Source: Paracoccaceae bacterium (lineage in GTDB: Bacteria; Pseudomonadota; Alphaproteobacteria; Rhodobacterales; Rhodobacteraceae). From it: a DNA stretch of 52,087 nucleotides. The notes beneath the pieces were generated by a model. The model was not told the DNA's origin. It did no database searches and saw only the letters and a program-made list of their open reading frames with translations. Positions 1-52,087 of this stretch are shown here, piece after piece (the stretch's first letter is position 1; each line of letters starts with the position of its first letter). A program made the translations under genes and the position numbers. The stretch is from contig REER01000085.1 of the NCBI GenBank assembly GCA_007694945.1, positions 1-52,087 of the forward strand, written 5' to 3'.

Positions 1-1630
1 GTGTGCGCGGCAGGCTGTCGCGGAACACGATCTCGCGCGGGGCAACGGCGGGGCCAAGCCGCTTGCGCGCGTGGCCGCGCAAGGCGCGCTCCAGCGCGTC
101 ATCGGCTTCGAACCCGGCTTTGAGCGTGACGAAGGCCTTGACCAGCTCGCCTGCGGTTTCGTCCGGCACGCCGATCACGGCTGCCTCGGCCACGGCTTCG
201 TGCTCGATCAGCGCGCTCTCCACCTCGAACGGGCCAATCAGATGGCCTGCTGATTTGATAAGGTCATCGGCGCGGCCCACGAACCAGAAATACCCGTCGG
301 TATCGCGCATTGCCAGATCGCCCGTCAGATACCAGCCATCCTTGAACACTTTGGCGTAGCGTTCCGGCTGACCCAGATAGGCGCGCATCATCGACGGCCA
401 ACCGGGGCGCAGCGCCAGTTCGCCGATCTCGCCATCGGGCAGTTCGGTGACGGTCTCGCCCTCGGCCTGCACGATCCCGGCCTCGATCCCGGGCAGCGGC
501 TTGCCCATGGCACCAGGCTTGATGTCCATGGCAGCAGTGTTGGCGATCATGATGCCGCCAGTTTCCGACTGCCACCAGTTGTCATGGAAGGGTAAGCCAA
601 AGACCTGCTGACCCCAGAGCACGCATTCGGCGTTGAGCGGCTCGCCGACCGAAGCGAGAAAGCGCAGTGCGCTGAAATCATGGCCATTCGCGGCCTCCAC
701 GCCCGCGCGCATCATCATGCGGATGGCGGTGGGCGCGGTGTACCAGACCTGCACCCGCTCGTTTTCCAGGATCGAATACCAGCGGTCGAGGTCGAACTCG
801 GCCTCGTCCACCACCATGGTCACGCGGTTGCACAAGGGCGAAATGATGCCATAGCTCATACCTGTCACCCAGCCGGGATCGGCGGTGCACCAGTAGATGT
901 CGCCGGGGTGAAGGTCGAGCGCCACCCGCCCCGTCTCGGAATGCGACACCACCGCTTCGTGCACATGCACCACACCCTTGGGCAAGCCGGTGGTGCCCGA
1001 AGTGAAGTGCAGAAGCGCCATATCCTCAGCATCGGTGGCTTCGGTTTCGAAACTGTCCGAGGCATCTGCCATGGCTGGGCCCAGCGCCAAGCAGCCCTCG
1101 GGGGCATCATCACCGACAATAAGCACCAGCTTCAGCCCCGGCATCTGATCGCGCCAAGGTGCTACCTTGCGCTTGTAGTGCGGTGCAGTGGTAACCAGTA
1201 CGCTGGCCTCACCGATCACCATGCGCGCGCGCACGGGCTCGGGGCCAAAGGCGGCGAAGAGCGGACTGACCACCACACCGGCCTTCAGGGCCCCCAGCGT
1301 GGCAGCATAGAGCGCCGTAACCCGGCCCGACAGCAGGAACAGCCGTTCTCCGCGTTCGATGCCATTGGCGCGCAGCACATTGGCAAAGCGCGCGGCTTCA
1401 CCGGCGAGGTCAGCATAGCTGAGCACCTGCCGCGCGCCTTCCTTGCCTAGCCAGATCAGCGCCGGCTGATCGCCATGGCCCGCCGCAAGATGGCGGTCCA
1501 GCGCCTCATGCGCGACGTTAAGCCCACCCCCGGGCAGCCCCTCAAGCCGACGCCGCGCGGCCTCCCAACCTGTCAGAAGCGGTGCCGGATCACTGTCCCG
1601 GTGGTGTTTTGAAATGCGTGTCCTTGCCAT
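1..1630 (-). CDS. AMP-forming acyl-CoA synthetase (AcsA-like), C-terminus cut off by window edge
   Basis: The protein begins [12 protein letters not shown] at the ATG 1630-1628 and stays open to the window edge, so about 543 residues are visible and the 3' end is missing. It is an ANL-superfamily adenylating enzyme that would make an acyl-AMP and then an acyl-CoA in the cytoplasm. The ATP-binding loop reads [10 protein letters not shown] (near 1000). The hinge motif reads YLTGD, followed by an F-W-F-V-G-R-A-D-D stretch (near 270-310), and then [15 protein letters not shown]. The terminal catalytic Lys lies outside the window. The length and the GPFEVES motif resemble AcsA/medium-chain synthetases rather than the 650-residue Acs type. 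The usual Arg after the Gly-His of the A8 motif is Leu here. Substrate (acetate, propionate or a longer acid) cannot be told from the sequence. The gene stands alone, with no partner gene on its 5' side. Confidence 0.9.
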
Positions 1631-2072
1631 TGTCTCCCCCAAGTCTCCCCCAATCGTGCAAGCGCGTCTGCGATTCGTATTGTGTGATCTCACCCCAAGC
1701 CAGTCTGTCGATTGGAAGATAGCCTGATGCAGAAACCGCGACCCGTCTTTGATACAGGTCAGACTGTGCTTTTTCGGCAGGTCAGGAAGGGATCGGCGTT
1801 CCGCTAATTGCGTGTGTCGGTGTCGTTTGGGAAAACCGCTGAAACAGGCCGCCATTTTCGATAGAGACGGAAAACGCTCTGAAGTTTTCTTTACAGGGAC
1901 CGCGATTGATGACCACCGAACCCAGCCACTGCAACCCGTCCGCGCACACCTTGGCTCAAGAGTGATGATGAGCAGCTGCTGAATGCTCAGGTTCGGTCTG
2001 AGGAAATTCCGTGACGCCAGAGCATTCACAGAAGAACACTACCGATGCCTTGTAACCAAAAGAATGAGCGAA
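1631..2072. other. Intergenic region, no gene recognised
   Basis: About 440 bases lie between the acyl-CoA synthetase start and the tRNA 3' end. The short open frames inside are Arg/Cys-rich, lack a ribosome binding site and do not resemble any protein I know. It must hold the promoter of the synthetase gene, but I cannot point to convincing -35/-10 boxes. I see no strong hairpin with a T-run after the tRNA. Confidence 0.5.
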
Positions 2073-2149
2073 TGGCGCGCCCGGGAAGATTCGAACTCCC
2101 GACCCCCAGATTCGTAGTCTGGTGCTCTATCCAGCTGAGCTACGGGCGC
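2073..2149 (-). tRNA. tRNA-Arg (anticodon ACG), CCA encoded
   Basis: A full cloverleaf can be drawn on the minus strand. The acceptor stem is GCGCCCG/CGGGCGC with discriminator G and a genomically encoded CCA (2075-2073). The D-loop carries AGCTGGATAGAGC. The anticodon arm is CCAGA-CTACGAA-TCTGG and the T-arm contains GTTCGAATC. The anticodon ACG (2115-2113) reads CGU/CGC/CGA after A34-to-inosine editing. Position 32 is C, the base that TtcA thiolates in tRNA-Arg(ICG) of E. coli, and a ttcA gene lies at 6874-7722. Length 77 nt including CCA. Confidence 0.97.
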
Positions 2150-2230
2150 GTTGGAGGCGGCATATCGCCCCTGTTCCGGCTTTGCAAGAGGGTGTCGGCT
2201 ATTTACCGTCACCTCAGGTTTGTTCGAAGT

Positions 2231-3628
2231 TCAATTCGCAGCGGGGAGCCAGATGCGGAATTCGGTCCCATCGCTATCTGAGCGGATCAACTCGAGATGG
2301 CCACCATGCCCGCGCACGAGTTCAGCGGCGATCGCCAAGCCCAGCCCTACACCACCTTTGCGCGCGCCCCCTTGGAACGCCTCGAACAGATGCTCGCGCG
2401 CCTTCGCAGGCAGGCCTGGGCCAGTATCACCGATGCGGATCGCGACGCCCGGTTTGCCGTCCTGCTCGGAGAGCTTGGCCAGAATTTCGATCACGCCTGG
2501 CTGTTTCGTGGCCTCGATGGCCTGACGGGCATTGCGGACAAGATTGCTCAGAACCCGAAAGATCTGCTCGCCATCGGCGCGCAGGCTCAGTTTGGGTGGC
2601 ACATCGGTCAGGAAAGTTACATCCGCCCCGTCCGCGAGGGCCAGCTTCTCGTTATCGACGACATCTTCGACCAGTGCGGCCACGCGCAACGGGGCCAGTT
2701 TGGGCGGAGGTTCTTCCGCCTTGCCGAAAGTCAGCGTCGATTCGCACAGATTGATCGCTCGCGAGATAGAGTTCACGAGTTTCGGCGCTGCGCGCTGTAC
2801 GCTTGGATCCTTGCTCATTTCCATCCGGTCGGCCAGCATCGAAGCCGTGGTGAGCATGTTGCGCAGGTCGTGGCTGATCCGGGCGACGGAGCCACCAAGC
2901 TGCGCCAGCCGGTCTTTCTGACGCAGCAACCCTGTCAGGTCGGTTTGCATCTTGTTCAGCGCTTCCTCCGCAGCCCGTAGTTCCTGGATAGTCGATTTCG
3001 GTGTAATGATCCGGTTCGCATCCTGCGGGTTCTCGGCATAGTCCGACATCGAGCGGATGACGCGCTGCATGGGTGCGACCACGAAAGCCCGAATCGAGAT
3101 ATAGAGCAGCAAGGCCACGAAGGCGGACAGACCGAGGGTCAGCAGCAGGATGTTCTTGCCGTAGTCCCATATCTCGGCTTGCAGGGTCGAGGTATCGAGC
3201 GTGATCTCGATCAGAAGGCCACCCTGCCGAACTGGGTCGCCGATGACCCGTATGATTCGCGGCTCGGAGCGGCGCATCTCGTCTAGTGCATCGCGCATGA
3301 GTGTGAAGGCATTGGCACCGCGCAGGTCATATGTAGCGTCAATCGGCGCCGGGATAGGCGAAGAGAGGATCAGTTCTCGCACGGCGTCACGGCGCAACAC
3401 GACGTTGAAGACGCCGGCATTTTCGAGCAACTCACCGGCCAACTCGCCGGCGATCGAGCCGTCCGAGGCAAGGAGTGCCAATGACGCGATCTGTGCCCGC
3501 TCAAGCCGGGCCAGCAGGTAGTCTTCGCGGAACCGCGTTACGGCAGGCACGAAGATCAGCACTTCGGCCAAAAGCACGAAGATGACCACCAGCCAGAGAA
3601 ATCGCGATGACAAACTGTTTGAAAACAT
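2231..3628 (-). CDS. Membrane sensor histidine kinase (HAMP-HisKA-HATPase)
   Basis: A 465-residue inner-membrane kinase. A first membrane helix (about 8-28) and a second (about 160-182) flank a periplasmic sensor domain, followed by a HAMP-like linker with coiled-coil character. The phospho-acceptor box reads ISHDLRN with His253. The N box NLVRNARQA, the G1 box GDTGPGLP and the G2 box GVGLGLAIA complete the ATPase domain. It is the third gene of a minus-strand operon, starting 23 bases after the flavoprotein gene (3652-5034). No response regulator is adjacent on either side, so its output is unknown. Being cotranscribed with a TVP38-like protein and a disulfide oxidoreductase, it may sense redox or envelope state. 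That is inference. Confidence 0.93.
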   Translation of the reverse strand: MFSNSLSSRFLWLVVIFVLLAEVLIFVPAVTRFREDYLLARLERAQIASLALLASDGSIAGELAGELLENAGVFNVVLRRDAVRELILSSPIPAPIDATYDLRGANAFTLMRDALDEMRRSEPRIIRVIGDPVRQGGLLIEITLDTSTLQAEIWDYGKNILLLTLGLSAFVALLLYISIRAFVVAPMQRVIRSMSDYAENPQDANRIITPKSTIQELRAAEEALNKMQTDLTGLLRQKDRLAQLGGSVARISHDLRNMLTTASMLADRMEMSKDPSVQRAAPKLVNSISRAINLCESTLTFGKAEEPPPKLAPLRVAALVEDVVDNEKLALADGADVTFLTDVPPKLSLRADGEQIFRVLSNLVRNARQAIEATKQPGVIEILAKLSEQDGKPGVAIRIGDTGPGLPAKAREHLFEAFQGGARKGGVGLGLAIAAELVRGHGGHLELIRSDSDGTEFRIWLPAAN

Positions 3629-3651
3629 ACCCTAGACCCTGCGCACATGGT

Positions 3652-5034
3652 TCAGGGTAGCCAACGTTGAACGGCCCCCACCACGCGCTTCACGTTTATG
3701 TTATCAAAGAGTTTGGGTGAGAAATAGGCCCCTGCTGCGCGTTTGCTGATTTCCGCCAATGTTGGATAAGGCAGCACGGTCCCGGCCATTGCTGTGAGCT
3801 TGAGCCGATTGCTGATGGCTAATGCATAGGGCGCGATGATTTCGCCTGCCTGTGCGCCAACGCACGTCACTCCGACGGGTCGCCCGCCAGCGACCATGAG
3901 CTTCATGAACCCTTCGGTGCGCCCTTCCGCCTGTGCGCGGTCGTTCAGGTCATACGCGACCTTGTGAACCGACAGTCGCGCGCCGAAACGCTTGCGCGCC
4001 TCGGCCTCGGTCGGGCCGATCTGCGCCAGTTCGGGATCAGTATATGTGACATGCGGGATGTGGTCATTACGTGCCTTTGCGGGCAGACCGAAGAGCATCG
4101 AGCGGATGACCACCCCGGCATGATACCCAGCCAGATGGGTGAATTGTCCCAGACCCGCAACGTCGCCTATGGCGTGGACGCGCCGGTTCGTCGTGCGCAG
4201 CCGAGAATCGACTGTGATCCCTGCGCGCGTATGGCGGATGCCGGCGCGCTCCAGGTCCAGCCGCTCGATATTGGGCGCGCGTCCCGCCGCGACCAGCAGT
4301 TGCGTGCCGGAAAAGATCGTGCCGCCCTTGACCTGTATCTCGATGGCACCTGTGTGCCCCGAGACCTGTTCGACTTCCACACCCTCGACAATCTCAACCC
4401 CTTCGCGGCGCAGCGCCTCGACTACCAGCGCCGCCGCTTCGGGGTCATCGCGACCCAGCGCCTGCGCGCCCTCGATCACCGTGACACGCGCCCCAAGACG
4501 ACGATGCGCCTGCGCCATTTCCATCCCGATGGGCCCGCCACCGATAATAAGCAGATGGCCGGGGCAGGCGGTCTGCGCGAAAGCTGCCTCATTGGTCATG
4601 TAAGGCACACTATCGAGCCCCGGGATGGGCGGGATAGCCGCCCGCGAACCGGTCGCGATGACGAAACGGCGCGCGCGGATCTGCTGGCCATCAACCTGTA
4701 CTGTGTCGCGGTCGGCGAAGCGAGCCCAGCCTCGGATGACCTGCACACCAAGTCCCTCGAAACGTTCGACCGAGTCATGCGGGGCGATGGCGTCGATCGT
4801 GGTCTGCACATGCGCCATCGCATCGGTAAACTCGACTGAAGCCCCGGCCTTGGCCGCCTTGGCTCTCGCCAGAAGAGCCTTGGAGGGCACGCAGCCATAA
4901 TTGAGGCAGTCGCCACCCATCTTGTGGCCCTCGATCAGAACCACGCGCGCGCCCATCTGCACGGCCCCAGCCGCAACAGAAAGCCCGCCGGAGCCTGCGC
5001 CGATGACGCAGATATCGGTTTTGATGATGCTCAT
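3652..5034 (-). CDS. MerA/lipoamide-dehydrogenase-like FAD disulfide oxidoreductase
   Basis: 460 residues, class I pyridine-nucleotide disulfide oxidoreductase. The N-terminal FAD loop GAGSGG (12-17) is followed by the redox pair in GGDCLNYGCVPSKA (Cys43, Cys48). A second nucleotide loop, IGGGPIGMEMA, and the FAD motif AIGDVAGLGQFTH are present. Near the C-terminus the lipoamide-dehydrogenase His-Pro-x-x-Glu motif is replaced by PYPTLAE, as in mercuric reductase where Tyr stands there. However, the MerA C-terminal Cys-Cys pair and N-terminal metal-binding domain are absent, so mercury reduction is unlikely. Its start overlaps the stop of the TVP38-like gene by four bases (ATGA), showing translational coupling. 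Flavoproteins of this type are commonly paired with DedA/TVP38 proteins. The physiological substrate is unknown. Confidence 0.9.
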   Translation of the reverse strand: MSIIKTDICVIGAGSGGLSVAAGAVQMGARVVLIEGHKMGGDCLNYGCVPSKALLARAKAAKAGASVEFTDAMAHVQTTIDAIAPHDSVERFEGLGVQVIRGWARFADRDTVQVDGQQIRARRFVIATGSRAAIPPIPGLDSVPYMTNEAAFAQTACPGHLLIIGGGPIGMEMAQAHRRLGARVTVIEGAQALGRDDPEAAALVVEALRREGVEIVEGVEVEQVSGHTGAIEIQVKGGTIFSGTQLLVAAGRAPNIERLDLERAGIRHTRAGITVDSRLRTTNRRVHAIGDVAGLGQFTHLAGYHAGVVIRSMLFGLPAKARNDHIPHVTYTDPELAQIGPTEAEARKRFGARLSVHKVAYDLNDRAQAEGRTEGFMKLMVAGGRPVGVTCVGAQAGEIIAPYALAISNRLKLTAMAGTVLPYPTLAEISKRAAGAYFSPKLFDNINVKRVVGAVQRWLP

Positions 5035-5762
5035 TCTACCCCTTCACGACTGCGATAGGCCCTGACCACAACCGGCAACAGCGACAGAGCGGCCAGCCCC
5101 AGCAGCGGCCCGAGGATATGGGGCTCGAAGATGATGCCCATATCCGGCGTCTCGTCACGGGCGAAAACTTCGCCCAGACCTGCCCCGACCCAAGTGTATA
5201 TAAACCCGCCAGGCATGATGCCGAAAAAGGTCGTCGCGGCAAAGACGCTGAGGCGGACACCGATCAGTGCCGGGATCACATTCATAACGAAGAAGGGCAG
5301 CACAGGCATCAGTCGCAGCGACAGCAGAACCGGCAACTCATTGGCACGGATTGCCGCGGTGATCTGCTTGACCCGGCCTTCACCAGCGTCGATCCGCGCC
5401 GCGAGCACCCGCCCAAAACCTGCCCGCACGGCGAGAAAGATCAACACGGCACCAATGGTTGCAGCAGTCAGGTTGAAGAACGCGCCGGGAAACAGTCCGA
5501 ACAGGAACCCGCCGGTCAATGTGGCGGCCGTAGCGCCGGGTAGTGAAAAGGCAACAATGGCGATATAGGCCGCAATGAAGGCCGAGGCAGTAAGCAGGTA
5601 ATGCGCATCGCGAAATGCCAGCAATGCGGCGCGGTTGTCGCGGAGAGCCTCGAAGCTGAGGTAATCACGCAAGGTGAGAGCGCCGAAGACAGCCACCACT
5701 GCGATCACGATTAGCGGCAAGCGCTGGAGCCAGCCTGGGCGGGGTGGTGGAAGTTCTGCCAT
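5031..5762 (-). CDS. TVP38/TMEM64 (VTT/DedA-superfamily) membrane protein
   Basis: 243 residues with about five to six hydrophobic segments, beginning with a helix at about 14-30 after a short cytoplasmic, proline-rich N-terminus. The family core is visible: GATAATLTGG with FGLFPGAFFN, then the re-entrant-type stretch LLSLRLMPVLPFFVMNVIPALIGV, and FFGIMPGGFIYTWVGAG. Members of this superfamily act in membrane lipid transport or homeostasis, and the exact role of the TVP38 branch in bacteria is unsettled. It is the first gene of the operon with the flavoprotein (overlap at 5031-5034) and the sensor kinase. The operon promoter must lie between 5763 and 6025, back to back with that of rpmH. Confidence 0.9.
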   Translation of the reverse strand: MAELPPPRPGWLQRLPLIVIAVVAVFGALTLRDYLSFEALRDNRAALLAFRDAHYLLTASAFIAAYIAIVAFSLPGATAATLTGGFLFGLFPGAFFNLTAATIGAVLIFLAVRAGFGRVLAARIDAGEGRVKQITAAIRANELPVLLSLRLMPVLPFFVMNVIPALIGVRLSVFAATTFFGIMPGGFIYTWVGAGLGEVFARDETPDMGIIFEPHILGPLLGLAALSLLPVVVRAYRSREGVE

Positions 5763-5926
5763 TTGTCCCTGTCCTATCTGTGCGCAGTCTTGGCATTATA
5801 CGGACCGGGTGCAAAGGTGTTTCAGGTGATCAGCGACATATCACGCGGGCTTGATCTCGCGAGAGCGAAGGGCGGTGTTTTTCCCGCGGTGTGCCGTCTT
5901 CGGCGTCTTTTCGGGGGTTTTGCGAA

Positions 5927-5955
5927 TTGACTTGGGCTCTGGAGGCAGGTAAGCG
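5927..5955 (+). promoter_or_regulatory. Candidate promoter of the rpmH operon
   Basis: A perfect-looking TTGACT -35 box (5927-5932) is followed after 17 bases by TAAGCG (5950-5955), a weak -10. Good -35 plus poor -10 is typical of alphaproteobacterial housekeeping promoters. It lies about 75 bases before the rpmH start in the 263-base gap between divergent genes. No other signal in that gap convinced me. Confidence 0.4.
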
Positions 5956-6025
5956 GCGGGCTTGAACAGGTTTGGGCAGTCGAATCCGCCGGGATTGTGC
6001 TTGCCTTGAATGAAGGAACGGAGCG

Positions 6026-6160
6026 ATGAAACGCACCTATCAGCCCAGCAATCTGGTCCGCAAGCGGCGGCACGGGTTTCGCGCACGCATGGCCACCAAG
6101 GCTGGTCGCAAGATCCTGAACGCGCGCCGCCGCATGGGTCGCAAGAAACTTTCGGCCTGA
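6026..6160 (+). CDS. rpmH: 50S ribosomal protein L34
   Basis: A 44-residue, very basic protein starting [18 protein letters not shown] and ending GRKKLSA, which is the canonical L34 sequence and length. It is a structural protein of the large ribosomal subunit. A purine-rich GGAACGGAG precedes the ATG. It leads the conserved rpmH-rnpA-yidD-yidC neighbourhood, so the call is secure even though the frame is short. Confidence 0.98.
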
Positions 6161-6195
6161 GAGCGCTTGCCTGCGCCACGCGCGGGCAGGACAGC

Positions 6196-6624
6196 ATGAG
6201 CATGACACCGCCGATGGAAATTGTGGCAAGGCAAGACGCCGGGGCCACTGGCGCCACGGCGGTGTTCGCTTGTACGCTGCCCGAGACGCTGAAAAAGCGC
6301 GCCGATTTCCTGCGCGCCGCCAAGGCGGTACGCCGACCGACACCCGCTTTTCTGTTGCAGGCGCGCCGCCGCGCACCCGAAGAGCCAGCCGACGGGATGC
6401 GGGTCGGTTTCACCTGCTCGAAGAAGCTCGGCAATGCCGTCACACGCAATCGCGCCAAGCGCCGCCTGCGCGAGGTGGCGCGAATGGTCCTGCCCGAGCA
6501 TGGGCATGCAGGCTGGGATTATGTGCTGGTCGGGCGGCCTGAGACGACGGTTTCGTATGATTTCGCCGCGATGTGCGACGATCTGCGCCGCGCTTTGCAC
6601 CGTCTCCACGAGCGCGCCTTATGA
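6196..6624 (+). CDS. rnpA: Ribonuclease P protein component
   Basis: 142 residues from ATG 6196 ([12 protein letters not shown]). This is the protein cofactor of RNase P, which matures tRNA 5' ends. The family motif [10 protein letters not shown] is present, preceded by [12 protein letters not shown], and a basic N-terminal segment [12 protein letters not shown] lies upstream. The start is placed here because it follows a GCAGGA ribosome binding site 35 bases after rpmH. ATG 6214 is a possible alternative. Its stop overlaps the yidD start by ATGA (6621-6624). Confidence 0.95.
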
Positions 6625-6884
6625 CGCCGCTTGCTTGGGTCATCTCGCTGCCGGTGAGGTTCTACCGGGTGGTTTTCAGCCCGTGGGTCGGGTTCAACTG
6701 CCGCTATCAGCCAACATGCTCGGCGTATGCGCTCGAAGCCTTGGAGCGGCATGGCGCGGTCAAGGGGTCATGGCTGGCGATGCGGCGGATCGGGCGGTGT
6801 CATCCTTGGGGGCATTCGGGCTATGATCCGGTGCCGGGGGCAGACCCGGAGCATGACGCAAGGGAGAAGCGCAATGCTGGATGA
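6621..6884 (+). CDS. yidD: Membrane protein insertion efficiency factor YidD
   Basis: 87 residues beginning [20 protein letters not shown]. The three-Cys signature region is intact: [13 protein letters not shown], followed by a Trp/His segment [13 protein letters not shown]. YidD is a small membrane-associated amphipathic protein that assists YidC-dependent insertion. It is translationally coupled to rnpA (ATGA), and its last 11 bases overlap the ttcA start. The family member and position between rnpA and yidC are classical. Confidence 0.96.
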
Positions 6885-7722
6885 TACAGACCTGCCGCTG
6901 ATCCTGCGCGGTGCGCCGGACACGACCGAATTTCGCAAGCTGCGCAAACGCATCATCCGTGAGACGCGGGCAGCGATAGAGCAATATGGCATGGTCGAGT
7001 CCGGTGCGCGCTGGCTCGTCTGCCTGTCGGGTGGCAAGGACAGCTACACACTGCTGGCCGCGCTGATCGAGCTGAAATGGCGTGGGCTGTTGCCGGTTGA
7101 TCTTCTGGCTTGCAATCTTGATCAGGGCCAGCCCGGGTTTCCGGCGACCGTTCTGCCCGAGTTCCTGACCCGGATGCAGGTGACCCATCGGATTGAGTAT
7201 CAGGACACCTATTCCATCGTGATGGACAAGGTGCCGCAGGGGCGGACCTATTGCGCGCTCTGTTCTCGGTTGCGGCGCGGCAACCTCTACCGCATCGCCC
7301 GAGAGGAAGGGTGCAGCGCAGTGGTGCTTGGCCACCATCGCGATGATCTGCTGGAAACCTTTTTCATGAATCTCTTCCACGGTGGGCGGCTGGCGACCAT
7401 GCCGCCCAAGCTGGTGAATGAGGAGGGGGATCTGTTCGTCTATCGTCCGCTGGCCTTTGTCGCTGAGGAGGATTGCGCCCGTTTCGCCCGCGCGATGAAC
7501 TATCCAATCATACCCTGCGATCTCTGCGGCTCGCAGGACGGGCTCCAGCGGATGCAGGTCAAGGCGCTGCTGGATGAATGGGAAAAGCGCAGCCCGGGGC
7601 GACGGAATGTCATGTTCCGGGCGCTGATGAATGTCCGCGCCTCGCATCTGCCCGACCCGGCGCTGTTCGACTTCATGGCGTTGGCCACAGGTGTCGCCGA
7701 TAGGAAGACCGATCAGATGTGA
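6874..7722 (+). CDS. ttcA: tRNA 2-thiocytidine(32) synthetase TtcA
   Basis: 282 residues from ATG 6874, chosen because AGGGAGAA sits about seven bases upstream. It is an adenylating PP-loop enzyme with SGGKDS (52-57) and the two Cys motifs that hold an iron-sulfur cluster: CALC in the middle and PCDLCGSQ later. TtcA thiolates C32 of a subset of tRNAs, including tRNA-Arg(ICG), in the cytoplasm. The window's own tRNA-Arg(ACG) at 2073-2149 has C32. The gene sits inside the rnpA-yidD-yidC cluster, overlapping yidD by 11 bases, so it is likely cotranscribed with it. Confidence 0.93.
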
Positions 7723-7821
7723 TCCGCTGTGCGCCGGATTGCGGGGAAAACTGCTTGACCTTTGGGCGGGGCTTCTGTTGAACCGGGCGCGACGCGCGTT
7801 GTGACAGGAAGACGCTTCCAT

Positions 7822-9588
7822 ATGGATGATCAGAACAGAAATCTGCTGCTGGCCTTCGCCCTGAGCCTTCTGGTGCTTGTGGGCTGGATGTGGATGTTCC
7901 CGCCGCCCGAGCCGCTACCAAGCGATGAAGCCGAGATCACCGAATTGCCGGTTGCCGAAGACGGTGACGCGCAGACCATGGCCGAGGCCGAAGCGCCCGA
8001 AGCCGAAGAACTTCCCCGGATCGAGATCGACACACCGCGCCTTACCGGGTCGATCAACCTGCTGGGCGGGCGCATCGACGAATTGCTGCTGCGCGATTAC
8101 TTCCGCACCACCGACCCTGACTCGGATATCGTGCAACTGCTGATCCCCGAGGGCGAGCGCGAAGCATTCTACGCGCTTTATGGCTGGCGCCCAGGCCGCG
8201 ACATGACATGGGATGACGTGCCCGGCGCGAATACACCATGGGAGTTGATTCAAGGCGAGCGGCTGGCTGTTGGCAGTCCGGTCACATTGGGCTGGACCAA
8301 TGACGCGGGTGTGGTCTTTACACAGCGTTTCGAGATTGACGAGAACTTCATATTCAGTGTGACCCAGTCGGTCGAGAACACGGGTGACACGACCGCGCGC
8401 ATGGCTCCCTACGGCCTGATCTCGCGCCATGGCGAGCCGTCAGACCTGGAAAACTTCTTTATCAGCCATGAGGGCTTCATTCAGATCGCTGACGGGCGGC
8501 TCGATGAGGACAGCTATCGCAATGTCCGGAATTTCAGCGTCCACGACCAGGAGCGCACCAATGCCCGGGTGACTGAGGTGGCCGAGAATGGCTGGCTCGG
8601 GATCACTGATAAATACTGGATGGCCGTCCTCGCACCCCAACCGGGGCAGAGCTTCACTGCCGTGTCTCGCTACATTCCCGCGCGCGATGTGTTCCAGACC
8701 CGTGCCGACCTGCCCACGATCACGGTCGGCCCGGGGGAGCGCGACGAGGTGCAGACCATGCTGTTTGCCGGGGCGAAGGAATGGAGTGTCATCCGCAACT
8801 ACGAGCGAGAACTGGGCATCGACCGCTTCATCGACGCGATCGACTGGGGCTGGTTCTTTTTCCTGACCAAGCCGATCTTCGCGACGCTGTATTTCATCAA
8901 CGGCATCATCGGGAATATGGGCTGGTCTATCATCACGTTGACCTTGCTGATCAAGGCCATCCTGCTGCCGCTGGCGTGGAAATCCTATGTGTCGATGGCC
9001 AAGATGAAAGAGCTTCAGCCCGAGATGCTGGCCATCAAGGAGCGCGCGGGTGACGACAGGCAGAAGATGCAGCAGGAGATGATGAAGCTCTACAAGGAGA
9101 AGAAGGTGAACCCGGCAGCGGGTTGTCTTCCCATCCTGTTGCAGATCCCGATCTTCTTCTCGCTCTACAAGGTGATCTTCGTCACCATCGACCTGCGCCA
9201 TGCCGAGTGGTTCGGGGTGTTCAATGACCTCTCTGCGCCCGATCCAACCTCGATCATGAACCTCTTCGGGCTGCTGCCATGGGCCGCGCCGCACCCCGAG
9301 AGCTTCCTGTCACTGATCTTCATCGGCATCCTGCCGATATGTCTTGGCGTGTCGATGTGGCTGCAGATGAAGCTGAACCCGACACCGACCGAGCCGATTC
9401 AGCAGGCGGTGATGACCTGGATGCCATGGATCTTCATGTTCATGCTGGGCTGGTTCGCCTCGGGTCTGGTGCTCTACTGGATCGCAAACAACGTGATCAC
9501 CTTTGCACAGCAGTATTCGATCATGGCGATGAACGGCTCGCGACCTGATTTGCTTGGGAATATCGGCGTGAAGAAAAAGAAGGGATAG
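7822..9588 (+). CDS. yidC: Membrane protein insertase YidC (Oxa1 family)
   Basis: 588 residues from ATG 7822 (MDDQNRNLLLAFALSLLVLVGW) with an AGGAAGA site upstream. An N-terminal helix (about 8-25) is followed by an acidic Glu/Pro-rich linker and the large periplasmic beta domain of Gram-negative YidC (about 70-340). The conserved insertase core then runs from about 345 to 570 with NPAAGCLPILLQIPIFFSLY and several further membrane helices. It ends in a basic KKKKG tail. It inserts and folds inner-membrane proteins, alone or with SecYEG. The length is normal for alphaproteobacteria. A 99-base gap separates it from ttcA. Confidence 0.97.
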   Translation: MDDQNRNLLLAFALSLLVLVGWMWMFPPPEPLPSDEAEITELPVAEDGDAQTMAEAEAPEAEELPRIEIDTPRLTGSINLLGGRIDELLLRDYFRTTDPDSDIVQLLIPEGEREAFYALYGWRPGRDMTWDDVPGANTPWELIQGERLAVGSPVTLGWTNDAGVVFTQRFEIDENFIFSVTQSVENTGDTTARMAPYGLISRHGEPSDLENFFISHEGFIQIADGRLDEDSYRNVRNFSVHDQERTNARVTEVAENGWLGITDKYWMAVLAPQPGQSFTAVSRYIPARDVFQTRADLPTITVGPGERDEVQTMLFAGAKEWSVIRNYERELGIDRFIDAIDWGWFFFLTKPIFATLYFINGIIGNMGWSIITLTLLIKAILLPLAWKSYVSMAKMKELQPEMLAIKERAGDDRQKMQQEMMKLYKEKKVNPAAGCLPILLQIPIFFSLYKVIFVTIDLRHAEWFGVFNDLSAPDPTSIMNLFGLLPWAAPHPESFLSLIFIGILPICLGVSMWLQMKLNPTPTEPIQQAVMTWMPWIFMFMLGWFASGLVLYWIANNVITFAQQYSIMAMNGSRPDLLGNIGVKKKKG

Positions 9589-9592
9589 CGGC

Positions 9593-10342
9593 TTGGGATG
9601 GCGGCTTGCGCATATTTTCCGCCACCCGATCAAGGCGCATGGGCGCGAGGCTTTGCCTCGCGCTCTGCTTGATACGGGCCATTGCCTCCCCTTCGACCGG
9701 CACTGGGCTGTCGCGCATGAAGCAGCGCAACTGATGCCGGGCTGGAATGCCTGCATGAACTTCACCCGCGGGGCCAAGACGCCCGCATTGCAAGCGATCA
9801 TGGCTGAATATGATGAGGGGTCAGGCGAGATGGCCCTGATCCATCCGTTATGCGAGACGCTGCGTTTCAATCCCGATACGCCCGAGGGGCAGGAAGCCTT
9901 TCTGAACTGGGTTGCGCCGCTCATGGCCGGCGGCCGGGCGCAGCCCGCCCGTCTGGTGAAGGCCGGCCGGGGAATGACGGACACGCCGTTTGAGTCTGTC
10001 TCGATCCTGAACCTGTCGTCTAATCGGGCCCTTGGCCAGCGCATCGGTCGCGACCTGGGTCTGGACCGCTGGCGGGCGAATCTGTGGCTTGACGGGCTGG
10101 CACCGTGGGAGGAATTCGACCTGATCGGGAAAGAACTGGTGATCGGTGGCGCTCGGCTGAAAGTGGTCGAACGGATCGGGCGGTGCCGTGCGACCATGGT
10201 GGATTGCGTGACAGGCCGGATCGATGTGGACACGCTCGACGCGCTGGAAGAAGGCTATGGCCATACCGATTTCGGGGTCTATGCCGAGGTGGTTTCCGGG
10301 GGCGCTATCGCCTGCGGCGACAGCGTGGCACTCGCCACATGA
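9593..10342 (+). CDS. MOSC-domain protein
   Basis: 249 residues. The start appears to be TTG 9593, five bases after the yidC stop, preceded by AAGGGA inside the yidC tail. No ATG is available until about residue 38. An MOSC N-terminal beta-barrel-like part (about 1-100, HIFRHPIKAHG) precedes the MOSC domain, where RIGRCRATMVD carries the Cys and the basic residues expected. MOSC proteins bind molybdenum cofactor or handle sulfur transfer, and this one's partner is unknown. Its stop overlaps the engB start (ATGA), so it belongs to the same transcript. Confidence 0.88.
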   Translation: MGWRLAHIFRHPIKAHGREALPRALLDTGHCLPFDRHWAVAHEAAQLMPGWNACMNFTRGAKTPALQAIMAEYDEGSGEMALIHPLCETLRFNPDTPEGQEAFLNWVAPLMAGGRAQPARLVKAGRGMTDTPFESVSILNLSSNRALGQRIGRDLGLDRWRANLWLDGLAPWEEFDLIGKELVIGGARLKVVERIGRCRATMVDCVTGRIDVDTLDALEEGYGHTDFGVYAEVVSGGAIACGDSVALAT

Positions 10343-10992
10343 GCACGCTCGCTTTTCCAGAGGCGCCCGCGCCGGATACCTATGCCGAGGAAGCAGGCCG
10401 CAAACTTCTGACTGGGCAGGTGGATTTCCTCAAAGGCGTGGTTGCGATGGACGGGATGCCGCCTGCCGACCGGCTCGAGGTCTGTTTCGCTGGCCGCTCG
10501 AATGTCGGCAAGTCGAGCCTGATTAATGCGCTGACCGGGCGCCGTGCGCTTGCGCGCACGTCGAACACGCCGGGTCGCACGCAGGAGATCAATTTCTTCA
10601 CTGTGGGCGAGAGCCGTTATCTGGTCGATCTGCCCGGCTATGGTTTCGCGAAAGCGCCGGTGCCCGTGGTCGAGAAATGGCAGCGGTTGCTGAAATCTTA
10701 CCTCGCAGGGCGCGCGATGCTGCGCCGCGCCTTTGTGCTGATCGACATGCGGCATGGGGTCAAGGATGTGGACCACGAGATCATGAAACTGCTCGACCAA
10801 TCCGCAGTGACCTTTCAAGTGGTGCTGACCAAGGCCGACAAGATTGGCGCCGCAGAACAGGCGCGGACGCTGGCGCAGGTGCGCGGGGCCTTGGCCAAGC
10901 ACCCGGCGGCCTATCCGGAACTGGTCGTCACCTCTTCCGAGAAGGGGGTCGGTATTCCGACCCTGCGCGCCATTATCTCCGGATTGGCATGA
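10339..10992 (+). CDS. engB: Ribosome biogenesis GTP-binding protein EngB/YihA/YsxC
   Basis: 217 residues. The GTPase motifs appear in order: G1 [10 protein letters not shown] (51-60), the G2 Thr in [13 protein letters not shown]3 DLPGYGFAK and G4 LTKADK, then a SSEKGVG G5-like segment. EngB is an essential GTPase needed for late assembly of the large ribosomal subunit. It is coupled to the MOSC gene by ATGA and is followed by argB after one base. Confidence 0.96.
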
Positions 10993-10993
10993 C

Positions 10994-11884
10994 ATGAAGA
11001 AGCAACGCCCCATGACCCAGGACTGGTTTGCCACCGCCCGGACCCTCTCCGAGGCGCTCCCCTATCTGCAGCGCTATGCGGGCGCGATTGTTGTCATCAA
11101 GTTCGGCGGGCACGCTATGGGCAATGCCGAGGAAATGGCGAGTTTCGCGCGCGATGTGGTGCTGATGCGGCAGGTCGGTGTGAACCCGGTCATCGTCCAT
11201 GGCGGCGGACCGATGATCAATGACCTTCTTGGGCGGCTGAACATCCAGTCCGAATTCGTGCGCGGCAAGCGGGTTACCGATGCCGCTACGATGGACGTGG
11301 TCGAGATGGTGCTCTCAGGCGCCGTGAACAAGCGCATCGTGCAGGCGATTCAGGACGAGGGTGGCAAGGCGGTGGGGCTCTCGGGCAAGGATGGCGGTAT
11401 GGTTACTTGCGAGCCCGATGACCCGGACCTTGGGCTGGTGGGTCGACCGGTCGAGGTGAACCCCGCACTTCTCAACCATTTGTTCACGGGCGGGTTTATC
11501 CCGGTTATCGCTCCGCTCGGCATGGGTCGCGAGGGCGAGACCTATAATATCAATGGCGACACTGCTGCAGGTGCCATTGCGGCGGCGCTGAAAGCCGACC
11601 GGCTGTTGTTGCTGACCGATGTCTCGGGCGTGAAAGATGCCAATGGTGATGTGGTGACCCAGCTTTCTCCGGCTCATGTGCGCGAACTGACCGAGGCGGG
11701 GGTCATTGCAGGTGGCATGATCCCGAAGACCGACACGGCGCTTGCCGCAATCGAAGGGGGCGTTCGCGCGGTGGTCATCCTCGACGGGCGGGCACCCAAT
11801 GCCTGCCTGCTGGAGTTGTTCACCGATCATGGCGCGGGCAGCATCATCCGCGACAGTGAACCGCAGATCAGACCGCTGGGCTGA
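10994..11884 (+). CDS. argB: Acetylglutamate kinase
   Basis: 296 residues from ATG 10994, one base after engB. It phosphorylates N-acetylglutamate in arginine biosynthesis. The amino-acid-kinase signatures are clear: [28 protein letters not shown], and GEITN-type [15 protein letters not shown] followed by [12 protein letters not shown]. The C-terminus [17 protein letters not shown] is also standard. argG, another arginine gene, is at 17620-18858 on the other strand and is not cotranscribed. The position next to engB is common in Rhodobacteraceae. Confidence 0.97.
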
Positions 11885-11888
11885 GCCG

Positions 11889-12536
11889 GTGGGGGTGCTG
11901 GCGCAGATCGAGCAAGTGGCTGTGGATCATGCACTGGCCATCATGGGGCTGGTGCCAGAGAGTGCCGCATCGCTTCCCGACGGCCTGCGAACAATCGTCC
12001 TGCTTGGCCCGGACGGCCCCGGCTTCTGGCCGCAATTCACCGGCTCACCGGAATATCTGGACAACGCGCCCGACCCGCTGGACCGATGGTCGACGCGTGT
12101 CATAGGCCAGATGGCAGAGGCTTTTGGCGCGAGGGCGCTATTTCCGTTCGGCGCGACACCGCCACACCCCTTCGTCACCTGGGCTTTGGCCTCGGGGCGG
12201 GCCTTCGCCTCTCCGGTGCATCTGCTGGTGCATGACAAGGCGGGGCTCTGGGTCTCGTATCGCGGGGCGTTGGGTCTGACCGAGCCACTGGCCCCAGAGC
12301 CCGCTGCCGTGCATCCCTGCACCGACTGCTCCAAACCCTGCCTGAGCGCTTGCCCCGTAGACGCATTGACACAGGCGGGCTATGACCTTGATGCGTGCCA
12401 CGGCTTTCTTGACCGGCCCGAGGGGGCAGGGTGTTATTCGAATGGCTGCGCGGTGCGCGCGGCTTGTCCGGTCTCGCGCGCGTATGGACGCGATGCGGCG
12501 CAATCCGCACATCATATGGGGTATTTTCATCCATGA
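11889..12536 (+). CDS. 4Fe-4S ferredoxin-type protein, function unknown
   Basis: 215 residues if GTG 11889, four bases after the argB stop, is the start. No ATG fits nearer. The first 130 residues have no recognised motif. A ferredoxin-like Cys cluster CTDCSKPCLSACP and a second group GCYSNGCAVRAACP sit in the C-terminal third, enough for one or two iron-sulfur clusters. The arrangement faintly resembles the ferredoxin half of epoxyqueuosine reductase QueG, but the cobalamin-binding half is missing. Stop and next start overlap (ATGA at 12533-12536). Redox role inferred only. Confidence 0.8.
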   Translation: MGVLAQIEQVAVDHALAIMGLVPESAASLPDGLRTIVLLGPDGPGFWPQFTGSPEYLDNAPDPLDRWSTRVIGQMAEAFGARALFPFGATPPHPFVTWALASGRAFASPVHLLVHDKAGLWVSYRGALGLTEPLAPEPAAVHPCTDCSKPCLSACPVDALTQAGYDLDACHGFLDRPEGAGCYSNGCAVRAACPVSRAYGRDAAQSAHHMGYFHP

Positions 12537-13048
12537 CATTGCGCCTGATCCTGACCCGCCACGCCAAATCCGACTGGGACAATCCGCTCCTGTCCGACCA
12601 CGAACGCCCGCTGAACTCGCGGGGGCGCAGAGCGGCCCCGCGTATTGGGCGCTGGCTGGTGGAAAATGACTATCTGCCACAGCAGGCGCTGGTTTCTGAT
12701 GCGGTGCGCACGCGCGAGACATGGGATCTGATCAGTGCTCAGTTTCAGCATAAGGTGAAGGTTCGTTTTGTTCCTGCGATCTATCAGGCGCATGGCAATC
12801 CGGATGTGATGCTTGACGTGCTGGGCACCGCCGAGGCGGATACCGTCATCCTGATCGGGCACAATCCGGGCATCGCGGCCCTCGCTGGGCAGCTTTTGCG
12901 CGAGCGTCCCGAACAGGAGAGTTTTATCCGCTATCCAACCTGCGCGACCATGGTGGCTGAATTCGAGGTACCCAGATGGAGCGCGCTCGCGTGGCGTAGC
13001 GGGGCCCTGCGGGATTTCATCGTGCCGCGGCAGTTGGAAGAGGGCTGA
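12533..13048 (+). CDS. SixA-like histidine phosphatase family protein
   Basis: 171 residues. The histidine-phosphatase signature LTRHAKSDW places the phospho-accepting His at residue 10, and the second catalytic His is in LIGHNPG. Length and motifs match the SixA group, which removes phosphate from His residues of phosphorelay or PTS Hpt proteins in E. coli. The target here is unknown. An Hpt protein is encoded at 20670-21008 but there is no evidence that links them. Coupled to the ferredoxin-type gene by ATGA. It converges with rppH, with a 15-base gap. Confidence 0.88.
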   Translation: MTLRLILTRHAKSDWDNPLLSDHERPLNSRGRRAAPRIGRWLVENDYLPQQALVSDAVRTRETWDLISAQFQHKVKVRFVPAIYQAHGNPDVMLDVLGTAEADTVILIGHNPGIAALAGQLLRERPEQESFIRYPTCATMVAEFEVPRWSALAWRSGALRDFIVPRQLEEG

Positions 13049-13063
13049 CAGACTCGCCGCTGC

Positions 13064-13549
13064 TCAGGCCAGCCAGTCGCGAAACTCCTCGATCACTTGC
13101 GCATAGATTTCGCGCTTGAAGGGCACGATGGCGTCGAGCATCTCATCTGCCGTGATCCAGCGCCAGTCGCTGAATTCGGGGTGGTCGGTCGCAAGGTCGA
13201 TATCGCTGTCCTGCCCGGCAAAGCGCATCAGGAACCAGCGCTGTTTCTGGCCGCGATATTTGCCGCCCCAGATATGCGGCACCATCTCGGGCGGGATGTC
13301 ATAGGCCAGCCACTCGCGCGTTTCGGCAAGCTGCACCACCTTGTCCGGGGGGACGCTGATCTCTTCCTGCAACTCGCGCAACGCGGCGACACCAGGGTTT
13401 TCGCCCTTGTCGATGCCGCCCTGCGGCATCTGCCAGGCGGGCAGCTCCGAATCAATCCGCCGGGCTGCAAAGATCAGCCCGGCGTCATTGATCATCATCA
13501 CACCCACGCAAGGCCGATAGGGCAGCGCAGCGATCTGCTCGGGGCTCAT
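13064..13549 (-). CDS. rppH: RNA pyrophosphohydrolase (Nudix)
   Basis: 161 residues. The Nudix box starts at GGIDKGEN and continues to RELQEEI, giving the full G-x5-E-x7-R-E-x2-E-E pattern. The N-terminal YRPCVGVMMIN and the later GGKYRGQKQRWFLMRF are typical of RppH. This enzyme strips pyrophosphate from mRNA 5' ends and so triggers decay. Its ATG overlaps the ctpA stop (ATGA at 13546-13549), making it the last gene of the gpmI-envC-ctpA-rppH operon. Confidence 0.95.
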   Translation of the reverse strand: MSPEQIAALPYRPCVGVMMINDAGLIFAARRIDSELPAWQMPQGGIDKGENPGVAALRELQEEISVPPDKVVQLAETREWLAYDIPPEMVPHIWGGKYRGQKQRWFLMRFAGQDSDIDLATDHPEFSDWRWITADEMLDAIVPFKREIYAQVIEEFRDWLA

Positions 13550-14880
13550 TGCCGCCCGTTCAGGGCTGTCAGGCCACGGAGGATATCCAGCGCATAGGCA
13601 AGCTGATAATCCTCTTCGCGCAACTTGGCGACGCTCTCGGCCTTTTCGCGTTCCTCTTCCATCAGACGACGTTCATCCTCGCTCATGTCCCGGTTGTCCA
13701 GCCGCCCGCGCAGATCGGCTTCGGAGCGAAGTGGTGGAGTTGCTTCGTCCCCATCCTCGGAGATCGGTTGACGACGCGGTTGCTCGACCACGATATCAGG
13801 GGAAACTCCCAGCGCCTGGATCGACCGCCCCGAAGGCGTGTAGTAAAGCGATGTGGTCAGCCGGATGGCGCCATCTCCGCGCAGCGGCATGACGGTCTGA
13901 ACAGAACCCTTGCCGAAGCTGCGCGTGCCAACGACGATGGCGCGACGATGGTCCTGCAAGGCGCCGGCGACAATCTCGGATGCTGAGGCGGAGCCGGCAT
14001 TGATCAGAACGACCAGCGGGCGCCCGTCGATCAGATCACCAGGCTGGGCATTGAAGCGCTCGCCCGCGCCTTCCTCACGTCCACGGGTCGAGACGATCTC
14101 GCCCTGATCCAGAAACGCGTCCGAAACGCGGATCGCCTGGGTCAGCAATCCACCGGGATTGTTGCGCATGTCCAGAACCACACCGCCCAGATTGTCGATA
14201 CCGCCAAGCTCCTCGATGGCCTCTTCCAGGCCATCGCGCAGGTTGGGGAAGGTCTGTTCGTTGAACGTGGTAACGCGCAGGATGACATTATCGCCCTCGG
14301 TGCGTACGCGCACGGCTTGCAGGCGAATGGTGTCGCGGATGATCGACAGGTCAAACGGTTCGGACACGCCTTCGCGCACGACAGTGATGATGATTTCGGA
14401 CCCCACCGGACCGCGCATCATGTCGACCGCCTGTGACAGGGTCAGTCCCATCACCGACTCGCCATCTACATGGGTAATCAGATCGCCCGGCTCGACCCCG
14501 GCCTTATCGGCGGGTGTGCCATCCATTGGGGTAACGACCTTGATGAAGCCCTCTTCCTGCGTCACCTCGATGCCCAGCCCCCCGAAAGAGCCGCGCGTCT
14601 GTGTCCGCATGTCATCGAAATCATCGGGCGGCATATAGCCCGAATGCGGGTCAAGCGACATCAGCATACCGTTGATCGCGGCCTCGATGAGCTTCGCAGT
14701 ATCAGGTTCGTCCACATACTGGTTGCGGATGCGTTCGAACACGTCACCGAATAGGTCAAGTTGCTCATAGACCGAATTCGACCGCATGCGCTCTTGTGCC
14801 AGCAGGGGTGCTGCGACCTGTGTTGCCAGCAGCGCCCCACCCAGAACACCGGCGATGGTGGCCATCACGAATTTTTTCAT
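13546..14880 (-). CDS. ctpA: Carboxy-terminal processing peptidase (S41, PDZ)
   Basis: 444 residues from ATG 14880 (MKKFVMATIAG), chosen for the GGAGAGGACGAGAAG upstream. A start 30 bases earlier is also open. A signal peptide or anchor covers about 1-28 (...AAPLLAQE), directing it to the periplasm. A PDZ domain (about 95-180) precedes the S41 protease domain with the Ser in GSASASEI (297-301) and the Lys in SFGKGSVQ (Lys324). It degrades or processes periplasmic proteins, often cell-wall enzymes. Its gene follows an EnvC-like activator after 40 bases, a conserved pairing that suggests joint control of peptidoglycan hydrolysis. Confidence 0.95.
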   Translation of the reverse strand: MKKFVMATIAGVLGGALLATQVAAPLLAQERMRSNSVYEQLDLFGDVFERIRNQYVDEPDTAKLIEAAINGMLMSLDPHSGYMPPDDFDDMRTQTRGSFGGLGIEVTQEEGFIKVVTPMDGTPADKAGVEPGDLITHVDGESVMGLTLSQAVDMMRGPVGSEIIITVVREGVSEPFDLSIIRDTIRLQAVRVRTEGDNVILRVTTFNEQTFPNLRDGLEEAIEELGGIDNLGGVVLDMRNNPGGLLTQAIRVSDAFLDQGEIVSTRGREEGAGERFNAQPGDLIDGRPLVVLINAGSASASEIVAGALQDHRRAIVVGTRSFGKGSVQTVMPLRGDGAIRLTTSLYYTPSGRSIQALGVSPDIVVEQPRRQPISEDGDEATPPLRSEADLRGRLDNRDMSEDERRLMEEEREKAESVAKLREEDYQLAYALDILRGLTALNGRQ

Positions 14881-14920
14881 CTTCTCGTCCTCTCCCGCGC
14901 CCTTGGGCACTTACCGGAGT

Positions 14921-16027
14921 TTACTCTTGCGTCCCACTGAAAGCGAACCAAGGCTCAGGGTCAATGGGATTACCGTCTTGCCGCATTTCAAAATAGAGTG
15001 TTTCGCTCCGACTGCCAGCACCCGCGTCGGCCCTCTGAGTCGCGGGCATGCTGCCCAGGGGCGTGCTTATGGGAATGATTTCTCCAGTGCGAACAAGGGT
15101 CTCACCCAGACCAGAGAGCACCATCAATATGGACTCGGCGGGTTCGAGAATGATCACCTGACCGTGACCGGAAAGCGGGCCCGAATAGCGCACTGTCGCC
15201 GACCAGGGCGCAGTGACCAGCGCTTCGGGTGCTGTCGCCAGAACAAGCCCGTCACGCGCAATCCCGGCGGCGTCGGGCTGGCCGAAACGGTGCAGCAACA
15301 CCGCTCGAACGGGCAGATTGAGCGTACCCTGCGCAGCCGCGAAACTTGCGACCGGCGTGCTGCCTCCGAGCGCAGTGCGCTGGGCCAGGTCGTCAGCGAA
15401 GTCTTGTAATGACGCGCTGTCGCGCGCGAGCGCCTCGAGATAGTCGGGCGTGTCGACCAGACGTTGCGGCAAAGGGCCTCGATCGGCGATGGCCTGTGAC
15501 AGGGCAACCCGTGCGCCTTGCGCGGTCTCCAGCCCCTGTTCGAGTGACAGCAACCCGAATTGCCGCGCCCGACGCAACGCGCGCAGGTCTTCCAGATCCT
15601 CGCGCAGGCTGGCCACTTCGCGCGCCAGTACCGGCGAGACCTCGCCCAGCAGCATGGCGGCGCGTGCTGTCTCCAGCGCGCCATCAGGGTGAAGCAGGGC
15701 AAGATCGGGGTCGACGCGGTCTGTAGCAATCAAGACACTGAGCAGGCGCGAGAGATCCTCACCTGCGGCCGAAAACCGCCGCGACAGCGCGGCCTCGCGC
15801 AATTGCGCCTCGCGCAACCCTTCGCGCAAGGCAACCAGCCCGTCCTCGTAAGCCTGGATTGTCTCGCTGAGCGCCGTGATCCGGTCGCGCCCTGCGCTTG
15901 CTTCGGCCATGCGTTCGGCCGCGGCGTCAAGGGCGCGGGCGGCTTCAATTGCCCGCTCCGCCGGGCCCGCTCCGCTGGTTTGCGCCGAGGCCAAAAACAA
16001 AAGCAAAGCGAGCGCGGACCGCATCAT
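14921..16027 (-). CDS. EnvC-like murein hydrolase activator (degenerate M23/LytM)
   Basis: 368 residues with a signal peptide (about 1-20, cleavage near SGAGP). A long Ala/Arg/Glu-rich coiled coil follows (about 22-190), then a C-terminal LytM-like fold (about 255-365). The zinc-binding His-x-His of active M23 peptidases (usually within HLHFE) is TLYFEMR here, so the domain is catalytically dead, as in EnvC and NlpD. Such proteins activate amidases at the division site. It is coupled to gpmI by ATGATG at 16024-16027 and precedes ctpA. Because sequence conservation is low, the call rests on architecture and context. Confidence 0.85.
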   Translation of the reverse strand: MMRSALALLLFLASAQTSGAGPAERAIEAARALDAAAERMAEASAGRDRITALSETIQAYEDGLVALREGLREAQLREAALSRRFSAAGEDLSRLLSVLIATDRVDPDLALLHPDGALETARAAMLLGEVSPVLAREVASLREDLEDLRALRRARQFGLLSLEQGLETAQGARVALSQAIADRGPLPQRLVDTPDYLEALARDSASLQDFADDLAQRTALGGSTPVASFAAAQGTLNLPVRAVLLHRFGQPDAAGIARDGLVLATAPEALVTAPWSATVRYSGPLSGHGQVIILEPAESILMVLSGLGETLVRTGEIIPISTPLGSMPATQRADAGAGSRSETLYFEMRQDGNPIDPEPWFAFSGTQE

Positions 16028-17538
16028 GCCACGATCAGGCTCTGGCCAGTCATTTCAGGCGGTGCTGGCAGGCCCATCAGGGCAAGTATTGTGGGCGCGA
16101 CATCGGCAAGCCGGCCGTCGCGTAACGTCGCGCCTTCAGGTCCGCCGATCAGTGCGACAGGCACAGGGTTGAGCGTGTGCGCCGTATGTGGCCCACCCGT
16201 CTCGGGGTCAATCATCATCTCGCAATTGCCGTGATCGGCGGTCAGCAGCATGGCACCGCCAACCGCAGCGAGTGCTTCTAGCGCCGCCCCCAACCCTCTG
16301 TCCACCGCCTCGCACGCGGCCTTGGCCGCTTCGAGGCTGCCCGTATGGCCGACCATGTCGGGATTGGCGAAATTGACGACGATCAGGTCATAACCCTGAC
16401 CTATCGCCTGTACGAGCGCCGCGCTGACCTCGGGCGCGGCCATCTCTGGCTGACGGTCATAAGTGGAAACTTTGGGGCTAGCCGGCATGTGGCGGTCCTC
16501 ACCCTCCTCGGCCTCTTCTTTGCCACCATTGAAGAAAAATGTGACATGCGGGTATTTCTCGGTCTCCGCAAGGCGGAACTGGCGCAACCCATGGGCAGCC
16601 ACCCAAGTGCCGAGCGTGTTGGTGATCTCGCGTTTGGGAAAGACTGTGGTCATGAAAGCATTATGCGCGTCGGAATACTCGACCATGCCGAGGAGCGCCG
16701 CCCATGCGGGCGGCGTGGCACGGTCGAAGCCCGAGAAACTGGCCGCGCCGAGGGCAGCGAGGATTTCGCGGGCGCGGTCGGCGCGGAAGTTGAGGCAAAA
16801 GAACCCGTCCCCCGGGCGCGCGCCGGAATAGCCCTCGATGATGGTGGGGGCGATGAATTCATCGCTTTCACCGCGCGAATACGCGTGTTCGACGGCATCG
16901 GAAGCGAGGGGCGCGGCTTTGCCGCGCCCCTCGACAATCGCGCGGTAAGCGCGTTCCACCCGGTCCCAGCGATTGTCCCGGTCCATCGCCCAGTAGCGCC
17001 CGATCACCGTGGCGATGCGCGCACCCTCGGGAAGACTGGTCTCGAGATCGCTGAGAAACCCATCGGCACATTTCGGTGCCACATCGCGCCCGTCGGTAAT
17101 GGCATGGATGAAGACCTTGATCCTGGCCTTGGTCAGCAACCCTGTCGCGTGGCGCAAGTGGTCGATATGGCCATGCACACCTCCATCCGAGACGACCGCG
17201 AAGAGATGCGCGTCGCCACCCGTCTGTTGCAAGGCGTAGATGAAATCCGTCAGCGCCGGGCGGGTGTCAAAGCTGCCATCCTCGATGGCGAGGTCGATCT
17301 GGCCCAGATCCATCGCGACCACACGGCCTGCGCCGATATTGGTGTGCCCAACCTCGGAATTGCCCATCTGCCCCGAGGGCAGGCCGACATCAGGGCCATG
17401 CGTAATGAGCGTGGCATGGGGGCAGTCGCGCATCACCTGGTCGAAATGGGGCGTATGGGCCTGGGCGACTGCGTTGGCCTTGCTTGCCGCGTTCAAGCCC
17501 CAACCATCAAGGATGCACAGAACGATAGGTCGGGTCAT
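16024..17538 (-). CDS. gpmI: 2,3-bisphosphoglycerate-independent phosphoglycerate mutase
   Basis: 504 residues from ATG 17538, which has a perfect GGAGGT seven bases upstream. A longer open frame exists but lacks a site. It interconverts 3- and 2-phosphoglycerate in glycolysis/gluconeogenesis in the cytoplasm. The first metal Asp is in LCILDGWG and the phospho-Ser is Ser61 in MGNSEVGH. The later SDGGVHGH, FNFRADRAR, and LTADHGNCE with HTAHTLNPVP supply the remaining metal ligands and substrate residues. The Shine-Dalgarno lies in a possible hairpin (see 17543-17587). Confidence 0.97.
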   Translation of the reverse strand: MTRPIVLCILDGWGLNAASKANAVAQAHTPHFDQVMRDCPHATLITHGPDVGLPSGQMGNSEVGHTNIGAGRVVAMDLGQIDLAIEDGSFDTRPALTDFIYALQQTGGDAHLFAVVSDGGVHGHIDHLRHATGLLTKARIKVFIHAITDGRDVAPKCADGFLSDLETSLPEGARIATVIGRYWAMDRDNRWDRVERAYRAIVEGRGKAAPLASDAVEHAYSRGESDEFIAPTIIEGYSGARPGDGFFCLNFRADRAREILAALGAASFSGFDRATPPAWAALLGMVEYSDAHNAFMTTVFPKREITNTLGTWVAAHGLRQFRLAETEKYPHVTFFFNGGKEEAEEGEDRHMPASPKVSTYDRQPEMAAPEVSAALVQAIGQGYDLIVVNFANPDMVGHTGSLEAAKAACEAVDRGLGAALEALAAVGGAMLLTADHGNCEMMIDPETGGPHTAHTLNPVPVALIGGPEGATLRDGRLADVAPTILALMGLPAPPEMTGQSLIVA

Positions 17539-17542
17539 GACG

Positions 17543-17587
17543 GGCACCTCCTGAGGCGGGGTGCCAGAGGCGGCCTGCGCCTCCGGC
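17543..17587 (-). promoter_or_regulatory. Two overlapping hairpins in the gpmI leader
   Basis: Hairpin 1 pairs 17578-17587 with 17563-17572 (10 pairs, one G-U) around a five-base loop. Hairpin 2 pairs GGCACC with GGTGCC (17560-17565 with 17543-17548) and would place the gpmI GGAGGT (17551-17546) inside its stem and loop. They share bases 17563-17565, so they exclude each other. Neither is followed by a T-run, so a terminator is unlikely. Base pairing is seen, regulation is a guess. Confidence 0.35.
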
Positions 17588-17619
17588 GGGAGTATATACG
17601 GCAAGAAAATACCTGCGCG

Positions 17620-18858
17620 TCAGGATTTCAACCGACGATTCCGTGCGGCCAGCAGTTTAAGGCGCAGCGCGTTGAGCTGGATGAAGCCTGCGGCATCGGT
17701 CTGGTCATAGGCGCCGGCGTCTTCCTCGAAGGTGACATGGGCTTCGGAGTAGAGACTGTGATCCGACCAGCGCCCGATGGTGCGCACATGACCCTTGTAG
17801 AGTTTGAGCCGCACGGTGCCGGTCACATGCTCCTGGCTCTTGTCGATCAGGGCCTGGAGCATTTCGCGTTCGGGCGAGAACCAGAAACCGTTATAGATCA
17901 GCTCGGCATAGCGCGGCATCAGGCTGTCCTTGAGATGGCCCGCGCCTGAATCGAGCGTGATCTGTTCGATCCCGCGATGCGCCTCGAGCAGGATGGTGCC
18001 GCCCGGCGTCTCGTAGATGCCGCGCGATTTCATGCCGACGAAGCGGTTTTCGACAAAATCGAGCCGTCCGATGCCATGTTTACGACCATACTCGTTAAGG
18101 CGCGTGAGGATCGTGGCCGGGGAGAGCGCCTCGCCATTTATGGCCACGGCGTCGCCCTTCTCGAAGCTGATCTCGATGGTCTCGGGCGTGTCTGGCGCGT
18201 CCTCGGGGTGGACGCTGCGCTGATAGACGTAATCGGGGGCTTCCTCGGCCGGGTCTTCGAGCACCTTGCCCTCGGAGGAGGTGTGCAGGAGATTTGCGTC
18301 GACCGAGAAGGGAGCTTCGCCGCGTTTGTCCTTGGCGATGGGGATCTGATGCGCCTCGGCGAATTCGATAAGTCTGGTGCGCGAGGTGAGATCCCATTCG
18401 CGCCAAGGTGCGATGACCTTGATCTCGGGGTTGAGCGCATAGGCGGAAAGTTCGAACCGCACCTGATCATTGCCCTTGCCAGTCGCACCATGGGCGACCG
18501 CATCGGCGCCCGTCTCGGCGGCGATCTCTATCAGGCGTTTGGAGATGAGCGGGCGCGCGATGGAGGTGCCAAGCAGGTAGAGTCCTTCATAGACCGCGTT
18601 GGCGCGGAACATCGGGAAGACGAAATCGCGCACGAATTCCTCGCGCAGATCCTCGATATAGATATTCTCGGGTTTGATGCCGAGCAGGAGCGCTTTTTCG
18701 CGCGCGGGTTCCAGTTCCTCGCCCTGACCGAGATCGGCGGTGAAGGTCAGCACCTCGCAGTCATACTCGGTTTTGAGCCATTTCAAAATGATCGAGGTAT
18801 CCAGCCCCCCGGAATAGGCCAGAACGACTTTGCGGGGTTTCAATCTCTGCGCGGACAT
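17620..18858 (-). CDS. argG: Argininosuccinate synthase
   Basis: 412 residues. It joins citrulline and aspartate in arginine biosynthesis. The ATP-pyrophosphatase loop AYSGGLDTS is at 14-22. The C-half carries [20 protein letters not shown] and [11 protein letters not shown], all family hallmarks, and the length is normal. It is transcribed alone, divergent from the thioesterase gene, with about 120 bases between them. Only 81 bases separate its end from the gpmI start, so readthrough into gpmI is possible. Confidence 0.97.
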
Positions 18859-18978
18859 AGGGTCTCCGAAGCGATACGGGAAGTTGACCTCCGTCTATTG
18901 GCTCTTGGGGGCGCCTGCAAGGGTTGCACTGCTGCGCGCGGCGTGCAGAAATGCGCAAGCGTTACGCGGAGGACAGTT

Positions 18979-19407
18979 GTGGCAGGCCGGATGGAGCTTT
19001 TGAGAGGTGTGGTCCACCCATGGCACCATGATCATTTCGGGCATATGAATGTGCGCCATTACGCGCCCTTCTTCGATGATGCCTGCTATCATATGTGGAC
19101 GCGGCTGGGTCTGGGCTATGCGCGGATGCAGTCCGAGCATGGGGTGCATACGGTCACGGCCGAGGGTAAGACGCGGTTCCTGCGCGAATTGAAGGCAGGC
19201 GATCTGATCGTGATTGATGGGGTAGTGTCGCGGATCGGGACGAAGTCCTGCGTGTTTCATTTGCGCATGCTGAATGCCGATATCGGCATTGTGCACGCGA
19301 CCTATGATGCGGTCGAAGTGTTCTTCGATCCCGAAACACGCCGCTCGGCGCCCATGCCCGATGCCCTGCGAGCGAAACTCGAAACAGGACTAGTGTCGGA
19401 TGAGTGA
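18979..19407 (+). CDS. Acyl-CoA thioesterase, hotdog (4HBT) family
   Basis: 142 residues. GTG 18979 is preferred as the start because GGAGG ends six bases before it. ATG 18991 is the alternative. The hotdog signature HDHFGHMNVRHYAPFFDDA contains the catalytic Asp region of YbgC/FcbC-type thioesterases. A TRFLRELKAGD segment follows, as expected for the central helix and beta strands. It probably cleaves an acyl-CoA in the cytoplasm, and the substrate cannot be told. Its last eight bases overlap the ilvA start. Confidence 0.88.
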   Translation: MAGRMELLRGVVHPWHHDHFGHMNVRHYAPFFDDACYHMWTRLGLGYARMQSEHGVHTVTAEGKTRFLRELKAGDLIVIDGVVSRIGTKSCVFHLRMLNADIGIVHATYDAVEVFFDPETRRSAPMPDALRAKLETGLVSDE

Positions 19408-20647
19408 GTTCGCGCGCGCCGCGCGTGCCTCTTGCGCGGCCATGCGCGCGGTTTTTCCACCGACACCCTTGATGCGCAACGATCACCTGTCCGAGCGGTT
19501 CGGAGCGGATATCTGGCTCAAGCGCGAAGACCTCAGTCCCGTGCGCAGCTACAAGATACGCGGCGCTTTCACCGCCATGCGCAAACGGCTGGATACGGCG
19601 CCTGACCAGCGGCATTTCGTCTGCGCAAGTGCGGGCAATCATGCGCAGGGCGTGGCCTTCGCCTGTCGGCATTTCGGCGTTCAGGGCACGGTCTTCATGC
19701 CGGTGACAACCCCGCAACAAAAGATCATGAAGACCCGCACTTTCGGTGGCGGGCAGATCGAGATCCGACTGGTGGGGGATATCTTTGATCATTCGCTGGC
19801 TGCGGCGCAAGCCTATTGCAAAGAGGCTCGCGCGCACTTCCTCGCGCCCTTCGACGATGATGACGTGATCGAGGGGCAGGCAAGCGTCGCCGTGGAGATG
19901 CTGGCGCAACTTGAACACGAGCCCGACATGGTGGTGTTGCCCGTGGGCGGTGGTGGTCTCGGGGCAGGGATGACGCGATATCTGAGGGAGGCCGAAGTCG
20001 CGACAAAGCTGCGCTATGTCGAACCGTGCGGTGGGGCGAGCCTGGTGGCAGCACTCGCGGCAGGAGAGCCGGTTACGCTCAGCGAGCTTGACAGTTTTGT
20101 AGACGGTGCGTCCGTCGCGCGGATTGGTGAGCGCACCTTCGCGCAGTTGTACAGGACACCACCTGCGCATGTGCTGCTCGCCCCGGAGAACCGGATTTGC
20201 ATAACGATCCTTGAGATGCTGAATGTCGAGGGGATGGTGCTGGAGCCTGCTGGAGCGCTTGCATTGGATGTGCTGCCCCAACTGGAAGAAGAGATCCGGG
20301 GCAAGACTGTGGTCTGCGTCACCTCAGGAGGAAATTTTGATTTTGAACGCCTGCCGGAGGTCAAGGAACGTGCGATGCGCTATCAAGGTACAAAGAAATA
20401 CCTGATGCTGCGTCTGCCGCAGCGGCCAGGTGCTTTGCGCGATTTTCTGGACGTTCTCGGTCCGGCTGATGATATTGCACGATTCGAATACCTGAAGAAA
20501 ACGGCGCGGAATTTCGGCACTGTGCTGATTGGGATCGAGACGGAAGACCCTGCCAATTTCGACGGGCTCTTTAAACGGATGGCCGCACGCGGCTTCACCT
20601 TTACCGACATCACTGATGACGAGGTCATTGCGGGTTTTGTGATCTGA
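19400..20647 (+). CDS. ilvA: Threonine ammonia-lyase (biosynthetic, single ACT-like domain)
   Basis: 415 residues. The PLP Lys is Lys52 in VRSYKIRGAF, with CASAGNHAQG binding phosphate and VGGGGLGAG later. It deaminates threonine to 2-oxobutyrate, the first step of isoleucine synthesis. The C-terminal part (about 335-415, LRLPQRPGALRDFL) is one ACT-like regulatory domain, so this is the short class, about 100 residues shorter than E. coli IlvA. Isoleucine feedback is plausible but not shown. Overlaps the thioesterase gene by eight bases and converges on the Hpt gene 22 bases on. Confidence 0.93.
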   Translation: MSEFARAARASCAAMRAVFPPTPLMRNDHLSERFGADIWLKREDLSPVRSYKIRGAFTAMRKRLDTAPDQRHFVCASAGNHAQGVAFACRHFGVQGTVFMPVTTPQQKIMKTRTFGGGQIEIRLVGDIFDHSLAAAQAYCKEARAHFLAPFDDDDVIEGQASVAVEMLAQLEHEPDMVVLPVGGGGLGAGMTRYLREAEVATKLRYVEPCGGASLVAALAAGEPVTLSELDSFVDGASVARIGERTFAQLYRTPPAHVLLAPENRICITILEMLNVEGMVLEPAGALALDVLPQLEEEIRGKTVVCVTSGGNFDFERLPEVKERAMRYQGTKKYLMLRLPQRPGALRDFLDVLGPADDIARFEYLKKTARNFGTVLIGIETEDPANFDGLFKRMAARGFTFTDITDDEVIAGFVI

Positions 20648-20669
20648 GCGCGTTAAGTTTGGGCTACTA

Positions 20670-21008
20670 TTAAACCTCCATCCCCAGCTTGCTCCGCCAG
20701 TCGCGGCTGAATTCGGCGCAGTCCTTCGGTAGCAACTCCAGAAGAGTGTCGCGTTCGGCCTGTGCCCAATGCCCCTGCTCTGACAGCACCTCACCGCGGG
20801 AGCAGATTGCAGCGATTTCTTCCAGCCCCATATTCAACGCCGCACCCTTGAGAAAGTGAAATTCGGCGCGCATGGCCTCGGGCGTCGTGGCGGCCGCCAG
20901 ACGGTCCTGCCCGGTCACGACTTCTTCCAGAAACACTTCGATGACTTCAGCAAAGCCATCCTCACCAAAGTCATCCCGCAACTCTTCAACGCGTGACCAG
21001 TTGATCAT
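20670..21008 (-). CDS. Hpt-domain phosphotransfer protein
   Basis: 112 residues, nearly all one four-helix Hpt domain. The phospho-His is His51 in FHFLKGAALNMGL, matching the H-x-x-K-G pattern. A stand-alone Hpt protein passes phosphate between response-regulator receivers. It is divergent from the receiver-SpoIIE gene at 21189, with an AT-rich 180-base gap that should hold both promoters. The arrangement suggests the two proteins share a phosphorelay, which is inference from position. Confidence 0.9.
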   Translation of the reverse strand: MINWSRVEELRDDFGEDGFAEVIEVFLEEVVTGQDRLAAATTPEAMRAEFHFLKGAALNMGLEEIAAICSRGEVLSEQGHWAQAERDTLLELLPKDCAEFSRDWRSKLGMEV

Positions 21009-21188
21009 GCCGACCCCTAAAACTCAACATTACTCACAATAGATGCATCTTCTTAAACAGTGCTTATCACAATCTCGAAACCACTGAAAATTTTATGTTT
21101 TCACGAGAGCTTAACGGAAGAATGTCATTATTGGAGGCATGAAAACAGTGCAGTCAGACATGTTATTTCGAGCAGGTGGGAAGGGCAT

Positions 21189-22904
21189 TTGCAACAGGAA
21201 TTTAGACAGACGGAAGCGGCGCGTAGCGTAAGAAAATGCGCCCTGATTGTGGACGATAGCCAGAGCCAGCGAATGGTCTTTGCGCGTCATCTCAGCAAGT
21301 GGGGCTATCACACGACCGAGGCTAGTTCAGGCCTTGAGGCGCTTGAGGCCTGCGAGACGGCCTATTTCGACCTCATCCTCTCGGATTGGATCATGCCCGA
21401 GATGAACGGGCTTGAGTTCTGCCGCGCCTTTCGAGCGTTGGAGCGGGAAGATTACAGTTACTTCATTCTGCTCACAGCGAAGAATGACAAGAATGCCGTG
21501 GCAGAAGGGCTTGACGTCGGAGCAGACGATTTCCTCTCCAAGCCCGTGTCCACGCCGGAATTGCGCGCGCGTATCACTGCGGGTGAGCGGCTTCTGGCGA
21601 AGGAACGCGAGGTCCGGATTGCACGCGGTCGACTCGTGGCGGCAGTCGAGGCGCTGGACGACGGGTTTGTCTATTTCGACGCCGAAGACCGTCTTGTGCT
21701 TGCCAACAGCCGCTATCGCGAACTGTATTCCGAGGTGGCACCGGAAATCATTGAAGGCGCCCGTTTTGCCGATTTGCTCCGTGTCGGTCTGAAACGTGGT
21801 CAGTTTCCCGATGCCGCTGGTCGTGAAGAAGACTGGTTGCAGGAGCGGTTGACCGCGCATCATGCAAGCAAACCTGTGCGCCAAGTGCTCCCTGATGGGC
21901 GCGTACTCCAGATTGTCGACCGCGAGACTGCGGACGGAGGGCGGGTCGGCTTGCGCGTGGATGTGACCGAGTTGCACGAGGCACGAGAGAGCGCGCGCAG
22001 GGCCGAAGCGCGCGCACTTCAGAAGAATGAGAAATTGCGCACAACATTGGCTGAATTGCAGAGCCTTTATGACGCGTTGGACCGAGATCTGATGGAAGCG
22101 CGCCGTCTGCAGCAATCATTGCTTCGAAAACGCGTGCATGCGTTCGAAGGCGCCCATCTGTCGCTATTGCTGCAATCCTCGGGCCATGTCGGGGGTGACA
22201 TGGTGGGGACATTCACCATCTCGGCAACGCGGATTGGGGTCTATTCCATCGATGTCGCCGGACATGGCGTGGCTGCTGCAATGCTGGGCGCGCGGATCGT
22301 GGGGCTGTTCGCGGGTGTCGAGCATAATCAGAACATCGCGCTCTCTCGCGACCCGGCGACGGGCCGTGTATCAGCTTGTGCACCGCATGAAGTGGCTCTG
22401 CGAATGAATGATCTCATGTTCGAAGAAATCGACACGGAGTCCTATCTCACCATTGGCTACGCTGATATTGACCTGCATTCCGGCATGGTGCGGCTGGTGC
22501 AGGCAGGCCACCCGCATCCACTGATCCAGCGCAAGGATGGTCGAGTGGAGTTTCTTGGGAGCGGGGGCCTGCCGATCGGGCTCGTACCCAATGCAGCTTA
22601 CGTCACGATAGAGGCGAGGCTCCAGCCAGGAGACAGGCTGTTCCTCTACACAGACGGCATCACGGAATGCGCCAATGTAGCGGGTGAGGAATTTGGCGAA
22701 GATCGGCTGGAAGCCGCCTTGCACAAGCTCGCCCAGGCGCGCGGCGCGGACCTTCTTGACGCCCTGAAGTGGGAGTTGACCACTTGGGCCGGGAGAGAAG
22801 AATTCGCCGATGATGTTTCGGGCGCATTGTTCGAATTCGACACTCCACAAACCCCTTCTTCGACCGAGCCACGCTACTATCGAGGGGTGCTTTTCACAGA
22901 ATAG
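21189..22904 (+). CDS. Response regulator - PAS-like - SpoIIE (PP2C) phosphatase
   Basis: 571 residues from TTG 21189, which follows GGGAAGGG. ATG 21060 is in frame but would add 43 unrelated-looking residues. The receiver domain (about 15-135) has Asp22/23, the phospho-acceptor Asp66 in LSDWIMPEMNG, Thr96 and Lys118. A PAS-like segment (about 145-270) and a coiled coil (about 270-320) lead to a PP2C/SpoIIE phosphatase (about 325-560) with GGDMVG, DVAGHGVAAAML, LYTDGITE and DDVSGAL, so all metal Asp residues are present. Such RsbU-type proteins dephosphorylate anti-sigma-factor antagonists. No STAS or anti-sigma gene is in the window. The Hpt gene is divergent. Confidence 0.9.
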   Translation: MQQEFRQTEAARSVRKCALIVDDSQSQRMVFARHLSKWGYHTTEASSGLEALEACETAYFDLILSDWIMPEMNGLEFCRAFRALEREDYSYFILLTAKNDKNAVAEGLDVGADDFLSKPVSTPELRARITAGERLLAKEREVRIARGRLVAAVEALDDGFVYFDAEDRLVLANSRYRELYSEVAPEIIEGARFADLLRVGLKRGQFPDAAGREEDWLQERLTAHHASKPVRQVLPDGRVLQIVDRETADGGRVGLRVDVTELHEARESARRAEARALQKNEKLRTTLAELQSLYDALDRDLMEARRLQQSLLRKRVHAFEGAHLSLLLQSSGHVGGDMVGTFTISATRIGVYSIDVAGHGVAAAMLGARIVGLFAGVEHNQNIALSRDPATGRVSACAPHEVALRMNDLMFEEIDTESYLTIGYADIDLHSGMVRLVQAGHPHPLIQRKDGRVEFLGSGGLPIGLVPNAAYVTIEARLQPGDRLFLYTDGITECANVAGEEFGEDRLEAALHKLAQARGADLLDALKWELTTWAGREEFADDVSGALFEFDTPQTPSSTEPRYYRGVLFTE

Positions 22905-23228
22905 GGTGCCCTGGCCACCTTTCTGACAGACAAGCGGCCCGTCAAAAAGACCTCTGTACTACGAGCGGATAGACGCCACGCCCGGGGTATTCCCTGACCC
23001 CAACACACGCGTTTTCGACTTGCAGTGCAGGTGGTTCAATGCGGCCGTCCGCAGACCGACGGGGCCCACAGAACGGCGCGAATAACGCAGCGGCCTCTTT
23101 CCTTGAACGTTCGCATGTATTGGCGGCTCGTTAGGACGAGGTCGAATCATAGGCGACTCTCTGCCTTGTGTTGCCAGCGTGATCAGATCTGTGCTTCCGC
23201 ACTCTGCGAAATGCGTTATTTAGCACTT
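22905..23228. other. 324-base region without a recognised gene, upstream of lolA
   Basis: No frame on either strand looks coding, although the lolA frame stays open back to 23025. The base composition is GC-rich and includes several short complementary stretches. I compared it by eye with 4.5S, tmRNA, RNase P and 6S RNA hallmarks and found no convincing match. It should contain the lolA promoter, but no clear boxes could be assigned. Confidence 0.4.
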
Positions 23229-23834
23229 ATGATGATATCACGACGAACCCTGGTCTTTGCTATTCCCGCTCTGCTGTTGGCCCGCCCCGGTTTTGCCGAG
23301 GCGATACCGCTGTCCGAGATTTCACGATACTTCAACAGTTTCACCACCGCAGAAGGAGAGTTTACCCAGATCAACCCGGATGGCAGCCTCTCGACAGGGC
23401 GCATCTTCATTCGCCGTCCCGGTCGTGTCCGGTTCGAATATGACCCGCCGGAGCGGTCGCTGGTGATGGCAGGTGGCGGACAAGTTGCCATTTTTGACCA
23501 GCGTTCCAATCAGGGGCCGAACCAGTATCCACTACGCCAGACGCCGCTGAACCTCATTCTGGAGCGCAATGTCGATTTTGCCAATCGCCGTATGGTGGTC
23601 GGACATTCGAGTGATGGCACCACTACCACTGTGGTCGCCCAGGACCCCGAGAACCCGCAATACGGCTCAATCCGGCTGATCTTTTCGGCGAATCCGACCG
23701 AATTGCGCCAATGGGTAATCCGCGATGACACCGGCGCCGAGACGACAGTGATCCTTGGTAACATGCAATTTGGCGGCGATTTGTCAGCGCGGCTGTTCAA
23801 CATCACGGCAGAAACGGAGTCCCGCCGGCGTTAA
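23229..23834 (+). CDS. lolA: LolA-family outer-membrane lipoprotein carrier
   Basis: 201 residues from ATG 23229. ATG 23211 and 23232 are also possible. A signal peptide (MMISRRTLVFAIPALLLARPGFA, cut after AEA or nearby) sends it to the periplasm. The mature part has the LolA pattern: FTTAEGEFTQINPDGS, then SLSTGRIFIRRPGRVRFEY and PPERSLVMAGGGQVAIFD, which forms the concave beta sheet carrying lipoproteins from LolCDE to the outer membrane. Length is normal. It is followed after 28 bases by a small membrane-protein gene of unknown role. Confidence 0.92.
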   Translation: MMISRRTLVFAIPALLLARPGFAEAIPLSEISRYFNSFTTAEGEFTQINPDGSLSTGRIFIRRPGRVRFEYDPPERSLVMAGGGQVAIFDQRSNQGPNQYPLRQTPLNLILERNVDFANRRMVVGHSSDGTTTTVVAQDPENPQYGSIRLIFSANPTELRQWVIRDDTGAETTVILGNMQFGGDLSARLFNITAETESRRR

Positions 23835-23862
23835 GGCGGTTCCCGCTTGATGCGGTAGGTAA

Positions 23863-24567
23863 ATGCGCCATTTCTCAGGAATGTTTATCCTGAGCCCCGA
23901 GACAGTGCTCAACCGTGATGCGCTCCAGATCCGCTGGGTGCCGCGCAAATACATGCGGCTGGTTACGCTCTGGCCGCGCGGCGGTGGCTGGCGGCTCTGG
24001 TTGCGGGTGATCTTCGAGCGCGAGGTGCTGCGCTATTCGTTGACGCTGCTGCCCTTCGTCGTTGCTGCGTTAATCTGGCGAGACTACGCCGTTGCTATCG
24101 CACAAGCGCCGATCCCGATGTTGATTGTAATCTATCTGGTCGAGTCGCGAGTCCTTCGCGTCAATCCTGATCGGCGTGGCGCTCTTGTCTCGGATGTCGA
24201 AGCCGAGGCTGGGTTGGATACGCTGCGCGCCCGCGCGCGGCGCCTGCTCGGGCGAATCGCAGCCGGGCGCGGGCTAAGCTCGGGCAGGTTGCATCTGGTG
24301 ATCGAACAGTCGGACCTATTGCGGGTGCCACCGTTGACGATGGTTTCGGTTCAGTCCGACGAGGGTCCGGAATTGCTGGCGCTTGACGCGGCCGAACGGG
24401 CGATGCTGCACGATGAGCTCTTCGCCCCGCCTATGACTGAACGTGCCTTGCAGCATATCGGTATGGCAAAGCGGATCGAGGTTCATGATCTGACCTTTGA
24501 CCCTGCCACAGTCTCTGCCCATGCACGGATGGCGGCGCTCATGGCCGAACGCTCAGCGCGCCAGTGA
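23863..24567 (+). CDS. Conserved-looking membrane protein of unknown function
   Basis: 234 residues, not recognised. An N-terminal region with basic and aromatic residues (FILSPETVLNRDALQIRW) is followed by two close hydrophobic segments (about 58-72 and 77-93) that would form a membrane hairpin, then a cytoplasmic-looking C-terminal half (about 100-234) rich in Arg, Ala and Leu. No enzyme motif is visible. ATG 23863 is used, and ATG 23881 is a possible alternative. It follows lolA closely and may be cotranscribed. Its last 15 bases overlap the 3' end of the convergent VWA gene. Confidence 0.75.
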   Translation: MRHFSGMFILSPETVLNRDALQIRWVPRKYMRLVTLWPRGGGWRLWLRVIFEREVLRYSLTLLPFVVAALIWRDYAVAIAQAPIPMLIVIYLVESRVLRVNPDRRGALVSDVEAEAGLDTLRARARRLLGRIAAGRGLSSGRLHLVIEQSDLLRVPPLTMVSVQSDEGPELLALDAAERAMLHDELFAPPMTERALQHIGMAKRIEVHDLTFDPATVSAHARMAALMAERSARQ

Positions 24568-25818
24568 CAGGATGTGCCCGAAGGGCGGAGAGGGTGGTTC
24601 GGGCGCGGGGCTGGCCCAGATTGTCTTGAGCCGCCGCGGGGTAGGACCGAAGGGGCCGTCGAGATCGCTCAGCACAACAAGCGCCGAGGGGGTAAGCTCC
24701 GCAGCACGGGCGATGACCGGGCGAAAATCGGTGCCACCGCCTTCCGGCAAGGTAAGTGTTTCGAGGGCAGCGCGAGCGCGGTCGGATGAGAGCACCATTT
24801 CGTCGCGGATGCCCTCGTCAAAAATAAGCAGCCTGAGTTCCGCCTGCATTCGCCGCGTAATCCCGATGATCTCGGCCATGAACAGCCTCAGCGTCACCGG
24901 CGCTATGGAGCCTGAACAATCGAGCGCGACCACAAGGCGCGGTTGCGCCACGGGTGCACATTGGCGCGGTTGCCATGGCGGCAGGGACTCCGCCGCCGCC
25001 TGGGCGGCGCCGGCCTGCGCCATCCAGCGGGCCGACGGGCGCGCGGGATTGGCTGTGGGTCGCGGGAGTGCTGCCTGCAACAGAAGGCGCCGCAGGATGA
25101 GCTCCCATGGGACCTGGGGTTTGGGCAGATCGCCCAGCGACGCCCCGAGCGCCCCGAGCCCCACGCCAGCGGTCCGCCCTGCCGCCATGGCACGTGCCAT
25201 ATGCGCCTGCCAATCGCCCGTGTCGAACCCATCGGGTGCGCCTGCTTGCTCGGTGTCGCCTTGCTCTGGCGAAAGGTCTGGCGCGAAGCCCTGCCCATGC
25301 GCGTGCTCGCGCACGGCTCCAGGGCGCCTGCCCCGGCCCCCGCTGCTCTCGCAGCGTTGCAACTGGTGATAGAGCCGCTCGGAATCCCATGCAGCGAGAA
25401 CCTGCTCTGGTGGGGCCGGTTGCCCAAGCGCGCCCAGCAGGCCCGAGAGCGTCAGCGCAGGCCGAGGCAGAGCATGGCCTGCGCGCAATACTGCCTCGTT
25501 CACGATGGCATCGCAGGCCATTTGCCAGAGGTCAGGCTCAAAATCCGGTCCCAACCGCTCGGCCATAGCTTCCATCCTGCGCGAATGCTGCAGCGCGACA
25601 TGCAGGATGTGATGCCCTGAGACCCCGATTTGCAGATGCAAGGGCAGGGCAGCGAAATCCGCGCCATAGCGGATTTCGCTGCCCTGCGTTTCGGCCAATG
25701 TCGTGGTCTTTGAATCGCGATGGTGACACCAGAGCGAAAGCGTCGCCAGCGCCGGGTCGCATTCGGTCAGCGCCTGTAGCGCCGGGCTCGCGCGCGTGGA
25801 GTGGCGTTGATCAGCCAA
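24553..25818 (-). CDS. VWA-domain protein with zincin-like N-terminal domain (DUF2201/CoxE type)
   Basis: 421 residues from TTG 25818, which overlaps the MoxR gene by eight bases. ATG 25845 and 25854 are in frame and would overlap it further. The C-terminal half is a von Willebrand A domain with the metal site D-x-S-x-S in ALDCSGS, a Thr in GGGTDFRP and Asp in LSDLDG. The N-terminal half resembles the metallopeptidase-like domain often fused to it, but the usual H-E-x-x-H site reads GHHILHVALQH, with His in place of the catalytic Glu. A basic, Ala/Gly-rich linker separates the two. With the neighbouring MoxR ATPase it forms the common MoxR-VWA pair that acts as a chaperone for cofactor or complex assembly. 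Confidence 0.87.
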   Translation of the reverse strand: MADQRHSTRASPALQALTECDPALATLSLWCHHRDSKTTTLAETQGSEIRYGADFAALPLHLQIGVSGHHILHVALQHSRRMEAMAERLGPDFEPDLWQMACDAIVNEAVLRAGHALPRPALTLSGLLGALGQPAPPEQVLAAWDSERLYHQLQRCESSGGRGRRPGAVREHAHGQGFAPDLSPEQGDTEQAGAPDGFDTGDWQAHMARAMAAGRTAGVGLGALGASLGDLPKPQVPWELILRRLLLQAALPRPTANPARPSARWMAQAGAAQAAAESLPPWQPRQCAPVAQPRLVVALDCSGSIAPVTLRLFMAEIIGITRRMQAELRLLIFDEGIRDEMVLSSDRARAALETLTLPEGGGTDFRPVIARAAELTPSALVVLSDLDGPFGPTPRRLKTIWASPAPEPPSPPFGHILSLAR

Positions 25819-26923
25819 GGCCCGCTGCCTCGCGCTCGGCGGCATATTCTGCATAGGTCGGTGAGTTCAGAAACACCTCTTCCCAGCCTTGTTCCAGCGC
25901 CTTGGCCAGCAATAACTCGAACCCATGCGTGCCAAGCTCGGCCAGCGGCATGGCGTTGAAGGGCGCGCCGCGCTTTGCGCCAAGATCACGGAATTCAGCC
26001 ATGATCTCGATAATCGCAGGCAGAGTCTCGGCCTCGGCGCGTGTGATCAGTGCAAAGACCAGCGCAGTCATGCCATGCAGCGATGCAGGGTAGAGCGACA
26101 GTCTGTTCCCTGACTGCGCCTCAAGCATGGCTTCGACCTGAACAGTTGCTGCAATCTCTTCCGAGATCAGCCGGAACTCCGCCGCGACAGCTTCACCGAG
26201 CACACCAGCGATCGCGAGGTTGCGTAACTCACGATTCGGTATCGCAGTCATGATCTGAGACACCCGCGCCCAAGAGCGTGGCGTGCAGGCAATCATCTCA
26301 CCGCGCCGCAATGCCTCTTCCGTGGTGTCGAGGGCCTCGGGCCGTGTGCGGATGAAGGCGATCACGGCAGGGTCGAGCGCATGGGGCAAGGCATAGTTTT
26401 TCAACCAGTCCTCGGCGTTTGCCGAAAGCCGCAGATGGATCAGCCGGTCTGAGAGCGCAGTGCCCATCTCATAGGCGATGGCCCCATCCTCGACCATATT
26501 GCCCGCCGCGACGACGAAACAGCTTGCAGGCAGCCGGTGGCGCCCGACGCGGCGTTCCTGCAACAGGCCATAGACCGTGGGCTGCAGCTGTGGCGGGGCT
26601 GCGGTCAGCTCGTCAAGAAAGAGCACCGAGGGCGTGGCCGGGTCGTCGGGCAGGTCTTCGGGGCGGAACCAGATGGTGCGCTGCGCCTCCATGTCGAAAA
26701 AGGGCAGACCGCGCAGGTCCTGTGGCTCGATCGTGGTCAGGCGCAGGTCATACAGCCGCGCCCCGATCCGGTCGGCCAGCGCCTGCACGATCTCGGTCTT
26801 GCCAATGCCGGGGCGGCCATGCAGCATCCAGCTTGCGCAAAGCCCGCCTTCGGTCTGCGCCTGCCAACCGGCGAGCAACAGATCGTAGGCCTGCCCGGTG
26901 GGGATATTCGGTGCGTTGACCAT
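25811..26923 (-). CDS. MoxR-type AAA+ ATPase
   Basis: 370 residues from ATG 26923 (MVNAPNIPTGQ). A GTG at 26932 would add three. Walker A is GRPGIGKTE (about 41-49), Walker B LFLDELTAAPPQLQP with the sensor-I Asn in VVAAGN. An arginine-finger region follows in ALSDRLIHLRL. MoxR ATPases work with VWA proteins to mature target complexes, and the VWA partner is the next gene (25818-24553). No obvious client gene (such as a dehydrogenase) is next to the pair, so the target is unknown. A leader gap of about 180 bases precedes it. Confidence 0.9.
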   Translation of the reverse strand: MVNAPNIPTGQAYDLLLAGWQAQTEGGLCASWMLHGRPGIGKTEIVQALADRIGARLYDLRLTTIEPQDLRGLPFFDMEAQRTIWFRPEDLPDDPATPSVLFLDELTAAPPQLQPTVYGLLQERRVGRHRLPASCFVVAAGNMVEDGAIAYEMGTALSDRLIHLRLSANAEDWLKNYALPHALDPAVIAFIRTRPEALDTTEEALRRGEMIACTPRSWARVSQIMTAIPNRELRNLAIAGVLGEAVAAEFRLISEEIAATVQVEAMLEAQSGNRLSLYPASLHGMTALVFALITRAEAETLPAIIEIMAEFRDLGAKRGAPFNAMPLAELGTHGFELLLAKALEQGWEEVFLNSPTYAEYAAEREAAGLG

Positions 26924-27105
26924 GTTTTTCACGTCTTGACTTCGATAGGGAATAACATGGCCCGAGCCAGCGTTCCGGCAAGCCTGAACACCTCAACGGG
27001 AACCAATCCGATAGCTTGGCGAAGCGCCAAGACTAAACATCTGAGCGGTCCTTGCTGCAACTCAATCTGTTGCTGCAGATAGCGTAATTCGAAAACGAGA
27101 AGCGC

Positions 27106-27975
27106 TCATCGCGGTGCGACCCGCGCGCGCCAGAGCGTGAACAGCCCGGCCCCGACAACCACAGCGGCCCCGAGCATGACATTGGCGCGAAGCGCCTCGG
27201 CAAAGACCAACACCCCGAGCGCCGCGGCGAACGGCAGTTGCAGATAAGCAAAGGGCTGGACAGCGCTGGCCTCGGCCACCTCATAGGCGCGGATCAGCAG
27301 GAAATGACTGAACGCCGAGGTTGCGCATAGCAACGCCATCCAGATCCAGTCCCCCTGCGCCATGGGCTCCCAGAACCAGATGCCGACCGCTGTCATTGCG
27401 ACCGCGCCTGAAACACCTGTCCAGAAAAAACTGACTGCAGCACTGTCCTGCCGCGCGACGTAGCGTGTTAGCAGGCCATACAGCGCAAACATGAAGGCGG
27501 CCAATAGCGGGATCAGCGCGGCCGGCTGAAATACCCCAAACCCCGGCTGCAGGATAATCAGAACGCCGATAAACCCGATCGCGATCGCCACCCAGCGCCG
27601 CCATCCGACCTGTTCGCCAAGGATTGGGCCGGACAGGGCTGCGATCAGCAGCGGATAGGCTGCAAAGACCGCGTGGCTCTCGACCAGCCCGAGGATGACA
27701 AAAGCCGTCACCATCACACAGACCTCCGCCGCAAGCAGAACGCCCCGGAATACCTGCAAAGGCAGTTGTTTCGTAGCGACTGCTGCGCGCAGGCCGCCCG
27801 CTTTGCGGGCGGCGACCACGATCACGAAACTGGCGAAAAACCAGTAGCGGATCATGATGATCATGAAGACATTGTATTCGCGCGCGAGATGCTGCGAGAG
27901 CCCGTCCTGCATCGCAAAGACAAAGGCAGTCGCTGTCATCAGCCAGATGCCCAGCGTGTTGTTTTGCGGGCTCAT
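27106..27975 (-). CDS. DMT-family (EamA) transporter
   Basis: 289 residues from ATG 27975, which overlaps the mnmD stop (ATGA). Ten membrane helices in two EamA repeats are readable, for example LGIWLMTATAFVFAMQDGLSQ, the ILGLVESHAVFAAYPLLIAALSG stretch of the first repeat, and YEVAEASAVQPFAYLQLPFAAALG of the second. Such transporters export metabolites or amino acids from the cytoplasm, and the substrate is not predictable. Placement behind mnmD is probably operonic. Confidence 0.9.
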   Translation of the reverse strand: MSPQNNTLGIWLMTATAFVFAMQDGLSQHLAREYNVFMIIMIRYWFFASFVIVVAARKAGGLRAAVATKQLPLQVFRGVLLAAEVCVMVTAFVILGLVESHAVFAAYPLLIAALSGPILGEQVGWRRWVAIAIGFIGVLIILQPGFGVFQPAALIPLLAAFMFALYGLLTRYVARQDSAAVSFFWTGVSGAVAMTAVGIWFWEPMAQGDWIWMALLCATSAFSHFLLIRAYEVAEASAVQPFAYLQLPFAAALGVLVFAEALRANVMLGAAVVVGAGLFTLWRARVAPR

Positions 27976-28625
27976 GGCAGGTGCCCGCGACACATGTGGC
28001 GCTTGCGCCCATAGCCTGGAATACGGCTTACTTCGAAACCAGCTGCCGCCAGCGCGCGCCGGACATGGCCCGCGGCGGTATAGGTCGCGAATGTGCCCCC
28101 AGTCGCGGTATGCGCCGCCACTGCAGCCATCAGTTCAGGTGTCCATAATTCCGGGTTCTTGGCGGGTGAAAACCCGTCCAGATACCAGGCATCCGCTTGC
28201 CCCTCCCAAGATGGCAAGGTCTCGCGGGCATCACCGAATATCAGCCGGACAGTGAAGGGGCCGAGCGCGAAGCGCTCGGCCCCCCAGTAATCGAGCAAAG
28301 GTGCCGGGTCCAGCGATGGGAAGGCCCGCAAGGCGCGCGCCATCTCATCCCGCGTCATCAGGAAAGCTTCAAAACTGGTGTAGAAGAATGGGCCGGAATG
28401 GTCGCGCAGGGCGTCAAACGTCGCCAGAAGATTAAGCCCGGTTCCGAAGCCCAATTCGGCAATGTGAAACCCTGCGCGTGCGCGGGCCGGCAGGTCATTG
28501 CCCTGCAGAAACACATGACACGCCTCCTCCAGCCCGCTTTCAAGCGAGTAATACGGGTCGTCGAAACGGGTCGAGACAGGTGTGCGCCCGTCTTTCCAGT
28601 CGAGTTGCGTGTGCTGGTCGTTCAT
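27972..28625 (-). CDS. mnmD: tRNA 5-methylaminomethyl-2-thiouridine methyltransferase (MnmD type)
   Basis: 217 residues, equal to the N-terminal (methyltransferase) half of E. coli MnmC. The SAM motif AELGFGTGLNLL and the active-site stretch WYLDGFSPAKNPELW are intact, followed by GGTFATYTAAGHVRRAL. It methylates nm5(s2)U34 to mnm5(s2)U34 in wobble tRNAs. The FAD half of MnmC appears to be encoded separately, head to head, at 28678-29715. A 52-base gap separates the two starts. Coupled to the DMT gene through ATGA. Confidence 0.94.
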   Translation of the reverse strand: MNDQHTQLDWKDGRTPVSTRFDDPYYSLESGLEEACHVFLQGNDLPARARAGFHIAELGFGTGLNLLATFDALRDHSGPFFYTSFEAFLMTRDEMARALRAFPSLDPAPLLDYWGAERFALGPFTVRLIFGDARETLPSWEGQADAWYLDGFSPAKNPELWTPELMAAVAAHTATGGTFATYTAAGHVRRALAAAGFEVSRIPGYGRKRHMCRGHLP

Positions 28626-28677
28626 GCCGCTCTACGTTATTGCTGCCTCGCATCACTCATGCAGAGGCGCTCGCGAA

Positions 28678-29715
28678 ATGACAATGCCGGATGTGACGAT
28701 CATGGGGGCCGGGGTGTTCGGCCTGACGCTGGCGCTCGCCTGTCTCGAGCGAGGCGCGCGGGTGCAGGTGATTGAAAAGCGCAGCCTTGGCGCGGGGTCA
28801 AGTGGCGGGGTTGTCGGTGCATTGGCGCCGCATGTGCCCGAGAACTGGAACACCAAGAAGGCGCTGCAATTCGACGCCCTGTGCTTGGCCGAAGACTATT
28901 GGGCGCGAGTAGCTTTGCTTTCCGGAATGGATCCAGGATATGCACGGCGCGGAAGGGTCCAGCCTGTGCCCGAGGGTGGGCTGGTGCGCGCAGAGGCGCG
29001 CGCGGGACAGGCGCGCAGTCTCTGGCAAGGGGTCGCGCAATGGCACGTCGTTCGGGTCGAAGAGGCACCGGGCTTGCCGCTGGTCGCGCCATCGGGATGG
29101 GTGATTCACGATACGCTAAGCGCGCGGCTCCATCCGCGGCGCGCCGGCGAAGCGCTCGCTGCGGCGATTGAGCAACTGGGCGGGCATCTCGTTATCGGAG
29201 ATAGTGCGCCTTCCGGGCGCGTTGTGTGGGCAACTGGCTATGAGGGGCTCGAGGCACTCTCTGCAGTCTTGGGCCGAAACGTGGGTGGCGGCGTGAAGGG
29301 GCAGGCACTTCTGTTGAAATATGCAGCGCCGGAGATGCCACAACTCTTCGCAGATGGCTTGCATATCGTGCCACATGCCGATGGCACTGTGGCCATCGGC
29401 TCGACCAGCGAGCGTGATTTCACCAGCCCCGACAGCATTGATGGGCAATGCGAAGCGCTGCATGCTCGTGCCCTTGAAATATGCCCTGCACTTCAAGGTG
29501 CGCCGGTGATTGCGCGCTGGGCAGGGGTGCGCCCGCGGGCCAAGAGTCGCGCTCCATTATTGGGGTCGTGGCCGGGGCGCGTGGGGCATTATGTGTTCAA
29601 CGGCGGGTTCAAGATCGGCTTCGCAATGGCGCCGGCACTGGCGCCGCTCATGGCGGAACTGGTCCTGGAGGGCGGCGATATCATTCCCGAAGAGTTCAGG
29701 CTCGAGGCCATGTAG
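28678..29715 (+). CDS. FAD-dependent oxidoreductase (DAO family), likely MnmC oxidase half
   Basis: 345 residues from ATG 28678. The N-terminal FAD loop IMGAGVFGLTLALACLERG and the DAO-type GAGSSGG are clear, and the C-terminal FNGGFKIGFAMAPALAPLMAELV is the closing FAD motif. By size and by its head-to-head neighbour mnmD it matches the C-terminal domain of E. coli MnmC, which removes the carboxymethyl group of cmnm5U34. An amino-acid oxidase (glycine oxidase/D-amino-acid dehydrogenase) is the main alternative. The last 127 bases overlap in antisense with the end of the giant glycosyltransferase gene. Confidence 0.85.
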   Translation: MTMPDVTIMGAGVFGLTLALACLERGARVQVIEKRSLGAGSSGGVVGALAPHVPENWNTKKALQFDALCLAEDYWARVALLSGMDPGYARRGRVQPVPEGGLVRAEARAGQARSLWQGVAQWHVVRVEEAPGLPLVAPSGWVIHDTLSARLHPRRAGEALAAAIEQLGGHLVIGDSAPSGRVVWATGYEGLEALSAVLGRNVGGGVKGQALLLKYAAPEMPQLFADGLHIVPHADGTVAIGSTSERDFTSPDSIDGQCEALHARALEICPALQGAPVIARWAGVRPRAKSRAPLLGSWPGRVGHYVFNGGFKIGFAMAPALAPLMAELVLEGGDIIPEEFRLEAM

Positions 29716-32700
29716 GATGCACAGAGTGCCTGCACCTTCGTGCACTGCGCGAGTGGTACAGAAAAACCGGGATGGAAAAGGGTTTCGCGGGCTTCGGCCC
29801 TTAGCGCAAGATAGGCGCGATATTCCTCGGCGTTGTTGAAATGCTCTCCCCGCGCGACTTCTTCCTCGGCCTTGGCCAGAAAGGCTGCATGGTATTTGAA
29901 ATGCGCAAAGGCCAGCTCACGCGTGGCGACCTTGGCGCCCGAGACGTAGTGCAGGCCCGCAGAGAGGCGCATGAGTGGTTGATATTTCAGCAGCGCGTAT
30001 TTCTGCGCCACAAAGAGATTGGCTCTCGCCGGTGTTCCCAGTTCCGCCATCAGGCGATGACGCAGGGCGCTGGTCAGTGTCTCGCCATTTGACCAGGGAC
30101 CACGTCCCTGCCAAGTGGCGCAGAGCGGGTGGCGGTCGATATGGTCTGCCTCGAGGAAAGGAGAGTGATCGAAACGCGCCTCGGCCAGTGGACCTCTGGG
30201 ATAAAGATCAAGCATCAGGAGCCGCACGGCGGTTGCCTTGGCGAAGTCTGGCGCGCTAAGCAGTTCCGGCAGATTGCCCAGAACGTGACCGTTCTGCTGG
30301 GGGAGTTGCCAGAATGCCAGTTCATCGGCATCGGCGAGCAGAGACCAGCGCCCCAGTCGGAACTGCGCCATCAGCGTTTCTTGCCACTGCACGCCATAAG
30401 TCGAGAGCCTGTAGGGCGTGTCGGTGGCGAAAACCGAGACATCCGGCTCGACCAACAACTGCTCCAGCGTGCCATCTTCGGAGCCATTATCCACAATCAG
30501 GAAGGCGCCGACTCCAAGGCGTCGATAATGCGCGAGGAAGTGGGGCAGCATGAAGCGTTCATTGCGCATGACGGCGATGACAGCGACCTCTGCCGCGCGG
30601 GCCTGCTCCAGCCGTTCCGCAGGGCTGATCAGGTCGAGTGCGTTCTTTGCCCAGCCAGTCTGGGCCGGCAGCATGCTGGGCCAGACTTTCATCGGGCTCG
30701 GCCAGACTGTACTACGCGCCGTGTTGGCCTGTCGCATGACGTTGCCGCCCGCATCCAGATGCGCCAGCTTGACAGGTGATCCAACAAACGGAAGGAAGCT
30801 GCTTTCGTATTGAGAGAGCGGCGGCAGTCCTTTCACCGTCCTCCTGAAAATCGAAACATCATAATTCGGGCCTGCTACAGCAATTCCGGCTTTTGCCAGC
30901 AGATCACCGACCAGCTTGTCCTCCATGAAAGAGACCTGCTCCAAGCGGCGACCTGGCGGTGACTTTCGGACCTCGGCTAGGGCTTTAAGCGCAGGTCTGG
31001 AGAGAAGATAGCCCGTGCTGCCATCGGCGTAGCGCGAGGGTTCAGGCGATTTGTCGAACTCCATGCGCCCCCGGGCTGTTTTCGAGCGCGACATATGCCA
31101 GCCGCGATCCATGCTACCATGCGCGCGATAGAGGGGCCGACCGTAATATGGCAGGGTCAGAAAGACCGGATCGTTGAAATAGGCTTTGGGATCGAGCAGG
31201 CAGTCGTCGTCAATCTTGAGAATCCGCGAGAAGTGGGTGCGTTCCAAAACCCATTGGGCCAGTGCGAGGGTCTTCTGTGGCAGGCCTTCATAGCTGTCGG
31301 GGGCATCGAGTTCGAGCAATCCGCCATCAAATCTTGGACTGCATTGGACTGGGTCTCCTTCCCCTTTTCCGACGACGGTGATCAGCGGGATGCTGAGCTT
31401 CGCAAGTGCCGAGCCCCAGGTGTCGCGGCACACGCGCGCCCGGGTCTCGAGGTTTTTTCGGCAGGAAATGAGTGCGACCAGTGTATCGGCGAACGGGTTG
31501 GCCATATTGTGCAATCGTGCGGCTTCAGGGTCTTCATCTGCCAATACTCTTGGTGTGGGAAACTCCTCGACATAGCGCGAGAGAGGTTCGCGAAGTGCTG
31601 GGTCTGGACAAGAAGAAACGAAGCGTTCGAGTGCTCGCGCAGGTGCATGGGCGCGAAGAGCCAATTTTGCGTCGATCTGATCGAGATGCTTTGCAAGCGC
31701 GGCAATCCATCTCTCGGCCAGGTCCCACGCGCCGTTGCGCGCGGCAGTTTCCGCAAGCGCGGTCAGTGCAGAAATGCCGATAAAACCTGCCTCTGGCCTT
31801 GTCGTGGCAAGGGCAAGGCGTGTGAGTTGCGCCGCATTGGTTGGGGTGACGGTGCCCTCTTTATTCAGTTGACGGAGTGCGTCATGCACATCAGCCGCAA
31901 GACGCGTTGATGTCTGGGTCATGGCGGGACGGGCAACGTCGCAAGCGGCCTTGCGCAATCCCCGGCACGCGGCTTTGTGAAGAGGTTCGGAAGCGCGCAG
32001 TGCAATCGCCTCACGTGCTGCATCACTGCGCGGGAAGGTCAGCCAGCGCAGCGCAGTCTCCTCGACCTCGATCTGCGTGAGGACAGGGGACAGATTCGTC
32101 AGATCAGGGCGCCCTGAAAACGCCCCTGGCGTGGAAGATGCCGAGAGTATCACACGGCGCAGCATCTCGTGGCCCGCGCATTTGCGCAGCAGAAAGGGAC
32201 GCGCGGCCTCCCAGAGAAAGGCGCCCTTGTCATGCTCCAGCGCGTTCTGCAGAGCTATGAAGGACCCGGCGCATTTCGCAAAGACCGGATGAAGTTGCAA
32301 CAGGTTCCGGCTGCGCATTTCGTCCCAGAAGTCCGGACACAGCCCGTAGGCCTGAACTACCAGTTCGACATACCAGTTCGAACACCAGTCGGGCAGATAG
32401 GGCAACTCGGCCAGAACATCCAAAACGCCCGAAATCAGGCGGCGGCACGGTGTCTGGGCCCAATAGGATGGTGCGAGTGCGGCGATCAACTCCAGCAGAC
32501 CGCTCATCAGCCTGAGGCGTTGATCAGCCGCTACATGCCGACCAAGTCTATCCGGCCAATTCTCCGCAAGCGCAGAGCCAAGCCAGCCCAGTGATGGCGT
32601 TACCAACCAGCCCGTTGAATTGCGCGGATAGGCACGAAGGGCCGCTTCGATTGCAGGCCACTTGCCCTGTGCCCAGAGCATAGGCAGGCCTGCGATGGAC

Positions 32701-33881
32701 GCCCACGGATTCGCACGGTCGTCCCAGCCCTGCGCGCCATGCCGTGCGGCCAGCGCTTCTAGTTCGAGCGGGTCATGATAAAGGCAGAACCACTCGCTCA
32801 GCATGAGGGCGAGTTGGCGCACTCGTTCGTAGTCGAGACCATGCTGCTTGATGAGGTCATCCAGAAGCGAAATGGCGTCGGTGGACGGTGAGAGCGCCAT
32901 CTTTTCATGTAAAAGGTCGCAGACCTCGGCTGCGGTCGTTTGACCTCTTTCAGGAGGAGGCGCCACCGCAGTACGACGGCATTCGGGCGCAACAGTGATG
33001 CCAATCTGCCTCGCTTCGGAGGTAAGCACGTTCCGGACAGGGTCGGGAAGACGGTCCCAAATCGCGGCGTGATGCGCATGCTCGATCATGTGCATACGGA
33101 TCAATCGGTCGTGCTGCATCTGCAGTAGCGCTTGCGGACTGGAAAGCCGATCCAGCAGTGTGCTCTTGTGCAATTTGACCGGTAGGTGCGTTGTTCCCGC
33201 TCGGACTGTGACACCTGTTACCCCATCTTGAGCCTCTTTCCAGATCCGACCGGGCAGCAATATATACTGCAAGCCTTCCAGATGTGGCGGTTCTGCTGAG
33301 GACAGCGGCAGTAATTCAAGAGGCTCATCTTCATCTTCGAGTTCCAGAACAGCGTGGTCTTTCGGTGCGCGCCAGAGTAGCTCGAGCCGCTCCGTCAGCA
33401 GAGGTTCCCTCAGCATTTCAGGCCTGAAATAGCGCATGCTGCAAACTCCCGCAGGCCAGTTTACAGACGCGATCTGCTTCAGATGCGGAAACCCACGTCG
33501 TATACCCTTCGGGCTCCCCGGATCGAACCGAGGATAGCTGTCCAGCCGTGCCAAATGACGCCCGTCGAGCCAAATCGAGGCAGAGGCTTTCCCAAGCAGG
33601 TCATCCTCGAACCCGATATGCAAGCTGTAGTTTCGAGACAGCAGTCCGGTTGCAAGCACCAATTCGCGACGCCATCCATTTGGACCGAATTGATTGGCAA
33701 TCAGGATCCCGGTGTCGCGCCGCAGCGACAAGTGCAAGGGTATCCAGCTTTGGCAACTTTCCATGAGATCGATATTGATGAAAGCCTGCGCGCGCAGGTC
33801 GATCTCAAGGCACAATATTGCCCCGTGGGACGCGCAGAGCCATTCGGCGTTCGGATCATCATGTTGGGTTACGTTGTCCAT
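29589..33881 (-). CDS. Giant galectin-like / GT31-like / GT2(GT92)-like glycosyltransferase
   Basis: 1430 residues, no signal peptide or obvious membrane helix. Residues about 15-150 look galectin-like: His50-x-Ser-x-Arg54, then Asn63, Trp70 and Glu73 at exactly the galectin spacing (N-x6-W-x2-E), and WLDGRHLARLD like the galectin V-N-G-x-H strand. About 160-790 is helical, Ala/Leu-rich, unrecognised. About 795-1005 is GT31-like: RARVCRDTWG, DSYEGLPQKT, Asp891-893 in KIDDDC, GSTGYLLSR and MEDKLVGD. About 1097-1370 is GT2/GT92-like: VMRNERFMLPHFLAHYRRLG, VDNGSEDGT, Asp1184-x-Asp1186. It would add two sugar types, probably in the cytoplasm. Its C-terminal 41 residues are antisense to the oxidoreductase gene and look unnatural. 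Follows the sulfotransferase gene after 46 bases. Confidence 0.85.
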   Translation of the reverse strand: MDNVTQHDDPNAEWLCASHGAILCLEIDLRAQAFINIDLMESCQSWIPLHLSLRRDTGILIANQFGPNGWRRELVLATGLLSRNYSLHIGFEDDLLGKASASIWLDGRHLARLDSYPRFDPGSPKGIRRGFPHLKQIASVNWPAGVCSMRYFRPEMLREPLLTERLELLWRAPKDHAVLELEDEDEPLELLPLSSAEPPHLEGLQYILLPGRIWKEAQDGVTGVTVRAGTTHLPVKLHKSTLLDRLSSPQALLQMQHDRLIRMHMIEHAHHAAIWDRLPDPVRNVLTSEARQIGITVAPECRRTAVAPPPERGQTTAAEVCDLLHEKMALSPSTDAISLLDDLIKQHGLDYERVRQLALMLSEWFCLYHDPLELEALAARHGAQGWDDRANPWASIAGLPMLWAQGKWPAIEAALRAYPRNSTGWLVTPSLGWLGSALAENWPDRLGRHVAADQRLRLMSGLLELIAALAPSYWAQTPCRRLISGVLDVLAELPYLPDWCSNWYVELVVQAYGLCPDFWDEMRSRNLLQLHPVFAKCAGSFIALQNALEHDKGAFLWEAARPFLLRKCAGHEMLRRVILSASSTPGAFSGRPDLTNLSPVLTQIEVEETALRWLTFPRSDAAREAIALRASEPLHKAACRGLRKAACDVARPAMTQTSTRLAADVHDALRQLNKEGTVTPTNAAQLTRLALATTRPEAGFIGISALTALAETAARNGAWDLAERWIAALAKHLDQIDAKLALRAHAPARALERFVSSCPDPALREPLSRYVEEFPTPRVLADEDPEAARLHNMANPFADTLVALISCRKNLETRARVCRDTWGSALAKLSIPLITVVGKGEGDPVQCSPRFDGGLLELDAPDSYEGLPQKTLALAQWVLERTHFSRILKIDDDCLLDPKAYFNDPVFLTLPYYGRPLYRAHGSMDRGWHMSRSKTARGRMEFDKSPEPSRYADGSTGYLLSRPALKALAEVRKSPPGRRLEQVSFMEDKLVGDLLAKAGIAVAGPNYDVSIFRRTVKGLPPLSQYESSFLPFVGSPVKLAHLDAGGNVMRQANTARSTVWPSPMKVWPSMLPAQTGWAKNALDLISPAERLEQARAAEVAVIAVMRNERFMLPHFLAHYRRLGVGAFLIVDNGSEDGTLEQLLVEPDVSVFATDTPYRLSTYGVQWQETLMAQFRLGRWSLLADADELAFWQLPQQNGHVLGNLPELLSAPDFAKATAVRLLMLDLYPRGPLAEARFDHSPFLEADHIDRHPLCATWQGRGPWSNGETLTSALRHRLMAELGTPARANLFVAQKYALLKYQPLMRLSAGLHYVSGAKVATRELAFAHFKYHAAFLAKAEEEVARGEHFNNAEEYRAYLALRAEARETLFHPGFSVPLAQCTKVQALCASYMASSLNSSGMISPPSRTSSAMSGASAGAIAKPILNPPLNT

Positions 33882-33927
33882 GGACCTCGCTCGCTACGCT
33901 CTTGGTTCAATTGCGGTGCTCCCATCT

Positions 33928-34617
33928 TCAGGTGGCGTGGGTGAGTCGCGTCCGCATCACATCATGCAGCCGCTCGCGAGAAGGGCTTCTTCCCAGAAGG
34001 TCGAAAAGCGGTTCGAGGGCGCTCTGGTCTGCGGTATAGGTGTCATAATGAAGCCTCACCGAGCAGTCCTGATGCGCTTTGGCAAATTGCGCAAAAACAG
34101 ATTCCGCAGAATGCATCATCTTTTCCACCTCGGCAGGGTCATGCTGCCGCCACCAGGACGACTTGACGACGGCAGCATGATTGCGCGTATTGAAGACAAA
34201 GCGCGCATTGGGAAAATGACCGTGAATGAACTCGAGATAGTCGAGGAATGTGTCTTCCCGTGCGATTGTTCTGATTTCCTTGAACCCACAGATACGGATA
34301 TCGGGTGGTGACCGCAGCACGTGACGGGCAAAGTTTGCGCAAAGGCTTGAGGCGTAGGCATGAGGATCAATCGCCTCGGCCCCGAACCACGGATGAGTGG
34401 GGTCAGAGACTTCGCCTGCGGCGACCATGCGACAGATATCAGGGCTGCGCACCAGCGCACGCCAACTTTTATACAGTGGAAACAATGCGTTGTTATTCTC
34501 ACCGCGCAGAAGGCAGCCGGGCAGGGCATTGATCACGTTCTGCAACAGTGTCGAGCCTGATCGACCGTAGGTGACGACAAAGACGTATCCCTCAACAGGG
34601 TGTCGAAACTCGGACAT
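33928..34617 (-). CDS. PAPS-dependent sulfotransferase family protein
   Basis: 229 residues. The 5'-phosphosulfate loop TYGRSGSTLL (16-25) and the 3'-phosphate motif FVFNTRNHAAVVKSSW are present, as in sulfotransferases that use 3'-phosphoadenylyl-sulfate. No signal peptide. It would transfer sulfate to a hydroxyl or amino group of a glycan or small molecule. The giant glycosyltransferase gene follows on the same strand after 46 bases, so a glycan acceptor is plausible. Divergent from the TPR/P-loop gene, across about 220-300 bases. Confidence 0.88.
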   Translation of the reverse strand: MSEFRHPVEGYVFVVTYGRSGSTLLQNVINALPGCLLRGENNNALFPLYKSWRALVRSPDICRMVAAGEVSDPTHPWFGAEAIDPHAYASSLCANFARHVLRSPPDIRICGFKEIRTIAREDTFLDYLEFIHGHFPNARFVFNTRNHAAVVKSSWWRQHDPAEVEKMMHSAESVFAQFAKAHQDCSVRLHYDTYTADQSALEPLFDLLGRSPSRERLHDVMRTRLTHAT

Positions 34618-34825
34618 GAAGTGCCCCTTTGGTTATTGTCATTGATCCCGACGCGACTGCGCACTCACACCGCCTACGTCTTCGGAGTCTGATTTGTTCG
34701 ACCCCGATACGTCCAGACTCGCAGCTTTTGCTTAAGAAACTCTTTCGATTACCCCCGAAGGCGCATTAGCAATTCCTTAGAGCCTATGAGCTAAGAAGAG
34801 GTCAGAGCGCGTAGGTCGCCGAACC

Positions 34826-34834
34826 TGAGGAGGA
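34826..34834 (+). promoter_or_regulatory. Strong Shine-Dalgarno without an in-place start codon
   Basis: TGAGGAGGA would be an excellent ribosome binding site, but the codons expected to begin translation (34839 AAA, 34842 TCG) are not starts, and no ATG, GTG or TTG lies in the downstream frame before 34923. See the gene at 34923-35960. Confidence 0.6.
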
Positions 34835-34922
34835 CGGAAAATCGCAGTCGCACATTATTGAAGCGCCCTTACCTGATCTGAGCTGGCATCGTGACCAGGC
34901 TGCTCTGCTACCGTCCAAGCGT

Positions 34923-35960
34923 TTGCGTCGGCGCGTGCGGAAGCGGCAAGCGCTTGGAGATATTCGGGTGGCGCGGGTCTATCTTGAGGCGTTGCACCAC
35001 CTGCAACCCAGCCCCGAGAGTGCGCTAGAGCTTGCGGCGCTGGATCGCCAGTGCCACGACTTTGCGCAAGGCCTCGCACTTTTGCGCGAAGCAGATGCGC
35101 GCTGGCCTGGTCGGGTTGACCTGCTCCGTGCTCAAGCAGAACTCGCGATGCTTGCCAAGGCATTCGAAGCGGCCGGTGAACTCTGGCAGCGGCTGATCAG
35201 TGAGGACGGGATGGCCGGGTCTTATCCTGTTTTGCGCAAGGTAGCCTGTCTGAGACAGATGGATAGGGAAGACGCGGCGCAGTGCCAGATCGCGGCTTGC
35301 GCTACCGCCCTTGAAGCACAGTTATCCAAGCACGCAGTAGAGCTTCTGCGCAACCCTGTCTCAAGTCGCGCTGCTCTTGTACCTGGGCTCTATCTAGTGA
35401 CGGGAAATAATGGGACCGGCAAGACAACGCTGGGGCATTTCCTGCAGGCTTTGGGATTTCACACGATAGATGCGGATATCGACATCGCGGCTTTTTGTGA
35501 CGGTCATCGCTGGGCGATCCTGCGCCACGATCTCAGCCGCGGTCGTCCCGAGATCGAAACGGGACTGCGCTGGCTCTGGCCGTGTGCAAGGTTTGAGGTG
35601 ACCTGTGGAGCCTTCGGAGATTTTGAGCGCGTGGTTTTCGTCATCGGGGGCTTCGGGCAGGCCGTCGCGCCCTATATCCATAGGTTTGACAAGGTCTTTC
35701 ATCTCACAGCGCCGACCGATGTAATCGCACGTCGGCTCGAGAAACGCGGGTCGCCTTCGCATCGCAAGGGGTCACCCGGTTATCGGTCTGCGTTGCGGCG
35801 GAATACGAAAGCCTCTTCTCCGCCATACCCGGCGTATATCATCAAGGCCGATCGGCCCGTCTGGGAAAGCTGCGAGGTGATTCTTGCTTCACTTGGCGCG
35901 CGGCCCTCGCAGGCCGCAAAACCCGTCCGTGCAGCATTGCCAATTTGTCCGACGGCATGA
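34923..35960 (+). CDS. TPR-like plus P-loop kinase-like protein, start uncertain
   Basis: 345 residues from TTG 34923, the first conventional start in frame. The open frame continues back to 34815 and its translation just after a strong Shine-Dalgarno (34826-34834) looks protein-like (SQSHIIEAPLPDLSWHRD), so the true N-terminus is probably about 27 residues longer. The first 140 residues form TPR-like helix pairs (LALLREADARWPGRVDLLRAQ). A Walker A loop LVTGNNGTGKTTLGHFL begins near residue 156, followed by IDADIDIAAF, and a region near residue 270 reading LEKRGSPSHRKGSPG that could bind nucleotide phosphate. It resembles shikimate/adenylate-type kinases. Substrate unknown. The gene is divergent from the sulfotransferase. 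Confidence 0.8.
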   Translation: MRRRVRKRQALGDIRVARVYLEALHHLQPSPESALELAALDRQCHDFAQGLALLREADARWPGRVDLLRAQAELAMLAKAFEAAGELWQRLISEDGMAGSYPVLRKVACLRQMDREDAAQCQIAACATALEAQLSKHAVELLRNPVSSRAALVPGLYLVTGNNGTGKTTLGHFLQALGFHTIDADIDIAAFCDGHRWAILRHDLSRGRPEIETGLRWLWPCARFEVTCGAFGDFERVVFVIGGFGQAVAPYIHRFDKVFHLTAPTDVIARRLEKRGSPSHRKGSPGYRSALRRNTKASSPPYPAYIIKADRPVWESCEVILASLGARPSQAAKPVRAALPICPTA

Positions 35961-36259
35961 TGTCAGGGTATTGCATGCCTATTGTCAGAGGCTCGACAAC
36001 ATAACTGGCTGCGTTCAGATTAGAGGCTGGGTCAATTTGGCAGGCCTGCGAAGCTGCCTGATCGTTCTCACCTGATTTATCATGCCCGCGTATCATCTGG
36101 GTCAAGAGCGAAATTCTGCTGTAACTTCGCGGCCGCCACTTGCTGGTGTCAAGCAGGGTTTCATGTCACCAGCGTATATCTTTTCGCTGCGGCTTTGCAA
36201 CAAAACATGTTCAGAAATAGGTCCTTAGGGCATCATCTGAGACCGCGTCGGAAGCCTAT
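35961..36259. other. Gap with a weak minus-strand ORF remnant
   Basis: A minus-strand frame (36105 down to 35842) contains a protein-like piece (SYVVEPLTIGMQYPDIMPSD) that runs antisense into the kinase-like gene's 3' end. Third-codon GC is lower than in neighbouring genes and no ribosome binding site is seen, so it may be a fragment of an eroded gene or chance. Nothing else is recognised here. Confidence 0.3.
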
Positions 36260-38860
36260 TCAGACAATGTCGATATGATTAACAAGGACGTGGAGGTCAT
36301 TGATCCCGGCGAGCGTGAGCGTGTCGCCGGTTTCGAAAGCAAGGACCGTATCAGCGCCTGCGGGCGACGAATAGGAATCGACGACCTGCGTTTCGCTCAA
36401 GACCCCGCTCCAGAGATTTTGATCTAGCTGCAGCCGGTCATCGTCGCTGAAAGTGAAATCAAGGATCAGTGCGGTCTCGTCTCCGGCCATGAAGATGAAG
36501 ATATCCGCGCCGCTCCCACCGAACATGGTGTCATCGCCGGGGCCACCATGCAGCACGTCATCGCCCGGCCCGCCATGGAGGTAATCATTCCCCGCACCGC
36601 CGAAGAGCGTGTCATTCCCGTCCATGCCCCAGAGCACATCATCGCCCGGCCCGCCATAGAGCACATCCTCGCCCATGCCGCCGTAGAGGGTGTTATTACC
36701 GCCACCGCCATAGATCGTGTCATTGCCGCGTCCGCCGCCGATCCGGTCATCGCCCGAGCCACCATAGATGATGTCGTCCCCATCCATGCCCCAGAGTGCA
36801 TTGTCGCCCGCTGTCCCATGGATCGTGTCATCTCCCAGACCACCATAGATCGTGTCATGGCCCGGCCCGCCGACCAGCAGATCATCACCCGGCCCGCCGC
36901 CGATGCGGTTATTACCCATATCGCCGTAAATCGTGTCATTGCCTTCGCCGCCCCAGAGCCGGTCATTTCCGGGACCGCCATAGATCAGGTCATCACCATC
37001 TCCACCAAATATGGTGTCGTGACCCGGTCCACCCAGCAATGAGTCATTGCCCGGCCCGCCATGGATAAGATCATTCCCGGCCCCGCCGTCGATGTAGTTG
37101 TCGCCGCGCCCGCCATGGATCGTGTCACGCCCGGCCGTGCCTGTGACCATGTTATTCCCGTCACCGAGATAGAGCCGGTGGAAGGGGGTTTGCAGCTCGG
37201 CCAGATGCAGCCCGTCGATCTCAAAACTGCCTCCGATCGCGAGACTCAGCTCGACATCGCCTGTGACCGCTGCAAGGTTCAGCCATTCGCCGGGCGCCTG
37301 CGCGGCAAGCCCGGCGACAGTGCCGGATGTGGAAACTATCCGCGTAAGCTCATCCGTGATGTGATGCACATTGACCGGATTTGTCGTGCCATGCAGGGTC
37401 AGTTCTGCCGCCGTCAAGCTGCCTGTGGCACCGGGGGTTTCGTCCTCGATCACAAGCTGCCAGACCCCTTGGGCATTTGTGCCCTTCACGCCGACAATTG
37501 TGAACAGCCAATCGAACCCGTTCGACATCAGCGTCCCGCCCCCTTCGCGGGACATCAGCATGAAGCGGTTGCCGTGGGGGTCTTCGATATGGATACTCAG
37601 ATCCTCGGCGCGGGCATGGGTGAGGCTGATCGCGACCTCTACCGTGTCGAGGCGCAAGCTTTCACTGACCTCGAAGGAAATGGTGGTCGCGATGGGACCT
37701 GTCACGGTCGCATCAGGTATGGCAAGCGCTGGTCCTGAATACTCGAGCGAGAGGCTGGTTTCATTGTCGCTGGTCTGTGTTTCCGGCATCAGCACGGCCC
37801 AGGCTTCGGCCATGCGGACACTGGCATGAGCATCGACCATGCCGAAGCCATGCGAAAGATGATAGCTGAGCCCACCACCGTTCCAGTTCTCGGCGCCGTT
37901 GCGCATCCACGTCCCTTGCTCATGCGCACCGGGCGCGGCGCCGAAGTCAGAGCCCGTGTGACTGGCCGAGAGCGCGAGGATCTGATGCACATCGCGCCAG
38001 CCCAGATCAGGATTGGCCTCGAGAATCAGCGCGATGACACCGGAGGTGACGGGAGCCGCGGCCGAAGTTCCGCCAAAGCTGTTGGTATAGCCATTGCCCG
38101 TGCCCGGCAGGATGGTGGTGACACTGCCTGCGGGCGCGGTGATCAGGATGTTCGAACCAAAATTGGAGTACCAGGCCGGCGCGCCGCTCGGTCCCGCGGC
38201 GGCAATCGAGATGGTGTGCCGCGCAACGTTGAGCGCATCGCCCTGCGCGTTGAGCGTATCATTTCCCGAGGCCTGAACGATCAGCGTACCAAGCCCATCG
38301 CGCCCGTTGCCCGAAATTTCTTCAAAGAGCTCAGCAATCAGGAACTGACTGTTGAAAGGCGAGACCGGGGACTGCCAGATCTGATATTCTGGGCTCACAC
38401 CCCAGCTATTGTTCTTGATGTCAAAGCTGCCCGCATGCTGGATAGATCCCAGTAGCGTGGACAACCCTCGATGCTGGATATCCTCCAGAAAATTCACCCC
38501 GGTCAGGCTTACCTCCGGCGCAACGCCTGTGCCGCCTATACCATTGCTGCCCACCATGCCGATCAGCCCGGCAACGGCTGTCCCGTGACTGTCGAGAGAT
38601 GAAAGTGGGTAGGGGTCGTAGGTGGTACCCCCCCAAGTGAAATGCAGGTCGCTGCGGTAGTTCGCGGCTATGTCGGGATGGTCATATGCGATGCCGTCAT
38701 CATAAACCCCGACTGTGACGCCCTTGCCTGTATAGTCTTCCCAGACAGCGGTGATGGCTCCGATCAGCCCAAAATGCCATTGTTGCGCGAAAAGTGGATC
38801 GTTCGGGTTCGTCACAACGAAAACTCCAGAGAAAGGCTGCAGCGGCTGGGCAAGGGTCAA
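36260..38860 (-). CDS. Kexin-like subtilase with P domain and RTX repeats
   Basis: 866 residues. The start appears to be TTG 38860 behind AGCAGG. There is no signal peptide, as expected for type I secretion through a C-terminal RTX signal. A kexin-type S8 protease fills about 15-360: Asp54 in VYDDG, His92 in DSHGTAVAG, oxyanion Asn200 and Ser266 in FGGTSAAAP. The N-terminal [11 protein letters not shown] is typical of kexin/proprotein-convertase subtilases. A P/Homo-B domain follows (about 385-500, with [21 protein letters not shown]). Then come a linker, the RTX block of about 24 nonapeptides (about 566-786) and a C-terminal tail of about 80 residues. It is probably a calcium-dependent secreted protease. 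No type I exporter gene is in the window. Confidence 0.93.
36503..37165 (-). repeat. RTX nonapeptide repeat block (about 24 units)
   Basis: Within the subtilase gene about 24 consecutive nine-residue units of the type G-G-x-G-x-D-x-h-x (such as [18 protein letters not shown]) occupy 663 bases. Each pair of units would form a calcium-binding beta-roll turn. Some units carry Asn or His in place of Asp, and one has DMG at the Gly pair. Because units are only 27 bases and similar, the block is prone to unequal recombination and assembly collapse. Confidence 0.9.
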
Positions 38861-39025
38861 AAAAGACCTGCTCGCAATGACTGCGCATTCTGCGGGAGCC
38901 GGGTACGCTACAGGCGCCGTTCAGCTTGTTACCGCACAGGATACATAGCGGCTGCCTTTCATAAAGTGGATTCTTTACAGATGGTTAGCGCGCGTAAACC
39001 GAGTTGTGCGTCTGACAGGTGTTGC

Positions 39026-40165
39026 TCAGCCTGCCATTGCCTCAGCCAATATCTGGCGAAAGAGCGCGACGCCGGGTGCAATCAGCGCATCGGGAAAGTC
39101 ATATGTCGGGTCATGCAGCGACGGGTGGCGCTCTCCGGCACCGAGGAAAAACAGAGCACAGCGTGTTCCGGCGCTGAAGGCACCGAAATCCTCAGAGGCA
39201 CGCATTGGCAGCGCAAAGCTACCTTCGGTGACACCCAGCGTTTGCGCGGCCCGAGAGACAAGCACGCTGGCTTCGGATGCGTTGATGGTGGCGTTGAAAT
39301 GGTCGTGCCGGGTGATCTCGAGATGCAGCGCACCCGCATCGGTGTGAAGGTGTTGCACGACCTCACTTTCAAAAGCGGTGAGTTGGGCATCAGTTACAGC
39401 GCGCAACGTGACGAAGGCCTCCGCCTGACCGGGCGCGATGCCGAAGGCGCGCGCACCCATTGACAGATGGCACAGCGTCGCGAGGCGAAACTTTTCGGTT
39501 ATGGGCGCGGGGGTTGTGAAAGGCGCAAGCCTTGCCATGAGGGATGCCAGCGCCGGGGCAGGCGAGATGCCGCTTTCGGGGCTACCAGCATGGGCCTCAC
39601 GCCCCTGCCAACGGAGATGTAGCCCGACCGAGGCGCAACTCGCAGGCCCCGGAGCCACTGCGATCTGTCCAAACGCAAGCCCAGGCATGTTGTGGAGCGC
39701 GAAGGCCCAGTCTGGGCGCAGCGTTTCGAAACGCGGGTCAGCGAGCACCGCTCGGGCACCCGCGCCGGTTTCTTCGGCCGGTTGGAACAACAGGATGACG
39801 CGCCCGTGCTTCGGGCGCTCCAGCCCCAGAAAATGCGCCAGGCCGGACAGAATGGCCATGTGCCCGTCATGCCCACACAAATGGCCGATGCCCGGTCGGG
39901 TTGAGGCATGGGGCGCGTGGCTTTCTTCCGCAATCGGCAAAGCATCGAGTTCGGCGCGGAACAGGACGCTGGGACCGGGGGCGCCGCTGTCATAGACCAA
40001 TGCCAAACCATGGCCGCCGAGCCCTTCGACAATCCGATCCGGCGCGGTCGCTTGCAGCGTGTCGCGCAACATGCGCGCGGTGTTCTCTTCGGTGCCGGAC
40101 AATTCGGGGGCGGCATGCAGCCGGTGGCGCAGGCTGACGAGTTCGGTTTCTGATCTCAGGCGCAT
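39026..40165 (-). CDS. M20 family amidohydrolase/aminoacylase
   Basis: 379 residues from ATG 40165, preferred for the GGAGCG upstream. A TTG 24 bases earlier is weaker. Zinc-dependent M20 peptidase: HLCGHDGHMAILSGLA carries the metal-binding His, FQPAEETGAGA the catalytic Glu pair, ALHNMPG, and near the end MRASEDFGAF. A dimerisation/lid domain lies between. Closest in pattern to the N-acyl-L-amino-acid/hippurate hydrolases. It is the last gene of the oligopeptide-transport operon (39026-45980), so it probably hydrolyses the imported compound. Cytoplasmic. Confidence 0.93.
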   Translation of the reverse strand: MRLRSETELVSLRHRLHAAPELSGTEENTARMLRDTLQATAPDRIVEGLGGHGLALVYDSGAPGPSVLFRAELDALPIAEESHAPHASTRPGIGHLCGHDGHMAILSGLAHFLGLERPKHGRVILLFQPAEETGAGARAVLADPRFETLRPDWAFALHNMPGLAFGQIAVAPGPASCASVGLHLRWQGREAHAGSPESGISPAPALASLMARLAPFTTPAPITEKFRLATLCHLSMGARAFGIAPGQAEAFVTLRAVTDAQLTAFESEVVQHLHTDAGALHLEITRHDHFNATINASEASVLVSRAAQTLGVTEGSFALPMRASEDFGAFSAGTRCALFFLGAGERHPSLHDPTYDFPDALIAPGVALFRQILAEAMAG

Positions 40166-40244
40166 CTGCGCTCCGTGTTTGATGGGCAAACAGCAGAGTG
40201 CCAGGCACCCTGCTGCTACACGTTATCAAAAGATGTGTCGTTAA

Positions 40245-41168
40245 TCAGCGGCCACGAATGCGCGGGTCAAGCGCATCGCGCAGACCATCGCCGATATAAT
40301 TCACGCTCAGCACAGTGAGCGAGATCATGACACCGGGCCAGACCACGCGCGCCGGGAATTGCTCGATCCAGTCTCGGCCATCAAACAGGATGCGGCCCCA
40401 GGTCGGGAAATCGGGTGGAAAGCCAAGGCCGAGGAATGAGAGTGCGGATTCGGTGATGATTGCACTGGCGATCCCGAGTGTCGCCGAGACCATGATCGGT
40501 GACAGGACATTCGGCAGGATATGTCGCGTATTGATCCGCGTTGAAGGTGTGCCGATTGAGCGGGCAGCGAGGACAAATTCGCGCTCCTTCAGCGCGAGCA
40601 CATCGCCGCGCACAATGCGCGCAGTCTGCATCCAACTGGTGATGGCAATGGCAAAGCAGATAAGCAGGAACACACCCATCCCTTCGCCAAAGGTTTTGGC
40701 CAATGTGTCGCGGAACAGCGTCACGAGGATCAGCAAAAGCGGCAGCAATGGGAGCGCAAGGAACAAATCGGTAGTGCGCATCAAAGGGGCGTCGAGCAGT
40801 TTGAAATAACCTGCCAGAACGCCGATCAGCGTGCCGATAACGAGGCCCAGAAACATCGCGGTTAACCCCACCGCCACCGAAATTCGCCCGCCATACATCA
40901 GCCGCGCCAGCAGATCGCGGCCAAGCTGGTCGGTGCCGAGCGGGTGCGCCCAGCTCGAACCCTGATTGCGCATCCGGATATTGATCTGACCGGGGTCTAC
41001 GTGCCAGACCCACGGCCCGACCACGACAAATAGAACGATGGTCACAAACACGGCCAGCCCGGCAAGCGCGCCGCGATGGGTCTTGAACTGGTCCCAGACG
41101 TCCCACCACTGATTCCGCGGCGGACGGAAGGCTTCGTCGGGGGAGAAGGGTTTTGCGGCGTCAGTCAT
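40245..41168 (-). CDS. Peptide-type ABC transporter permease (DppC/OppC family)
   Basis: 307 residues from ATG 41168, overlapping the other permease by eight bases (ATGACTGA). An N-terminal helix (about 35-55), a periplasmic loop with the HPLGTDQLGRDLLARL motif and five more membrane segments make the usual DppC layout. The EAA-loop-like ARSIGTPSTRINTRHILPN contacts the ATPase. It forms the inner-membrane channel with the DppB-type subunit. Its gene is 79 bases upstream of the M20 hydrolase. Confidence 0.95.
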   Translation of the reverse strand: MTDAAKPFSPDEAFRPPRNQWWDVWDQFKTHRGALAGLAVFVTIVLFVVVGPWVWHVDPGQINIRMRNQGSSWAHPLGTDQLGRDLLARLMYGGRISVAVGLTAMFLGLVIGTLIGVLAGYFKLLDAPLMRTTDLFLALPLLPLLLILVTLFRDTLAKTFGEGMGVFLLICFAIAITSWMQTARIVRGDVLALKEREFVLAARSIGTPSTRINTRHILPNVLSPIMVSATLGIASAIITESALSFLGLGFPPDFPTWGRILFDGRDWIEQFPARVVWPGVMISLTVLSVNYIGDGLRDALDPRIRGR

Positions 41169-42168
41169 AGCGGATCCTCGGGTCAAGGATGCCATACAGG
41201 ACATCGGCGATCAGATTGAATAAGACGATCAGGATGGCAAAGATGAAGGTGATGGTCTGCACCATGGGCCAGTCGCTGACATAAATCGCCCGGATCAGCG
41301 CATCGCCCAAGCCATTCACCCGGAAAATCTGTTCGGTGATGATGGCGCCCGTGAACACAGTTGGAATGCCAATGGCGATGACGGTCACCACCGGGATCAT
41401 GGAGTTGCGCAGCACGTGGATCAGCACAACCGTTTGCTCTCCAAGTCCTTTGGCGCGGGCCGTGCGGACATAGTCCTGATTGAGATTATCCAGCATTGAG
41501 GCGCGCATGAAGCGGCTGATCTGGCTGGCATTGAACAGCGCCAGCACAGCCACGGGCATAGCAATCTGCCTGACTTGAAACCAGAAAGTCTCCCAGTCGC
41601 GCACGACATGGGTGGTGTCATACATCGAGGGGAACCAGCCCAGCCAGACGGAGAAAACGAGGATGAAGACGACGCCGGTGAAAAAGGTTGGCACCGAGAA
41701 ACCGACCATCGACACGAAGGTGCCGACCTGATCGAACCAGCTATACTGGCGATAGGCCGAGATGACACCAATGGGCAGCGCTATCAGGATGCCGAAGAGG
41801 TAGCCCATGCCGACGACCCAAAGTGTCTGCGGCACCCGCTGAACGATGATGTCTCCCACAGGAGAGCGGGTCTGCCATGACAGGATGCGCGGGCCGTCGG
41901 GCGCAATGTCCCAGCCTGTCAAACCCGCCAGAATATGCAGAGGCTCTGTCACCAGCGTCATCTGCAGCCATTTGAAATACCGCACCAGCACTGGTTCACC
42001 CAGCCCCAGTGAAATGCGGATCTGTTCGCGCACTTCCAGCGGGATGGTCAGCGGCAGACTCGCGGTGGGGTCTCCGGGCGCCATGTCGAGCATCAGGAAC
42101 ACGAGCAAGCTGATGACGAGCACGGTCGGCACAGCGAAGGCCAGACGGCGGAGCGTGTAGGAGAGCAT
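41161..42168 (-). CDS. Peptide-type ABC transporter permease (DppB/OppB family)
   Basis: 335 residues from ATG 42168 (MLSYTLRRLAFAVPTVLVIS), the canonical DppB N-terminal helix. Six membrane segments, a large first periplasmic loop, and the EAA loop TARAKGLGEQTVVLIHVLRNSMIP are present. Works with the DppC-type subunit, whose start overlaps its stop. A 68-base spacer with a small stem-loop (42201-42214) separates it from the binding-protein gene. Confidence 0.95.
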   Translation of the reverse strand: MLSYTLRRLAFAVPTVLVISLLVFLMLDMAPGDPTASLPLTIPLEVREQIRISLGLGEPVLVRYFKWLQMTLVTEPLHILAGLTGWDIAPDGPRILSWQTRSPVGDIIVQRVPQTLWVVGMGYLFGILIALPIGVISAYRQYSWFDQVGTFVSMVGFSVPTFFTGVVFILVFSVWLGWFPSMYDTTHVVRDWETFWFQVRQIAMPVAVLALFNASQISRFMRASMLDNLNQDYVRTARAKGLGEQTVVLIHVLRNSMIPVVTVIAIGIPTVFTGAIITEQIFRVNGLGDALIRAIYVSDWPMVQTITFIFAILIVLFNLIADVLYGILDPRIRYD

Positions 42169-42200
42169 GGGGTTTGCCTCTGGTCGGGAGGGCGCTCTGC

Positions 42201-42214
42201 CCCGCATTGGCGGG
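42201..42214 (-). other. Intercistronic stem-loop between binding protein and permease genes
   Basis: CCCGC-CAAT-GCGGG read on the minus strand forms a five-pair GC stem with a four-base loop, with no T-run after it. Stem-loops here in binding-protein-dependent operons often protect the upstream mRNA so that more binding protein than permease is made. Structure seen, role inferred. Confidence 0.35.
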
Positions 42215-42236
42215 ACAAAGCAGTGTCAGCTGAGGA

Positions 42237-43949
42237 TCACTCCTCGATGCGGTACCATTCGGCCTGGTTCCAGTGCTCGGAATCCCAGACGTTCAGGATG
42301 ATGCCGCCGACCGTATTCGCTGCTGCAGAAACCCGGCCACGGGCTACCAGCGGAATATGCGCGAAGTCCTGCACGAACATGTCGTTCAGCGCGATCACCA
42401 GTTCGACACGCCGATCCGGGTCGGGCTCGCGGTTCAGTTCGGCCCAGAGCGCGTCGTACTCTTCGTTGCAGTAGCGGTTGATGTTCTGGCCCTGCCACTG
42501 GGTGTCAGGCTGCGGTTCACGTCCGCAGCGACGCTGCTCCAGATGCGGGGTCGGGTCTGTCCCCTCGAACAGCGAGGCATACATCTGCACATCGGCATAG
42601 AATTTCAGATAGGTGTCGGGGCTGCCCGGGTCCGAGCCAAAGAACACGCCCGCATCCACGTTGCGCAGGCGCGTCTCCACACCGATTTCGTTCCACCATG
42701 ACTGGATCAGCGCCTGAAAGTCCTGCCGAACTGCATTGGTCGAGGTCTGGAACAGCAGTTCCAGCCGCTCGCCATCCCTGGTGCGGACGCCGTCACCGCC
42801 CATTTCCCAGCCGGCCTCATCCAGCAGTTCATTGGCGCGGTCGATATCCTGCACCAGACAGCCATCATTGTTGGTCGAGGCCATGGCGGGCGGGGCGACG
42901 ATGAAGTTACAGGTCGGCATGCCCATGGGGCCAAAGCCGATCTCGGTCAGCAATTCGCGGTCGATGGCCAGGCTCAGCGCCTCGCGTACGCGGATATCCG
43001 ACAGGATCGGGTGCGGGTGCATCCGGGTCGCGCGCTCACCTTCGGGCAGATCGGGCGAGGGGTCGGTAAAGTTGATCTCGATCCGCTCCATCAGCGGGCC
43101 GAAATCGACCAGCAATTCGCCTTGCCCGCCCGCTTCCATCTGCTCGATCACTTCGGGCGACAGTTGCAGGTTCCAGGCGTAATCCATCTCGCCAGTCTGG
43201 AACACGGCACGCGCCGCGCCCGTCGCATCGCCGCCACCAGCCCAGGTGATCGTCTGGAAATAGGGCTGGGTGGGCACGCGATAGTTCGGGTTCGCTTCGA
43301 ACTGGATCACGTCATTGGGACGGAAATCCGTGACCACATAGGGGCCGGTTCCGATGGGCGCAAAGTTCTGCTCGGTGCATTCGGGGGCGCGCGCGCCCAT
43401 GCAATCCTCGAACTGCGCTTTCTGGAAGATGGGAGAGCCCGCGCCGACAAAGGGCAGATAGGGATTGGGCGTCGCATCCTCGAAAGTGATCTTGATGGTC
43501 AGCTCGTCCTCGGCCTCGACACTCTCGATCCCGGCGAAACGGTCACGATAGGAACAGCCCCCCTCGGGGTGGGTGCAGTATTCATAGGTGAATATCACAT
43601 CATCAGAGGTGACATCGGACCCGTCGGACCACAGCAACCCCTCGCTCAGGCGCCATGTGATGCTTTTCAGATCCTCGGACACACCGCCATTGTCCAGCGT
43701 CGGGATCTCGTCCACAAGCCAGGGCGCCAGCTCACCCTCATTGTCGAAGCGCGCCAACGGCTCCAGCACGACAGAGGCGGCGTTCATCTCCTTGGTGCCG
43801 CCCGACAGGAACGGGTTCATGGTAGATACGGCCTGCCAGTAGATGACATTCAGGTGGCCCGACGATCCGCGCTCGCGCTCGGCCATCGCTGCGGCTGGCG
43901 CCAGCACGATGGCGGCGGCAGTGCCCAGTAGGGCTATTCTGGTTCTCAT
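42237..43949 (-). CDS. Periplasmic peptide-type substrate-binding protein (SBP_bac_5)
   Basis: 570 residues. The signal peptide MRTRIALLGTAAAIVLAPA is cut near AMA-ER, giving a periplasmic protein. The family hallmarks include the LEPLARFDNEGELAPWL start, DGSDVTSDDVIFTYEY and the later NQAEWYR end. Two Cys-containing stretches (EYCTHPEGGCSY and EDCMGARAPEC) could form disulfides and are a bit unusual. Ligand unknown (dipeptide/oligopeptide/other). The ATP-binding genes lie before and the permeases after, making a full importer. Overlaps the second ATPase gene by four bases (ATGA). Confidence 0.95.
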   Translation of the reverse strand: MRTRIALLGTAAAIVLAPAAAMAERERGSSGHLNVIYWQAVSTMNPFLSGGTKEMNAASVVLEPLARFDNEGELAPWLVDEIPTLDNGGVSEDLKSITWRLSEGLLWSDGSDVTSDDVIFTYEYCTHPEGGCSYRDRFAGIESVEAEDELTIKITFEDATPNPYLPFVGAGSPIFQKAQFEDCMGARAPECTEQNFAPIGTGPYVVTDFRPNDVIQFEANPNYRVPTQPYFQTITWAGGGDATGAARAVFQTGEMDYAWNLQLSPEVIEQMEAGGQGELLVDFGPLMERIEINFTDPSPDLPEGERATRMHPHPILSDIRVREALSLAIDRELLTEIGFGPMGMPTCNFIVAPPAMASTNNDGCLVQDIDRANELLDEAGWEMGGDGVRTRDGERLELLFQTSTNAVRQDFQALIQSWWNEIGVETRLRNVDAGVFFGSDPGSPDTYLKFYADVQMYASLFEGTDPTPHLEQRRCGREPQPDTQWQGQNINRYCNEEYDALWAELNREPDPDRRVELVIALNDMFVQDFAHIPLVARGRVSAAANTVGGIILNVWDSEHWNQAEWYRIEE

Positions 43950-44983
43950 GCGTCTTCTCCTTGTTGGTTATGCTCGCTCCTCGGGTCGCCGGTTGCCCCG
44001 GCTGTGTTATGAAGGTGGCAGGCCACGAAATGGCCCGGCGAAAGTTCGCGGAATTCAGGGTCGATCTCGCGGCAGATATCCATCACTTTCGGGCAGCGCG
44101 TGCAGAAATTGCACCCTTTGGGCGGGTTCGAGGGCGAAGGCACGTCCCCTTTCAGGATAATCCGCTCGACTCGCTTCTCTACCGCGGGATCGGGGTCCGG
44201 CACTGCTGAGAGCAGCGCCTCGGTATAAGGGTGGCGGGGATTGTTATAGAGTGCGTCACGTCGAGCGAGTTCGATGATCTTGCCCAGATACATCACCGCC
44301 ACGCGATCAGCGATATGGCGCACCATCGACAGATCATGGCTGATGAACATGTAGGTCAGACCGAATTCATCCTGCAATTCCTCAAGCAGGTTTACAACCT
44401 GCGCCTGAATCGAGACATCGAGCGCCGCGATTGGCTCGTCGCAGATGATGAACTTCGGATTCAGCGCTAGCGCCCGGGCTATCCCGATGCGCTGGCGCTG
44501 CCCGCCGGAAAAGGCATGCGGATAGCGATTGGCGAAACTGCGGTTCAGCCCCACGGCATCCATCAACTCATATATTCGCTCGAGCTTCTTCTTCTTCGAC
44601 CAGTTCGTGTGTTCGTCGAGAGGTTCACCGATGATGCCGGCAACCGTCATGCGCGGGTTGAGGCAGGCTTGGGGGTCCTGAAACACCATCTGCATGGTGG
44701 GGCGCATCTTGCGCAGCCCATGCTGGCTGCGTGCGCCGATCTCGACCCCGTCGATCTTGATGCTGCCCGAAGTGATATCATAGAGCCGCAGGACCGCGCG
44801 CCCGCAGGTGGATTTGCCACAGCCGGATTCACCGACCACACCCAGCGTCTCGCCCTCATAAATATCGAAGCTGACGCCGTCCACCGCCTTCACATCGCCT
44901 GTGTGGCGGCGCAAGATACCGGTGTTTATTGGGAAATACATCTTGAGGTCGCGCACTTCGACCAGCTTCTTGCGCTCAGTCAT
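43946..44983 (-). CDS. Peptide-type ABC transporter ATP-binding protein (DppF/OppF family)
   Basis: 345 residues from ATG 44983. A longer frame is open upstream but the start overlaps the first ATPase gene by eight bases, which fits. Walker A VGESGCGKST, signature FSGGQRQRIG, Walker B IICDEPIAALD and the H-loop ISHDLSMV are all intact. The C-terminal Cys-rich PKGCNFCTRCPKVMDIC is the usual oligopeptide-ATPase Cys motif. Pairs with the first ATPase to drive the importer. Confidence 0.95.
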   Translation of the reverse strand: MTERKKLVEVRDLKMYFPINTGILRRHTGDVKAVDGVSFDIYEGETLGVVGESGCGKSTCGRAVLRLYDITSGSIKIDGVEIGARSQHGLRKMRPTMQMVFQDPQACLNPRMTVAGIIGEPLDEHTNWSKKKKLERIYELMDAVGLNRSFANRYPHAFSGGQRQRIGIARALALNPKFIICDEPIAALDVSIQAQVVNLLEELQDEFGLTYMFISHDLSMVRHIADRVAVMYLGKIIELARRDALYNNPRHPYTEALLSAVPDPDPAVEKRVERIILKGDVPSPSNPPKGCNFCTRCPKVMDICREIDPEFRELSPGHFVACHLHNTAGATGDPRSEHNQQGEDA

Positions 44984-45980
44984 TGCGTGGCGCTCCGGTT
45001 CGATGGTCCCAGAAACAGGCGGCATCATGGCCTTGTGCGACCGTGTAGCGTGGTGGGTTCGCGCGCGAGCACCGGTCGAACGCCTCGGGGCAGCGGGCCC
45101 GGAATGGGCAGGCCGTCGGGTGCTGAGCAAGCATGGGCGGCTGACCCTCGATGACGTTGAGTTTTGGCGCACGGTCCCCCCGCACGGAGGGCACTGTGGT
45201 CATCAAGGCCCGCGTGTAAGGATGGGCCGGGTTCGCGAAGACCTCGCGCACTGAGCCGTATTCGACCACCTGCCCGCCATACATGACCATCACCTTGTCG
45301 GCGATGCCCGCGATCACGCCAAGATCATGGGTGATCCAGATGATCGCCATTCCCAGTTTCTGGCGCAACTCCTTGACCAATTCGAGGATTTGCGCCTGGA
45401 TCGTCACGTCGAGTGCCGTGGTCGGCTCATCCGCAATCAGCACCTTGGGGTCGCAGGCCAGCGCGATCGCGATCATCACGCGCTGGCGCATCCCGCCCGA
45501 GAACTGGTGCGGGAAATCACGCAACCGCCGCTCCGCATCCGGGATTCCGACAAGCTCGAGCAATTCCTTTGCACGCTTGCGCGCGGCGGCCTTGTCCATA
45601 CCCATGTGTCTGCGCAAGGGCTCCATGATTTGAAAGCCCACGGTAAAGACCGGGTTCAGCGAGGTCATCGGATCTTGGAATACGAAACCGATGTCACGTC
45701 CGCGCAGGGCTTGAAGGTCTTTCTTGCCAAGTTTCAGGATATCCCGTCCCCCGAACTCGACACTGCCCGCACGCACTTCCGCCGGGGGCGAGGGCAAGAG
45801 GCCGATAAGCGACATCATGGTGACTGATTTGCCGGAGCCGGATTCGCCAACAACCCCAAGCAGTTCGCCTGGCTCGAGGGCGAAACTCACCGAGTTGACA
45901 GCGTGAATATCTCCCGCGCGAGTGGAGAATACTGTCTTGAGGTCTTGCACACGCAAGACAGCTTGGCCGTTCGACGGCAT
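44976..45980 (-). CDS. Peptide-type ABC transporter ATP-binding protein (DppD/OppD family)
   Basis: 334 residues, first gene of the importer operon. Walker A VGESGSGKSV, signature FSGGMRQRVM, Walker B VLIADEPTTALD and H-loop ITHDLGVIA are present. The C-terminal Cys motif PTACPFRARCPEAFDRC follows. Two conserved ATPases, a binding protein and two permeases in the order D-F-A-B-C and a terminal M20 hydrolase make one transcription unit on the minus strand. The promoter should lie between 45981 and 46162. Confidence 0.95.
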   Translation of the reverse strand: MPSNGQAVLRVQDLKTVFSTRAGDIHAVNSVSFALEPGELLGVVGESGSGKSVTMMSLIGLLPSPPAEVRAGSVEFGGRDILKLGKKDLQALRGRDIGFVFQDPMTSLNPVFTVGFQIMEPLRRHMGMDKAAARKRAKELLELVGIPDAERRLRDFPHQFSGGMRQRVMIAIALACDPKVLIADEPTTALDVTIQAQILELVKELRQKLGMAIIWITHDLGVIAGIADKVMVMYGGQVVEYGSVREVFANPAHPYTRALMTTVPSVRGDRAPKLNVIEGQPPMLAQHPTACPFRARCPEAFDRCSRANPPRYTVAQGHDAACFWDHRTGAPRND

Positions 45981-46006
45981 GCACCCCCCCTGGGCTTATG
46001 TTATTG

Positions 46007-46024
46007 ACCCGCGTTGAGGCGGGT
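46007..46024. terminator. Small hairpin between gyrB and the importer operon
   Basis: ACCCGC-GTTGAG-GCGGGT makes a six-pair stem with a six-base loop, followed by a short TT-C-T run on the plus strand. The genes on both sides are transcribed from the minus strand, on which no T-run follows, so a true rho-independent terminator for gyrB is not shown. Confidence 0.25.
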
Positions 46025-46085
46025 TTCTCAAGTGTTAGAGATTTTGCTTATTCGAGCAAGGGAAATGTGGATCGCTTAGGAACTT

Positions 46086-46107
46086 GCATTTGTGCTGCAC
46101 AAAATGC
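46086..46107. promoter_or_regulatory. Imperfect inverted repeat upstream of the importer operon
   Basis: GCATTTGTG and CACAAAATGC face each other across CTG, with a single-base bulge. It lies about 106-127 bases before the first ATPase gene and just after the gyrB stop, a place where a transcriptional regulator might bind. No regulator gene is adjacent. Confidence 0.25.
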
Positions 46108-46162
46108 GCGACACCGCGGAGACGGGAGTCAAGTATTTTGGCAGAATGCAGAGTCGTGTCGC

Positions 46163-48610
<2,448 letters not shown>

Positions 48611-48756
48611 TTATAGGCATTTCCAGCAGGATTGTCACGTCCCAGACACAATATTTGGGGGCGTGTGGAACCCCTATCACTGCACTCTGGGTTTTGACGT
48701 CTCTGGCCGGAATTCGAGGCTAATTCGGGCCATGCAGGCGCGTCTGTGCCGCAGGG

Positions 48757-49620
48757 TCAGCCCCGCTCATTCTCCAGCACGATGCCCATCAGCGCGTAGG
48801 TGAGTTGCGCAGCGGTGAAATCCCAGACCTCCCAGTCTTCGATCGGGGCGAGTTCGACCACATCGAGGCCCACGCAGCGCCGCTCGCGCAGAGCGGAGCG
48901 CACAATGGAGAGCGCCTGATAATAGCCCAGCCCACCCGGCACAGGCGTGCCGGTCGCGGGCATGATCGCGGCATCCAGCCCATCGACATCGAAGCTGATG
49001 TAGACATCCTCGGGGAAATCTTCCGGCAGGCTGACCTCGAAGATGCCGCCGGTCACCAGTTCCTCAGCATCGATGAAGACGACATCGTTGCGCGCGCGGC
49101 ACTCGGCTTCCTCGGTGCTGAGCGCGCGCACGCCGTATTGCGCCAGATGCGCGCCCTCTTCCTCGACCAGAAGCTGCATGACCGACGCATGGCTGTGCCG
49201 AAACCCCTGATAGGCGCGGCGCAGATCGGCATGGGCGTCGATCTGAATGATCCCGACGGGACGCCCCAGCGCGCGCTGCACCCCTGTGACCGCGCCCCAT
49301 GTAAGGCTGTGTTCCCCGCCGAGCGTGACAGGTGTCTTGCCCGCCAGCACGATCCCCTCGACGCGGGTGGAAAGCGCGTTGAGCGCGTCTTCGAGTGGTT
49401 GCGCACAATCAATCGGTGGAGAGGTGCAGATGCCGTCGGCGCAGGGCTCAAAACCTTGCCAGAGCCGCTCGAGCTGGTCCGAGGCCGCGATCAGCGCGGC
49501 CGGGCCGTCCGCTGTGCCGGAGCCATAGGAGACGGTCTTTTCCAGCGGCATCGGGACGACATGAAAGCGCGCGTCGGGTGCGCGTTCATCGAGGGTGAGT
49601 TCGGAATTGAGAAAGATCAC
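48757..49620 (-). CDS. Agmatinase/arginase-family ureohydrolase
   Basis: 287 residues from GTG 49620, which overlaps the decarboxylase stop (GTGA). The manganese ligands of the ureohydrolase fold are in GGEHSLTW, the DAHADLR motif and FDVDGLDAA, all intact. Because it is in a spermidine operon, agmatinase activity (agmatine to putrescine and urea) is the best guess. Arginase or a related guanidine hydrolase cannot be excluded from sequence alone. It is the last gene of the operon. Confidence 0.9.
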   Translation of the reverse strand: MIFLNSELTLDERAPDARFHVVPMPLEKTVSYGSGTADGPAALIAASDQLERLWQGFEPCADGICTSPPIDCAQPLEDALNALSTRVEGIVLAGKTPVTLGGEHSLTWGAVTGVQRALGRPVGIIQIDAHADLRRAYQGFRHSHASVMQLLVEEEGAHLAQYGVRALSTEEAECRARNDVVFIDAEELVTGGIFEVSLPEDFPEDVYISFDVDGLDAAIMPATGTPVPGGLGYYQALSIVRSALRERRCVGLDVVELAPIEDWEVWDFTAAQLTYALMGIVLENERG

Positions 49621-50783
49621 GACAGCCGCCCCTTGAAATCCTGATAGTCGAATTGCCGGATCACGCGCAGCGCGTCCGTATCGCTGTTCCAAACTGCGAG
49701 CGCGGGCAGGCGGACGCCGTTGAAGGTCGTCGTCTTGACCATCGAGTAATGCGCCTGATCGAGGAAGGCCACGCGGCTGCCAATCTCTGGCGTCTGCGTG
49801 AAGGCATAGCGCCCGATCACGTCACCCGCGAGGCAGGAGGGGCCGCCCAGCCGCACTTGCACCGCGCCGCCCTCGCCCAGCAGGGCGGGGCGATAGGGGG
49901 CCTCGATCACATCGGGCATGTGGCAGGTTGCCGAGATATCGAGGATGGCGTTCGGTCCGTCATTTTCCACCACATCGAGGACTTCACCGACAAGGATGCC
50001 CGCATCCAGTGCAACCGCCTCGCCGGGTTCGAGATAACAGTGCAACCCGGTTTCTGCGGTTACCCGATTGAGAAAATCAATCAGCCCCTCGCGGTCGTAA
50101 TCGGCCCGCGTGATATGATGGCCGCCGCCGAAATTGATCCATTGCAAGTCATGGGCAAGTTCGCGAATACGCGGTGCGATATGGTTCCAGATCGCCAGCA
50201 GGGGGCCAAGGTCCTGTTCGCAGAGCGTGTGCATGTGCAGCCCGTCGACGCCCTCCAGCGCTGTCGCATCAATCTGCTCCAGTGGTGTGCCAAGGCGTGA
50301 ACCCGGTGCCGCGGGGTCATATTTCGTATCCTCCCCCATCGGCAGACCGGGGTTGAAGCGCAGGCCGACATGAACCTCCTTGCCGCACTCGCGGATCATG
50401 GGCAGGAAACGGTCCTTGGCGGCGGGTGTGTTGAACACGATATGATCCGACAGGCGGATGATCTCGCTCATCTCATCGGGTTTGTAGCCCGCCGAAAACG
50501 TCTCGATGATCCCGCCATAATGCTCATGCCCCAGCCTTGCCTCCCACAGTCCAGAGGCGCAGACGCCCGAGAGATAGCGGCTTACCAGCGGAGCTAGTTC
50601 CCACATGGAAAAGGCTTTCAACGCGCAGAGCACGGTCGCGCCGGACCGTTCCTGAATATCGGCGAGAGACTTCAGGTTTGCCTCAAGCCGCGCCTCATCC
50701 ACCACGAAACAGGGCGAAGGCACGCGCGAGAGGTCGAACCGGGCAAAAGCGCCCGGATCGCCCGCATGGGTCTGCATCGCCAT
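49617..50783 (-). CDS. nspC: Carboxynorspermidine/carboxyspermidine decarboxylase
   Basis: 388 residues, an alanine-racemase-fold PLP enzyme. The PLP Lys is in LCALKAFSMW, the pyridine-ring Glu in LEPGEAV and the catalytic Cys in GPSCLAGD. It removes CO2 from carboxyspermidine (or the nor form) to give spermidine or norspermidine. It sits directly behind its partner dehydrogenase (stop and start share one base, TGATG), the classical alternative spermidine pathway of many alphaproteobacteria. The length is normal. Confidence 0.95.
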   Translation of the reverse strand: MAMQTHAGDPGAFARFDLSRVPSPCFVVDEARLEANLKSLADIQERSGATVLCALKAFSMWELAPLVSRYLSGVCASGLWEARLGHEHYGGIIETFSAGYKPDEMSEIIRLSDHIVFNTPAAKDRFLPMIRECGKEVHVGLRFNPGLPMGEDTKYDPAAPGSRLGTPLEQIDATALEGVDGLHMHTLCEQDLGPLLAIWNHIAPRIRELAHDLQWINFGGGHHITRADYDREGLIDFLNRVTAETGLHCYLEPGEAVALDAGILVGEVLDVVENDGPNAILDISATCHMPDVIEAPYRPALLGEGGAVQVRLGGPSCLAGDVIGRYAFTQTPEIGSRVAFLDQAHYSMVKTTTFNGVRLPALAVWNSDTDALRVIRQFDYQDFKGRLS

Positions 50784-52003
50784 CAGAAATCAACCGGGGC
50801 CGAGAGTTCGACAATCTGCCAGGGCAGGCCGTGCTTGTTCAGCATCTCCATGAACGGGTCAGGGTCGAGCTGTTCGGTGTTGAACACGCCCGCGCCGGAC
50901 CATTTGCCGTTCAGCATCAGCGCAGCCCCGATGAAGGCCGGAACGCCGGTCGTGTAGCTGACAGCCTGGCTGCCGACCTCGCGGTAGCATTCCTCGTGGT
51001 CGCAGATATTGTTGATGTAGTAGGTCTTCTCGCCCGACCCGTCTTGCGCGGGGCCGGTGATGATATCGCCGATATTGGTCTTGCCCTTGGTGCGTTCGCC
51101 AAGATCGCCGGGGTTGGGCAGCACGGCCTTCAGGAATTGCAGCGGGATGATCTGGCGGCCTTCATACTCCACGGGATCGATCGAGGTCATGCCCACATTC
51201 TGCAGGACCTGCACGTGGTTGATATAGGCATCGCCGAAGGTCATCCAGAAGCGCGCGCGTTTGATCTCGGGGAAATGCGTCACGAGGGATTCCAGCTCCT
51301 CGTGATACATTAGATACATGTTCTTCTCGCCCACCTGCTCGAACGTGAAGGGCACCCTCGTCGACATGGCGGGCGAGGTTACCCAGCCGCCGTTTTCCCA
51401 GTGGCGCACCTCGGCCGTCACTTCGCGGATATTGATTTCCGGGTTGAAATTCGTGGCGAAGGGATGGCCGTGATCGCCGCCATTGCAGTCCAGAATGTCG
51501 ATCAGGCGGATACCCGACAGGTAATGCTTGCGCACATAGGCCGCGAAAATGCTGGTCACGCCGGGGTCGAAGCCCACCCCAAGCGTGGCCATCAGCCCGG
51601 CCTGCACAAACTGGTCATGCAGTTTCCACTGGTGGGAATATTCGAATTTGGCTTCCTCTGGCGGCTCGTAATTGGCGGTGTCCAGATAATGCACGCCCGC
51701 GCGCAGGCAGGCTTCCATCAGGTCAAGATCCTGATAGGGCAGGGCCAGATTGACCAGAAGCGCGGGCTGCACGGCCTCGATCAGCGCGACGGTCTGATCG
51801 ACGTCATTGGCGTCAACCTCATAGGTTTCGATCTCGACGCCGGTGCGGGATTTCACCTCGGCGGCAATCGCCTCGCATTTCGCGAGCGTGCGGCTGGCCA
51901 CGGCGATACGGCCCGGAAACAGCTCGCGATTCATCGCCATCTTGTGCAGCGTGACCGAGGCCACGCCGCCCGCGCCGATGACCAGAACATCCTTGTTAGC
52001 CAT
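50783..52003 (-). CDS. Carboxynorspermidine/carboxyspermidine dehydrogenase (saccharopine dehydrogenase-like)
   Basis: 406 residues from ATG 52003 with GAGGAG seven bases upstream. ATG 52009 would be too close to that site. An N-terminal Rossmann fold VLVIGAGGVASVTLHK is followed by a saccharopine-dehydrogenase-like C-domain (GGDHGHPFATNFNPE). It reductively joins putrescine or diaminopropane with aspartate semialdehyde to make carboxy(nor)spermidine, the substrate of the next enzyme. Its start overlaps a preceding gene by eight bases. Confidence 0.93.
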   Translation of the reverse strand: MANKDVLVIGAGGVASVTLHKMAMNRELFPGRIAVASRTLAKCEAIAAEVKSRTGVEIETYEVDANDVDQTVALIEAVQPALLVNLALPYQDLDLMEACLRAGVHYLDTANYEPPEEAKFEYSHQWKLHDQFVQAGLMATLGVGFDPGVTSIFAAYVRKHYLSGIRLIDILDCNGGDHGHPFATNFNPEINIREVTAEVRHWENGGWVTSPAMSTRVPFTFEQVGEKNMYLMYHEELESLVTHFPEIKRARFWMTFGDAYINHVQVLQNVGMTSIDPVEYEGRQIIPLQFLKAVLPNPGDLGERTKGKTNIGDIITGPAQDGSGEKTYYINNICDHEECYREVGSQAVSYTTGVPAFIGAALMLNGKWSGAGVFNTEQLDPDPFMEMLNKHGLPWQIVELSAPVDF

Positions 52004-52087
52004 GCTCATGCTCCTCATGTTCGTAATAGGTATAGCCGCCAAGCGCATGGCGGTAGGTTTCCATCATCATGCGCCGCTGCGACGGGT
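51996..52087 (-). CDS. Partial upstream gene, C-terminal end only
   Basis: Thirty codons read into the window edge and end at TAA 51998-51996: ...RRMMMETYRHALGGYTYY followed by a His/Glu-rich tail. The eight-base overlap with the dehydrogenase start and the lack of stops point to a real gene coupled to the operon. I do not recognise the family. A polyamine precursor enzyme would fit the context but cannot be shown from 30 residues. Confidence 0.5.
   Translation of the reverse strand, partial: PSQRRMMMETYRHALGGYTYYEHEEHEHG

Follow-up and report, generated by a model that had tools for sequence, protein, structure and literature searches.

The window comprises 52,087 nucleotides of contig REER01000085.1 (assembly GCA_007694945.1, Paracoccaceae bacterium). 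An open reading frame on its minus strand runs from position 33881 down to 29589, starts with ATG and encodes a protein of 1430 amino acids. From the N-terminus, and with all coordinates on the minus strand, this protein consists of a galectin-like domain (residues ~18–165, 33387..33830), a small β-rich domain (~166–245, 33147..33386), an α-helical array (~246–790, 31512..33146), a GT31-like glycosyltransferase domain (~795–1005, 30867..31499), a GT2 (Glyco_tranf_2_4) domain together with its C-terminal part (~1090–1388, 29718..30614) and an overlapping tail with the stop codon (1389–1430, 29589..29717). A preliminary description of this DNA had named three of these, galectin, GT31 and GT2; all three are upheld, the first by a structural model and a profile, the others by the Pfam families PF01762 and PF13704. 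No membrane anchor is found at the N-terminus of the protein (the 19-residue Kyte-Doolittle mean peaks at 1.16), and its predicted location is the cytosol.

The tail (residues ~1389–1430) is the antisense overlap with the 3' end of a convergent gene for an FAD-dependent oxidoreductase (28582–29715, PF01266). The alignment of many homologs stops at about residue 1388, and the letters of the tail recur alone in genomes of the genus that do not carry the 1430-residue gene. Thus, the last 42 residues are ruled out as a conserved domain.

On the same strand, 46 bases upstream of the fusion gene, lies its conserved partner, a sulfotransferase gene (Sulfotransfer_3, 33928..34617, minus strand; PF13469, E 9.5e-12). 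Beyond it, at 34923..35960 on the plus strand, a divergently oriented gene matches the P-loop kinase-like family AAA_18 (PF13238, E 4.7e-7).

Residues 14–245 were modelled by AlphaFold2 with a pLDDT of 88.7. Structure prediction of the N-terminal part had been proposed earlier as a check, and a galectin fold was obtained. Among the 50 PDB matches listed for this model all are galectins, with TMt values of up to 0.74 (galectin-7). A family profile detects PDB galectins with a best E-value of 3.2e-11. PF00337 (cut-off 22.1 bits) does not match the window protein itself, and phmmer of this protein against the PDB does not detect a galectin. Pfam and phmmer are therefore blind to the window galectin, and the family profile and the structural model are needed. 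In relatives, hmmscan with PF00337 gives scores above the cut-off for L034 (32.1 bits), L035 (24.6) and L066 (23.4), scores of 15.0–21.4 bits for L013, L062, L063, L070, L072 and L086, and no match for L003, L022 and L068. In a genome search with the same family, 10 of 394 genomes pass and none of the 14 control genomes is matched; the same loci score above their hmmscan values in this search. Judged by model and profile, the N-terminal domain is of the galectin type.

The sugar-binding residues proposed in the preliminary description, His50, Ser52, Arg54, Asn63, Trp70 and Glu73, are located at these positions, and the V-N-G-x-H-like strand is likewise present, as I103-W-L-D-G-R-H-L. The window protein contains a single match to a loose galectin-type pattern; of 20000 shuffled versions of its sequence, 14 match it as well. 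Asn36, His50, Leu51, Ser52, Arg54, Gly58, Asn63, Trp70 and Glu73 are invariant in an alignment of 10 sequences, in which the other members are 31–60% identical to the window protein and which does not include L016 and L017. The pattern of His50, Arg54, Asn63, Trp70 and Glu73 recurs in 12 of 14 further members.

These five residues correspond to His44, Arg48, Asn61, Trp68 and Glu71 in galectin-1 numbering. Two further galectin-1 site residues are Asn46 and Arg73; their counterparts in the window protein are Ser52 and Val75. Across the family the Asn46 position is occupied by Ser, with Glu in L016 and L017 (both from the genus of the window) and Ala in L080 and L081. At the Arg73 position, the rows covering the region have V, S, P, I or Q. 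Neither galectin-1 residue is kept in the window protein or in the other rows covering this region, and L016 additionally has Ser in place of His50. Because Asn46 and Arg73 are not kept and His50 is gone in L016, sugar binding may be changed or lost.

The middle of the protein is mostly α-helical according to DSSP on the model, with the small β-rich domain preceding the array. Pro210, Gly211 and Trp214 of the small domain are invariant in the 10-sequence alignment, and dN/dS comparison shows it to be fast-evolving: against L023 its dN/dS is 0.97, which is near neutral, and that of the galectin domain is 0.42. Against L021, values of 0.11–0.22 are observed in four of the five domain regions. 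Identity to L021, L003 and L022 is 47–52% in the galectin domain and 73–78% in the GT2 domain. The helical array has no Pfam name. Foldseek returned weak TPR/ARM-type superhelix matches for it (E 4e-3 and worse), and since these are unspecific the array is left nameless.

PF01762 (GT31) matches residues 816–1002 with an E-value of 1.8e-8 and 34.9 bits (cut-off 23); the relatives L034 (21.2 bits), L022 (17.9) and L065 (20.0) stay under the cut-off. The GT31 marks noted previously are invariant in the 10-sequence alignment (Tyr864, Glu865, Lys870, the DDD motif at 891–893, Gly954, Tyr958, Glu987 and Asp988). A profile of this part finds B3GalT6 (1.9e-5) and B3GalT5 (0.0023). The check proposed earlier for a GT-A fold in this part gave human B3GalT6 as the best Foldseek match (prob 1.00, E 2.8e-3), on a model that is poor in its later part, with long stretches of pLDDT <50. 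PF13704 (Glyco_tranf_2_4) matches residues 1106–1189 with an E-value of 1.3e-19 and 70.9 bits (cut-off 27.5). The 1149-residue model has no usable GT2 fold, with pLDDT <50 over long stretches, so the GT2 assignment rests on Pfam and on conserved residues. Invariant columns are dense in this region, and they include D1184-A-D-E1187 and others of the GT2 marks described before.

The sulfotransferase gene adjoins the fusion gene in all 16 genus loci tested, and of 14 genus loci compared, 12 also have the P-loop AAA_18 gene close by. Only two PF13469 matches are present in the genome of the window (3.18 Mb), one of them being the gene adjoining the fusion. Marine strains with sequenced genomes, among them Thalassococcus sp. 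S3, Sulfitobacter and Tropicibacter oceani, carry relatives. Counted with profiles, sulfotransferases of more than one family lie within ~2.1 kb at 11 of the 13 marine loci; the profile search detected no sulfotransferase in the 20 kb of L034 and L066. Marine relatives are found on plasmids, and several of them have ABC exporters alongside. The four plasmid loci examined yielded ABC export genes (three loci), glf (two), rhamnose genes (two), galE (one) and GDP-fucose genes (one). In marine relatives, a GT2-GT2 protein either precedes the fusion in the same chain or is encoded next door. Neither an exporter nor a GT2-GT2 gene is seen beside the fusion gene in the clustered genus loci (window, L021, L024 and L027), and the best GT2-GT2 match in the genome of the window covers only residues 5–346 of 622. 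RTX or calcium-binding proteins are encoded near several loci. The paralog L065 has no galectin domain. In a second alphaproteobacterial family, a galectin is fused to other glycosyltransferases (GT2 and GT25 domains).

With little more than even confidence, we read the 1430-residue protein as a soluble multi-domain glycosyltransferase of the cytosol that acts in making a sulfated polysaccharide or glycoconjugate of the cell surface, with the galectin holding the chain. The GT31 and GT2 domains would each add one sugar onto the growing chain. The galectin domain would grip a β-galactoside (or similar) unit of this chain and keep it near both catalytic domains across the helical scaffold; sulfation of the product would fall to the neighbouring sulfotransferase. 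Of this reading, the domains are shown, as are the largely retained site residues, the adjoining sulfotransferase and, for several marine relatives, a capsule-export setting; we infer the ligand, the donors, the linkages, the holding role of the galectin and the cytosolic location. The functional part of the preliminary interpretation, binding of the protein's own galactoside product and construction of an alternating glycan, is likewise conjectural, and its domains and its plant parallel stand; the adjoining sulfotransferase, the capsule setting of relatives and the overlapping tail go beyond it.

An unlikely but serious alternative is an enzyme that decorates a glycoprotein or the lipopolysaccharide core and is no polymerase. 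Each glycosyltransferase domain would then add one residue, with the galectin docking a galactose-bearing acceptor. This would suit the genus loci, where the gene travels with the sulfotransferase, and usually with the P-loop gene, and no exporter is seen beside it, as well as the RTX or calcium-binding proteins near several loci; the ABC export genes in most of the four plasmid loci argue against it.

Slightly less probable is a galectin domain that is a structural relic or a protein-protein contact, a fold without sugar binding in an enzyme that does not read its product. The fast divergence of the domain relative to GT2, the altered Asn46, Arg73, His50 and Ser52 positions described above and the galectin-free paralog point in this direction. 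However, five site residues, His50, Arg54, Asn63, Trp70 and Glu73, stay invariant in the 10-sequence alignment as the remainder of the domain diverges, and the further members largely retain them. In addition, H-x-S-x-R is present in the first domain of the Toxascaris galectin according to the alignment, and for a mutant of this galectin a structure with glucose exists, going by its title. That a generic jelly-roll resembles galectins merely by chance, for which only the missing PF00337 match to the window protein speaks, is extremely improbable given the profile E-value, the exclusively galectin structures among the 50 listed, the relatives above the Pfam cut-off, the site residues and the unmatched control genomes.

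Animal galectins are stand-alone lectins as far as is known. Those of Toxascaris leonina, GRIFIN, galectin-7 and galectin-8 have the same fold and the H, R, N, W and E site residues, whereas the window galectin is fused to enzymes and does not keep the Asn46 and Arg73 positions. Human B3GalT6 and B3GalT5, GT31 β-1,3-galactosyltransferases and the top profile and fold matches of the GT31-like part, share the DDD motif with it; to our knowledge, they have no lectin domain, helical array or GT2 domain. The two-headed polysaccharide synthases KfoC and CHSY carry two glycosyltransferase domains per chain and make a repeating polymer. The window protein, a putative polymerase by this comparison, has another combination of these domains and a lectin domain. 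In GALNTs, a ricin-type lectin domain steers the catalytic domain and reads the earlier product. The idea of steering by a lectin is the same, but GALNTs have another lectin fold, another glycosyltransferase family and a protein acceptor.

The parallel with plant galectin-GT31 enzymes drawn in the preliminary description is apt. Plant GALT1–GALT6, hydroxyproline O-galactosyltransferases and the Lewis-a enzyme GALT1, share with the window protein a galectin and a GT31 domain in one chain. An excerpt of PMC4687291 describes PF00337 and PF01762 in one polypeptide and the GALT proteins as predicted type II Golgi membrane proteins; an excerpt of PMC4908140 gives the role of the galectin within plant GT31 enzymes as an open question. 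In contrast to the plant enzymes, the window protein is 1430 residues long and lacks a hydrophobic segment; it carries a helical array of ~550 residues before GT31 and a second glycosyltransferase domain, and its gene has a sulfotransferase neighbour.

A wider form of the preferred reading, the glycosyltransferase whose galectin holds a sulfated chain, is offered tentatively. Bacterial galectins may be product-reading modules of polysaccharide-building enzymes that, in the cytosol, grip a nascent (sulfated) chain with galactose and set processivity or sulfation-dependent length. They would have arisen at least twice, with GT31 and GT2 in Rhodobacteraceae and with GT2 and GT25 in the other alphaproteobacterial family, and by analogy this might explain the galectin of plant GALT enzymes.

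In most accounts, galectins count as lectins of eukaryotes, with animals, fungi and plants as their best-known sources. Among the matches listed from the open-access literature, no title or abstract opening gives an account of a bacterial galectin-glycosyltransferase fusion. Such a protein offers a simple setting in which to study the role of a lectin as part of an enzyme. Since the bacterial galectin-GT31 protein is predicted to be soluble, has an adjacent sulfotransferase and has relatives in sequenced strains, the question of the plant GALT galectin becomes testable. The fusion gene probably helps to build a sulfated sugar coat. It also draws attention to a class of sulfated bacterial glycans that has been studied little, and to a possible source of enzymes for them.

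The galectin-glycosyltransferase gene is read from the minus strand between 33881 and 29589 and encodes 1430 amino acids. Pfam names two domains in the protein, both above the curated cut-off: Galactosyl_T of the GT31 family (PF01762, residues 816–1002, E 1.8e-8) and Glyco_tranf_2_4 (PF13704, residues 1106–1189, E 1.3e-19). The galectin family PF00337 was not matched by this protein in the Pfam search, and the NCBIfam search gave no weighty match. An AlphaFold2 model of residues 14–245, calculated from 13 sequences without templates, has a mean pLDDT of 88.7. Each of the 50 PDB matches listed for it is a galectin or galectin domain, among them Toxascaris galectin (1.6e-7) and galectin-7 (TMt up to 0.74). 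The model thereby supports the galectin fold predicted for the N-terminal part in the preliminary description. A profile derived from the same 13 sequences finds galectins on top of the PDB sequences (best 3.2e-11). By hmmscan, PF00337 (cut-off 22.1 bits) is exceeded in the relatives from Aliiruegeria haliotis (L034, 32.1 bits) and Thalassobius vesicularis (L035, 24.6 bits) and in L066 (23.4 bits), is matched below the cut-off in L013, L062, L063, L070, L072 and L086 (15.0 to 21.4 bits) and is not found in L003, L022 and L068. The genome search with PF00337 gave higher scores, over the cut-off, for some loci also run by hmmscan.

The motif residues named in the preliminary description are present where it had placed them. 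Asn36, His50, Leu51, Ser52, Arg54, Gly58, Asn63, Trp70 and Glu73 are invariant in an alignment of ten sequences, whose members are 31–60% identical to the window protein. Of 14 further members, 12 show the pattern H-x-S-x-R...N...W-x-x-E. The other two are L065, a paralog without the galectin domain, and L086 (Palleronia), which does not match the pattern, yet its galectin region is aligned by tblastn at 31%. The H-x-S-x-R part also occurs, as H-I-S-V-R, in the aligned first domain of Toxascaris galectin, for which, according to the structure title, a glucose-bound structure of a mutant exists. Two classic positions, Asn46 and Arg73 in galectin-1 numbering, are replaced: the former by Ser, Glu or Ala (Ala in L080 and L081 of a second fusion family), the latter by Val, Ser, Pro, Ile or Gln in bacterial family members. 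In a 22-row alignment the position of Ser52 is occupied by Glu in L016 and L017 and that of His50 by Ser in L016; these two loci are natural variants of the putative binding site. Their cassettes, like those of L097 and L098, are located at a different chromosomal site within the genus. About 320 extra residues, without a Pfam match at 0.01, precede the galectin domain in L063 (7712–12760) and L070 (7514–12682).

In structure models, a small β-rich domain (residues 166–245) is followed by an α-helical part (residues 246–790), for which TPR/ARM-like superhelices come up as weak, unspecific matches. The top fold match of the GT31 part is human B3GalT6 (probability 1.00, E 2.8e-3); by sequence profile, with E values up to 1 considered, it matches B3GalT6 (1.9e-5) and B3GalT5 (0.0023). 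There is no evident membrane anchor, since mean hydropathy over 19 residues peaks at 1.16. Compared with L021, where dS is near saturation, dN/dS is 0.16 for the galectin domain, 0.49 for the small β-rich domain, 0.22 for the helical part, 0.16 for GT31 and 0.11 for GT2. The values for the first three against the close relative L023 are 0.42, 0.97 and 0.26. The L065 paralog (7016–10624) comprises the helical, GT31-like and GT2 parts, sits on the contig of the Thalassococcus-type plasmid (G360:C3) and provides a natural control for the role of the galectin domain.

Residues ~1389–1430 (29589–29717) overlap by 127 bases with the convergent gene of a FAD-dependent oxidoreductase (28582–29715, PF01266). 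The alignment of many homologs ends at about residue 1388 and the tail letters occur alone in genomes of the genus lacking the gene; hence, the tail mirrors the conserved opposite strand and not the protein. Since the overlap is retained in several relatives and the alignment of others stops at ~1388, an earlier stop was probably lost.

A Sulfotransfer_3 gene is located 46 bases upstream. Each of the 16 genus loci tested has a sulfotransferase adjoining the gene (the window, L003, L007, L012, L013, L016, L017, L021–L028 and L031; the upstream side is absent in L018, L029, L030, L032 and L033, and the other L001–L020 loci represent the same contigs a second time). The genome of the window has two PF13469 matches in 3.18 Mb, Stf0-type genes excluded. 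Among 13 marine loci (L034, L035, L062–L064 and L066–L073), 11 contain a sulfotransferase within ~2.1 kb, and none is present in 20 kb of L034 and L066. These enzymes are of the window's type, of the Stf0 type (PF09037; L062, L068) or of a group hit by PF13469 and PF09037 alike. The further plasmid loci L083 and L086 each contain a sulfotransferase. In 12 of the 14 genus loci inspected, which do not include L003 and L023, a P-loop gene adjoins the sulfotransferase. In the window this divergent gene (34923–35960) has a kinase-like domain and possibly encodes a glycan or nucleotide kinase; it is absent where the cassette sits elsewhere. The window also encodes a subtilase with a P domain and 11 RTX stretches (36263–38860), and RTX or calcium-binding proteins are also found near several cassette relatives. 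Elsewhere in the same genome, L077 (7310–12842) contains two genes of GT2 type with a relationship to the C-terminal domain. The start of the gene after them is sulfotransferase-like by eye, and Pfam names no sulfotransferase there; we read L077 as another polysaccharide locus.

Within the genus, a match extending past the GT2 domain is present in 20 of 36 genomes; the usual site of the cassette is next to the FAD oxidoreductase gene. The cassette is absent from this site in all ten genomes chosen for lacking it there (flanking genes listed for eight). Two of these, G025 and G019, carry it beside ftsH-like and tilS-like genes (by eye), with two sulfotransferases. PF00337 exceeds the cut-off in 10 of 394 Rhodobacteraceae genomes (nearly one per genus), 2 of 385 of the class sample, 1 of 378 of the phylum sample (a Rhodobacteraceae genome already found) and none of 14 control genomes. 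In nine of the ten family genomes the match falls in relatives of the window protein. The tenth, L042, has no BLAST match to it; its 554-residue frame (47–1708), which may be cut or shifted, contains H-L-S-I-R, N and W-G-T-E and is a possible third galectin context in the family. A galectin-plus-middle profile detects 15 of the 394 genomes at E 1e-3, with a profile coverage of at least two thirds in 12 of them, the window's own included.

Related architectures were found as well. Two additional GT2 stretches are fused N-terminally in L035, L068 and L086, the alignment spans the same 2000 residues in L067, L071, L073 and L083, and in L034 and L064 the GT2-GT2 pair is encoded by a separate adjoining gene. 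Two genomes of one genus from another alphaproteobacterial family each join GT2 and GT25 to a galectin domain (37.1 and 31.2 bits) in a single protein (L080, 8474–12142; L081, 4701–8531), with a KfiA-like stretch detected by tblastn. No BLAST match to the Rhodobacteraceae protein was obtained at 1e-8; this is a second, different galectin-glycosyltransferase fusion.

Galectin and GT31 domains are combined in plant GALT1-6, as described in PMC4687291, and a review poses the role of the galectin domain in GALT2-6 as a question (PMC4908140). Literature searches on galectin gave no bacterial counterpart of the fusion among the matches listed. We rate it as known domains in a bacterial combination for which these matches hold no printed precedent.

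Marine relatives occur on plasmid records of Tropicibacter oceani, two Sulfitobacter strains, Thalassococcus sp. S3 and Palleronia sp., named 'glycosyltransferase' or 'glycosyltransferase family 2 protein'. Sulfotransferases are present in all four plasmid loci read, ABC export genes in three, glf and rhamnose genes in two each, and galE and GDP-fucose genes in one each. Extending this context to the window is weakened, since neither an exporter nor a GT2-GT2 gene was visible next to the gene in the four clustered genus loci, and the search of the window's genome gave no full-length GT2-GT2 partner. Two catalytic domains and a lectin, together with the dedicated sulfotransferase, suggest that the product is a sulfated surface glycan, which would be built in the cytosol; its donors, linkages and chain length, like the ligand of the lectin, are what we infer. 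Most likely, the lectin would hold on to the acceptor or the growing chain by a galactose-type unit.
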